Shown here: positions 1-64,000 of the stretch, piece after piece
How the letters are laid out: every line of letters starts with the position of its first letter
Position numbering within the stretch: position 1 is the first letter of the stretch
Assembly: GCA_964036195.1 (NCBI GenBank)
Contig: OZ038451.1
Location: 16,000,529 to 16,064,528, forward strand
DNA length: 64,000 bases
Reading direction: 5' to 3'
Source: Sphaerolaimus hirsutus
Taxonomy: Eukaryota > Nematoda > Chromadorea > Monhysterida > Sphaerolaimidae
The notes under the pieces: model-generated
What the model was told of the DNA's origin: nothing
The model's database searches: none
The model's input: the letters and a program-made list of their open reading frames with translations, nothing else
Position numbers and translations under genes: made by a program

Positions 1-3000
1 TCATATAGTAGATTAGATAGCATTTCCATGTTGTTTTGTGTTGAAAGGATTAGGCGGTTTTCTAATGGGGAAATCAACCAAGCATTCCTTTTACACTGTG
101 ATACTGGTAACTTTATAGAATACCGTCACTGAATCAGCGACAAAAACTGTAACTACTGTGACATTCAATTTCATTTTAAACTTTTTTTTAAATTGTATCT
201 GCAGAAAAATATAACAACGCATATCAATGCTAAGACAAAGAGTCATCCTACCCTATCGTCATAAACACTACAATGCGTGAAGGAGCAGTAAACTTTGAAG
301 ACATCGCCGGGAAATTTTCCGATTTTTTGTTTTGTGTGAAATATTGTTGTTGTTTTTTTCGATTGTTGTCTACAAATGTAACTTTAAATGTGAAGGTTGG
401 ACCTGAAGGAACATACTCCTTGTTTATCACATTGGCAAACGCACACTACTCTTTGAAGTTACAACTTCAAGGGAAACTTCCAAATTGTCTGCAACGAAAT
501 TACCTGACATGTGAAGCTTCACCTGGCAGGGCGCTGGATTGGCTTGGCAGACAGCCAAGCACCACGAATAGGAAAATCAGCGAACTGTTGAATTGTAATA
601 ATTGGTGTATGTTTGGCTTTTCTAGAGCAAACTAAATTATTGTTCATCGCCAATAATTGGCCCACTGCGGAGTCGACCGATCACTGAAAAAATATGTAAG
701 AATACTGATACCAGCCGTTGGATTCAAAGGCATGAATGTAAATACCACATCGGGAAATATGAACATGTGGAGCTGCGGTTACTTGCCAAATTGGCCACAC
801 CAAAAAACATGATCTTGAACAAAACAGCAGACTAAAGTGAGATTTAATGCATGATTTTCTCGAAATTACTAAAGCCACGATTCTTTTCAAGCTCCAAACA
901 CTACAAAGTCTGAAATCAAATTTTACGGCGCTGCTCGGCGATCGCACGCACGTACACGGCACAGATTTGCACTGTTGCTATTGTATTCTAGGAGTGCGGG
1001 GCACTGCTTTGTTGCGCATGGGCGCACTTTACGTGTTTATCTGGTGTGTTACGAAAGTACTTGGACAGGAAGTTTTTGAGGACTTGGCGATCTTGTTTCA
1101 TCGAGTAGAAATTCATCGAGTTTTTACATTAGGGACGAGTGGAAGAGTGGTAATCAAATTGGTATTTGGTAAGTCAAGTGACAAGTAAACTTGTAAGTGA
1201 CGAGTCTGTTTTTGTCAGTTATAAGGCTACTTGTCAGATGAATTACCACATAAACTACTTAGTACTTACCACTTTTTTGTAGCTTGGTCACTTGAAAATT
1301 AGAGATGTTGCATCTAATGATTTTCTATTGCCGTTGAACGTTGTCTCCAAATAAATCATACATTTACCCAATTTACCTATTTGTATCGAGGAAAGCTTCA
1401 TCCCAAAATTATGCATTCATGCAGAGTTTTTGTCAAAATGAGTGCTAATTATAGGCCATGAACTAAGGCAAGCTGTAGATTTTTATTGATACTAGTAATA
1501 GTGATTACAAGCTCATTTGTCACTTGATTTACCCCCTAAACTACTGTCCTTCTTAACTCCCAACCCGCAAAACTAGCAGCAGCCGTCCCACAAACTTCCA
1601 AACACGCCCAGCACCGCACATTGTTGAATTCGGTGCTAGGAACGCCGCGCACTAGTATACAGCTCGGATCCAAACTGCATGACCGAGACAATCCCGTGAG
1701 AACGGCAACAAATACCCCCGCGCAGCGAATCTTGGCCAGTGGCCACGGCGCCGGGGAATTGTAGCTTTTGAAAATTTGCGTGGATTTTTTGGGGATATGC
1801 TTTTGGCACAGTTTATACTTGGGGTGTGGAATTCGGGGTGTTGTCACCCTCTCATGACGATGATTTCATTTTGCATTCAGTAATTGACAACGTTGGCTCC
1901 ATAGAGAAAAAAAAATAAAAATTGTGCAATTGTCAAAAATGACGATTTACAAATTCCCAAATCAAAACATTCTAGCACTATAAATGATTGCTGTATGTGC
2001 CATATCAGTTTCGGTAGCAACACGCTTCAACTTCCTTTTGTGGAGCACAAATGAAATTTGTTGGGCATGTCGGGCTAATTACGTTCCAAATTCCGGTTTA
2101 TCATGTCAAATTTCCATTCGTCGCCGCTGCGGAAGCCCGAAATTCCGCAGCAGTGCCCCGCACCTATTCTAAATACGTACGCATTCCAGGTAGCGATGGA
2201 AAAGCGCCACAGGAAACTGGCGCCAGCAAAAGAAAAAATATCGGCGTTTGGCACCATTTGGCGCCATGGAGTTGGCGCTCACTGGCGCCATAGTTTGGCG
2301 TTTTTCCATCCCTACATGTTGTATACGCGCGCGCGTGCGCGTGTGATTGCCCCGTCGATTTTATACTACAGTGCGAAGAGGTGAAAAGTTGCGCACTGCA
2401 GCGCATTTGATTTCGCTCGGCACTGTATCGGTTGGGTGAGACACTCGGGGTTGGGTTGGGATTCCCACGTGCAACAAATAAATACAAATGTATGCTGATT
2501 GAGATGAAAGTCTAGAGAGTGGTCAAAAAGAAATTATGAACACGTATACTACCCAAGTATTTATATGACCTGTAGGTAGGTAACTTGTTAAAGGATGCTT
2601 TTTGTACACAAACGTGTCGCTTTTCTGAACAGATTCAGGCATTTGTGTTTTCCTCCACTGGAATAAGTTCAACTGACCAAATTGTAGGTGTGGACGCGAC
2701 TCCGTAAAACCGCTGTATGATTCTCAAGTTAGAAAACAAAAACAAGTTAGTACAACCGCTGTATGATTCACTTAGCACATAGGTAATTTCTGATCGCTAA
2801 AAAATAAACGTGACATAGTAGGTAAATATGCCGCCCCCTTGAAAGACATCTAGCTACGAACCAAAATCAAGGGTGCAGCAGTTCACTCAAAGCAAACAAC
2901 TATTTACATAGACTCCGGAGTCAGAGGAAATTGATATTGACTTGACAGAAGTCGACGGCCACAATTCACGAATGTTAACCGACCGGGTGAAATGGAAGCA

Positions 3001-3010
3001 ACTTTAGCAC
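1..3010. other. Gene-poor stretch, no supported gene
   Basis: I see no coding exon I can defend here. Base composition is AT-rich except for a GC-rich island around 1560-1760 and another at 2100-2430. The first island has overlapping open frames on both strands without a recognisable protein. The second contains a degenerate copy of the TAGTGATGGAAAAGCGCC repeat (about 2191-2316) without a matching target duplication, followed by an alternating GCGCGCGTGCGCG run near 2330. Confidence 0.5.
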
Positions 3011-3490
3011 GATTACAGCTCGACGCAAAATTCCAGCGTAAAATTCCATCGCAAAATTTATTACATGAAAGTGGATGATGATACAGGTCTGCAATTTTTC
3101 ATGGACAATAGGTTTATCAATACCTTCAATGTGTCCAAGAGTCATCGTCCACGGTCACTGCTATTTGATTGTGAAAATTCAAAAATTTCGATTTTACGTT
3201 GGAATTTTACGCCAGCTGAAGAAAAGTCAATTCTACGCCAGGTGATTGCATGCAATGACATAGCGTAGAATTGATTTTTCTTTAGCTGGCGTAAAATTTC
3301 AACGTAAAATCGAAATTTTTGAATTTTCACAATCAAATAGCAGTGACCGTGGACGATGACTCTTGGACACATTGAAGGTATTGATAAACATATTGTCCAT
3401 GAAAAAATGCAGACCTGTATCATCATCCACTTTCATGTAATAAATTTTGCGATGGAATTTTACGCTGGAATTTTGCGTCGAGCTGTAATC
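3011..3490. repeat. Near-perfect 228-bp-arm hairpin
   Basis: The left arm, 3011-3238, is repeated as its reverse complement at 3263-3490, with only 24 bases between them. The arms differ at a few positions, for example one or two bases in the A/T runs. Transcribed RNA would fold into one long duplex of roughly 228 bp. The open frames that run through both arms are mirror images of each other and are not genes. I see no terminal motif or clear target duplication linking it to the other families in the window. Confidence 0.9.
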
Positions 3491-3834
3491 GTAGCATAAA
3501 GTGAAAGTACGTGATGTCAACCCACATGAAAATGTAAATACATAAATGCATCAAAGTGTTTAGGTTCATAAATGCATCAAAGTGATACATGACGTACTGT
3601 GACTGTGAGTTGAGGCTACGCGGCAAAAAAATTATTGTCAATGTTCAAATTGCAAATTACATCCAAATATAATAAAAATTGAAAGTCGCCAAGCACTTCA
3701 CCGATTGCGCTCACGCTCGAACGCGGTGAGGACCATTTTTGATGCTTTCTTCATAACAATAGGACGCACACGCATAGCCACACTTCAGGAATGAGTCTTA
3801 CTTCTTAGGTTTTTTCACGTCACCCTTTGTAGAT

Positions 3835-4948
3835 GAAATTGAGGCGTCCAATTCTTAAAGTCGTCAAGTCCAAAATGTGGAAATTTCGAGTTAGGCCCGG
3901 AAACGTCATCTGGGGTTCTCCCGCACATTAGGTACTCATTATTTTCATAAATTATTTGACTTAACATACCCCTGTACGATAGTGTCAAATTTGACATTTC
4001 TGGGGAAACATGCAACCGAATTTGGCAAGAAGTCAACAAGTCCACACAGTTTTGGGCTAAAAGTCGACAAGTCCACCTTCCGCAGCTTCTTTTGTTGGGA
4101 AAAAAGACAGGAATGTGATAAGTTCACTGTGGACTGTGATTTCTAAAAGTCGAAAAGTCCATAAATTGTCCAAAAGGCAGTCTCGGCTTCGCCGGGAACG
4201 AATATGTTCTCGCGTGCAAGAAGTCGACAAGTCCATTTCCCTCCCCAAAATAGTTTTGATCTGTCCAAATCGAATTCTATGGACACCCCATTTTTAAATA
4301 CCGTATTTCCTCGAAATACCCCCCGGGGGGTGATTGTTTCATAGTGGTCCCGAGAGGGGGGGGGGTTAAACGAGGGGGGGGGTATTTCGAGGGGGGGGGG
4401 TTATTGTTTCACAAGAAAAATTTTCAAATCCCAGTACGAAATTGTCGTCTGAAACGTACGCAGACGTCAAAAAATACAACAAAAACCGCCATTTATTAGG
4501 TTATGTAGACTAATATTAGTATGTAGACAGTATAAACACTGTTCTAACGTGATTACGACATTGTTTTTACCTGTGTTCTGCACTACGCAGAACACAAACT
4601 GCAGTATTTGTCATGTACGTTCCCTTTACACTCAATTTGGGGGGGGGTATTTCGAGGGGGGGGGGGTGATTGTTTCATAGTGGTCCCGAGAGGGGGGGGG
4701 TCAAACGAGGGGGGGGGTATTTCGAGGGGGGGGGTATTTCGAGGAAATACGGTATACGTTGAGAGCAGGGACTAAAAATGTGACACATAATTGTCAACAT
4801 ATGCAACTTAATGGTAGGCACGAGATAGCCAAATTGGACACACGCACCACATATCTGAAATTGGATCTAAACGTTAAAATGCGATTTACTCAAAATCGAA
4901 TTTTGTAGACTTGTCGACTTTTACAATTAGACGCCTCAATTTCAACTT
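3835..4948. mobile_element. Fold-back element with GAGGCGTC ends, carrying a nested TA element
   Basis: The left end (around 3838) reads GAGGCGTCCAATTCTTAAAG and the right end (around 4940) is its inverted, slightly diverged copy. The interior repeats the phrase 'GTCGACAAGTCCA' several times in both orientations. A second copy lies at 62142-62830 in the opposite orientation and a partial one at 18090-18600. The copy here is interrupted at 4301-4752 by a CCGTAT-ended element; the 62 kb copy lacks that insertion and so shows the empty site. It has no coding capacity and is probably non-autonomous. Confidence 0.75.
4301..4752. mobile_element. CCGTAT-family element, CCTCGAAATACCCCC arms
   Basis: The element begins CCGTATTTCCTCGAAATACC and ends with its reverse complement. 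It is flanked on both sides by TA. Its arms consist of repeated 'TATTTCGAGGGGGGG' phrases inverted at the two ends, and the core (about 4440-4630) is unique sequence. A close copy in reverse orientation is at 61032-61442. Comparison with the empty site near 62335 supports insertion at a TA dinucleotide. It has no transposase. Confidence 0.85.
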
Positions 4949-6829
4949 AAATACAGCACATTCAACCAACGCAAAACCATTACAATGTTACTTTTTTATT
5001 GTGATGTCACCACACTGCCACAGAGGATAAACAGGCTGAGAAGTGCGCTTAAAAAGTCTTTACGGACAGTTATGAACTCCCAGTTTCAGTTTTACACATG
5101 CAAATGCATAAGCTAAACTAAGCGCTTAATTAATGCGTACTGCGCAATTTTACCTGTCGGATTCATTTAGATATATCCTGTATCTTACACATTACACACA
5201 TTACACGCCAATTACACAAATGACGTGAATTATGGTAAGAATACGTGGTATAAAAAGGAGCAAATTTGTAAGCATCCTAATGCTAATCACTTTCCTTGCC
5301 GCTTGACACCATGCCAAATCGGCACCAAGATATATATCACGCTAACGCCTACTGAGTAAAATCTAGTATAGTGATACACTGTACTGCAAAGTTGACTTGT
5401 CAAAAATCAAAGCATGTGGCGCAAAACTGGCACTTGAAGTGTCAAAGTATTGTCAAATGCCCACACTAACACTCACTCGTAGCCAATCGACACTTCGGAC
5501 ACTAGCACTTGGAATTTTTTTCGACTCAACACAAAAAAGCACACACAAAAAGACTGGTCATGTCGGATTGAAATATGAATGGTTGTGATTCCAACACTTG
5601 ATGACCTTTCTTTGCCGGTATGTTTTTTACCTTTATGGAGTGAAAGTGAAAAGAAAAAACATGCAAACACATGCCATGTTTCGAAAAACAATGACCTTGT
5701 AATGCAATTCCACAACCAATTTTAACAATATATAAACATGATGCTTTGAAAAAACAAAAAAAATAGGGAAAAATAATTTTAAAATAAGTCATCCTTTTTC
5801 CATTGGCAAAGTGAAAAATAAAGATATTGTCAAAAAAAAACTGAAAATGGAGAAAGACAACGAATTCCAGACGGAAAGAAATAAAACCACAGCAAACGGA
5901 AAAATACCACCAAAGCCGGAAACGGAAAACGGAAATTTCCAGGCTCAGATAACTTTTGACACCCGCCAGCCAATAGCAAAATGTCAGTTAGTACGTTCTG
6001 GCCTCTTTCACGCGTTTTACTCCTTTCACTTTGAGTGGATACACTTTGATAGCACGCTGGGGGATTTTCGAAAATGGTGGATAATGTGAAATACTTGGCC
6101 GTTGATGCAAAGTTGTCATAAGTGTGGCACGTTTTCTAAAATATTCCCAGGCGTTAAGTAATGTGAATTGGCTCACAGTTACAGATGAAATACTGGAAGT
6201 GTAAAAATAGTGCAGAAAAATGTAACAATGTTTTTCCGGAAAACATTGAAACTTGCAAGTACATTTTATCGGTAGTCGAATTTTATGTAAAAGCATAGGT
6301 AGGTATTAAGGTACTTTTTGACAACTGTGCATTGAATGACTCTTCCTGCATTACATTTTTAATAGGACAGAAGGCATTTGATCAACTGAAAAATATCAAG
6401 TTATTTCTGACCATCAACTTACTGACGTCAAAAATGATGACATTAGCACAAAGCAAATAAAAGCCAGTCACATTCGTACCGGGGGAGGGTCAATAATTGC
6501 CATTTCAATGAATTCAAATTCAGATTGACTGTAAAATTAGAACCACACTGAATCGGTTAGCGTAATTTTTCAGTTACGATCAGCTGGGCTACCCGATATA
6601 TTTACGTTCTAAATACAAGAGAAGAGAAGATAAGATAACAACAGGGAAGTATTTGATTAGGTGTCTAAATGTTAAAGCTAAGTGATTCAGTTTGATCGAG
6701 CTAATTTGGGTCTTGGACAAAAGTGGAGAAAACTGATAAAATTTTAAAACTTTTATGTTGTTTTGCCTGTCTTTGACAACCGGCTATCCTAATGTGGTGA
6801 AGTGCCAGTGTGTGTATAATAGTGATGGA
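4949..6829. other. Intergenic AT-rich DNA, no gene seen
   Basis: Open frames here are short, A/T-driven and do not resemble known proteins. No tRNA, tandem array or terminal inverted repeat was identified. Confidence 0.5.
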
Positions 6830-7038
6830 AAATCTCTAGAAAAAAGGGCGCCAAGCGCCAATGGCGCCATGACGCCAAACGGAAACAGGGCGCCAAGGGT
6901 GCCACAGAAAGAGGGCGTCAAGCGCCAGGAGCGTCATGGGCGCCACAGAGAAAGGGCGCCAAGCGCCAATGGCGCCATGGCGCGGCGCCCTTTGGCGCCT
7001 TCAAATAGCGCCAGCGCCATGGCGCCTTTCCATCACTA
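6830..7038. mobile_element. TAGTGATGG element with GGCGCC arms
   Basis: It begins TAGTGATGGAAAA and ends with the inverted form CCATCACTA. The 8-bp flanks are GTGTATAA (left) and GTGTACAA (right), differing at one base, as expected of an ageing target-site duplication. The inside is a run of 'AAGCGCCAATGGCGCCATGG' variants. It is non-coding, and the long open frames across it arise from the GGCGCC periodicity. An 8-bp duplication is the rule in hAT-type elements; that class assignment is inference. Confidence 0.8.
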
Positions 7039-7637
7039 GTGTACAACACTGTTTGATATGACAAACGTTCAGGTTCAGTGCACCCTGAACAAAGCAACAT
7101 GTTTCATTATAAAATAGCTGGATCACATGATTCAGACAAACATTGACGATGGAAAAGCGCCATGGCGCCACTGGCGAGGCGCAGTGGGTTTTAGCTCTGG
7201 GAGAGCTCCATCCATGGCACTTATAAGATCACCAATAGAAGATGTCTTTCAACTGTGAAAATTGGTGATTGACTGCAGTGTCCCTGCAAATACACTGCAC
7301 TAGTTGAGTGACGGCAGTGTACATATGCATTTGCAAATTACTTGATCAATTGAATTAGTATTTCCATCGCTTTCTGGCAAATTTTTCCGATCACCCGGCT
7401 TAAAAGTTATAAATGAGGGGGGGGGTATTTTTATATAAGGGGGTGACTTCATCTCTGATGATGGGGTCGGGTCACCCCCGGTTGGTTTCAGGTCAGATGG
7501 AAGACCCCGAACCTGAACCAGCCACACTTTTATACCTATTTCGGTAGTTTTAAAATCTGGACTTTTATGCGCTTTTTCAGTGTTTAAACTTTAAATGTTT
7601 CCAGTCAAGTCCATAAGTGAAGGAATCGCAGATATAT

Positions 7638-8802
7638 AAACACCTTCCCGGTCACGTCCGGCACCCATTTTTTGATTTTACTTCTTACATCCTATCCCCA
7701 GTGCTAGGGTGCCCCAGAGGCTGAAACTTGGGGAAGATATTGGCGCAACCCCCCTCTACCTCGCATGAATTTGGGGGGGGGGGGGGGGTCGCGGCGACTC
7801 CTCTCAGGGTGGGTCGCCCTAAGCAAAAAATTTTCTCAAAAATTTGCTTATTTTCAAAAAAACCACCACTCCCAAATAGATGGCTGACTTTTGACCCCAA
7901 CAATTCACTTTTTGGAACTTTTTTATTAGACACTTGAAGAGATGGTTTACAATACTTTAAAGGGAAGGGTTTGATGTTTAAAGTTATGTAAAGAACCATA
8001 CCTCTAAAATGCCTGCATTGCAAAATTTACTTAGGACAAATTTTATGACATCATAATGACATCATTGCTGGAACAAAAATTTGCAAAATTTACACTTTAA
8101 AATTCCCCCCAAGTAAATTTTGCAATGCATGCATTTTAGAGGTATGGTTCGTTACATAACTTGAAACATCAAACCCTTCCCTTTAAAGTATCGTAAACCA
8201 TCTCTTCAAGTGTCTAATAAAAAGTTCCAAAAAGTGAATTTTTTGTCATCCATCTATTGGGGAGTGGTGTTTTTTGGAGAATAAGCGAATTTTTGAGAAA
8301 TTTTTCATGTTAATGGCCCCACACACACTAGTTGACATCGACACCAAATGTCAACTGGTGCCGATCCCGATTCAAAGTTTGCTGTCGAGCTGACGAACGA
8401 CATTCAAACATAAGCTTTGAATTGGGAACGGAACCAGTTGACATTTAATGTCGATGTCAACTAGCGTGTGTGGGGCCAATCTCACATGATTGAATAGTGT
8501 ATAGTAGGGGAGTGGTGTTGGTAACGCATACCAAAATTTTAGATTTATACCGCTCCCACAGCTCAGAAATCAGCGGGTGCCGGACCTGCTGTGGGACACC
8601 AAAAAAGCCAAAAAAAAATTTGCACTTAGGGCGACCCACCCTGAGAGGGGTCGCCGCGACCCCCCAAATTCATGAGAAGTAGAGGGGGGTTGCACCAATA
8701 CCTCCCCCAAGTTTCAGCTTCTGGCGCGCCCTAGAACTGGAGATAGGGTGTCACAAGTACTATCAAAAATAGGGTGCCGGACGTGACCGGGAAGGTGTTT
8801 AT
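7638..8802. repeat. Large inverted repeat (~1.16 kb) with a nested MITE
   Basis: The outer ends match as inverted copies: AACACCTTCCCGGTCACGTC near 7640 and its reverse complement ending near 8801. The arms then run inward through a shared GGGTCGCC/GGGG tract to a centre near 8060-8090. The right arm is longer because it contains a separate MITE at 8315-8477 and additional unrelated sequence up to about 8640. It has no coding potential. Confidence 0.8.
8315..8477. mobile_element. GGCCCCACACAC-ended MITE
   Basis: This is a 163-bp element with terminal inverted repeats of about 45 bp. They begin GGCCCCACACAC and continue through a TTGACATCGACACC phrase. A second copy of the same size is at 63493-63654. 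It sits inside the right arm of the 7638-8802 inverted repeat and so inserted after that structure formed. It is non-coding. Confidence 0.85.
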
Positions 8803-9264
8803 TACTCGACTAAGTCGCCACCCTTTAAGTGACTACATAAGCTACCTGTGCAAATGGAAGATATGGGAATATCTGCATCAGCAAATCAAGGTTTGTCACA
8901 TTCACGTACCTGGTCGACTGTGGCATCGACCAATCAGCATTCAGAAGATTTTCGAATTTACACTTGTCGTGTTTAGTTGATTCCGGGTATTTCCCAGAAT
9001 CTACATTTGCACGTTCAAATCGATGAGCACCATGGCGCACCTTTTTCAAATCTCCCTAGGATACCCTGTGCTAGGTAAGTGAATAACAAACTCACTCTAT
9101 ATGATATTCGGCAGAATATGCGCTCTTATATAAATCAAGCCTTAACAACAAAGACTAAACGGCCACGCCTATAATTCACACGCACTACGGTTGTTTCTGG
9201 CGTCTGCCCTTCAATTCTTAAGTGCTATTTTTTGTTGTGCCATGAGTGGCACACCAGACGGACA

Positions 9265-9735
9265 GGTGCCACTTCAAGACCCTGTAACATGTAAAAGACC
9301 CTGCAAAGTTTCAAATGTCATGTAAAAGGCCCTGTCAAGTGTCATATACTCATGTGTATCAAATCTTATTTTGTCATATCCAAATCTTATGTTTTTGTAT
9401 ACAAATCGTATGTCAAAGGTAAGAGTTGGATACAAAAACATAAGATTTGAATACAATAAAAATAAGATTTGGATACAATAAAAAAATAAGATTTGGATAC
9501 ACATGACACTTTACATGATATTTTACATGACATTTGACACTTTACAGGGTCTTTTACATGACACATGACATTTTACAGCTGTTTTACATGACACATGACA
9601 TTTTACAGTGTCTTTTACACTTTACAGGGTCTTTTACATGACACATGACATTTTACAGCTGTTTTACATGACACATGACATTTTACAGTGTCTTTTACAC
9701 TTTACAGGGTCTTTTACAGGGTCAGGAAGTGCCCC
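9265..9735. mobile_element. Element with iterated TTTTACATGACA arms
   Basis: The ends are roughly inverted: GTGCCACTTCAAGACCCTGT on the left, and ACAGGGTCAGGAAGTGCCCC on the right. The body iterates 'CTTTTACATGACACATGACA'. An 80-bp block (about 9553-9632) is duplicated directly at about 9633-9711. Related sequences occur at 10200-10390, 12870-12965, 24040-24500, 29590-29790, 46145-46345 and 56250-56350, often with a CTGGGGGCAG-like outer end. Confidence 0.65.
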
Positions 9736-9868
9736 CAGGCAGCGGCGCGGCAATTCGTTAAAAAAATTAAAGCGAAAGTAAAATAAAAAAGCATTTACTA
9801 TGTACCTGACTTCAGTAGTATCCAGCTTGCGATTTCGTGAAAAAATTTCGCAGGATACTTACTCAGAG

Positions 9869-10169
9869 CTATTTAGTGAGTACAATCAAATTCCGTATAC
9901 CAAAACTGACCGGTTTGAAACTTTTAGCACTCCCATTCAATAAGCTGGACACTTTCCGGAATCCAGTACTGGTATTTTGTTGAACATTAACACCCTGATC
10001 CTGTTCATCGTCCAATTCAGTTTCATCCAACGAAACCAGCATTTCAGTGGATAAACTTTCTTTTGCGGAATTTTTGGCACATTGCCAATCAGCCGACGAT
10101 TTTCGATTGTCTAGTAAAGTTGCGTTCGATCTTTTTGGCTTGGAACTTGGCGTCGGCGAGACGGCACCC
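9869..10169 (-). CDS. Possible last exon of an unidentified gene
   Basis: On the minus strand a CACACAG acceptor at about 10170 leads into an open frame of 100 codons ending in TAG at 9869. The peptide is Ser/Lys/Asn-rich with an acidic patch (DETELDDEQDQG), begins GAVSPTPSSKPKRSN and ends RNLIVLTK. Composition and the clean acceptor look coding, but I do not recognise the protein. Two further GC-rich candidates lie upstream on the same strand: 11102-11225 (QGGTYKAIGKAIDQLWALG in one frame, GTTGGT donor in a phase that would join this exon) and a possible start exon with ATG at 12009 (MMLGAEHRLQIAAAASR). The links are speculative; all three could be unrelated. Confidence 0.35.
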
Positions 10170-12009
10170 CTGTGTGAAGTGGGTGGAATACGTGACTGGC
10201 AGTGCCACTCCCAGACCCTGTGAAATGTCAAACGTCACGCAAGGGTAATGTCGCCAAAGTTATGCAAAATCACGAGTGATGCCCTGTAAAATGTTAGAAG
10301 AAAAATGAAAGTAAATCTGCCATTTTACATGAGTTTTGACACTTTGCTTCACATAAGACATTTTACAGGGGGCGTTACAGCTAGGGTCTGTGAGCGCTGG
10401 GCCTAAAAAGGGTCGATTAGAGAATATGGTAGGCATCGACAAGGCGGAGTGCGGCGCTCTTTTGAAGTGCTTCTCAGCGCCAGATCATGACTTAACGCGG
10501 TATAATCCTCTGGCGGCATGAGCTTTGTTTTCAGTGCATATGAAAAATACTGGTTGATAACAAAATAACTGCGCAATTACTGTTTCACGCGCACAGCTAT
10601 GGCTGTGAAACTTTATATAAAAATGGAAAAACCCAAAATGCCGCCCATTTTCTAGCTGTATTCCCATTACCCCACTCAAATGACTTTTCGAAATTCAAAC
10701 TTTTTCTGATGAATTTTTGTTAGATCTAGGTAAATATAATGCACATCTTCTGGTAAATGTACTTCATTCTTTCTACATATCAATTTCGAACGTAATGCGT
10801 ATCAATTTCGTCATCACTCCTATTTGACCCACCCTGCTAAATACATGACATGAATGTGATTGGCAGGATGCATAGTAGATTAGTGCGCAACTGTTGCACA
10901 AATCGCTTGTGCAAACAAAAACACTGATTGGCCAGCGAAAATTACCATAACTTTTAATCGACCCTTTTTTCCCCCAACCGTCTGTGAGTGGCCTCATGTG
11001 AAAAGGTGCTCACATATTTATGCCACCTAGTTTATGGAGCCACATCGCACACTGCCTAATACAGGACATCCTAGCTCACTCGGAACCGAAATGCAACCAA
11101 CCCCAGAGCCCACAGCTGGTCGATGGCCTTGCCAATAGCTTTGTAGGTGCCCCCTTGCACTTGCGCTTTCCCATGCGCACCTTTCGCGGGCGATTTCTGT
11201 CGCGTGGCAGAGTTTGATTTCGCCGCTTTGGGACCACATACGTGTCAAGTTTGGGGGTTTTGAACCCCTAGAAATCTCTTTTCTTGGGGACAGGGCCATT
11301 GGCCACGTAAGTGAAAAAATTTTAATGGCCCTATGTGTGGAATGAATTATGTGTCATGAATCATGTGTCCAACTGTCCACTTCTAAAATTTGTAAGTAAA
11401 AAATTTCAAACATCGAGTCAAGTGCAAAAATAGAATCTACAATTCTTCCCTGTAGATTTTTTTCAACCATTTTCTCATTTTTTGACATATCTTACTCTTT
11501 TGGTTAAGTGGTATATTTTGATGATTTGGGAACAATTAGAAACATTTTTTTTTAAATCGTCAGCAAGAAGTTGATAAGGTCAGTGACAAGGTGATAATAC
11601 CACTATTTTGTGTGTAAATCTCTACCAAGAAAGTCAGTAAGTCCACGGTGGACATTTCCTGTAAAGAAACAAAAAATTTGTTACAGGTAGTACAGTATTA
11701 CCTGAAAATACCCCCAAAGGGTTCATTATTTTGCCAGCAAATTTTGAGGGGGTTAATTTGAGGGTATGGCTTATTGGAAGGGGTTTATTATTTTGTCAAA
11801 AAATTTCATGAACAATCGAAGTAAAGAATAGGCCAAAACATACCCAAAACTGGTAATAAATGAATTTTTGAAATCAGGGGTGGGCCCTTTTGGCGTCAGG
11901 CACCCAAACTCAGTACCAAATCTAATCGACACGTCTGTGTGCTTTTGGCGCAATTCGATCTAGAAGCGGCCGCTGCAATCTGCAGTCGATGTTCGGCGCC
12001 CAGCATCAT

Positions 12010-13244
12010 TTTTTCCAAACAAAATTCGATATAGCGGAGGTGGAATAAATTTGTGAAGATTTTTGTTTGAATTGGCGAGTAGGTAGATAGGTTGAGTGCA
12101 CGTTCGGAACTGCGGTAATATTAGACGAATAGTATTCTTGTGTGCGACCGGGATTTTTCATAATTCGTGAAACGGTGCGACAGTGTGTACTGAAGTGTCT
12201 TTCTTCACACTCTTGCTTCATGTCGCCTTATGTCGGCATTAAGTCACTTTATAAACTGGATCAATGTTTATCACACATGGTATATTTTTTGCAGTGATCA
12301 AAAACATGAACGCTTTTTTTACATTTCGATGACATAACGCTTCTTGCGTGACATTTAGCAATAGATAGAACATTTGGATTGAAAAACTGGGCATAGGATC
12401 AAGGAAGTACCACTGCCTGTTAAATGTCAGCCAAGTAAGAAGTAGGAAGTAATCCGCAGTAAAGTGCAGTTTTTATAGAGAAATTGAAGCTTTGTTTGTT
12501 ATCTGACAGGTGACTTTAACTGTCTGAAATGGTATACGACTTTTTACAGCCCGGTATAGAAAGCCCTGCCAGAGATAAAAGTCCAGTTTATAGGAGACAG
12601 GAATTACCGAATAATCCTACCATCCTTCAGTATTCCCTTAGATTTAATGTAAAAATTTCTGGTTTTGAGACTACAATTCATTTTTCTTCGAAAAACATGC
12701 CTTTTAAAACACAAAAATGGGTTTTTATGTTCATGTATTTCATGCTTCTGTAAACTCTATATAAACTTGCCAGCTTGGATTGTTGTCAGAATCAGTGTTA
12801 AATGTGGGTGTTCCGGATTCGTGACGCAAAGATTTCCCGATTGACCAGGGTACACTTCTTACGCATATCGTCCAGGGGGCAGTCCCAGACCCTGTAAAAT
12901 GCCCTGTAAAATGTCAAATGTCATGCAAAGTGTCAAAAGTGACGGTAAAAGCCCTGTAAAATGACAACCATAGGTAAACACTTTACGTTTACGTATACTT
13001 TGAGAAACGTTCGGTACTTCTAACAACTGTGGTCCATGGACCATGGTGCCTTTTTCTTTGACACTTGCGCCAGGTACATTTGTTTCTACATGCCTGGCAC
13101 TTCTGAAAAATGTCATGAGACACCACATTTATTTAGAGATCACTACTACTGCGTGTACATTTTTGAATTGTGCACTGTATTTGCGCTGGCGCTGGGCTGA
13201 TTGGATTTTTTTAAAGCTTAAACTGGGCCCAGATGACTAGCGAC
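12010..13244. other. Intergenic, no gene seen
   Basis: The only structure noted is a short remnant of the GTCAAATGTCATGCAAAG repeat family at about 12870-12965, beginning CAGGGGGCAGTCCCAGACCC. Other open frames lack recognisable content. Confidence 0.45.
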
Positions 13245-13533
13245 TAGTGACGTAAAAGCGCCAAGGCGCTTTTGGCGCTTGGCATCATCTTCCTGTGGCG
13301 CCATCACCATGAACAGCGCCATGGCGCTTTTGGCGCATGGCGGTTTTTGCGATTGGCGCTATTTTTGCCCGGCGCACGGAACAAAATGCCTGGCGCTAGC
13401 GCCAAAGCAAAAACCGCCATGGCGCTTCTGGCGCTTGAGGCCATTTTGCTCTGGCGCTATTGGCGCTTGACACTGGTGTCAGAAAATCGCCGTGGCGCTT
13501 GGTGCCAAAGTCCTGGCGCTTTTTACATCACTA
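13245..13533. mobile_element. TAGTGACG element with GGCGCC arms, 8-bp TSD
   Basis: The element starts TAGTGACGTAAAAGCGCC and ends in its inverse TTACATCACTA. It is bordered by a perfect 8-bp direct duplication, CTAGCGAC (13237-13244 and 13534-13541). The interior is an irregular run of GGCGCC-containing words in both orientations, so the whole can fold on itself. The open frames on the plus strand here are by-products of this periodicity. Confidence 0.9.
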
Positions 13534-15475
13534 CTAGCGACTAAAGATGGCAAACGAAAATTCGAAAATTTATAACGAATTTTTTTATAACGAATTACAA
13601 ATTTTCGCGTCATCGCATTTCTTAGTTGAGCTGTAACTTTGGATCAATGCCAAAATACCTAGATTCATCTGGATGTATTGTTTAAGCTTTCGTAAACAGG
13701 TCAAAGAGGAAAATTATTCGGTGGCGACGGTTAAAATCCAAAATTTGAAGACATTCTCTAGGTCATTCAACGAATTTGGGAAAATACTGAACCTTATGCA
13801 CTTTCTCAGAGCTTGCCATCGTTACAGAATAAAGGACTACCTACAGAAACTTGAGATCAGTGTATCAAATCAAATTGTACTTTAGTGTCACTTGAATCAG
13901 ACCACGGCATGGAAAATCTATGTGGTAAATTCAACTTATATTAACGTCAATAGGTAACTTCAATTGAACAGTTTTATTCCAAAACTGCAAAATACTCAAC
14001 TTTTCAAAATCGAATTTTAAAGTTTGGCTTGGTGCTGGGCGACAGAGCCCGACCCGCACTTTTCACTTGTTACCGCACTTCTTACCTTACACAATTCTTG
14101 GTTTTTATTGGCTCGGTGCCAATAATGTGATGCAAAAACTGTCATTGTGAAAGGCCACACGAGTAAATACACATAAAATAGTAAACGCTTCTGTGTTTAA
14201 TATTGGATTTGTGATTAAGTCACTCAGTAAGTTTAGTAAACTGACACTATAAAATTATTTACAAAATTTGCGTGTGTCAATTATTATCACTTTTTGACAC
14301 TGGGGAAAGTGCAATACGATTTGGCCGATGTTTAGAAATGAAACAGTTCTAACACAACAAAAACAAGATTGATTCATGCACTCTGTAACTTTTAGACGCT
14401 CAACATCTTTCTACTTTCTGGGTTTTCTATTAAGAAACTCCAGAAAAATTATTGTTTCTAACTAGGTAGCTATTTCAGAAGCAAACCTATCAAAATTATT
14501 ATTTTTTACTGTCTATGATCTTCAAATTTCATTTTTTTGGTATTTTTGGTAACCTTCCTTCCAGTGCGAAAATTGATTTTCGAATAATTTTTTTTTTATT
14601 TTGTCCGAAATTCTTCTAGCCGCGTTAACGGCCACATATCAAGTTTGCATATTAAAAAATTTTTTTCGGGAACTTGAACATACAATTTGAATGTGTAAAA
14701 TGGTTTCAATACGCATCATGCACAGTGCCTTGAATTTGAAAACTGAGAATCTGTGCTCATACTGAATAATTGAAGCGCATTAATTTCCGGGCACTGCAGT
14801 CAGTGCAGTGTCACTTTTCTGCTTTAGATGGACCTTACCCCTTACTTTGCACAGTATGTTACCGTATATTTATGAATCAAGACATGTGGTAAATTCTGGG
14901 CTAAATAGTCCCGTAGTGAAAACCGAGTATTGTGAGCAGCAAAATGCATTACTTTTGGTTGATTATTCCGATGGATATCGTAATTAGCATTAATATGTAC
15001 ATATCTTAACGTGCAAAAGTTGTTTAGAAATGCGTGCAACCTTTGATTCTTACAACTGAACAAATAAATTACACAGGTTGCTGAGTGGAAAATAAATATC
15101 AGTGTTTCCAATTCGCGGTCAAGGTCCTTGACTACATTTAAACAAGTTCAGAGCGCTGATCGCTTGGTGGGCCAAGTGAAAGTTTTTAATATGACACTGC
15201 GGGGAGTCCAGAAACGTTCTCTGAAAGTTGACACAATGAGGAATTGGATACCGGTACACAAATTAGCAGCGATATCGTTCAAAGCGCAAGAAAAAAAGCA
15301 GGATCTTGTGAACCTACCTCTGTATTAAAAAACGTGCCGATTTATTGAAATTCCTTCTGGCTCTATATGTTGCTCTTTTCCTACGTCCATACTTATATCT
15401 GTCTAATTTTTAAGTGTATCCAATTATTACCATCCAACAAAAGAAAAAAATTGCGAAACCCGACAAAGAGAAAAA
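13534..15475. other. Intergenic region upstream of EAF
   Basis: AT-rich sequence with no supported gene. The promoter of the EAF gene should lie near its 3' end, but I cannot point to a TATA box or initiator with confidence. Confidence 0.5.
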
Positions 15476-18400
15476 ATGGCCGAACCCAATCTTGGCGTTG
15501 CTGCTGGGGAATACACCCTCAAATTGGGCGAATCTTTGCTTAAAAAGGATAAAAATACGACAAAAAATAAATTTCATAGGATACAATGCTAGTTACTGTG
15601 GTGTCCGTTTTTATTCCCTTTTCTTGGCACTTTGCCAAATTACGTTTATGTGTGTTCTTACGTGTGTCCCAATTCACGATTTCGACATCGAACAATTCAG
15701 ATTTATCAGAAATCCTGACCTGTTTCTGCTGGATTAACAAAATACCTTTCCGATCCGGCGTACACTGTTAATTTGGTGATACAATGTTCCTTCCAACCGC
15801 GGATACTCACTCACTCGCAATAAAAGTGTCAAAAGCCCGGTCCATTCTGTCAATTAAAACAAAACGTTTTAAAAACCCGCGCAGATGATTTCAAACCGGC
15901 GTCAGCTGAAGGCTGTGAAACTTACATCGCTTTCGGAGAGAAAAATGACGTAACTGTTGTCGTTCCGAACGATTCCGATACACAAGCGGAGCCGAGCCAA
16001 TTGACTGTGTTTAAAGGTTTTTTATTATTTTTATTTATATTTGTAGGTTTTTGAAAAGGTGACACTCGCGGTTTTGTTTTAATCGGAAATAAATATTTTA
16101 GAACGGCGTGGGACAATTTTTAGAAGTGAAAATTTCAATGAAAACGTGAAAAAGTCGATTGTATTTAGTAGAAAAGGTGCAAATGATCACATAGTAGTAA
16201 CTCTCACATTCAACGGTCATAAAAATGACGGCCTGGGGCCAGTTCCGCAAGTGGAAAAGTTAAGAGTTGAGTAAAATGACAAATGACAAGTTATGAGTAA
16301 CGTTAAGAGTTAAGAGTTGAGTAAAACGGCAAATGAATTTGCTCAACTCTTAACTTTTAACTTTACTCTTAACTTATCATTTACCGTATATCCTTGAATA
16401 AGTCCCCAGGGGAGTTATTTTTTCGTCAGCGTTTTTGAGGGGGGAGTTATTCGAGGGGGAGGAGTTATTCAAGGGGGGGAGTTATTTTCTCCTCAGAAAA
16501 CTTGGACTTGGTTCATTGTATGAATGCATTCTGTCAACTCATGTAATCTAGGTATTTAGCAGTTCTATAACAATTAAAAAGTGTGTATACGCTGCAAACG
16601 CATTATGTATCTGCTGTCGCTGCCATACGTTAACATTCTTTGGTATTTTCATCGATCAATTTTGTAGCATATTTTTCACCCAGAGGGGAGTTATTCAAGA
16701 GGGGGAGTTATTCAAGGGGGGAGTTATTTTTTCGTCAGAGGTTTTGAGGGGGGGGTCTTATTCGAGGATATACGGTATCATTTTACTCAACTCTTAACTT
16801 TTCCACTTGCGGAACCGGCACCAGGAAACGCACAAATAATCACGGTTGATGTCATTCAATATTTTTTATGTTTCAATTTTGAAACCGGCCCAGCCGCAAA
16901 ATTGTTCTGGATCGAACTTTTGTCGTGCTTCTCCAAGAATTAAAGAAATAATAATATTTATATTATATAAAACCATGCTCAGGCTCGCTGGCGGATACAA
17001 AAGAGAAGGAGTGTCTGTTGATTTTCGACAAAGATACAAACACGTTCACTCTGGAATTGCTCAGCTCAAATATCAAAGTTAAAAAGACTCGGTCAGTCTT
17101 TGTCGGTTACCCCCAAATATACGAAACGTTGTTTATATACGTGTAAATTCGTTGCGTGCGGCACCCATTCTAGAATAAACAGTAAACTTAACTTACAAAA
17201 TTTATCTCCCCAGTGAGAACTCGACTTGCCCGTAATTTAACTGATTGTAAAAAGATTATTTATAGTTTTGTACCAAATGATATTTCCACAATCAAATTAT
17301 TTTCATTCTAGAGGGGAAGATTCCTGTCAGCCGCTTCTTAAGGCACAGATTGGTGCGCTGCGAAAACGGCACAAAACTGAAGGCTAGTTACTTGAGCGTA
17401 CCGCATTTTGCAATCATTATTTGACTAGATTATGGCTTGGGATGCAATGAGGTATTGTGACCTTTATTGAGTATGATCGAACATTTTATTTGTTATCATG
17501 TCGATCATTATGGATTATAAGATATCTACATTAGGTATGTGAAAAATTTAAGATCGACATAAAAGATGACTTCAAGAATACAACATGGATATCATGTACC
17601 ACGACACAAATGAAGGCTGCTTGATACCATTCTAGAGGGGTATCACCCACTTTTAATTGTATTCAACATGTTCAGTTCTGCGTTTCAATGGGGGTTGCGT
17701 TTGTGTTGTAGGGCGAGGAGTAGGGTTGGGGAACCGAACCGAACCGAGAACCGAGCACAATTTTGGAACCGAGAACCGAGAACCGGAACCGAAAAAAATA
17801 CCCGAACCGGAACCGAGAACCGGCACTTAGACCCGGAACCGAACTAAAGAACCGAAAGAACCGAAATTTTATACATTAATCGGCGGCCGCCCCCCCCCCC
17901 TTCCCGTGTGACAGTAGGAAGATGCATGGAAATGTAACTTCCGGCATCAATTTTTAGTGTGATTTGTAAAAATTTTGCGCGCAAGCGCGCAATTCTTGCT
18001 TCATGTGACAGGCGATTTCATCTCACCGGTCGCGCAGCGTCATGTGTTCAAGATCCCACCTAAAATATGTATTTGTATGTAAAATACATATGAGGTGTCC
18101 AATTCCAATTCTAAACTCTGAAAAGTCCAAAATATTAAAAATTTCGAGTTAGGCCCGGAAACGTCATCTGGGGCTACTTCTGCACATTTTTCATGATTTT
18201 CTGTAAATTTTTTGACCTCACATGCCCATATGGCAAAGTGCCAAATTTGACATTTTTTGGGAAAAATGCAAAAAGTTTGGGCAAGAAGTTGACAAGTCCA
18301 CTTAGTTTTGGGCTAAAACGTGACAAGTCCATCCTCCGCTTCCCTTTTTTTATGGGAAAAAACGCAAGAAATGTGATAAGTCCACTATGGAAACCGATTT

Positions 18401-20676
18401 CTAAAAGGCGACAAGTGCATAAATTTCCCATAAGGCAGCCTCCGCTTCCCCGGGAACGAAAATGTTCTCGCGTGCAAGAAGGCGACAAGTCCATTTCCCT
18501 CCCTGAAACAGTTTTGCTGAAAATCCTCAAAATCCTGAAAATGCTCAAAAATCCTGGATATGTACCTGGCCCCCGAATCAAGGGGCAACATGTGCACTGG
18601 GTTTTGGCCGTCTGGGGCACCTACGCCAATGCCAATGGCGCCATGGCGTGGCGCCTATGAATGGCGCGAGCGCCATGACACCATTCCGTCACTACAGGGG
18701 CAAAATTTTAGGGGGGGGGGGTTGTTTTATGTTGTTTTTCCTTTGTTCAGCTTATTATTTTCTTATTCCCCATTTTTTCATTACCCGATACCCGACTTTT
18801 TCATTACCCGGAACCGAAATTTTTGACAATTTGGACCCGAAAGAACCGAACCGGAACCGAACTTGAGAACCGAACCGAGAACCGGAACCGAAAATTTTGA
18901 GGAACCGAGAACCGAACCGAAATTTTTTAGAACCGAGAACCGGAACCGAACATTTTGAAATTCCCAACCCTAGCGAGGAGGGGTTGTGTTTAGTTTCAGT
19001 TGACTTTTTGAGTTGACGTTTGAATTTTGACCTTTACCTAAAATTACTTTTTGAGGTAATATTTACGCTACAAAAACTTTTTCGATTTATTTCAAAGATG
19101 AACCAAAATGTTTGTGAATAATAGTAAATAAGAATTTCTTTTTTTATATAAAATCTCGAACTACCAAAACATCCAACCCCCTTCCCAGATTTAGACGTGT
19201 CCCCCAGCCACTCGCCGGCGGGAGATGCGAAATCGCCGCCCGCGCACAGCTCCGACTCGGACTCGAGCTCGTCCGACTCGGAGTCGGAATCGGGCAACGT
19301 GTCCGACAGCGAGAAATTGCCCGCAAGTGGCCAAGGTCGATTCGTGTTGTTATGGTGCCCGTGTTTTTTGGAAAATGTAAGCGAGAACGAGAATCGGGTT
19401 TTAGGTGTTTTGTAGGAACGAGTGTCTCATATTCCCAATATACATATTCCCGAAATTAATTCTTTATAATTAGGATTAACGTTTTCTCAAAAAGTAGAAT
19501 TACATCAGAGTCGGACAAATGCTGGAAATTTGAAATGAGGTAGACCCTTGAAACGTTGTAGACCCCTGGAAAAATTTGGTTGGAAACAACAAACGGTGAA
19601 TTTTGAATGGGGTGGAAAATAACGTTTTCTTGAATACCCTTGTATATAATTAGAAAGCGAACCAAAACAAAAAAAAAGAACTCTAAATGTGCGCATGAAA
19701 AATACCCACATACTCAGGGTATTTTTGGTAAACATAAATACTTTTTAACAACGCTGGTGATCAAGCAAAGGTGCAGCAAAGTTCTAATAGGGAAGAAGAT
19801 ATGGATTTCGAAGATGTGCCCCCGATGCAATCCGCTGGTGCTGATAAGCCCTCGGTTTCCAATGTGGCTGGTGGGTCTTTTTGGTTACTTTTTTCTTGCC
19901 TATTTCATTTTCTGATGCGAATGGTAGGATTGTTATTGAAGGTGTAGTGTTTCACTTAGGGTTGGAAAAAAAACGTTTTTTTTTAACTCGATGTTTTTTT
20001 TTAAAAGCTCCCAGATATGACCTAGTGTCAACATATATAGGTATATCAGACACTGGCAATACTCTGTGATGTTAAATATGACCATATAATGGCTGTGGAG
20101 CCATGGGATAGCATTATAAGTGGTGATTTGTGTCAAAAATATCCATTTTTCGTCGACATATCGTACGTATATCGCCTTATAGTCGAATGTTTGTGACTTC
20201 AGGTAAAGTTTGGCACGGAATGGTGATCAAACAAGGTTATAAAAGGAGGTTGTTACTTTGGGAGTGAAGTTACACACTGTGGAGGTACATGGAAGCACAT
20301 TACCTCAATATTATATATTACAGCAACATATGTCGGCTTATTCACCCATGGTAGCACATAGAAATGGATGTTTTGATACTAAAAATGCAACAAAACCAAT
20401 GAAAACAACCACCAATGTCAATTTGTGTGTGAAATTGCGCGCTTGCGCGCAAAAATTTTACAAAATACCTAGTGCTTAGTACTAAAAATTTCGGCCGATG
20501 TTTTTTTTTTAAAAAAAACATTTCGGACGTCATGTTTTTTTTTAAAAAAAAACGTTTTTTTTTAAAAAAAAACGTTAAAAAAAAACATCGGCCAACCCTA
20601 GTTTCACTGTATTTTTACCCACAAATTTGGCACCATTCCAGACGATTTGGCTCTCAGCGACGAGAGTGACGACTAA
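15476..20676 (+). CDS. EAF: ELL-associated factor (EAF family), complete, 7 exons
   Basis: Exons: 15476-15587, 15885-16016, 16983-17091, 17312-17352, 19189-19335, 19766-19870, 20642-20676. The phases agree throughout and sum to 226 residues; human EAF1/2 are about 260-270. The start lies in AAAAAAATGGCC and the N-terminus (GEYTLKLGESLLK) matches the family's LRLGESF. Exon 2 has YDFKPAS and TVFKG; exon 3 has KECLLIFDKDTNTFTLELL and ends NIKVKKTR, the conserved end of the ELL-binding domain. Exon 5 is the Ser/Asp/Glu-rich transactivation segment (SSDSDSSSSDSESES), and the C-terminus DDLALSDESDD matches human DLQLSESGSDSDD. Family members bind ELL and stimulate Pol II elongation in the nucleus. 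Intron 1 appears to use a GC donor. The 41-nt exon 4 is the least certain; it is inferred from phase and a CTAG acceptor. Introns 2, 4 and 6 carry transposons. Confidence 0.86.
16240..16816. mobile_element. Fold-back element with TTAAGAGTTGAG arms, hosting a CCGTAT element
   Basis: The ends are inverted copies: CAGTTCCGCAAGTGGAAAAG on the left and CTTTTCCACTTGCGGAAC on the right. The arms iterate 'TTAAGAGTTGAGTAAAA' and its complement. The centre is filled by a CCGTAT-ended element at 16384-16775 whose arms use the motif 'GGGGAGTTATTC'. It lies in EAF intron 2 (16017-16982). A related end occurs near 27570. Confidence 0.75.
17722..18972. mobile_element. TAGGGTTGG element with GAACCG arms, 8-bp TSD
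   Basis: It begins TAGGGTTGGGGAACCG and ends CCCAACCCTA, flanked by a perfect duplication GCGAGGAG (17714-17721 and 18973-18980). The first ~150 bp iterate GAACCGAGAACCG; the last ~190 bp again carry GAACCG runs. The 0.9-kb core contains a fragment of the GAGGCGTC fold-back family (about 18090-18600) and a worn GGCGCC-type element (about 18617-18696). It lies in EAF intron 4. It is non-coding; a hAT-like non-autonomous origin is inferred from the 8-bp duplication. Confidence 0.9.
19957..20600. mobile_element. TAGGGTTGG element with poly(A/T)-ACG arms, 8-bp TSD
   Basis: The terminus TAGGGTTGG is the same as in the 17.7 kb element and is inverted at the right end (CCAACCCTA). The perfect duplication is GTTTCACT (19949-19956 and 20601-20608). 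The arms, however, are built of 'AAACGTTTTTTTTTAAA' rather than GAACCG. The core is a unique ~430 bp. It lies in the last intron of EAF, 42 bp upstream of the final exon. Confidence 0.9.
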
Positions 20677-22904
20677 AATGCGACTACCTTTTGCATTCTT
20701 CCATGAAATTTACGAGACAAATGGGCAGCTGTGATCACTTTACATTTCCCCTCTAAGTAACCTTGCCAGTTAAGATGGAATAGCGTAGATTTGCACGCAC
20801 AAGATAGATTCAAAATAAAAATGGTGTATTTAGGTGGTGCTTTTCATCGAGAGTTTGTTTGAGAGTATCACTTATCTGCTTTTCTTGACATTGATTTGTA
20901 TATATTGAAGCATGGTCAACTGACATGTGGATTGTGAGTTGTTGTGTAAGTTCTAAGTTATACAACATTACTGGCTTAATTGATATTACACTTTTTGTGG
21001 TGACGGTGGTGGTAAGATACGTTTAGCTATATTTTGTGCGAAACCATAAAAATGATTTTCCAAAAAAAACTCGGTGTAAGTGTTAATTGAACGCTGACCT
21101 CGGTTTTATGTGGATGTAATTTATTTATATGTTTATTGATTTAAAAGCCGTGTTAAATGACGCTATTTATGTCATCATATTTGTTACTGGTTTCGCTAAA
21201 AAGCATATTCTTTGCATATTCTATGGATTTAAAAAAAAATTGACGAAATAATTACCCCCCCCCCCCTCGAAATACCGCCGTCGTTTAATCCCTCAAAATT
21301 TGCCTTATGAAAAAATCAAGCCCTCGGGGGATATTTTGAGGAAATACGGTAATGCAGAATATACGGTATATAATTCTCCGACCGCGGCGTTAGTGTTTTT
21401 TCTTCAAAGCCGAGAAAACCGGGTATTATTCGGGCGGAGGCTGTTGCCGAAGCATTTGCTATCACTTTTCCCTTTTTATTTCCGCAAGTCACTTCCATGC
21501 TTATTATATCATCTGACATGCAACGTAATTCCAAGTTTCATTCCTTCCCTGAGCGCATAATAAATTCACACGACCTAGATGTCTCTGAAAGTCAATTTTC
21601 AATTTTCTCGTAGGTGAAGCCATTAGTCTATTTTACGTGTTTAAATGACTTTTGCGCGGTCTAATTTGCTCTCGCATTTGATCACGTTTGGCTAGAAATG
21701 TTTGTGTTTAATGGACTTCACTGGAAAAGAGTTTTAGCGCGACACAAGTGTGGCACATGGCATGATATAAAATACATAATTATCGCACACACGTTTTTTG
21801 CATTGGGTCATTCTCTATCGAGGCAGTAAATAAGTGGAGGGATTTCATTCATTGTGCAAAATTATCTTCTACAAATATTATTTTGTATTTTTGTATTCTG
21901 TTCATCTAGAGGGGGGGGGGTGATTTTTTCCTTACCTCGCCAAAAGGGGGGGACGTCTAATTCGAGGATTTGCGGTATAAATATTCTGGCGTATTCCAGT
22001 TTAAAATATCAGTGCAGGCGATGTAAATGTCGCCAAACACAAGCCACCAAAAATCATATTATTAAAACAAACACAGATATTTAGGTATTCACGCATTTAT
22101 TTTACTTACCGATCACTTTTGATCTTAATGAAATGAGATGATCATGATGGGGCCCAGGGAAAATCAATCAATATTATAGTCTAGAAGTGTTCGTGTGTAT
22201 ACACCACTAAAATAGGTACAATGCATGGCACAGCCTGCAAGCGCATTCTTATTTGTATACCAGTGTTTACAGCAACAAATACCAGTGACCTCTAGATTTT
22301 TGCCGCGGGAAGGATGCCATTTTGTGTGCGTGTGGTACATTTTTTGTCTTTGCATGATCACGATTTTTTTGCTCACCATTATTTTGGGCTGAAGTGTTTT
22401 TCATTTGGGCTCCTTTCCAAAAATTCGGCTATGAAAGATCTTTTGGATGGAAAGGTTTCAAAATCTTTTTTCAGTGTGTGTTATGTTGTGCTTGCGGTGT
22501 AAAACGCTAGAACTTGACAGGCGTCAAGTGCCCATTGGCGCAACAGTGAAACTTGAATAGGATGTATAATAGTTAAAAAGTAGTTTTATTAGTAAGTTTT
22601 GCATGTCTATTCAAATGTGTTGTAGAATTGTTAGCTGCCTATGTTATAAGAAAAAGAAAATAAGGGTAGTCGCTTATTTACACATAAAGTAAGGTTATTT
22701 GAAATTTTATCTGAAACGCTTTATATTTACATTTTGCACTAACACTTTATATTTACACCCTGCTCTGTAACTAATCCAGAATAAGTAAATATTAGCTTGG
22801 CATTTTCTATCCAATCAATGCGCAATGTTTGGCATTCGTTGATAGGTGTGAATTAGTGATGGGAATGTGCCATTGACACTTCGTTTGTCGGTCAGGTCTA
22901 AGTA
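20677..22904. other. Intergenic DNA downstream of EAF
   Basis: No gene seen. Fragments of CCGTAT-family arms are recognisable at about 21250-21355 (poly-C, CTCGAAATACC, GAGGAAATACGG) and about 21905-21985 (GGGGGG, ATTCGAGGATTTGCGGTA), both missing one end. Confidence 0.5.
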
Positions 22905-23276
22905 CCGTATCACCTCGAATTATGCCCCCCTCGAATTAACCCGCCCCCCTCAAAATGGGCTGGGGAAATCATACCCCCCCCCTCGAAATACCCCCCCGGA
23001 ATGATGTACATCATGTATGCAATGTACATGATGTATTTATTACTGCTAGTTTGCATTACAGCTACACCTGCAGCTACATATAGACTAGTCGGTGTAGCTA
23101 TCTACGTTTTTATGTCCAAATATACCTGTTTGGACACATTTATTACCTGTTATGGGTACGCAAATGGCCACTTTTTACTACAATCCTTACGAAAATTTCT
23201 GACGGAATAATAAACCCCCCTCAAATTTTGCTGGCGAAATGATAAACCCCCATGGGGATATTTTGAGGTAATACGG
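22905..23276. mobile_element. CCGTAT-family element flanked by TA
   Basis: It starts CCGTATCACCTCGAATTA and ends TTTTGAGGTAATACGG, with TA on each side. The arms carry the CCCCCCTCGAA motif and poly-C runs. The core contains ATGATGTACATCATGTATGC palindromic phrases, also seen in the copies at 28.7, 39.3, 41.3 and 43.6 kb, so these form one subfamily. Confidence 0.8.
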
Positions 23277-23723
23277 TATACTATAATAATGCCACAGATA
23301 ATGCTATGCCCTACTTTATCATAGATTATTCCATAAGTCCATTTTTTTATTTTCAATCAGGCAATTATAAGATTGAAGTTATACAATGCGAGGTTATTTT
23401 TACCAAAATTTCTGCAAACAATATGCTAAATGAATATGTTAAATTGCAATAGGGACATTCCCCTGTTGTATCCTTTCTATGGCATAATTTTGGCGGATTT
23501 CCATCACTGGTGTGAATCACTATCATAGGCCACATAAATGGAAACAGCTTTCTGTGATATTTATATTGTAAAATACAAGGTGGTTGAAAAGATGTTGTTA
23601 TTATCACTTTGAATGGGTGTTTTATAAACTGCCCGGTTTTGATTTGGAGAAATATTGTGATGGAAAAATTATTGTCGCATATCGGCGTGATTTTCTGAAT
23701 TACCCTGTACCGTGCGCTGTAAG

Positions 23724-24717
23724 CAGGGTTGGTTTTATAAAAATTATTCGCATACAAATTGTATAAAAATTGTATTTTATTTTCATTTTATTCTTGTTTC
23801 ATTTTATTTTATTCCCAAAAGTCGTTAATAAAATGAAGCCATTTTACAAAATTTTTACAAAAAATAGGAATCATGCATGAAAGGCCAGAAAAATGTTATC
23901 ATTAAACCAATACATGAAAAATCTGGGACAAATTTTTTCAATCACTTCACAAAAGTTGCATGCAGTAGGTATTGTTAGCTAGTAGCATGTGTAAACTTAC
24001 AATTATTGATAACAATGGTTTGCATTTTCAGCAGGAGTGTGCTGGGCACATCTGTAAAATGTCATGCAAGGTGTAAATTGTCATGACAAATGTAAAGTAA
24101 AGTGTCAATTGTGATGCAAAATGTCAAGTGTCATGTCAAATTTCAAGCAAAGTTGCAATTGTCATAACAAATGACATGCAAAGTGTAAATTGTGTATTAA
24201 AATCTTATATTTTTGTATTTATCCAAAGCTTATGTTTTTTAGCCAAAGCTTATGTTTTGTATCCAAAGCTTATGTTTTGTATCCAAAACTTATGTTTTTG
24301 TATCTAAATGTTCACATAAGATTTGCATTAAAAAATAACAAGACTTGGATACAAATCATAAGATTTGGATACAAGTTGCTTGACAAATGAATTTTTAATT
24401 TATATTTGTCATGACAATTTACACTTTACTTTACATTTGTCATGACAATTGACACTTTGCATGACATTTTACATGACATTTGACACTTACAAAGCTTGGG
24501 GCTGCCCCCAGTTCCACCAATAAACGGGTAGAAACTCACTCAACGAGATAAAAAATTTACAAAAAAATATGAATTTTTATACAATTTTACAAAAATTCGA
24601 ATTTTTATACAATTTTTATTTTTATTTTGAAATTTGCGATTTTATTTTATTTTATTTCCTCAATTTTCCATTTTATTTTTATTTTATTTTTTTTCTTCTG
24701 AGATTTTGCAAACACTG
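23724..24717. mobile_element. CAGGGTTGG element with TTTTATTTT arms, 8-bp TSD
   Basis: It starts CAGGGTTGGTTTTATAAA. The right end is a worn inverse (AAACACTG). It is bounded by a perfect duplication GCTGTAAG (23716-23723 and 24718-24725). The arms iterate TTTTATTTTATTT. The core holds a separate repeat of the GTCATGCAAAGTG type (about 24035-24500). A short, uninterrupted relative is at 50528-50800. Confidence 0.85.
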
Positions 24718-24725
24718 GCTGTAAG

Positions 24726-26592
24726 GTTTGCAATTGTCAGAATAGTATCGTTAAAAAGGAAAGTTGAATACCTCCACAATCACTATTCTTTGCATTTTCT
24801 GCTATAAAAAAATCAAAATCAAAAACAAAAATCAATTCTCTTTATTTTGTGAGAAAAAGCATTTCAATGCCCGCGCGAGCTCGCTCTGTAAACTGAAAAA
24901 CATTTTTTTTCTTTCTGGAAACTGAAGTCCGGGAAATTGTTTTTGAATACAATAATGTCATAAAATGACATTCTTTGAATTCCTTGTTGATCAAGTGCAA
25001 GTCAAGTTGAAGTATTTACACAAGCAAAGAATACCAAAGACGTCGCTAAATCAGATCATTTTTTTTCTGAAACACTCAAATTTTCCTGAAAGATTAAGTT
25101 TACAGATGGAGCGTTCGCAGCACTTATTTATCGTTCTTATGGCAAATTATTTCCCCAAACATCCCCTTTCATACATTCAACATTGCAATGCAAGTGCTTT
25201 AGCATTCAAATGTGGAAATGCAATTTTGCATGAATGTCTGTCTATCAATGAGTGCGCATGGAAAATAGAACTTGTGTTTACTTTAGAACAGGAGCTTCCC
25301 TTCTCACTGCGCTACATGAAAACCCGCTAAATTTGATAGGCTGTTTTGTTTGCTTGATAAATGCATATTAAGGTGTACAACAATGTGTATACCGTATGTA
25401 CACTAGTAATGTAGAGTATGTAAAATCTATGTTATAACTATGTATTGTATGAAAAAACTTTACCTTATTTTACTATTATGCAGAGAAACTACTAATCATA
25501 TTAATCAGATCTTGATTAAATTTTCCTAACAAGCACACACAAATATTTTTTCCGGCGAAGTATCAAATTCAAAAATTTCATGACCAACCTTCGATGCTCC
25601 AGGAACCTTAAAATGCGCTTTTTAAGTAATTTATTATCTGAAATATGTTACTTATTTTACTTACTTGTGTAACTGGAGCTGGCGGCATATCGAAATGCTC
25701 CATGACGCTTTTGATGCTAGCTGACATCGTATGCAGTTGACGCTTACGTAAAATTACCGCGTGGTATCATTCCACTTGATTCATTAGCATCCAAAGATAT
25801 GCATGCTGCCCATTGGCTTTGTGTGCCACGCATGAAAATACAACATCGGTGGAAAATTTTTCAGTTTGAGCCAGAGCGATTTTTCCGTCGCTTTAAATCA
25901 CTATATCGCGTGTAAGATAAAATAGTAATAAAATGGTGCCATGCGTTGGCGTCATTGGGATAAAATAGCACCCGAAATCGCAAACAACGGATATTTAACG
26001 ATTGACACCACCTGCATACTGATGCTACGTTTAATAAGATTACCTAACACACAGAATGGCGCCTTTGCCTGCGGCGCTGGCGCCATTTTTGCGCTTGACC
26101 TTTCTGCCACTAGTCGCATGTAATGCATGATCCATAGATAATGAGTGTGATTTCATGCAAACGCTTTTGACGGATTGTCACCCCATAGGCCACGTTTGAT
26201 TGCCGTTTTCCTCTCGTTTTTGCGTTTGATAATTTCTATTTTTTATTATTCTTTTAGTGTACATATACCAGACGGACAGAACGCTATATTTACAATGAAT
26301 GATACCATATTTTTATGATTAAGGTCAAATGAAGCTCTCTGCACCAAATTAACCAAAAGTGAGAGCAGTGTGATTTGATGAGAAATTTTTTTGAATTGAT
26401 TTTCAGATTGCATGTGGTAGATTTCATTGTAAGGTATGTGTTGTCTGTAGACCGACTATTTTATATTATACGTATTTATTTATTAAGTTGTAGAATGCCG
26501 ATGCTGCAATACTTGGGGCAGAATTGCAATTTGAAAATTGACAATTTGAATAAAAATTATCACTGAAATGTGGTGGAATTTCCCCGGCCATC
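24726..26592. other. Intergenic DNA upstream of the LARGE gene
   Basis: A 121-codon open frame at 24965-25330 (+) resembles nothing I know and has no recognisable splice context. A worn GGCGCC fragment is visible around 26050-26100. No other feature is supported. Confidence 0.4.
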
Positions 26593-29500
26593 ATGCTTGT
26601 GAAACGATTTTGGCGACGTCACAGCACTATTCTAGCTCTTGTGGGATTAATGAGCTTTTTGTTTTTGCTGTATCAGTTATCCAGATGTATTTCAGGTAAT
26701 TTTGAATATCTAGTTCTTTTCTTTTTTTCAACAACTTCCGGCGAGTAATCGAGTTTTCTTTTCGCATTTCACTATCACTTTTATAATTTACATTCGTATT
26801 TCCCGTTGTCGCTACTTATTCACCCCTGGGAACTCCGCCTACCGCCTGTGGCTTGGGAAACTTTTTGTTCAGTCTGTTTCTAGCGCAGTCTGTCTTGGAA
26901 TGGTTTACGAGGAGTACTTCATTCCACTATTAATTGACCTGTCATTGGTTTGGGGGAGGGGGGTGGGGTGTTGTGACGGCACAGATAAAAGTGGATTAAT
27001 GTGTGTTGTTCTGCAAAATGAATAATACACTTTCAAGTCTTGGGAAGTATGCGTAATGCGACAAAACAACATGCATTAATCCCCTTTTATCTGTGCCGCC
27101 ACAACACACCAAAACAAACATATTTTTTGGCCATCACTCTTCCATTTATTTAATCTTCAATTCGCGCGGACGGCGCAGTGATGATGCGCAGGCTCGCATG
27201 GCGCCTGTTACAACAGCTGAAAGAGAGTCACCCAAGCCACTTGAAAGCGTCTGTTTTACTGGGGTGAATAGGTATCGTAATTCGTATTTCCAGTCGCCTA
27301 CACCTTCAATTTGACAAAAATAGACACTTGTGCCGATGGCCGGGAAGTGGCAGAAACGCATGCGGACGATTGCAAGGTAACTTGACCAATGTTATAATTT
27401 GCTGTTATAATGTTGACCAAATTTATAAGCCCTACATGTTTTACCTATAAGCCCTACCTGGATTTTTGTATTTGACACAACATCATAACTACCGTAAATC
27501 CTCGAAAAGTCCTTATTCGAGGATTTACGGTACATATAATATTTGCTGTTCCCACTACTAGAATGACTACTGGTGCCAATTCTGCAAGTGGACAAGTGAC
27601 GATAAATGTGGAATAAAGCAAAAAGCTGAAAAGTTGTGACAAGTAATGTGGTTTCATACATTTGTAAATTCACTTCTCATACACCGTTGTTCTTCTATCA
27701 TATTTCTTCTAATAGAACGGTATACCTCCAATAGAAGGGCACCTCCGGCAGGTTTTGGCACTTTTTTGCAGTAACAAAAAAATTGAACGGCACCAGTAAC
27801 GGTCAGAACAGTTATCACACACGTGCGCACACACACTTCTACCATTCTCAACACACAATTTCGGCATTTTTTGACACACTTCCCACATAATTTCTACCTG
27901 TGATTCTATTCGAGGCTGCCGTTCTATTGTTTTCCCCAGTAAAAAAACATCCAAAACCTGCCGCCCTATTGAAGGTGCCCTGCTATTGGAGGTGTGCCAT
28001 CCTATTGGAAGAAATATGGTAGTTGCTTTTAGCTTTGTTCAGCACTCAACACTTCTTTTCACTTGTCCTCCCACGAATTGGCTCCATGTGGAACGTTATA
28101 CCTCCATGTTTGGACTACAAATCTATATTTTACCACATCCATGTTTCAATGCTTTACAGCATTTTCACCCAAATACCTATTCTCTTTTTGTGCAGGTGTT
28201 ACACATAGCCATAGTTTGCGCTGGTTACAAGGCGCCATTGAGGGCACACTTTTCTTTGATCAAGAGTCTTCTATTCCACAGAAAAAGCCCATTGCACTTC
28301 CATTTTGTTGTTGATGACATTTCCGAGAAAATTTTGGCAACGCTTTTCGACACTTGGAGATTGCCATCCGGTTAGTGGTGTTTGCTAATTATTCTTTGGT
28401 GTAACTAGGCCGTCCAGTTGATGTTTTTTAGCTCATTTTGAACTGATTCTATCAGGAAACTTAGCATTTTTGTGATATTTTCAGATTTACTTCTTAATGT
28501 CTGTAGATATCCATTAATGGGGGAGTTATTCGAGCAGGGTGGCTATTCAAAAATGCGGCCCTCTATACACTTTACGTCTAAATTATGGAAACTGATAAAC
28601 CTGTGCTAAACACATTTGAGTTGAATTTATTTCTTACGATCTCTGTTATTACAGTCGTTGACTTTCGTCCTTATTCCGGCAAACTCAAATGTGTTCAGCT
28701 TCAGGGCTGATTTGTCAATTTCCGGAATTTCAATTACCGTATTACCTCGAAATACCCCCCATGGTTTTTTTTATTTCGCCAGCAAAATTTGAGGGGGGGT
28801 TTTTCGAGGGTTTTTTTATATTATTTCGTCAGAAATTTTCGCAAGGATCGCAATAAAAAGTGGGCATTTGCGTACCCAAAACAGGTAATAAATGTGTCCA
28901 AATGGGGTATATTTGGACATGAAAACGTAGATAGCTACACAAACTAGTATATGTGTAGCTGCAATGCAAGATAGCAGTAATATACATTATGTGCATTGTA
29001 TACATGACGTATTTATTACGTAAATGACGTACATCATTCCGAAAGGGGGGGGGGGGCTATTTCGAGGGGGGTTATTATTTCCCCAGCCCATTTTGCGGGG
29101 GGTTAATTCGAGGGGGGGTTAATTCGAGGAGGGGGTGGGTTATTCGAGGCGGAATAATTCGAGGTAATACGGTATTTAAGCGTGGGGAAAATATGTATTT
29201 GGCAAGACAAATTTTATACTCAATTTACAGTGAATGTATCATTTTACCATCTGTCTGCTGTTGTAAAAGAGGTGGATTGGATTGAAAACAAACATTATTC
29301 TGGCATTTACGGTCTGCTGAAACTGGTGCTGCACGAATTATTACCGATCTCATTGGATAGAGTGAGTGGAGTTTTCACAAATATTATTTCAGGGTGTATT
29401 GAAGTTTTGTTTTTTAATGTAATGAAAATGAGATGAAAGTGAGGGATGGGCGTTTTGTAATGAAACAGTGGTAATGAGACCAAATGGCATAGATGTATCA

Positions 29501-32500
29501 GCCAGATGAGGGACACGGGACAACGGGACAATGCGCCCAGCTTCAATGGCTTAGGGCAAGCGTCACCGTTGATACCTGCCCTGGGGACAGTCCAGCACTC
29601 TGTAAAGTCTCAAGTGAATGTCAAGTGTCGAATGTCATGTTAAATGTCAATTAAAAGAAAACAATAAAATATTTTATTACGGAACTTTTGACTTCTGGAT
29701 GAAAATTGACAAATTTGTATGACATTAAACACGACATTTCACACTGACTTGGTATCAAACTTTACAGGGTGTGTGACTGGCACCTGGTGCGATTTAATTT
29801 TCTGTTCTGTTAACCATTATACCAGTGTCTTTTCCTGTAAAAATGACCTGTATCAGTTGTTCTATCAATAACTTCCTGATTGCAATATGATACGTTGTCT
29901 CCTATTCCCGGCACCCTCATATGCAGTGCCATTCTGACACTAGATGTAAACCTCGTTTTACAAAAACCTTTATTTCCTTCCACAGGTTCTAGTCCTGGAT
30001 ACAGACATCCTAGCCGTATCTCCATTTAGTTACGCCAGTGTGCATAAATATTTTGACCAGATGACGAAATGCAGTTCAAGGTGTATTTTTGGATTGGTTG
30101 AAAATCTTTCAAATTGGTATTTGGGCAATATGTGGATGGATCATGCGCCATGGCCCGCGTTGGTACGTTTCGGTGTTTTTATTTTCTAACTTCGGGACAG
30201 GATAAGGATATATCCGAATTCGGGTCGGGTGATCGCATTTCAATCTGATTGAAGCTGCATTTCAATTTATAGGAAACCGAAGTAAAAATTTTGTATTATC
30301 TCCGGTAGGCATTTTTCATTTTGTTTTTACGACGAAATTTCACGTGACAAAATTGCTCGTGACGAAAACGGTCGATGTCAAATCGCAGAATCGCGGCTTC
30401 AACACGGGAGTGATTTTCATGAACCTGAGTGCCATGCGCCGGCGCAAATGGAGCGCGTTCTGGAAGAACATCACACGCCAGCATTTGGCAATTTATGGTG
30501 CTGTCGCTCTTGCTGATCAGGTATATTTGTTATATTTTATAATATGCCGTATTTCCTCGAATTACCCCATGGGGTTTATTTTTTCATCATCCAAATTTAA
30601 GGGGGGGTAATTCGAGGGGTGGCTTATTCGAGGGGGGTTTTATTATTTGGTGACTTGGTCATAAATTTTTGTGACATTCGTAGTACAGAATACGTCTTTA
30701 CATACCTAAACCGGTAATATACGTGACCAAATACGGTAAATTGGGACATATGAACGTAAATATGTCAATAGGCACATTTACTAGCGTTTATGTGTGTGTC
30801 TGCGATGCTAACTGGCATCAATAAATACATCATGTATTTACATTGCATACATGAAGTATTTACATCACTCAAGAGGGGAGGTATTTCGAGAGGGTTTATT
30901 TTTTTCTCAGCTCGAAAAGACCCGGGGGTAGTGATGTAAAAGCGCCATGGCGCTAGCGCCAAAGCAAAAAGCGCCCTGGCGCTTTTGACGCTTGGCGCTA
31001 TGTTCCTGTGGCGCCATTGGCGCTTGGCGCCATTCCATGAAAAGCGCCATGGGATACTTTTTGACCGGCGCCATGGGATACTTTTGACCGGCGCCAGGAA
31101 CAAAATGCTTGGCGCTAGCGCCAAAGCATAAAAGCGCCATGACGCTTCTGGCGCTTGGCGCCATTTGGCTCTGGCGCCATTGGCGCTTGGCGCTAAGGGT
31201 CAGAAAAGTGACATGGCGCTTTTGGCGCTTGGCACCAAAGTTCTGGCGCTTTTCACACCACTACCTGGTGGTATTTTGAGAAGGGTTCATTCAAGTGAGT
31301 GGGGGTTAATTCGAGGTAATACGGTAAGGTCTTATTTTTGTTTATTGTGTGATGGTAAAATTTGGTATCGACACTGCTTGTGGGGAAATCACAGGAAAAG
31401 CAGGAAGTCAAACTGTTATCGTGCTGGTAAATCAAGTAACAAATTGGCCCTGCGCACACTAGTTTTCACATGAAATTACAAAAACTTATAAATGAGCTAT
31501 CAACGTGCTTGAGTTATCCAGAATGAGTCATTTTATAGCTCCGTCAACTGTAATTGACGGCCACATCATTGTAGAAAACTCAAATGCGTTCTAAGCTAAT
31601 TTGTGAGTTTTCGAAATTTCGCGTGAAAACTAGTTTTCGCAGGCACATTTTAGGAAGTAACTGACTCGTATGAGCAATTTCGTAATTGGCGCATGGCCGT
31701 TAGCTTACTCAATACCAGTTCAACTGTAAAATATGAACCATTTCTGTTGCAGGATATTTTCAATGCTGCAATAAATTCTGACCACACTTTGGTGCATATT
31801 CTGCCATGTGAATGGAATCTGCAGCTGGGTGATCGGTCTGTACCCGATTTATGCAAGTCATCTCTTGGTGATCTCAAGGTTTGTTTTGAACTCTAAAATG
31901 AATATAAGCATCTGTGCAATGAATAAAACACCTAAAAACTTCAACTTTCAATTTCTACAGTTTGTCCACTTCAATTCACCTAGAAAGGTGCAAGTGTCTG
32001 GCAGATATGCAGAAGTATACAAGCAGCATTACAGCAGTTTTGCACAGATGGATGGAAGTTTATTGCAGAGGGAGCTGTTGCACTGTTCCAATGACCTCAT
32101 GTTGGCGAATGCAAACAATGTGTCCAGTGTGAGCTTTTTTGGCATGTTATGGCAATCCTGAAAATTGATGATTGGGAATTTGTAAAAAAGAATTTTGATG
32201 ATTTGAAAGCTATGATAAACAGAATGTAAAAAAATTTAACACTGTTTTGCAACAAAACAAAAAATGAATATGTTTTTGTAACAAAATTACATTGAAAAAC
32301 ACATCAAAATATTATTAATTTAAATTTGTTTGCAAAAAAATACACTACCAAAATATTATTAATTTGAATTTTTTTTGCAGTATACCTACTACGATGAATA
32401 TGGAGATTATGGTGGTATTGACAATACCAATGGGCAATTAAATGAAAATGAATTCATCAATTGCAATGCATTCAGAAATGGGGCAAAAATTGTGCATAGA

Positions 32501-34227
32501 GTTCACCTCTTTGCTTTGCCATTCAACTATCAGCAGGTATAGTCCACAACTGATATACATATTTGTGTTAAACTTGCAGATTTATGTTTACAAATTTATA
32601 TGGGTAAACATTGTTTCAGCGGAATATGACAGATGTCTGTCTAGTTACACAAATGTCTACTGACAGAATGACACAATTGGAAGCCTTGGCACAGTATTGG
32701 GATGGCCCGATTTCCATTTCAATGTGTGTTTTACTTTCCTCCATGTAAACTTTGTTCAATTATTCTGAAGTAAGTAACCATAAGATACTAAATACTCATT
32801 TTTCATATTTTCAGATATTTGACCGATCTGGAAGCCACACAATTTGAACAAATGATCCTCAACTCAATGGATTTACAATCCAGAAAGAATATTGCTTACC
32901 ATTTTGTTTTCAGACAAGGGGTGAGTACGAATCGAAAAAATCAACAACAAAATTTCTAATCAAATTTCTTTTCAGCCATTCTACCCAGTGAACAGTTTGA
33001 GAAACACAGCTTTAAAAAATGCACCATGTAGCCACGTTTTCCTGAATGATATTGATTTCATCCCAAGTTCAGGGTTGTACATGGATTTGAAGTCTCACAT
33101 TGAAGCATATGGTTAGATATTTTGGTTTGTTTGATGTGTAAATGCAGGCCGTGAAAATATAGTTCTAGGTGTCTAGGTTCAGATACTGTGCAGCAAAGGT
33201 AATATAGGTTTTTGTCAGTGTGAGATTCTGATCAGAATACAGCCAAATATTTTGGTTGACATATAACATAAATATTGTGCTGAACCACGGCGTTCAGACT
33301 AGAATTATTGTAACAGAATAAAAATGTCAGCCAAATATTTCTCACTCCATTATAAAAATAATGTGCTTTATAATAATGTTCAATAATAATCATTAAAAAA
33401 ATCAACACATTCAATTTTCAAAACCATTCAGAAACCATCAAAGCATACTACTTTTGGTGCTGATCATATTTATTGTGAGGAAGGAGTATTATTCTCATCC
33501 ACTTGTACCAATACCATTAAAATGTTCAACCCGCAGGGCAAGATATGCAAAATCAGGCACTAGTCATTCCAGCATTTGAAACCAGCTTCAAGTGTGCAAC
33601 AATGGATCAAAATGAAATTAACACAATGCTGAGATCAAAGCAGGAATTATTGGATGCCTGGGACTTGGGCATAGCATCTGTGTTTAGAGGAGACATTTGG
33701 CCAGCTGGCCATGCACCAACTGATTATGATAGATGGAGGGTGGAGAAAAATCCTTACCAGGTGAGAATTCTCTTTTTTATCTACATACGTCATTTAACAC
33801 TCAACATTCACAATGACATGATGTTGAGAAATCTGGAATGGACACTTTCTAGGTTGACTGGCAACCAGAATATGAACCTTACATTGTTGTGAGCAAAAAG
33901 AATTTGCCATTGTTTGATACACGGTTCATTGGCTTTGGTTGGAATAAGGTTGCATATGCAATGAGACTCCATGCAGAGAGGTAGGCCAATAAATTCAAAT
34001 TTTCTAAATCTTGGAAGTAGAAAAACTAAATTGCTATACCATTCATCAAATTTCACAGCTATAGCTTCAGCGTGTTACCATCTGTGTATGTTGTGCATCG
34101 ATGGCATACAGCAAGCAAGGATTTGCTCTCATTTCGCTCAAAATCAACCTACAGAAAATGCTTGAGAATAATCAAAGGAGAATTTATCAAAGAATTGACC
34201 AAAGAGAGGTTAAGCAGAATGAACTAA
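26593..34227 (+). CDS. LARGE: LARGE xylosyl- and glucuronyltransferase, complete, 15 exons
   Basis: Exons: 26593-26695, 27294-27376, 28196-28370, 29231-29361, 29986-30162, 30389-30520, 31753-31878, 31961-32128, 32381-32536, 32620-32723, 32815-32920, 32976-33111, 33537-33760, 33853-33980, 34059-34227. All phases agree; the product is 705 residues (human LARGE1 756). It is a type II Golgi protein with a basic cytosolic tip ([10 protein letters not shown]) and a membrane anchor at about 10-30. The GT8-like xylosyltransferase domain (about 63-340) has [20 protein letters not shown], the metal-binding DTD (169-171), NTGV and LADQDIFNA. The GT49-like glucuronyltransferase domain (about 395-690) has DID (512-514), [16 protein letters not shown] and [11 protein letters not shown]. 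The enzyme adds the xylose-glucuronate repeat that lets dystroglycan bind laminin. The stem is short and divergent. Exon 2 is placed by phase; a GC-rich open stretch at 27171-27263 could be an alternative exon. The C-terminus (KERLSRMN) is shorter than in vertebrates. Confidence 0.93.
27492..27530. mobile_element. 39-bp minimal CCGTA palindrome between TA dinucleotides
   Basis: It reads CCGTAAATCCTCGA, four to eleven central bases, then TCGAGGATTTACGG, and is flanked by TA on both sides. It is essentially just the two termini of the CCGTAT family joined with no core. It lies in intron 2 of LARGE. Confidence 0.75.
27699..28019. mobile_element. CCGTAT-type element with CTATTGGAGG arms
   Basis: The ends are CATATTTCTTCTAATAGAAC and the inverted CCTATTGGAAGAAATATGG. 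The arms iterate 'CTATTGAAGGTGCCC' and 'CTCCAATAGAAGGGC'. The same motif builds the element at 41492-41944. It sits in LARGE intron 2. Open frames crossing it on the minus strand are not genes. Confidence 0.75.
28737..29172. mobile_element. CCGTAT-family element flanked by TA, LARGE intron 3
   Basis: It starts CCGTATTACCTCGAAATACC and ends TTCGAGGTAATACGG. The arms are GGGGGG/TTCGAGG repeats; the core shares the CATTATGTGCATTG-like palindromes and 'TGTCCAAAT..GGATATATTTGGACAT' with sister copies. It lies 58 bp before LARGE exon 4. Confidence 0.85.
30547..31324. mobile_element. CCGTAT-family element, interrupted by a GGCGCC element
   Basis: The ends (GCCGTATTTCCTCGAATTAC and TTCGAGGTAATACGG) and core match the 28.7 kb copy. 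It is split at 30929-31263 by a TAGTGATG element whose 8-bp flanks, CCCGGGGG and CCTGGTGG, agree at six positions. It lies in the intron between LARGE exons 6 and 7. Confidence 0.8.
30929..31263. mobile_element. TAGTGATG element with GGCGCC arms
   Basis: It starts TAGTGATGTAAAAGCGCC and ends TTTTCACACCACTA. It is 335 bp of iterated GGCGCC/GGCGCTTTTGGCGC words. It is nested in the 30547-31324 element and is therefore the younger insertion. The ~100-codon frames on both strands here are artefacts of the motif. Confidence 0.85.
31446..31645. mobile_element. GCGCACACTAGTTTTCAC-ended MITE
   Basis: This is a ~200-bp element. Its left terminus is CCTGCGCACACTAGTTTTCA; the right terminus is a partial inverse containing GTGAAAACTAGTTTTCGCAGG. 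The arms share 'AACTCATAAATGAGC..GAACGCATTTGAGTT' phrases with the copies at 47509-47704 and about 52210-52285 and an end fragment near 59834. It lies in the LARGE intron before exon 7 and is non-coding. Confidence 0.75.
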
Positions 34228-34409
34228 TTTATTGTGATTCGTTCTAATTATTCGCATTTTAAGGAAGTTTATGTACCTGTGTCTGCATGATGGATGTTGT
34301 ATTCATTTTTATTATGATAAAATTTTATACAAACATAATGTGATGCTATTATCCATGCTAAACTTAAGCAATCGTATTCACTGCACAGTGATTGGAAATT
34401 TTGCTGACT

Positions 34410-37400
34410 CTATTGTGGAAAACCACTGCCCTCTCCACCCATTGGTGGTCGTCCACTGCCCTCACCTGAATTTGGTTGATTCAATGAGTACATGGAACAT
34501 AATGTGCAAATAACATATGAGCACATAAACCAACCACCCTGTCCGCCCATTGGTGGTCTTCCACTACCTTCACCTGAATTTTCAAAATCCTGGTTAGTCG
34601 ACATTTATAACATAAACACTTAATAACATATGAGCATTAGAACCCACCACCCTGTCCACCCATGGGTGGCCTTCCACTGCCCTCACCTACATTTAATTCA
34701 ATACATTTGTACATAGATTTAACATAAACCACCAGCAACTTCTCAGTACATATACCAACCACCTTGTCCACCCATTGGTGGTCTGCCACTGCCTTCACCT
34801 GAATTTGATGGAGTGAATTTGTGCATATATTTAATATAATGTTTGAAAAACATCTCAGAACTTTAACAGACCACCCTGTCCACCTTGTCCACCCATTGGT
34901 GGTCTGCCACTGCCTTCACCTGAATTTGGTTGAGTGAACTTGTGCATATATTTAACATAATGTTTGAACAACATCTCATGACTTAAACCCACCACCCTGT
35001 CCACCTTGTCCACCCATTGGTGGTCTGCCACTGCCTTCACCTGAATTTGGTGGAGTGAATTTGTGCATATAACACAAATGTTTGAACAACATCTCAGGAC
35101 TTAAACCCACCACCCTGTCCACCTTGTCCACCCATTGGTGGTCTGCCACTGCCTTCACCTGAATTTGATGGAGCGAATTTGTGTGTATAACATAATGTTT
35201 GAAAAACATCTCAGAACTTTAACTTACCACCCTGTCCACCTTGTCCACCCATTGGTGGCCTGCCACTGCCTTCACCTGAATTTGGTTGATTGAACTTGTG
35301 CATATAACATAATGTTTGAACAACATCTCAGAACTTTAACAGACCACCCTGTCCACCTTGTCCATCCATTGGTGGTCTGCCACTGCCTTCACCTGAATTT
35401 GATGGAGTGAATTTGTGTATATAACATAATGTTTGAACAACATATCAGAACTTTAACAGACCACCCTGTCCACCTTGTCCATCCATTGGTGGTCTGCCAC
35501 TGCCTTCACCTGAATTTGGTTGATTGAACTTGCGCATATTACATAATGTTTGAACAACATCTCAGAACTTTAACAGACCACCCTGTCCACCTTGTCCACC
35601 CATTGGTGGTCTGCCACTGCCTTCACCTGAATTTGGTTGATTGAACTTGTGCATATTACATAATGTTTGAACAACATCTCAGAACTTTAACTTACCACCC
35701 TGTCCACCTTGTCCACCCATTGGTGGTCTGCCACTGCCTTCACCTGAATTTGGTTGATTGAACTTGCGCATATTACATAATGTTTGAACAACATCTCAGA
35801 ACTTTAACAGACCACCCTGTCCACCCTGTCCATCCATTGGTGGTCTGCCACTGCCTTCACCTGAATTTGGTTGATTGAACTTGCGCATATTACATAATGT
35901 TTGAACAACATCTCAGAACTTTAACAGACCACCCTGTCCACCTTGTCCATCCATTGGTGGTCTGCCACTGCCTTCACCTGAATTTGGTTATTGAACTTGT
36001 GCATATTACATAATGTTTGAACAACATCTCAGAACTTTAACTTACCACCCTGTCCACCTTGTCCACCCATTGGTGGTCTGCCACTGCCTTCACCTGAATT
36101 TGGTGGAGTGAATTTGTGCATAACACAAATGTTTGAACAACATCTCAGGACTTAAACACACCACCCTGTCCACCCTGCCCACCCATTGGTGGTCTGCCAC
36201 TGCCTTCACCTGAATTTGGTGGGATGAACTTGGACATAAATATAACATCAATATTTGAACAAAATCTCAGTTTTAAAACTCACCACCCTGCCCTCCCATT
36301 GGTGGCCTGCCACCTCCTTGCCCTTAATGTAGCGAATAAGTTTTGTGTGAATATGATAACGATAAGATCAGAACTGGAAAGTCAAAATTTTGGTAACCTC
36401 CAAATCCGCCACCACCTTGTCCACCCATCGGTGGCCTCATTCCACCGCCGAAGCCGAATCTACGCTTTTGCAGTGCCTGTGATACATTCTTTGTGTAGTG
36501 TTTAGTGATGTAAAAGCGCCATGGCGCCTTTGGCGCTTGGCGCTATTTTGCTGCGGCGCCATTGGCGCTTGGCGCCATGCCTATGAAAAGCGCCATGGCT
36601 CTTTTGGCGCTGGGCGCTATTTTTGACCAGCGCCAGGAACAAAATGCCTGGCGCTAGCGCCAAAGCAAAAAGCGCCATCGCGCTTCTGGCGCTTGGCGCT
36701 GGGGATCGGAAAAGCTCCATGGCGCTTGGCGCCAAAGTTCTGGCGCTTTTCACATCACTAGTAGTGTTAGCTTATTGTATGGCCACTACAGGATCTACAT
36801 GGCTAGCGGGTAGTGATGTTAAAGGCACCGGGGAAAATGGCACCGCACCGCACCGGCACCTTTGCCAACGCATGAAAAGGGCACCTGGCACCCTGGGGCA
36901 CCGGCCAGAAAATGGCACCGCACCGCACCGGCACCGGTGCCTTTTGGAAAAAATGGCACCGGCACCGAAGGGCACCGGCGGGTTGCCGGTGCTAGCACCG
37001 AAAGGCACCGCACCGGGCTGGAATTTCTGAAGTAAATATCGGGCAGTTTCTCAGTGGTCTCACCTTTGGAAGTGCATATTTCCATGAATTTTCAACCGAT
37101 TTTGATGGTTGAGCACTTAAAATGATCAGAATGATGTGGCAATTACAATGATTACAAATGAAAGATAAAATATTTAATTCATGACAATGTCCATAGCCAC
37201 TATTGTCTACTGATCGGAGTCGTTGCTGTACAGAGAATGGAACTATCTCTGTCATAAACTGACAAAAAATTTTGAACAAAAAAGTAAGATAAATATAAAA
37301 TATAAAAATAATTTAAAATTCAACAAAATTTTAGATTCGCTCATCAGATCACGTATCGGGTATTATGGATTTCACAGTAGGTATATTTATTTGATGGGAG

Positions 37401-38041
37401 GTTTACAAAATAGGCAAAAACGGTTGGGTAAATATATCGCTGTTTTTTTAAATATGAATAAGCACATACTATGGACAAAATTGCACAGCACATGAGGCCT
37501 TGGCCGGTGCCTTTCCCGGTGCCTTTTACTTTGCCCTGGTGCTAGCACCTTTGGCACCGGCAAAAAAATGGCACCGCACCGCACCGGCACCGGTGCTATT
37601 CTGAAAAAAATGGCACCGGCACCGGCATGGCACCCCTGAAGATTGCAATGGCACCGCACCAGCACCGGTGCTGGTGCCCTTCGGTGCCCAGCACCGGGGC
37701 ACCGGTGCCCCGGTGCCTTTACATCACTACTAGCGGGTTTACATGGCCAGGGAGCCTACGTCTTGCCAGTGGCCATACAATACAATTTTACCGTATTCCT
37801 TCAATAGGGAGTATACCTGATTCGAGTCACTTAATTGATTTCACTGTTCGAAATCGTACTATATTTAGAGGTTTGAACTTCTGTCAAGAATATCTGAGTG
37901 TATGTACACGCTATTGACCAAAATACGGTAGCAGTCCATGTAAAGCGTTTTGTCCGGACAGGAATGTATTTACCTATGTGCAAAACTCACTCTGCCATTG
38001 GCAAGCACTACAACTAGAGCGACAACCACGAGTTTCATCAT
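34410..38041 (-). CDS. Secreted Gly/Pro-rich repeat protein, complete, 19 exons
   Basis: Exon 1 (37991-38041) encodes a signal peptide, MMKLVVVALVVVLANGR, followed by a GTGAGT donor. Exon 2 (36398-36464) gives RRFGFGGGMRPPMGGQGG. Then come 39-nt exons 36284-36322, 34760-34798, 34648-34686 and 34535-34573, and 48-nt exons at 36162, 36046, 35930, 35813, 35696, 35579, 35462, 35345, 35228, 35111, 34993 and 34872 (lower coordinate of each). The last exon, 34410-34465, ends GEGSGFPQ-stop. Every internal repeat exon begins and ends in phase 1, so any number can be joined or skipped in frame. The full chain is 301 residues, mostly GEGSGRPPMGGQGGQG copies, without cysteine or a membrane segment beyond the leader. 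I do not recognise an orthologue; structural (cuticle, adhesive, matrix) or Gly-rich defence roles are both possible. The gene is convergent with LARGE, with 182 bp between the stop codons. Confidence 0.85.
34535..36322 (-). repeat. Tandem array of 16 mini-exon units
   Basis: Each unit is an exon of 39 or 48 nt plus an intron. In the core (34872-36209) the spacing is 116-121 bp, mostly exactly 117, giving introns of about 69 nt. Exon and intron are duplicated together. All exons are preceded by AATTCAG or an equivalent AG acceptor. Donors differ between units: GTAAGT (units at 35228, 35696, 36046), GTGGGT (34648, 34993, 35111), GTGTGT (36162), GTGAGT (36284), GTTGGT (34535, 34760) and GTCTGT (34872, 35345, 35462, 35579, 35813, 35930). 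Four units (35345, 35462, 35813, 35930) carry a Gly-to-Asp change, PPMDG. Confidence 0.9.
36503..36760. mobile_element. TAGTGATG element with GGCGCC arms, 8-bp TSD
   Basis: A perfect direct duplication GTAGTGTT (36495-36502 and 36761-36768) frames a 258-bp element starting TAGTGATGTAAAAGCGCC and ending TTTTCACATCACTA. It lies in the first intron of the Gly-rich gene, 38 bp from the acceptor of exon 2, so it sits close to the branch-point zone. Confidence 0.9.
36811..37729. mobile_element. TAGTGATG element with GGCACCG arms, 8-bp TSD
   Basis: It has the same TAGTGATG/CATCACTA termini as the GGCGCC elements and a perfect duplication CTAGCGGG (36803-36810 and 37730-37737). The arms (about 36820-37020 and 37500-37720) are instead iterated GGCACCGCACCGGCACCGG. 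The core is ~460 bp of unique AT-rich sequence. It lies in the first intron of the Gly-rich gene, next to the 36.5 kb element. Confidence 0.9.
37791..37928. mobile_element. Short CCGTAT-family element
   Basis: It starts CCGTATTCCTTCAATAGG and ends ACCAAAATACGG with TA at both sides; 138 bp. The interior contains only one weak motif copy. It is in the first intron of the Gly-rich gene. Confidence 0.65.
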
Positions 38042-38682
38042 GATTTTGGTGGTTTTTTCAGGGTGGTGTAGAATGGGGGAAAACCAGTGACCAGGAAATA
38101 TTGCAGTTAGTGTGCACACGCCGACTTTTTATATTGTGAAATTGTAGATTTTTGTAATGAATAATGCATGATAGGAAGACATGCAGTTTATTTTAACAGC
38201 TGATCAAATGTACCGTAGTTGTCATTTTCAAATGCTGTGTTAAAGATAAATATGAAGGCGAAAACTATTGACAAGAACATTTAGCTTGTTGTATACTCCA
38301 GCGACATTACACCTTACAATGAAATATACCATATCCCATCTGAATGAAAGAACAAACATAAAAATGTTTCATCATATTGATCAAAGCAATTTGATGAATA
38401 TGATGAGACAAAAAATTATGTTTGTTCTTTTTTTCAGATGGGATATAGTAGATTTCATTGTAAGGTGTTATGTCGCTAGAGTTTACATAGTTTCTGCTGG
38501 TGTACTTTCTCTATAATATGTATGATATTTGACGATGACAAACAAAAATAAGTCCAGAAAACTTTTCAGGTACTTTTCGAGGCCTCAAAAATTTTATGAA
38601 AAATTACTTCAAATTCTTATACAAAATCGTGGCCACAAAACACATAAATAAACGTGACGAAATAAAAAAATGATGTTAAATA

Positions 38683-38831
38683 CCGTATATCCTCGATTCA
38701 GTCCCCCCTCTCGAATAACTCCACCTGTTAGCTGACTGAGGAAAAAATAATTCCCCACTCGAATAAGTCCCCCCTCAAAAAGTTATGACGAAAAAATAAC
38801 TCCCCGGGGGACTTATTCGAGGATATACAGC
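38683..38831. mobile_element. CCGTAT-type element, GAATAAGTCCCC arms
   Basis: It starts CCGTATATCCTCGATTCAG and ends TTATTCGAGGATATACAG. The arms iterate 'TCGAATAACTCCCC'. It is the same subfamily as 16384-16775. It lies upstream (5') of the Gly-rich gene. Confidence 0.7.
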
Positions 38832-39324
38832 ATATATTTCTGTATTTAACTTTCGTTGACTTTCACAATGAATACACCAGACGTACATCATAAGCAACGA
38901 TGGGTAAGTTCTCCAAAAAAAAAAACTTTCTGTGTTTTGAGTTTTTCAAAAATGAATACCTGTGTTTTGAGTTTTTTTCTTGAAAAAAACTTGAGTAACT
39001 CTGTTTTTATTTCTGTGTTTTTTTGTAAAAACTCGATTTTCCAAAAGATTCGAGTTTCACCCCAAAAATTTCGATTTACAGCATTTCGATCTGGAAACAG
39101 TGGTTTTCTTATAAAATATTGGTTTTACACATGTTTTAACCCCACATAACATCTGTGTATTCATTCAAGTGTCAAAAAGTCCATAAAAATGTCCACAATG
39201 AGGACATCAACATCACAACACCAGCAACAAAATGCCCAGAAATGACAATTTACGCAGTACTCCAAAATTCTTCAATGGATGTGCACTGTATGGAAGACTA
39301 CGGAATTGATTTGAACTACAACTA

Positions 39325-40562
39325 CCATTTACCTCGAAATACCCGCATGGGGGTTTATAATTTCATCAGAAAGTTTTGTAAGGATCATCGAAAATAGTAG
39401 GCATTTATGTAACCAAAACAGGTTATAAATGCATACAAACAGGATATATTTGAAATAAACATGTAGATAGCTACACAACCTCGTACAGTCTATGTGTAGC
39501 TGCGATGCAAATTAGCAGTGATAAATACATCATGTACATGGTCGGGCTGAAAAGTCCCCGGGCAGTGCTCGCCATTCGCGCTAGGGGTAAGCTACGGTTA
39601 AAAATTTTAACACGTTAATATATCAGATCTTTTGAGTTTTCACCCAAAATTTCGCCCCTCTAGCTCCACCCACTGCGGAACTGCGGGGGTTACAATTTCG
39701 GTCATTTTGTACTGATGTACAAATGGTGCTCTAGCTCAACGCTGCTTTAAGTTGTGATCATGAAACTTTGGCTAGTGTAAGCCACCAGTGTTGGCAATGT
39801 GCCAGCACTAACCAAATTTAGCTATGATATCATAAGCCTAGTCCATATTGCCATGACTGTCACTACTCTCACTACCAAATTCATCATTCTGCCTCTACGG
39901 TTGGTCAATACAGGTTAATACAGGATGCGTTTTTCATGCACACTCCTGTTGAACACAGGTAATGTGTCCACTACAGATTAGTAATGAAACACACATGAAA
40001 TTTAATTGACATAATAATTTACTGCACATTTCAAAACAACATTAAAATTACTGCAATACAACACGATCTCAGATGATCACCAAAAACATCCATCACAGTT
40101 CCCACGTTTCTTGCACATCACCCTGCTCTGCATATTAATTTTACCTTAATAGCAATGATGTTGATGAAAGTGTTGAATACTATCAGCACATTGCCAACAC
40201 TGGTGGCTTACACTAGCCAAAGTTTCATGATCACAACTTAAAGCAGCGCTGAGCTAGAGCACCATTTGTACATCAGTACAAAATGACCGAAATTGTAACC
40301 CCCACAGTTCCGCAGTGGGTGGAGCTAGAGGGGTGAAATTTTGGGTGAAAACTCAAAACACCTGATATATTAACGTGTTAAAATTTTATAACCGTAGCTT
40401 ACCCCTAGCGAACATGGCGGGCACTGCCCGGGGACTTTTCAGCCCGACCATGTACATTGGCTACATGATGTACATCATCGCGGAGGGGGCTATTTCGAGG
40501 GGGGGGGGGGGCTTATTATTTCGCCAGTCCATTTTGAGGGGGGTTAATTTGAGGTAATACGG
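39325..40562. mobile_element. CCGTAT-family element, middle of the nest
   Basis: The left end is worn (CCATTTACCTCGAAATACC), the right end typical (TTTGAGGTAATACGG), with TA on both sides. The arms and core resemble the 28.7 and 43.6 kb copies. It contains the 912-bp element at 39539-40450. Confidence 0.8.
39539..40450. mobile_element. TGGTCGGGCTG-ended element, inner level of the nest
   Basis: The long terminal inverted repeats start TGGTCGGGCTGAAAAGTCCC and extend about 260 bp with few changes. The flanking duplication is TGTACA (39533-39538 and 40451-40456), inside the CATGTACAT phrase of its host element. The core (about 39800-40190) is unique and non-coding. No other copy is seen in the window. 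Confidence 0.88.
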
Positions 40563-41278
40563 TATACTTAAATGTCGAAACTTAAATTGTCAAATCCACC
40601 ATGAGATGTGCATGCCATCTTGAATTTTTTTTGTACCATTATAAAGCATGAATACATTATGTACAAATTTACATATTATACATGCTTATCTTATATTGTT
40701 TAGTTTAACTGCATTAATGTGCATTCAACCGCTTCGCTGAAAAAAACACAAAAACTCAAAAAACTTTTCTGTGTTTCCGTGTTTCTGTGTTTCTGTGTTC
40801 TCCAAAAAAAAACTCATTTGAGTTTTGAGTTTTTCAAAATTTATGAGTTTCCGCGTTTCTGTGTGAGTTTCTGTGTTCAATTTCTGTGTTTTTTCCATCG
40901 TTGATCATAAGGCACTTATATTTACGATTCGAGAACCGCTAGCTGAAATATTTTGAAAATTTGAAGGCACAAAAACCCCCGAAAATGAAAGCTATTCCAA
41001 AAATTCTAAGCTGTTCAAAAAAATACAAAAGGTATAACCATTTTGAAAATTTTACCGACCCCAGAAACTCTGTCATCACTACGAGTTCCAAGCACTATCA
41101 TTTTTGCTCAAACAGAAGTCAGCTTTTATTTCAGATTGCACAGCTGCCATGGCGTCAAGCTAGTAAAGTTATGATTTTCAATTCGCTGGTCGAAGCTTAT
41201 GTTAATTAAGAAAATTCACAAAAAAGTTCCATACCAGGAACGGGAAGTTGATGGGGTGATAAGTGGGTAAAATACTTA

Positions 41279-42168
41279 CCGTATTACCTCGAAATACCCC
41301 CATGGGGGTTTATTATTTCGCCAGCAAAATTTGAGGGGAGGGGGTAATTCGAGGGGAGGGGTTATTCGAGGGTTTTTTTTATTTCGTCAGAAATTTTCGT
41401 AAGGATCATAGTAAAAAGTAGGCATTTCCGAACCCAAAACAGGTAATAAATGTGTCCAAACAGGATATATTTGGACATAAAAATGTAGATAACGTATTTC
41501 TTCTAATAGAAGGGCGCCCTTCTATTTTTTTTCGTCAACTTTTTTTACCTTCCCTTCTATTGGGGACGCCCTCCTATTGGAGACTGCCCTTCTATTTCTT
41601 TCGGCATTTTTCCAGCACATTTTTTCACGTTCTCCCAAGGTTTTTCAAGGTGTTACGTCACAGACATTGAAAAGAAAGACGATTCGTAGAGTTCATTCAA
41701 CATCTGTTAAAATAGCACCAGATCAATGGACCAAAGCCACTAAATCGCAGTGTGCACTGATATTTTTTAATTTTTTATGCATTTGGCACAATTCCAGCGC
41801 TATCTGTACCTTCTATTGGGGACCGCCCTTCTATTGATTTCGTGGCCCAAATAAAGTCGAAAAAGTGTACCTTCTATTGGAGACGCCCTTCTATTGGAGA
41901 CGCCCTTCTATTGGAGACCCGCCCTTCTATTAGAAGAAATACGGTAGCTACACAAAACTTTTCTACCTATGTGTCTATTCTATTGTAGTTGCAATGCGAA
42001 TTAGCCGTAATAAATACATCATGTACATGTACATTGCATACATGATGTACATCATTCCGGGGGGGGGTAGTTCGTGGGGGGGGGGGTATTATTTCCCCAG
42101 CTCAATTTGAGGGGGGGGGGTAATTCCAGGGGTGATAATTCAAGGGGGGGTAATACGAGGTAATACGG
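41279..42168. mobile_element. CCGTAT-family element containing a second, different CCGTAT element
   Basis: The outer element starts CCGTATTACCTCGAAATACC and ends ATACGAGGTAATACGG, with GGGGGG/TTCGAGG arms. It is interrupted at 41492-41944 by an element with ACGTATTTCTTCTAATAG termini and CTATTGGAGACGCCC arms. Both are flanked by TA. Confidence 0.82.
41492..41944. mobile_element. CCGTAT-type element with CTATTGGAGACGCCC arms
   Basis: Its right terminus, TAGAAGAAATACGG, has the same last six to eight bases as its host, but the arms are unrelated: the word CCCTTCTATTGGAGACG is repeated four or more times near the right end and about three times near the left. The core is ~230 bp. Confidence 0.8.
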
Positions 42169-42513
42169 TAAATCAGGATCTGCAAATGTCGCACGACTTA
42201 TTTTTTTAGTTGAAGTTGTTGGAGGAACTGCGGGACTCTGATTTCGATGAACGAATATGTTCCATTTAATGCAAAACTTCAGAAGTCTGACGATTTTTAT
42301 TCTGGAAGCAGACAATCATCACACACCGAGATAAAGTTCCATATTTTACGCTTTTATTTGACTGATCGACGAATCAGATCAAAACAAAACCTTCGAGGAA
42401 ATCCCCAGATAAAGCGACCAAACATTTTCAAAAATGACGGAGCCAACAGAACAAGAAATCTGACAAATTCACAAACATGAAATCACAAACATTCAAATAT
42501 CAAAACCCAACTC

Positions 42514-45500
42514 TCAAATATTCCACGGTTGCGGGGTATTGATCGTTTTCATATGTTTCTTCATTTTCGTGCCCGACTGAAACTTATGTTTCAATCGTTG
42601 CTTCCGGGGTATGCCCAACACTGGTTCCACGTTTCTTTTGTACCGATTGAATTCGTGCACCACATCTAGTGGTTCCGATTGGGCGAAATCATCTGCGAAC
42701 GTTATCAGAGGGATAGATGCATAAAAATACATTAGTGATGGAAAAGCGCCAAGAAAGATTGCGCAAAGCTCCGGCGGCGCCATTAAAAATAATCACTATA
42801 CAATGCTGAACTCTAAATATAGTATTTACTCGGACATTTTGTTGAGGGGGGACTATTCGAGGGAGGGGGGAATTATTTAAGGGGGGGTTATTCAAAAAGG
42901 GGAATCGTTCGAGTAAATACCGTAAATCTTCTAATAAGCCCCCACCAGATAAGTCCCCCCTGCTGTGAGCGCGAGGAAAAATTAACTACCCCTCGAACTC
43001 CCACTCAAAAAATTCTGACGAAAAAATAACTCCCCCGGGGACTTTTTCGAGGATTTATGGTAACTAATAGAATACTTCCAGGGACTGACTATAACTAACC
43101 AACGAGGGTCAAATCCAAATCAGGAAACACCTCAGCGAGTTGCAAATTTGGCGTGTTTCTAGCGCGTTCGGTCAATTCCAAATCGTCATCAAATGACAAT
43201 GGCTTGGAACACTGCCAAATGTTGCGAAGAGCATCCCTGGCAGCCAGCCAAGTGGCCACCGTTACCGTTTCACCAGCAGCTAAAGTTAACGAGAATTAAT
43301 CAATCAACGTGATTGAATTGAAAGATAGCTCAATGATTTCTCTGCAGTTCTAACAAAGAGGGTCACTTAGAATATGAACTTCCTAGTTTAATGAACCTGC
43401 CAACTACCAAATTTATCTTGTGGCCCCACGGTTCAAACGTGATCGCAATCCAGAGTCCGGCAAATGTCAGGAGTTCACCATAGTTGTTAAAACGTATTTA
43501 CGTTCACTCAAAAAGTACGTATACTCGAGTACTGAGTAAATACGTTTACGTATACTTTGAACAATGTACCTGTACTTCCTTTTTACGTATACTTTTTGAA
43601 AGTACTCGAGTACAGAAAACGTACCGTATTACCTCGAAATACCCCCATGGGGGTTTATTATTTCGCCAGCAAAATTTGAGGGGGGTTAATTCGAGGGGGG
43701 GTTTTATTATTTCGTCAGAAATTTTCGTAAGTATTGTACTAAAGAGTAAGCATTTTCGTACCCAAAACGGGTAATAAATGCGTTCAAACAGGACATATTA
43801 GAAAGTATCAATGTGCATCGCTACACAAACTAGTCTCTATGTGTAGTTGCGATGCACTTTGGTCGCAATAAATACATCATGTACATTGCATACATGATGT
43901 ATACTCGGCGTACGTGATACTCTGCCCTCGCACTGATTTATGTCTCGTGTTGGAAGCGTGCCAATGATTATTAAATCAAGCGATTTCCGTAAAAATATGA
44001 AAAAAATTCATCGATGTGAATATAAGTTAATGAATAACATTCTAACAACAATCAATTTTGTCATCTTTTAATGAAACTCTCGGACGCGTTAACCATCGTT
44101 GGCACACTTCCAGCGGGAACCACGCGTGCAGGGTGTAAAGTAACCGGAGTATACTTCATTCCAGGGGGAGGAGTATTTTGAGGGGGGGGTTATTATTTCC
44201 CCAGCCCAGTTTGAGGGGGGTTTATTCGAGGGGGGGGGGGTTAATTCGAGGTAATACGGTATTTCAGATAGGTTTTGTTAAAGGCCTTTTCAAGGGAGAA
44301 AAAAGTCTGAAAACGCTAAAAATTTCAAATAACACATGAACTAGTGAATTTGAAGGTTAAAATGGTAAAAAAAGTATGAAAATTAGTGTTTTGAATGAAA
44401 ATTGGGGCAAAATTCCTCAAAAAAACTCTCTTTTACGTTTTCTGGGCGGAAAAGTATTTTACTCATGTTTACTTATGTTATTAAGAGTAAAAGTAAAAAA
44501 ATTAGTTTACGTTTTCTGTACTCAGGGTGTGAGTAAAAAATAAATACTTTACGTTTACGGATACTTTGAAAAAGTTCATTACTATTAACAACTCGAGTCC
44601 ACAGACACCAGAGGGATGATCGCGACAAACGAAAACGTGAATACCAATCCAAGGTGCCTCCTGCCAATTGCCTCCGTTGTGTTGCGATTTTGGGTCAGAT
44701 CCCGACTAGTCAAATGCTCTCCCTGTCCCAATAATTGAAATAAAACCACAGCACAAGTGAGATACCTAAAAAGAAACACGCCAACAGTGCCATTATTCTG
44801 TGGCGCATTTGGCGCATGGTGCAATTTTTCAGCCGCGCTATTTCTGTCGTGCCACCTGGTAACGCTTTATTGCGCTACAGCGCTTAAAAGCGCCAGCTTT
44901 TGAGCTCGCAGGAAAATGTAGTTGTTTACATAACTCACCTTCCCCAATAACTTTCTTGTCCCAAAAGACATTGACAACATAAACTGGAGTGGGAGTCTGA
45001 GCCCCGGCGCTCCCAATCAGCCTCGGTTCGACTTCCTGGTCGCTTTGAAACTCTTTTTGCATTAATTTATTCAAGACAGGGACCGGGTATTTTAGTGCAA
45101 AATATGATTCGATGTTGCAGCCCAACAGACGGGATATCAAAAAATCGCGCGTGAATTTTTCTGCCCTGTGTGGACCCTGCAAAGTTTCAATATTTCCTCA
45201 ATTGATCGCCTACCGTGTTACCTCGAATAAGAGGCGGTTTGGAGTTATGTTCAGTACAAAAGTATTGCATACGGCGCATGGCGTGGGTTAACGGGTGTGC
45301 AACAGACGCCATTATGCGGCTGAGGCGGATTATCGACACGTTTGCAGATAATTATTAGTGATTTGATGAGTTATTTGTGATGATGTCGTCTGTTGCACAC
45401 CCATTGACTCCTGCCACGCACCGTATGCAATATCTTTGTACTGAACATAACTCCATTTGAACCTAATAAACCCCCTAAAAGGCACTCACAGCGTCAATGC

Positions 45501-46770
45501 TCAATGCGCCAATCACCGCGTAGAAAGCGTCCTCCAGTATGATGTCTTCGTATGGCAACGGTTCCTGGAATTTTGACAATTTTATCCGAAGTGGAAAACG
45601 TGAAAAAGTAAAAGTTCCGCAAATTGTGCAAAAGTTCGATGTGACCGAGTATCTGACATCAAAGGAATTCGGCAGAAAGTCAAGGATAATAAATAAGTGT
45701 ACAAAAACCCTGTTACAAAGCACTTGCGGAATCGTTTGTATGCCGGAATTTATGCAGCTTTATATCGAAGATAAAATATATATTTATGACACAGAATTTC
45801 ACAATCCCTATTCAGAAGGGGAGACAACCAAAAGAAAAAAAACGATACTCACATCACACATTACCAAATCGTGAATGCCCATGTTGCGAGCGACTTCGGC
45901 AACATTTCCAGTGTCCGTCAGTTCGTCGCAAACAGTTTGAACGCCTTCTTCCGGAAATTTGTCGTAAAAATGGCGCAAAAACGCGCGCACAAATGAATGC
46001 ACTAGATCGCGACCTGCGGGGACGTGAAGTTTCGCAATAAGCTATTAGTGCAATAAGTGCAACATTGAAAACTATTTCACGCAATGACAAAGTGACAAGA
46101 TGCCGTGGCGCCACGAAAATCAGGACCACTTTACAATCAAACCAGGTGCGACTCCCATACGGTGTAAAGTGTCAAATGTCATGTAAATATCATGCAAAAT
46201 GTCAATTGTCATGACAAATGTAAAGTAATCTTTGTCATGCAAAGTTCAGTAATAATATTTCTCTTTTTGTTTTGATTAACATTTTACACTTCACAGTCAT
46301 GGGACTGCCCCTGGGGGCAACCCCAGACCCTGTAAAATGTCACGCAGTGTCAAGTCGTGTAAAAGGGCAAACGGCAGTGACCATCATAAATACATCGAAT
46401 TCGACATTTTACAGGATTCGGTAGTGACAACTGGTAGAGTAGAGTCAAGTGCCATACAAACTTCTCAATTGTCAAGAAATGTTAAAATTTCAGTAATGAA
46501 ATTTCTTCAGATTGACATTTGAAAAGGCCAAGAGCAACTCTCCGAACAATTCCCAAAACGTACAAGCAAAGCTCCAAAAGCGAAGGCGAGAAATCAATAA
46601 AAAACTCACCACCATTTACAAGGGCCTCTCTATTTCCGTCTATTTCACCTCGAAACTCAGGATTTCCGCCTTGGTAATCAGGGACATTAAGGGCGACCTC
46701 CAAACTCTCAGGGGACAACTGAGGTTCTTTGAAACGGGGCCCAAATGCTGACAGTTCAGATGCATAATTC
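42514..46770 (-). CDS. MRPL44: Mitochondrial ribosomal protein mL44 (MRPL44), 5' end uncertain
   Basis: Exons in transcript order: 46610-46770, 45853-46013, 45490-45564, 44939-45176, 43100-43279, 42514-42692. All phases agree, giving about 330 residues. Residues fit human MRPL44 along its length: YASELSAFGPRFKEP; EEGVQTVCDELTDTGNVAEVARNMGI; LEDAFYAVIGAL; AEKFTRDFLISRLLG; PVYVVNVFWDKKVIGEAAGETVTVA, the double-stranded-RNA-binding-like part; and a C-terminus ending PQPWNI. The family is derived from RNase III, with the catalytic function lost, and sits in the mitoribosomal large subunit. TAG at 43095-43097 just past the fifth exon is removed by splicing at a GTTAGT donor. The exon encoding the mitochondrial leader is not certain; a candidate with ATG at 47135 and donor at 47049 fits in phase but shows no conserved residues. 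The stop of MCCC2 lies only 555 bp upstream. Confidence 0.88.
42733..43065. repeat. Worn GGCGCC and CCGTAA repeat fragments
   Basis: Around 42733-42816 there is a small, degenerate TAGTGATGG..ATCACTA element. From 42830 to 43061 two CCGTA-type palindromes abut: one ends TTCGAGTAAATACCG near 42921, the other starts CCGTAAATCTTCTAATAAGC and ends TCGAGGATTTATGG. Both lie in the last intron of MRPL44. Confidence 0.55.
43624..44259. mobile_element. CCGTAT-family element flanked by TA
   Basis: It starts CCGTATTACCTCGAAATACC and ends TTCGAGGTAATACGG, 636 bp. The core includes 'AATAAATACATCATGTACAT' and a unique segment. It is embedded in a sequence repeating 'GTTTACGTATACTTTGA' (43486-43620 and 44400-44600, inverted), which looks like the motif arms of yet another host element. 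It lies in the MRPL44 intron between exons 4 and 5. Confidence 0.82.
46145..46345. repeat. GTCAAATGTCATG repeat fragment
   Basis: An array of 'AAAGTGTCAAATGTCATG' variants, followed by two CCCTGGGGGCA-like ends back to back around 46300-46340. It belongs to the family at 9.3, 12.9, 24.0, 29.6 and 56.3 kb. It lies in the first mapped intron of MRPL44. Confidence 0.5.
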
Positions 46771-47324
46771 CTGTGAGAAAGGGGATGTTTCTGAAAATTA
46801 TCGCTTTTGTTTTGTTTCAAAATAATTTTTTTGTTGGATATGGATTTTTGTTGGTGTGCGATAAGACTGTTTTATTGATAAATTTTTTTAATCTAAATTT
46901 TCGAGTGTCTTCATAGGACAGTTTGTCATAACAAGACTTCACATGAAGAAAAATGATTTTATTTATTCGTAAGCCGGAACACGAAGACGTGAAATGAAAA
47001 AGCAACATCAAAAATTCTATTAAATGTAACAGTATGCTGGAATAAATACCATAGTTTACACAAAAATGGACACCCAAGCACCGGGACAGAAGCCGAAATC
47101 AATCTGCTATCATTAATTTGATGATAAATGAACATTACCACAGGGCTGAATTACAGCGCTATTGTCATTGAGGGACCGATCGCAAACTTTGAAGTACCCT
47201 GTCCCATGAAATTTCAAACACAGCTTCAAATCACCAGGAAACTGGACGACCCTCAAAGAAACCTGTCGGGTCAAAACCAAATATTAAATCACAGAAAAAT
47301 CTATTTAGGTAACAAAAATCGGCA

Positions 47325-50300
47325 TCACATTCTAAATACACCGAAATCGGTCTCTTGGATGGGCGCATTCAGTGCTGCGCTCAAACCCAGTCCCAAAACT
47401 GCCCTCGTGTCTATTGGGTCAATTACGCCGTCGTCCCACAGTCGAGCGGAGCTGAAAAGATGATTTTTGATTATTGATGGATGTAGAGTTTACTGAAAGC
47501 GACTTTGTGCCTGCGCACACTAGTTTTCACCAGAAAATTTGGAAAACTCATAAATCAGCGTTGAACGCATTTCAGTCTTCTAGAATGAGGGGTCCGCTAA
47601 CTACAGTTGACGAAAATTATGAGTGACCCATTCTAGAAAACTCATATGCGTTCAAAGCTGATGTATGAGTTCTCCAAATTTCGGGTGAAAACTAGTGTGC
47701 GCAGGACCATTCTCGCGTTTAGGGCTACAATTACTGATGGAAAAGCGCCACAAAAATTGTGCCATGGCGCGCAACCATTCAACGCGAACGAATATCGTTG
47801 TCGATTTTACAAAAAAATCTTCGAGCACGGCAGGACTCGAACCTGCAATCTTCGGATCCGAAGTCCGACGCCTTATCCATTAGGCCACGCGCCCTCATGA
47901 GATTTGACGTGCATGTGAACCCCGACATTAAGGGTGATCTGAAGGAACACTGAAGATTCAAACGATGATTTGAAGATTCAAAAAACGCTATTTTCGGTGG
48001 TTACAGTCTTAGAAATTTTACTTCTCTGGTGTAGACTTACTTATTTTCATGAAAAAAGTCGTCTGATAGCACCTGCTGTTAAATATTTCACACTGAAAGC
48101 GATTGATGCATTAGATACATTTTATAAGTATATGGTCCTTTTTATCAGTATATCCTTTTTCAACTGGAAATTTGATGATAAATCAGTGTAATTTTGGGAA
48201 AACAAGGAAAAAATGTTCTAATGGAAACAGCATAAATCGCTTTCTGTGCGATATATTGAATAGCAGATGCTATGAGACGACTTTTTCATGAAAATAAGTT
48301 TAACTACACTAGAGAAGTAAAATTTCTAAAATGGTAACCCACCGAAAATCGAGTTCTTTGAATCTTCAAATCATCGTTTGAATCTTCAGTGTTCCTTCAG
48401 ATCACCTTTAATGTCGGGGTTCACATGCACGTCAAACTTCATGAGGGCGCGTGGCCTAATGGATAAGGCGTCGGACTTCGGATCCGAAGATTGCAGGTTC
48501 GAGTCCTGCCGTGCTCGAAGATTTTTTTGTAAAACGGCAGTGGAAAATCGACGGTAACCTATAATATTGGATACAATATATCGCGGTGGAATGGTTGCGC
48601 GTCACAGCATAATTTTTGTGGCGCTTTTCCATGACTAATTGTAGCCCCAAATGCGAGAATGGCGCTACGCACACTGAAGCCGAAATATTCGGCATACGCA
48701 CGTTTTCATCTGCCGAATCCGAACTAAAAAAATGCTGTTCGGACGGTTTTAGACCAGCATTTTTGGGTCCAGACATTCAGCAACCGTACGAATTCGGACA
48801 AATTCGGACGGATTTAGATGATTTTCCAGCATTTTTGGTCATATGCTGAATTTAACATTTCAGCATCTTGTGAAAAAATTGTATCCGGACACTTTCATTT
48901 CAGCAAACCAGTTCAGCAATTGGCAGAACATCTACTGCTGTGAAATGATCCAGATCTCATCTAGTTTTTCATACATCTTCATGAAACATTTTTTATGAAC
49001 ATGTATGAACATGATCTTCAAAAATGAAGACTATAAATTTTTTTTTAAAAACTGCTCATTCTTGAGATATTGTAGTTCAGCACAGTTCAACAGTGTGTAA
49101 ACAGAAAAAACGTACGAACCATTTTGGGAATTTGGGCAATGTGTGTACATGAGTAGGGTTCAAACGGGATTGACTTTTCGGGATCAGGATCAGGATCGGG
49201 ATTCACTTTTTGAGATTTCGGGATCGGGATTGGTAATTTGAGATTTCGGGATCGGGATTGGCCGGGATTGGGGTCACGGGATCGGGATTGGGATAGGCAT
49301 TTTTCCGGGATCGGGATTGGGTTCTAGGGATAGAAATTTTGGCCATTTTTCTGGCATTCACAGTTGTTCATAAAGGTCTCAAAACACTGTTGGATGCCAG
49401 AAAAGTGGCATAAAATTGACGCTGGGGGTTTGCATCCACTTTTTTTGCATGCAAAAATGTCATTATTTCACTTTTTATAATTTCCACTAATTTTTCCGGG
49501 ATCGGGATCCCGTACTTGGGAGTTTCTCGGGATCAGGATCGGGATTTGAAAACTTTCGGGATCGGGATTGGTATTTTTGAGATTTCGGGATCGGGATCAG
49601 GATTGGGGTTTCAGGATCGGGATCGGGACTAGTAAATCCCGGAATTTCACGGGATCCGGGATCCCGTTTGAACCCTATACATGAGCGAATAGTAATGATA
49701 AACATTGGAACAGCGCGTGCCTAGGGTGTCAAAAAAATTTTGTTATGGAAAATGGAAACGGAAATTTTTTTGCACTTGCCAGAAAACGGAAATAAAATTT
49801 CAGCAACAAGGAAAACAAGGCCGGAAAACTGGAAATGGAAAAATGAAATTTTGCCAGAAAACAAAAAAAATTGTGGAAATTTCCTGGAAATGCTAAAAAT
49901 TGCTGAAATTTTGATGGAAAATGGAAAAAGTCACATAATTGAAAACCTGCATGCATGTTTACCAGTTTGGCTGAAACAGAAAACAGACAATTGAGCCAGA
50001 AAAGGGGAATATGAGGCTGAAAAACTGAAAATTGAGCCTGAAAACGGGAAAAAGGAGGAAAAACTGAAAATTCAGCCGGAAAAAGGCAGAAAAACTGAAA
50101 ATTTAGCCAGAAAAGGGATAATTAGCCAGAAAAACAGGAACGGAAATGGAAAAAAATTTTGTAGTCGGAAAATGGAACGGAAAATGGAAAAATTAATTCA
50201 ATTACCGGAAAACGGAATGGAAAATGGAAAAAATTTGCCTGCAGAAAACGGAAACGGAAATTTGTCACCCTAAGCATGCCTGCAAACCAGATTGTTGAAA

Positions 50301-53300
50301 GTAATCAATGTTTTCAAAGTTAATGTAAAATATTCATTTTTAGTCACTCCTGAGTGCAGAAAACGTATAGTAGAATTTTTTACTTTTATTTCCATGGGAA
50401 AATGTAAAAGTAAGTATTTTTGAAAACGATGACCATAATTTTCACTAGAAGTCACCCTTAACCCCAATTTTCATCCTTTTTGCCACTGCACACATGAAGT
50501 TGTGCATACACTGTAGCATCTGCCAAGCAGGGTTGGTTTTAGTAAAATTATTTTTACTGAAACTGCAGTAAAATTGTAAATAAATTATATTTTATTTTTA
50601 TTTTTTCTTCAATTTTCCATTTTATTTTTATTTTTTATTCTTCAATTTTCCATTTTATTATTATTTTATTATTATTTTATTTTTATTTTTTATTCTTTGT
50701 GACCAGGATTAGTTTTTGTGAAATTCTTTTTACTAAAATTGTAGTAAAATTGTATAAAAATTGTATTTGATTTTTTTTTTCTGAGATTTTGCCAACCCTG
50801 CTGCCAAGTAAAACCAATAATTATCCAAAATTTAGTTGACACAATTTTTGATGTCAACTAGTGTCAGGGGTATTCTAGTTTTCGGCCCTCCTGGGTGTTG
50901 GATAGATAGCAAATCACTCCTCCGGAGGGATAGATAGCTGAAAATTTTTCTGGGGGGGGGGGGTTCGCGGGGGCTCAATATATAGGCATAGAAGGGAGGA
51001 AAAGGAGAAAAATTGCTAAAAGTAGGTGAAAAATGGCTAAAAATGGGTATATAAGGACATATAGTACTAAAAATAGCTCAAAATAGGCAGTTAGATGCAC
51101 GAACTAGTGATTTTGGAGGTGAAAATCTATATATAGGTATGAAAATAGCGATTTTGAGCGAAAATTAGGGTATAGTTTCCCAAAAATCGCTCCAGATAGG
51201 TAGATAGCTGGCCGATTGGGGGGAGGGGTTTAGGGGATAGTAGCCCAAAATTTTGCCTCCGGGATAGATAGATAGCTGAGCGGCCTCTGGAATAGATAGA
51301 TAGCTGGGTGATTTGGGGGGGGGGGGAACCCCCCCTTTCCTACCCCTGACTAGTGTGTGTGACAAGATATAATTGATGACAATTTTTGATGTCAACTTTA
51401 TGACAAGATATAATTAGTTACATTCTCTGTACAGCATCAACTTCGGTCAATAGACAATAGTGATTATGTATATTGGATAGGGTTGGCACTAGGGTCGAAA
51501 CGGAATCCCGATCCCGATCCCAAAACATTTCGGGATTTGGTGGTCCCGATCCCGATCCTGAAACCTCAATCCTGATCCCGATCCCGAAATCTCAAAAGCC
51601 AATCCCAATCCCGATCCAGAAACTTTCAAAATCACAATCCCGATCCCAAAAAAATTTATACAATCCCAATCCCGATCCCAGAAAATTTGGTCAACCTCAT
51701 TAAATGCCCTTTTTGCATTAATAAATTTTAACCAATGTCCACTTTATGCCTCTTTTCTGGCATCCAGACGTGTTTTTGAGCCTGTTTTGTGAAAACATTG
51801 GCAAAAAACGTGTATATTAGAATGTTTTCAAAAATGCCATTACCGATCCCGAAAAATGCCAATCCCGATCCCGAAAGGTCAATCCCGATCCCGAAATCTC
51901 AAAAACCAATCCCGATCCCGATACCAAAAGGTCAATCCCGATCCGATCCCGAGATCTCAAAAACCAATCCTCGTTTATCTTTGCATTTCAGCATTTGAGA
52001 TTTTATCCTATTGCTGAATGTTTCCGCATGAAAAAGTGTACGCATCTTTTGAATGCTGAAATACATGCTGAATTGACAAACCGCCTAATTTTCAAGAGTA
52101 CGGACGATTTGAGTTCAGCAAGTTTTTTTCTATTCAGCATTTAATTCGGCATTTGTCAAAAACGTGCGTATGCCGAATATTTCGGCTTCAGTGTGCGTAG
52201 CGCCATTGGGCCTGCGCACACTACTTTTCACCCGAAATTTGGAAAACTCATGAATGAGCTCTGAACGCATTTGAGTTTTCTAGCCTTCTTTTCAATTTCC
52301 GGGAACCGTTAACGTGACGGTTCACAGACACGCATTCTTCATGAGGGCGCGTGGCCTAATGGATAAGGCGTCGGACTTCGGATCCGAAGATTGCAGGTTC
52401 GAGTCCTGCCGTGCTCGAAGATTTTTTTTGGTAAAATCGGCAATACATAACCGATAAAAACCAAATACATAAATCCATCAGCAAAAGCTTGTTTTACCAG
52501 TGAAAAAGTGAGTGTGAAAAAAATTGACGTGTCGCAAACCTGAAATAGGGGTGACCTTCGTATTCAAATCTCTCCTCAATAGGCTTTTTCAGTGCTCTAT
52601 CCTCCTCGTCTGTCCACGTTTTGCCCTCCCGCTCCCTAAAAAGTTCGTAGTAAAGTGCTAAATGAAGGAAAGTGCCTAGAATAAGGACTTCATACAGAGC
52701 CAACTTTGGTTTGTTAATAAAAATTGTTATGGTGAACAACAATAATTTGGCAGCAAAAATTTGAAAGTCGATATTCCACGTGCGACGTGCAAAGTCCTCG
52801 ACAGTGGCCTACTGACATCGATTTTTTTCTATTCAAAATAAGCATTTTCAAACGAAAATAGCACAATAAAATACATAAATATAAATTCATCAAGGTTGCA
52901 AACCCAAACCACATTTTAGATTGATTGGTTACTTTTTACACTTTAAGTGCCTCCTGAAAACCCCCCAACCCCACCTGCGATCCTTCTGAATCTGCGCGAG
53001 AACGTTGGCAGCCTGTGCTCCGCCCATGACCGAAATTCTGGCATTGGGCCACATGAACACAAAACGGGGCCCGTACGCCCGCCCGCACATGCCGTAGTTG
53101 CCCGCGCCGTAAGACCCGCCTGCGGGCACGAAAGTACATATGAGGTTGGAGTGATGTTTACCCGATATTTCGGGCAGAATGATGCAGAATAGGTCAACGA
53201 GAATGACGAATATGGAGCATTTTAGATGTTTTTGATGTTCGACATATATCCATGATAACTCAAACTTTTTCGTCTATGAACCGACAGAAACCAACCAATA

Positions 53301-55808
53301 ATGAGCGTGATTTTGGGCACATTTGCGCAGGCGACTGCAGTGACCATTTTCGCCCCGTGTTTCGCAATTCCCCCAGCTTCCGCATCTCGGCCGACCATGA
53401 AACCTTTGAAAAAAACATAAAATATTTACTATGTCGATTACGGTTGAAACGAGAGATAGAAATCAAAAAGCAAAAAAATTCTAAGACAAACCAGTAATAT
53501 TTTGAAGGAAGATGATGGGAATTTTTCTTTGACAACACAACTCAATGAAATGGGTGCATTTTAGTGCGGATTCACTGAATAAAACTCCATTGTTTCCGAT
53601 TATCCCGATTTTCTGTCCATATAAATTTGCCCAACCAGTGACTACAGTTTCACCGAATTTTGCCTGAAACCAGAACATGTGGTAAAATTGTTTCAAAAAG
53701 TTTCATACAAATATTCCGTGTGGAATCATTTCATTAAGCTCACATAAACGCAAACGTTACATAAAATGTGTGTGTTTTAGATGAATTTTACCGACATAGA
53801 AAACAACGAAATCTGATAGCAAAAAACGTGATGTTTTGTTATATCAACATTCAGAACGGAATAAAAATAGTAGAATCCACTAGTGCAGTTAGCCTTCACT
53901 CATTCAAACCGCACCCACCTTAAATTCATCGAATCGGCTGCCATCCACAAATCTCGCAATAACTTCTCGCACATCGAAAGTTTTCATCAAATTGTCACTG
54001 GCAATTCCATACAAATCTTCCGCTGGATAAATGGGCTCCTCAACGGGCACGGAAAATCTGCACAGATACGAAATTGCACAGCGTAAGAAATAAATAAATG
54101 AGGAAAATTGTGAAATTTACAAAGTAAAAAGATAATTGCAAGGTGACCACCGAGAACATGGGAAATGTTCTAGGGCAATACGTAACGATAACAACGGGCA
54201 TTAAAATTTTTTTTACACCTTATTGCTAACCTTCACAAAATATTTCAAGCTTTAAGCACAAAACATAGTCCATGCCTTTTTTAGCTATTTTTGCCTGTTT
54301 GATAACACCAACCCCCGAGTAGTGATTTATTTTTTTGATCCATAAGACTCCAATACTGGCGCGTTACTTACACTGGAGGTGTCCGAACATATCGAAACCG
54401 CATTTGCCAATCAACAAATGAAGAAACAACGAGAAAAGTGGTGTGGTAGGTAAAGTTTTAAGTGATAAGTCACGTTTTCAATGGCAACTCAGTCAAGTGA
54501 TGTCAAGTGACAAGTATTTTGTTTAGAAACTTGTCAAATAACTGCAACGTTTATAACTTAATTCACAATCTCTTTATTCACTTATCCACTGGCTAACTTA
54601 GCATCCCAAATGACCCCAAACCAACATGCCCTGCGCTCGCTTGAAACCACTTCCCAACCCATCCACAATTCTCCTGGTCAAATGAAGTGCGTGTTCGTCA
54701 CTAAGCGCGTAATAATCGGTCACCCCCGATTCGGCACAGTGCAAATCGGCCCCGCCCAATTTCTCAGCACTGATTTCTTCCCCAGTGGCGGCTTTTACCA
54801 GAGGGGGGCCACCCAGGAAAACAGTGCCCTGCAAGGAAAAGTTGAGGGTCTCCTGTGAGAAATTTGCCGTATATCCTAGAAATATTTCGTCACTCTGTCA
54901 GCAGGGGGGGGGGGATTCAAGGAAGTCTTATAAGTAGGAGGATATACGGTAGTTTTCAAACATGGGTTTGAAAACGGATCTGAATGGGAAGCGTGAAACG
55001 TCTTTAGAATAGACTTTATCATACAGGTAAATACCATTTGCACATACTTCTTGGAATGGATGCTTTATAGAACAGCAGAGCATTATTTTGGTTTGACGAA
55101 TAAAACCAAGCAGTGTATACCGATTTGACGGCGATTTCTCAGAAAAAATGGTTGGATTTTGTACACATTGCGGTAACGCAACAACAAGAGCGTAAGTTGA
55201 CGGGTCAGGCCTATTATGCATCTAGACCCATTATAGCTGCAGGGGTTAGAAAGGCGGCAGGCAACCACATCCCAAACCGCCTAGCTATTTATCTATCTTT
55301 ACCAGCGGCAAATTTTTGGTGTTACTTTCCCCTGAACAGCCCCGCCCTACAAATTGCCTAGCTATCTGAAGCACTTTTGAGCAAATTTAGCTTAATTTTC
55401 ACCCAAAGTCACTAATTTTCATATTTTTTTAATAGATTTTCACCTTTCAAATGACAATGTCATGTGTTTTATTGCATATTTTCAGCATTCCAGGTATAGT
55501 TCAATGTGTGCTAGTTTTAGATGCATAATGGCACAGGCTCTAAGTTGACATCAATTTCGAGTGGTGTCGAACAACATTTTTTTCAAATACCGACAGCTCT
55601 AGCTCAAGTTAAATTCATCTTTCCTTCACCACTTGCGGATTAGGCAAAAGATTCAATAAACTTTCCTCCCAACTAAAAAGGGCGCCAAAAGACAAACGTT
55701 TGGGCCAAATTGAATGACACCTACCTGGTTGCGAACGATGACCGCCTGGTCGGCCATGGCGGGCACATAGGCGCCCCCGGCGGTGCAGCTGCCCAGCACC
55801 ACGGCGAT
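47325..55808 (-). CDS. MCCC2: Methylcrotonoyl-CoA carboxylase beta chain, C-terminal 357 residues
   Basis: Exons in transcript order: 55725-55808, 54626-54828, 53919-54057, 53492-53663, 53296-53403, 52975-53119, 52540-52635, 47325-47451. The joined frame is 357 codons plus stop, with every phase matching. It corresponds to about residue 207 to the end of the 563-residue human protein, where it covers most of the carboxyltransferase domain: [123 protein letters not shown] and the terminal FGVFRM. With the biotinylated alpha chain it carboxylates 3-methylcrotonyl-CoA in leucine breakdown, in the mitochondrial matrix. The second exon's donor (GTTGGT at 54625) is weak and was set by phase. The N-terminal exons were not found between 55809 and 64000. 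The last intron is 5.1 kb and holds tRNA genes and several transposons. Confidence 0.92.
47509..47704. mobile_element. GCGCACACTAGTTTTCAC-ended MITE, second copy
   Basis: Left end GTGCCTGCGCACACTAGTTT, right end AAAACTAGTGTGCGCAGG, about 196 bp, with arms nearly complementary throughout. It abuts the tRNA palindrome that begins at 47708. Confidence 0.85.
47822..47894 (-). tRNA. tRNA-Arg (anticodon UCG)
   Basis: 73 nt with a full cloverleaf. The acceptor stem GGGCGCG pairs with CGTGCTC (two G-U pairs). The D arm is GCCTAATGGATAAGGC. The anticodon stem TCGGA/TCCGA encloses loop CTTCGGA, giving anticodon UCG. The T arm is GCAGG-TTCGAGT-CCTGC. Internal A and B boxes are intact and a run of seven T follows within 5 bases on the transcribed strand. 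No intron. It is transcribed away from its mirror copy at 48445. Confidence 0.95.
48445..48517 (+). tRNA. tRNA-Arg (anticodon UCG), mirror copy
   Basis: Identical over all 73 positions to the copy at 47822-47894, and preceded by the same CTTCATGAG. Terminator AAGATTTTTTT directly follows. It is in the right arm of the palindrome, opposite in orientation to its twin, and antisense to the host gene MCCC2. Confidence 0.95.
49154..49677. mobile_element. TAGGGTT element with CCCGATCC arms, 8-bp TSD
   Basis: It starts TAGGGTTCAAACGGGAT and ends CCCGTTTGAACCCTA. The perfect duplication is TACATGAG (49146-49153 and 49678-49685). Both arms repeat 'TTTCGGGATCGGGATTGG'. A relative with the same motif on the other strand occupies about 51479-51970 (starting AGGGTTGGCAC), without a clear right terminus. 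Confidence 0.9.
49722..50272. mobile_element. TAGGGTGTC element with GGAAAATGG arms
   Basis: It starts TAGGGTGTCAAAAAAATTTT and ends AAATTTGTCACCCTA. The 8-bp flanks CGCGTGCC and AGCATGCC agree at six positions. The interior is a continuous run of 'GGAAAATGGAAACGGAAA' and 'AGCCAGAAAACGG' words, here mostly in one orientation rather than inverted. Confidence 0.75.
50528..50800. mobile_element. CAGGGTTGG element with TTTTATTTTT arms, 8-bp TSD
   Basis: It starts CAGGGTTGGTTTTAGTAAAA and ends GATTTTGCCAACCCTG. The perfect duplication is CTGCCAAG (50520-50527 and 50801-50808). It is a compact 273-bp version of the 23.7 kb element. Confidence 0.9.
50860..51345. repeat. GGATAGATAGCTG-motif repeat
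   Basis: The word GGATAGATAGCTG recurs at both ends, near 50900-50945 and 51190-51310, with poly-G tracts at 50950-50962 and 51316-51327. The intervening segment repeats 'AAAATGGCTAAAA'. Terminal boundaries and a target duplication were not resolved. Confidence 0.5.
52345..52417 (+). tRNA. tRNA-Arg (anticodon UCG), third copy
   Basis: Sequence identical to the two tRNA genes in the palindrome, again preceded by CTTCATGAG and followed by AAGATTTTTTTT. Homology to the palindrome copies continues only a few tens of bases on either side. It is antisense to MCCC2, between the composite element (ending 52207) and MCCC2 exon 52540-52635. Confidence 0.95.
54867..54949. mobile_element. Short CCGTAT-type element
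   Basis: It starts CCGTATATCCTAGAAATAT and ends GTAGGAGGATATACGG, with one poly-G arm; 83 bp. It is in the MCCC2 intron between 54829 and 55724. Confidence 0.65.
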
Positions 55809-56617
55809 CTGCGCACAATAATGTGACATTGCATTTGAAAGTGCGAAATGTTTAAATGTTGATGTAGGAAGCATTCTAGAATCAGTTTGTTGGCTGTTTT
55901 AGTTTATCAATTGGGTTTTTTTGATGCGTTCATAACAACCTGGCACTGGGCACATTTGTAAAATTTGTTATGTTATTTAAATAAGCTTCCTAAATGTTTT
56001 TAAATGTCCTTAAATGACGATTCCTTATCTTTTCAGTGAAATTCGCTGATAAGCCACAATTGCCGGCCGCCCGGCAAATATTCTGCACACTTAGTCAGAT
56101 TGAACATGCAATCAAAGTTCAAAGCTTCAGCAAGGCACTTTACTCAGCTTCAGCAAATATTTACTCGGCGCTGCGGCAAGAACACCTGCCACAACAAATG
56201 GCATCGAAATCAGCGTTCAAACGAGATATTTTGACGAGATACAAAAAATGCCCTGAAAAATGGCAACTAGGTTGCCATTTTGCAGGGCATTTTACATGGC
56301 TTTTGACACTTTGCATGGCATTTGCCATTTTACAGGGTCTGTGACTGGCACCAGAGAAAGCCACTTTGAACCTCAAAAGAGTAAATTGGCCTCCACCTGC
56401 ACATTTCACCGTGGATTGCAGACTTTCTCATCCATTACTTCTTATGAGTGTTCTTATTGTAAATCTAAATTTTCTACGATTTCGTGGATGAAAAAAATGT
56501 CACATCTACAAAACACGTAGACAAATTTAAAAACCTCGTCAGGCCATTTAAACCTTAAAATGCAGTTTTGAAGAAGCAAAATTTGTTGAGATGCGCACTT
56601 TTGGATTGAATCCCACC
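55809..56617. other. No exon found upstream of the first visible MCCC2 exon
   Basis: This must be MCCC2 intron if the gene is intact. A TTTACAGGGTCTGTGACTGG fragment at about 56250-56350 belongs to the GTCAAATGTCATG repeat family. A plus-strand open frame at 56036-56250 is not recognisable. Confidence 0.45.
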
Positions 56618-56797
56618 TAGTGATGGAAAAAGCGCCAGGACTTTGGCGCCAAGCGCCATGGCGCTTTTTCATTGCACAGCGCCAAGCGCCAATGGCGCCA
56701 CAGCAAAAAGGCGCCAAGCGCCATGGCGCTTTTTGCTTTGGCGCTAGCGCCAGGCGCCAGCGCCAGGCGCCAGCGCCATGGCGCTTTTCCATCACTA
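56618..56797. mobile_element. TAGTGATGG element with GGCGCC arms, 8-bp TSD
   Basis: It starts TAGTGATGGAAAAAGCGCC and ends CTTTTCCATCACTA. The perfect duplication is ATCCCACC (56610-56617 and 56798-56805). At 180 bp it is the smallest complete member; both halves are almost entirely GGCGCC words. The frames on both strands across it are spurious. Confidence 0.9.
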
Positions 56798-57949
56798 ATC
56801 CCACCGAAATATGTTGCAACACTTTGCATGATTTCGCAGTCTTCAATCGAAAAACATTCTTATAAAAAGAATGTATCAAAATAATTAACGGTTTCGTTTT
56901 TTATTTGAAAAAACGATTTTTTTTCAACGACAAGGTTTTTAAATACTACAACCGCCGACTATGCATCTATATTTTTCGAAACATAAAAATAACGGATTCG
57001 GATACCACCAGTGAAAATACAAACACATTCTACGCGAATCCTTCACCCTCAAAAGTCACATAAACAAATTTTTTGCCGCGAATCAATTTCAATGGTTATT
57101 TCACGAGATTATAAAAAATATAGTTTTGTACAGCGCAGGACCAGTGCACAAGTAACAATGTTCAGTGCCAATGTAGACCCGGCGTTAGGTACGGCCCCAT
57201 ATTGAGCACTGGGTCTTCATGGGCAGCAGGGGTACAGTATGGGGGGTTGGAGGGGGTTTGGGTTACCCCCCAAACGCTCCAGCTATATACATATGTATCT
57301 ACCGATTTTTCTCCCTTTTTCCTTCTAAAGCTTGAAAAACTCCATATATTGAACCCCTGCGACCCCCCACCCCCAAAACAACAAATATACACATGATTAG
57401 TGATGACATGGCGCCATTTGTGGGCCCTTCTACTACTGTTGCTACTTATGCACCGACACCCCCGTTTTGTACACGCGAAAGATTAATTATACAAGCTTGA
57501 CGACGCCACGAAGAAAAATCCAGCTGAAAAACAGCATTCTTAGAAAACAATGCCGCCAAATAGATAATTTAAATCGCTTAAAAAAATCTAATCGATTTTT
57601 TTCGCTGCCCGATTTTTGGAAACCCCACGACTATCGAGCTGAATTCAATTATTGAGGTAACATAAAAATGACGGGTTTGTAAACTGCGAACCAAAAACGG
57701 CCCAAAAACTTTTTCACTAATTTCTAAGCGTAAATGGAGATAATTTCCTTGGATACCGAGATTGACATTTTTATTGAAATTGACTGAAATTTTTGAGACC
57801 AAAACTGACGTTTTGGCGTCAAATGATGATTAAGCACCAGACAAAATGCAGCCATAAAAAATTCTACACTGTGATGGAATGGTGCGATGGCTCGGGTGTC
57901 ATTTGAAGGCACCCAGCCACGGCATGGCATGGAAGGCAAGCCACCCATC

Positions 57950-58090
57950 TCCCGGTATGAGCCCATTGTGGCCGCGACATTGTGGCCGCGGACGTTGTGT
58001 CCGCGGCCTTCGTGTCCCGCGGCCAGAACGGCGCGGCCACAACGTCCGCGGCCACAATGTCGCGGCCACAATGGGTGTCAACCCCATCTC
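57950..58090. repeat. GTGGCCGCGACAT fold-back
   Basis: A GC-rich hairpin in which 'TTGTGGCCGCGACATTGTGG' and 'CCGCGGACGTTGTG' are followed by their inverses ending CCACAATGGG. ACCCATCTCCC-like phrases flank it on both sides. It resembles the motif-arm elements elsewhere but its termini are not clear. Several long frames in this window arise only from its periodicity. Confidence 0.65.
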
Positions 58091-58240
58091 CCTGGATGGA
58101 GTGACTATCTTTCTGAATTGAGGCAAAAGCAACGGGCCGTGTTTCTCCAGCACCTTTTTGATGGGCGCCTGGTAGGGTTGGAAAAAGAGCATTTTTTTAA
58201 ATCGTCCAAAATGGGGGTATATAGAAAAAATATATGTATG

Positions 58241-59789
58241 TACACCACTGATCACTAACATCCAACCACCAGCGATTTTTTTAAAAGTTCGCCACCCCCG
58301 ATCTAGGACTTATTGGTTGGATGTGTTCCATGAAAAATGAAGTTAAAACATTTGTCTAAAAAAGTATATGGGCACCCCCCGCTGAAACCCCCCGTGGGCT
58401 GTGTAAACGGCCCACACTTTTTCTATACAACTTTTTGCTGATCACTCAACTCCAATCATGAGTTATAATTCACTGAAATCCTGTCTTTCAAGGCCGTTTT
58501 TTGGCCTGAAAAACAGAACAGGCTCATGGCGAAGTGCCAAAAGCCATTTCAAGGGCATTTTTACCTATCAAAATAAGATAATGATATTTTAATTTTGTAT
58601 TGCTTTGTACCGCGGAATGCACGCAGTCGTCATTCTTATCGCAGAACTTTCTAGCGCCGCGAAACGTGATTGTAAAAAAAACTTCCACATGAAAGAGGAA
58701 GCCGAAGGCATTCTTTTTAAACTTACTGCGCGGAAATACCGTATTTCTCCGTGTAAACCGCCCGGGCGTTATACAAAACCAAGGCACTTTTCAGCAACTT
58801 TTTTTTAAAACTTGTATAACGCCCGGGCGTTAAATTATTGGGGAGGGGGGCGTTATACACGGAAAACATTTTGCTTACATATCTGCATAAATATGTTTTG
58901 TTCCCAGCGTGCAGCGAATTCAATGAAAAACGTGCATACGCTGAATAACAATGCATGCCGCAAAGTCACAGCATTCAAAAATACAAACGACGTGAACGCT
59001 TCATTACTGTGCAGCTCGATTTGACATAAAAATATTTCAACTTGGCTTAAGTTTTTGAAACCAAGTATAGCGCCCCGGGGGCGCTATAAAGCTGTATAAC
59101 GCCCCGGGCGTTGTGCACGGGGGGGGGGCGGTTTACACGGAGAAATACGGTACACCATCCCAAATTTTTGAGAATATGCGAGGCGAAGTTTTAAGAAGAC
59201 ACCAAATTTCAATCCGGGAAGAAAATTAGTAGAGATGAAAATGTAGCGAGGTGTTTTAAATTTCGCCTAGCATATTCTCAAAAATTTGGGAGGGTGTATT
59301 TCCACGCAGTAAGTTTTAAAACAATGCCTTCGGCTTCCTCTTTCATGTGGAAGTTTTTTCCAATCACGTTTCGCAGCGCTAGAAAGTTCTGCGATAAGAA
59401 TGACGACCGCGTGCATTCCGCGGTACAAAGCAATACAAAATTAAAATATCATTATCTTATTTTGATAGGTAAAAATGCCGTTGAAATGGCTTTTGGCACT
59501 TCGCCATGAGCCTGTTCTGTTTTTCAGGCCAAAAAACGGCCTGGAAAGACAGGATTTCAGTGAATTATAACTCACGATTGGAGTTGAGTGATCAGCAAAA
59601 AATTGTATAAAAAAGTGTGGGCTGTTACAGCCCACAGGGGGTTTCAGCGGCGGGTGCCCATATACTTTTTTAGACAAATGTTTAAACTTTATTTTTCATG
59701 GAACACACCCAACCGATAAGTCCTAGATCGGGGGTGGCATATTTTTAAAAAAAATCGCTCGTGGTTGGATGTAAGTGATCAGTGGTGTA
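58241..59789. repeat. 1.55-kb inverted repeat with nested insertions
   Basis: The ends TACACCACTGATC and GATCAGTGGTGTA are inverted, and the ~490-bp arms (58241-58737 and 59302-59789) match at most positions. Between them sit a CCGTAT element (58739-59150) and a separate hairpin (about 59151-59301, CACCATCCCAAATTTTTGAG and its inverse). Frames encoded in the arms are near-identical in mirror image and are not genes. Confidence 0.85.
58739..59150. mobile_element. CCGTAT element with GTGTAAACCGCCCGGGCG arms
   Basis: It starts CCGTATTTCTCCGTGTAAAC and ends TTACACGGAGAAATACGG, with TA on the left and right. The arms use 'CGTTATAC' and 'CGCCCGGGCG' words. It shares only the first ~11 bases with the CCTCGAAATACC subfamily. 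Confidence 0.82.
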
Positions 59790-61031
59790 CAGTGTCAGAC
59801 AATGTATTGTTATGTTTCTTGCGGTCATGATGTGCCTACACACACTAGTTTTCACCGTGACTTCTTGTGAAAACTGAAATTTTTTCAAATCCAAATAAAT
59901 GAACACGGTTGAATAATTTTATCAAATTTTAATTGGAATTTACATTAATGAATGTAAAAATTTGAAATTTTTCAAACTAAAACACACAGCATACAAAAAG
60001 AGTAGGCTGGATGTTGCCATGTTGTGTGTGTAGGGCCAATATGACTGTGGAGTAGCCCAGGTTGGTTTCAGGTTGGTTTCAGGTCAGATGAAAGACCCCG
60101 AAACCTGAACCAGCCTACAATTTTTATGTCAACTTGAAAATTGGCTCAAACAAAGAAAATTATTAGCCGAGAACAATTTTTACTTATAATACTTGCTTCT
60201 GACAAGGGAAGTTTCTTTCCAATCATTGCCTGACAGTATCTTTATATGTACTTTGCTGGGTGGTTTAGGGATGGCATTTTTCAATGGTTTTTCTTAAAGT
60301 AACATTTTTTATAACAACCAGATCGTTAAGAGGTGTTATATTTCCATGGGTAGGCTGATTCTATTTTTCCAACTTAATTTGTGTCAACATCAAGAAAGTG
60401 GACATGTAATGTTATATTTTCACTTTATTTTGATATTAAAATGAACTGTTGGCATTTAGACATCATATTTAGACGTCATTAAGCGTGTGTAAAAACATAG
60501 GTACAGAAAATAGTATCTAAAATTTCTGCAAGAGTCATACTAAAACGTAACGCATCCGACTCGACTCGAGACTCGAGATTTTAGCCCGACTCGACTCGAC
60601 TTTTCACCGACTCGCCCGGAAAAATTTTCGGGTTGTGACTCGAACTCGAGTTTGAAAAAAATCGAGTTTCGAGCCCTACCCTACCTGGTGCCCTTTATCT
60701 GCGGAACCCTGCACCATTTTATCATTCCACCCAAATGAATTTACTTTGCAAATTTGGTTTTGCACACGACACCATGCAAGTCAATCGAGTTTCAGCAGAG
60801 TACATTTGAATTTTACAGCCTCAGTAAGGGCAGGCACCGCAATAAGGAAAACGTGCCATGCCACGGCAATAGGGCATCCATGCCACGGCAATAGGGCATC
60901 CGAATCGGATTCAAACGCGACCGGGGTTTCACAGACATAAATTCAGACTTTGGTATTTATGCTTGTTCAATAAAACAGTCCATGCATTTCCCGTGATTTA
61001 TAAGTTACCAGATGAAATTAAAAACATATTA
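59790..61031. other. Gene-free stretch with small repeat fragments
   Basis: An end fragment of the GCGCACACTAGTTTTCAC MITE lies near 59834. A direct GGTTGGTTTCA duplication followed by CCCCGAAACCTGAACCAGCC is at 60059-60115; the same phrase is at 7483-7523. A CGACTCGACTCGAGACTCGAG motif cluster is at 60555-60685. No exon of MCCC2 or another gene was recognised. Confidence 0.5.
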
Positions 61032-61442
61032 CCGTATTTCCTCGAAATACCCCCCCCTCGTTTGACCCCCCCCTCTCGAGACCACTATGAAACAATCACC
61101 CCCCCCCCTCGAAATACCCCCCCCCAAATTGAGTGTAAAGGGAACGTACATGACAATAACTGTAGTTTGTGTTCTGTGTACTGCAGAACACACGTTAAAA
61201 CAATGTCGGTGTCACGTTAGAACAGTGTACATACCATCTACATACTAATATTAGTCTACAGAACCTTATAAATGGCGGTTTTTGTTGCATTTTTCGACGT
61301 CTGCGTACGTTTCAGACGACAATTTCGTACTTGGTTTTCAAAAATTTTCTTGTGAAACAATAACCCCCCCCCTCGAAATACCCCCCCTCTCGGGACCACT
61401 ATGAAACAATCACCCCCCGGGGGGTATTTCGAGGAAATACGG
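61032..61442. mobile_element. CCGTAT-family element, inverse sister of the 4.3 kb copy
   Basis: It starts CCGTATTTCCTCGAAATACC, ends TTCGAGGAAATACGG, and is flanked by TA. Core sequence (CAGAACACAC..ATGTCG..AATATTAGTCTACA) matches that of 4301-4752 in reverse complement. The left arm has lost some length. Confidence 0.85.
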
Positions 61443-61925
61443 TATATACAAAATTTCATATTCCATCATTAAAAATGGGACTGTCATACCGAATATCCGA
61501 CCTAAAATTATCTCGACAGGGGGGCTGCTGGTGCTTCATTTCAAAAGCGCATATTTATTTACAAATAAAACATTTAAGATATGTTATATAAGTTTATATA
61601 ACGACATTCCGAAAAGAATGCCCCCAAATATTTATTTTAAAACGTTAAAAAAAACTCCGGTAAACGAATTTTTTCAACGACCCTGTTTTTGGATAAGCCT
61701 CACCGACCAACACAAACGAATAGTTTCTGAAACATAATATTAACGGGTTTTGAAAATGGCAACTTAAATAAATAGGAATATACCAATGTAAAAAATTATT
61801 CGCGATTTTCTCATACCAAATGTCGGTCATTTTCCAGAAACATAATTTTCAGTGTGCATCGCATAAATCCAAAATGATTGCCAGAGATCATCAATTAAAA
61901 AAGAAGATTGGTACAGACAGATGTA

Positions 61926-62141
61926 CCGTATTACCTCGAATCAACCCCCCCCCCCCCCACGAAATATCCTCCTAAAATTTTGCTGGGGAATTAATAACCC
62001 CCCCTCGAAATACCCAAACCCAAATAGAGTGTACAGAGCATGTACACGAAAAATACCGCAGTGCGTGATCTGATGATGCAGAACACACATTAAAACTAAT
62101 GACTGAGTGACGTTAGGTCAGGGTTATGCATATATTTATAC
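61926..62141. repeat. One-ended CCGTAT-family fragment
   Basis: It starts CCGTATTACCTCGAATC with a poly-C arm and CCCTCGAAATACCC, but no matching right terminus appears before the next element begins at 62142. Confidence 0.55.
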
Positions 62142-62830
62142 AGTTGAGGCGTCTAATTCTAACAGTCGACAAGTCCACAAAATGCGATTTTGAGTAAATC
62201 GCATTTTTAGTTCTAATTTTTAATAGACCCAATTCCAGGTCCGTGATGCGTGTCCAATGGGGCTCTCTCATGCTCAGCATTAAGTTCCAAATGTGAACAA
62301 TAAAGTGTCAAATTTTCAGCCCCTGCTCTCAACGTATAATGGAAAAATTGAGTGTCTATAAAATTCTACTCGGACAGAACAAAACTATTTTGGGGAGGAA
62401 AATGCACTTATTGACTTCTTGCACTCGAGAACATTTTTGTTCCCGCCGGCGTTGCGCTTGCCTTATGGGAAATTTATGGACTTGTCGACTTTTAGAAATC
62501 GGTGTCCATGATGGACATATCATATTTTTTTTGCGTTTTTTTCCATAAAAGGCTGCGGAAGGTGGACTTGTCGACTTTTAGCCCAAAACTAAGTGGACTT
62601 GTCGACTTCTTGCCCAATTTTTTTTGCATTTTCCGCTAACAATGTCACATTTGGCACTTTGCCATATGGGCATGTGAGGTTAAAAAAATTTATGGGCAAA
62701 AATTATTTATGGGCAAAAAATTTATGGAAAATTATGAAAAATGTGTGGGAGTGGCCCCAGATGACGTTTCCAGGACTAACTCAAAATTTTCATATTTTGG
62801 ACTTGTTGACTTTTAGAATTGGACGCCTCA
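62142..62830. mobile_element. GAGGCGTC fold-back element without the nested insertion
   Basis: It starts TTGAGGCGTCTAATTCTAAC and ends TAGAATTGGACGCCTCAG, in reverse orientation to 3835-4948. At its position ~62335 the sequence runs straight through ATTATACGTTGAGAGC, where the 4 kb copy carries a 452-bp element between two TA dinucleotides. Confidence 0.8.
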
Positions 62831-62854
62831 GTTGTATATGTCCATAAACACTTA

Positions 62855-63354
62855 CTGTATTTCTCCGATCAAAGCACCCCCCCCCCGTTCAAAGCTCCCG
62901 GGGTGCTGTGCATAATGTTCTGTGTAAAGCACCCGGGTGCTTTACTTCTCATCCGAAATAAATTTGGTGATCATCTGTTAGCAGGTATAATATTGCAGAG
63001 AGGAAAGATCAAAGATCATCTAATAACATTTTTTGCATGGTGCGTGGCATTTAGCACACATGCCTATTGAATTGTATGCTGCGACTAAATCAAAGGCTTC
63101 TGGTTTGATTCACCATGGAAACTTCAAGTGGCACTTGTGTTCATAGATTTGTTGGTCGTGGAATTATTGCCTTCAAAGTCAAAAGTTGATCAGTCAGTAT
63201 TATTACCTAAGTATCTATCAGTATCGAACAAAACATAGTATAGCACCTCGTGATTTGCATTGCACCAGGGTGCTATAAACGGCACTTGAAAAGTAGTTTG
63301 AAAAGTGCTTCAATTTTGTCAAGCACCAGGGGTGCTTTGATCGGAGAAATACGG
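62855..63354. mobile_element. CCGTAT-type element with GATCAAAGCACCCC arms
   Basis: It starts CTGTATTTCTCCGATCAAAG and ends TTTGATCGGAGAAATACGG. The arms iterate 'AAGCACCCGGGTGCTTT'. It is flanked by TA. This is another arm type on the same terminus. Confidence 0.8.
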
Positions 63355-63492
63355 TACAGTATACGTCTCTGTCATTGGTGCATTTTTCAGCCCTGTGCCG
63401 GTACACATCTAAACCCATTACACATGTAGACAAAGTCTGTAGATAAACAGCGATTTTGTACATGTTCGATCTATAAACGTCTATCATTCAAT

Positions 63493-63654
63493 GGCCCCAC
63501 GCACGCTAGTTGACATCGACACCAAATGTCAACTGGTTCCGTTCCCAATTCAAAGCTTGCGTTTAAGCATCATTCGTAGGATCTTCAGCAAGCTTTGAAT
63601 CGGGATCGGCACCATCTACATTTGGTGTCGATGTCAACTAGCGTGTGTGGGCCC
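63493..63654. mobile_element. GGCCCCACGCAC-ended MITE, second copy
   Basis: The same size and same ~45-bp inverted termini as 8315-8477, including TTGACATCGACACCAAATGT. It is non-coding. Confidence 0.85.
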
Positions 63655-64000
63655 AATCAAACACAGCCCATTATTCAGCGGTGCTGGCAGCTTGCATTGT
63701 TTCCATTGCCAGTGTGTCAGAATTTCATTGGATGATAGTGATATCATTGGACACGCCCGCTCTACAGTGGGCGGTAAATACAAAGGTATAGAGGTCTATG
63801 CGTTTGTGTTTGCTGCCCACGGTAGAGCGGGCATGTCAAATAATACGCTCAACTCTTAATCCTAGATTTATGATGGGTGGAATTAGATGGGTGGCGGGTT
63901 TAGATGTGTAATGGGTTTAGACGTGTACTAGGCATCAGTCTTTTTTTCTACATCGGAGTATATGGCATTTCATAAAATTTCTGGCGAAGAAATAGACACC

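Follow-up and report, generated by a model that had tools for sequence, protein, structure and literature searches.

Can a protein-coding gene be assembled largely from near-identical copies of a single very short exon, each copied together with its own intron? The question is raised by a tandem array in the nematode Sphaerolaimus hirsutus, which lies within the window analysed here (the whole stretch of 64,000 nucleotides, positions 16000529-16064528 of its contig). A unit of 117 bp is present there in 12.8 copies (34759-36270, 92% matches), and its Tandem Repeats Finder score of 2380 is the highest among the 83 rows for the window.

A complete model of 19 exons can be drawn on the minus strand (38041-34410), from an ATG at 38041 to a TAG ending at 34410. 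When joined, the exons give a single open frame of 918 nt, or 305 residues. The exons measure 68, 62, 39, 12 x 48, 3 x 39 and 56 nt (the last with the stop), and all introns are 68-75 nt long except intron 1 (1514 nt). Exon 1 (37974-38041, minus strand, as for all features of the gene; phase 0 to 2) contains the start codon and encodes an N-terminus, MMKLVVVALVVVLANGRVSFAHR, that by eye resembles a signal peptide. A putative TATA box (TATAAAA, 38127-38133) precedes the ATG by 92 nt, and immediately upstream of this box lies an inverted repeat (38290-38487) with 72-nt arms that are 90% complementary and separated by a 54-nt spacer. Intron 1 (36460-37973) holds two inserts with terminal inverted repeats, located at 36503-36760 and 36811-37729. 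Their ends are related (TAGTGATGT...) and by eye they are bordered by 8-bp direct repeats (AACACTAC; CCCGCTAG), features that we take to resemble those of hAT-type non-autonomous elements. Exon 2 (36398-36459, 62 nt, (R)FGFGGGMRPPMGGQGGGGFG) runs from phase 2 to phase 1 and is followed by 16 symmetric phase-1 mini-exons (exons 3-18), four of 39 nt and 12 of 48 nt. Exon 3 (36284-36322, 39 nt) encodes GQGGGRPPMGGQG. Exons 4-15 (34872-36209, introns 68-73 nt) form the homogenised core of 12 48-nt exons encoding GEGSGRPPM[G/D]GQGGQG. Three further 39-nt mini-exons, exon 16 (34760-34798), exon 17 (34648-34686) and exon 18 (34535-34573), lead to the terminal exon 19 (34410-34465), which encodes GEGSGRPPMGGEGSGFPQ and ends in TAG. 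A candidate poly(A) signal (AATAAA, 34308-34313) lies 97 nt past the stop.

This model agrees with a preliminary description of the same span, which had proposed at least 12 exon-plus-intron units of about 117 bp, shorter 39-nt units on both sides of them, a signal-peptide exon, a stop exon and 16 mini-exons, a count that is correct for the symmetric exons out of a total of 19. The description had also held that all internal exons are symmetric. This is true of exons 3-18 and not of exon 2, which, because of its asymmetry, would not be freely droppable.

Must the repeats be spliced? Read-through from the mini-exons meets an in-frame stop in 15 of the 16 downstream introns, and the repeats therefore cannot form one exon. 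The last intron (34466-34534, 69 nt, after exon 18) has no such stop and is open in frame, so that its retention would add 23 residues. The sequence thus supports the view that the array, if translated as modeled, is necessarily spliced. Suitable sites are present throughout: the donors after exons 3-18 all fit GTNNGT with a G at position +5 (16/16), and AG precedes each of exons 3-19 (17/17). The mini-exon donors are a mixture of GTAAGT (three), GTGAGT (one), GTCTGT (six) and other sequences (six). The donor consensus is CAG/GTAAGT, and the GTCTGT donors match it at five of nine places; with such weak donors in 6 of the 16 mini-exons, inclusion of every exon would not be obligatory. At the 5' end of the gene, an alternative donor of exon 1 (AGA/GTGAGT, phase 0) keeps the frame when joined to acceptor AAAAG/CGT or CACAG/GCA, exon 2 then running from phase 0 to 1. 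Three of the six joins tried are open, which makes the first residues past the signal peptide uncertain. One comparison speaks mildly against the splicing model, namely that the array introns (about 70 nt) fall well below the 27 gaps that separate one chaperonin exon match from the next in this genome (256-1491 nt). These gaps were drawn from 57 matches after 11 neighbouring pairs had been dropped because their profile steps did not abut, and the dropped pairs include gaps of 151 and 184 nt (profile overlap).

The alternative is that the array is a minisatellite with a mere resemblance to exons, and the pattern of substitutions bears directly on it. Compared with the core consensus, exons 16-18 and the opening 26 nt of exon 19 show 12 differences (none in exon 16, five in exon 17, four in exon 18 and three in exon 19), and all 12 changes are synonymous, AGA to CGA among them. 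Random changes would be synonymous in a fraction of 0.263, giving P ~1e-7 for 12/12 if the changes are independent and P = 2.3e-5 for the eight distinct changes, also all synonymous. Exon 3 and the remainder of exon 19 lie outside this test; the former reads Q in place of E and G in place of S, and the latter has E where other units read Q. Within the core, D replaces G in 4 of the 12 exons. Over the 16 mini-exons pN/pS is 0.133, compared with 2.18 (plus frame 1), 2.31 (minus frame 2) and 1.17 (minus frame 1) in the control readings; one antisense control (minus frame 0) is also below one, at 0.244, and plus frame 2 is interrupted by stops in 15 of the 16 exons.

What favors a minisatellite is the core itself, where the units are homogenised over exon and intron together and pN/pS for the 12 exons alone is 0.95, a value drawn from little variation (four variable columns, three of them third positions and one a Gly/Asp site). 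Against it, in addition to the purely synonymous changes of the tested 3' exons, the introns diverge faster than the exons. Core exons are 97.7% identical and core introns 88.2%, with 4 of 48 exon columns variable versus 18 of 69 intron columns (Fisher P 0.017). Exons 3, 16, 17 and 18 retain 81, 96, 89 and 91% identity, while the introns that follow them retain 74, 63, 61 and 71% (shuffled sequence, about 50%). The exon-like and spacer parts hence do not evolve alike, as they would in a minisatellite with no coding role, in which the changes would also show no codon bias. A single frame also runs from start to stop, with GT and AG in all units. A minisatellite that only looks like a series of exons is extremely unlikely, and in its plain form it was rejected on the codon pattern and the intron-versus-exon divergence. 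The mutation pattern suggests instead that selection preserved the encoded protein, and the older 3' exons have changed in a way consistent with purifying selection on the reading frame. The earlier proposal of a coding, modular gene is borne out by these synonymous changes, by the faster divergence of the introns and by the single frame, and we predict with high confidence that the locus is a spliced protein-coding gene.

How did the array reach its present form? The 12 core units contain 20 informative columns, 17 of them two-state, and 44 of the 136 pairs of two-state columns fail the four-gamete test, a sign that the core units have a mosaic structure. Neighbouring units have a mean identity of 0.934, which drops to 0.894 for units seven apart, though not quite monotonically. 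Local unequal exchange together with gene conversion fits this pattern in the core, and growth of the array by unequal exchange is quite likely; the mosaic units and the decay of similarity with distance give indirect support to the earlier suggestion that the gene grows or shrinks in this way. The module gained, lost or overwritten through exchange and conversion would be one 117-bp unit of exon plus intron. Each unit brings splice sites of its own and is neutral in phase, so that gaining or losing core units would do no more than alter the length of the protein, by 16 residues each.

The array was found at one locus in the 348-Mb genome; strongly diverged relatives could escape detection. 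All nine matches to a 236-bp array query fall in this locus, and a 221-bp promoter/exon-1 query has a single match. The DNA queries thus found no second copy of either the array or the promoter in the assembly. At the protein level the GRPPM pattern has 19 matches genome-wide, 17 inside the gene and two elsewhere (L027 and L028), with no exon array seen around these two in 601 bases each read by eye; the reversed pattern, used as a control, gives four forward and no reverse matches. The stricter pattern RPPMGGQG has 13 matches, all in the gene (control, 0 and 0). The genes adjoining the array gene are an mL44 gene and a Glyco_transf_49 gene: in a Pfam scan of 10 open frames of the window three were matched, with Glyco_transf_49 above the cut-off and two mL44 domains below it. 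The window also contains three copies of tRNA-Arg(TCG) within 4.6 kb, with equal Rfam scores (47822-47894, 48445-48517 and 52345-52417).

In the host genome, 56 matches were found to the cuticle-collagen N-terminal domain, which is typical of nematodes. The mitochondrial contig (L031) is 14.75 kb long with 17% GC; genes occupy both of its strands and their order is rearranged (names other than cox1 were read by eye), an arrangement that would suggest an enoplean nematode (PMC9115964). In cox1, judged from conserved positions, TGA stands for Trp, AGR for Ser and AAA for Lys. An origin from a sponge or a hairworm was rejected on the AGR and AAA readings, on the cuticle-collagen matches and on the mitochondrial gene order, which, as read by eye, disagrees with that published for gordiid hairworms (PMC10380579). 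A cytochrome b-like frame (L031:7699-8884) is spread over two overlapping frames (7699-8211 and 8054-8884), reflecting a frameshift or an assembly error, and an AT-rich repeated array (L031:4000-5545) lies between frames read by eye as atp6 and cox3. Hairworm mitochondria carry long inverted repeats; here, among the best 25 inverted repeats per stretch, one 22-nt pair (95%) falls in the nad6-like frame and the others are AT-rich.

What would the product do? Assuming cleavage after residue 21, the mature chain has 284 residues and consists of Gly (47.5%), Pro (13.0%), Gln (10.9%), Arg (6.7%), Met (6.7%), Glu (6.0%) and Ser (6.0%), among others. The predicted chain lacks Cys, Tyr, Trp and Lys entirely and contains only four Phe, and most units carry one acidic and one basic residue. 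Its GRAVY is -1.23 and its charge about -2 at pH 7. From this composition the product is probably disordered, and from its N-terminus, a signal peptide as judged by eye, probably secreted. The whole product matches no Pfam family at E up to 1, its first 136 residues match no PDB sequence at E up to 1, and the text string GRPPMGG occurs in none of 5.39 million papers searched, all in line with the earlier description, which knew of no named family with this sequence.

We favor, as rather more probable than not, a one-locus gene encoding a glycine-rich repeat protein that is secreted and probably disordered, its array shaped by unequal exchange and conversion, with extracellular material as the likeliest destination. 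A structural or material role, taken by itself and read from the composition, has about an even chance. The lack of Cys, Tyr, Trp and Lys, together with the single acidic and single basic residue of most units, would make this an uncross-linked, water-holding or elastic material. Possible sites are the cuticle or egg coat, a gel or a gland secretion. In such a material the length of the product would matter and the exact number of units would be loosely constrained.

Alternatively, the product may be an antimicrobial or immune peptide. In Caenorhabditis elegans, glycine-rich peptides of this type are encoded by caenacin/nlp-type genes of the epidermis, and a secreted-type start followed by 47.5% glycine invites comparison with them. 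This is highly improbable, as the chain is not cationic, has no aromatic-glycine motif of the YGGYG type (four Phe and no Tyr in 284 residues) and has no Pfam match. It is also possible to imagine a precursor cleaved at the conserved Gly-Arg (monobasic or amidation-like) into many short peptides, one copy per mini-exon, given that GRPPM is intact at 17 of the 18 RPPM sites. We regard such processing as quite improbable: dibasic sites are absent between the copies of the predicted product, and Arg is followed by Pro in each conserved site, where Pro hinders most Arg-directed cleavage.

A third possibility is a protein secreted at a host interface and diversified through splicing and allelic array length, in the manner of the micro-exon genes (MEG) of schistosomes or the HYP effectors of cyst nematodes. 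The signal-peptide-like start and symmetric mini-exons would suit this, as would the nematode host, the homogenising tandem array and the mixture of strong (GTAAGT, GTGAGT) and weak (GTCTGT) donors. However, the unit is nearly invariant, with 12/12 synonymous changes in the tested 3' exons and a single variable amino-acid site (G/D) among the 12 core exons, and HYP variation, in the available parts of the published accounts, is confined to one exon (PMC11228951, PMC4177990). A host-interface role is therefore unlikely. A different use of the same features would be a secreted polymer of programmable length, a spliced counterpart of HYP, in which unit number (changed by DNA exchange) and regulated splicing together adjust polymer length, at the scale of the individual or of the population. 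The phase-neutral splice sites of each 117-bp cassette and the mixed strong GTAAGT and weak GTCTGT donors would provide the means, and we consider this reading distinctly unlikely.

The gene would be a compact case of a repetitive extracellular protein built and edited through duplication of whole exon-plus-intron cassettes, in which the protein is under selection and exon and intron alike are homogenised by recombination. Its 16 mini-exons occupy about 2 kb, and a natural array of this small size lends itself to the study of exon-number variation, splice-site strength and concerted evolution. Repeats of short exons may be easily missed or mis-modeled by annotation pipelines, and similar genes may therefore be under-counted.

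Does this organization have precedents? In the available parts of the published descriptions, Flag of Nephila and MaSp2 of Argiope are built of tandem exon-intron units with introns homogenised within the gene (PMC1885213, PMC9779670). The present gene likewise encodes a secreted repeat protein dominated by a few residues, and its tandem units show the same trait (core introns 88.2% identical, mosaic units), a resemblance of architecture only. Differently to the silk genes, its exons (39-48 nt) and introns (about 70 nt) are far smaller, its product has 305 residues and no Pfam match, its repeat is unrelated as far as searched, and the host is a nematode. Neither spidroin terminal domains nor any other family were found in Pfam (whole product) or PDB (first 136 residues) at E up to 1.

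The vertebrate elastin gene has many small exons that share one codon-splitting phase and act as cassettes, encoding a glycine/proline-rich extracellular protein. The small same-phase exons and glycine/proline-rich product described here are similar, whereas the near-identical units and tiny introns set them apart, as does cross-linking: elastomers of the elastin or resilin type are cross-linked through Lys or Tyr, and the predicted mature product has neither.

Schistosoma MEGs encode secreted proteins with a signal peptide, from numerous short exons whose lengths are mostly divisible by three; as far as the available text of the source describes them, their introns span 0.1-5 kb, their exons are mostly of 15 bp and there are 35 genes in the species (PMC10526429). 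Here too a signal-peptide-like exon (by eye) precedes 16 symmetric exons of 39-48 nt. By comparison with that account, the introns are short (68-75 nt), except for intron 1 (1514 nt); moreover, a single locus was found and its exons are near-identical. MEGs are also characterised by several spliced isoforms per gene. If AAA codes for Lys in cox1, as seems to be so, the present host is no flatworm either.

The HYP effectors of cyst nematodes are secreted proteins with tandem motifs, encoded at single-gene loci, and HYP1 is glycine-rich; in the portions of the reports available, the repeat domain lies in one exon with conserved flanks of 410 and 94 bp, HYP1 motifs are 5-6 residues long, and alleles vary in the number and order of motifs (PMC11228951, PMC4177990). 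A nematode secreted protein with glycine-rich tandem motifs at one locus resembles them as so described. In contrast, its repeat is spread over many exons and differs from the HYP1 motifs in length and sequence, and no membership is claimed.

The kind of architecture is known from spidroin, elastin and micro-exon genes; the present version is extremely compact, and its repeat matches nothing found. It shares a trait with each of these systems, yet it lacks one tested defining feature of MEG and one of HYP and no family is matched, and the gene is thus best regarded as a variant of a known architecture.
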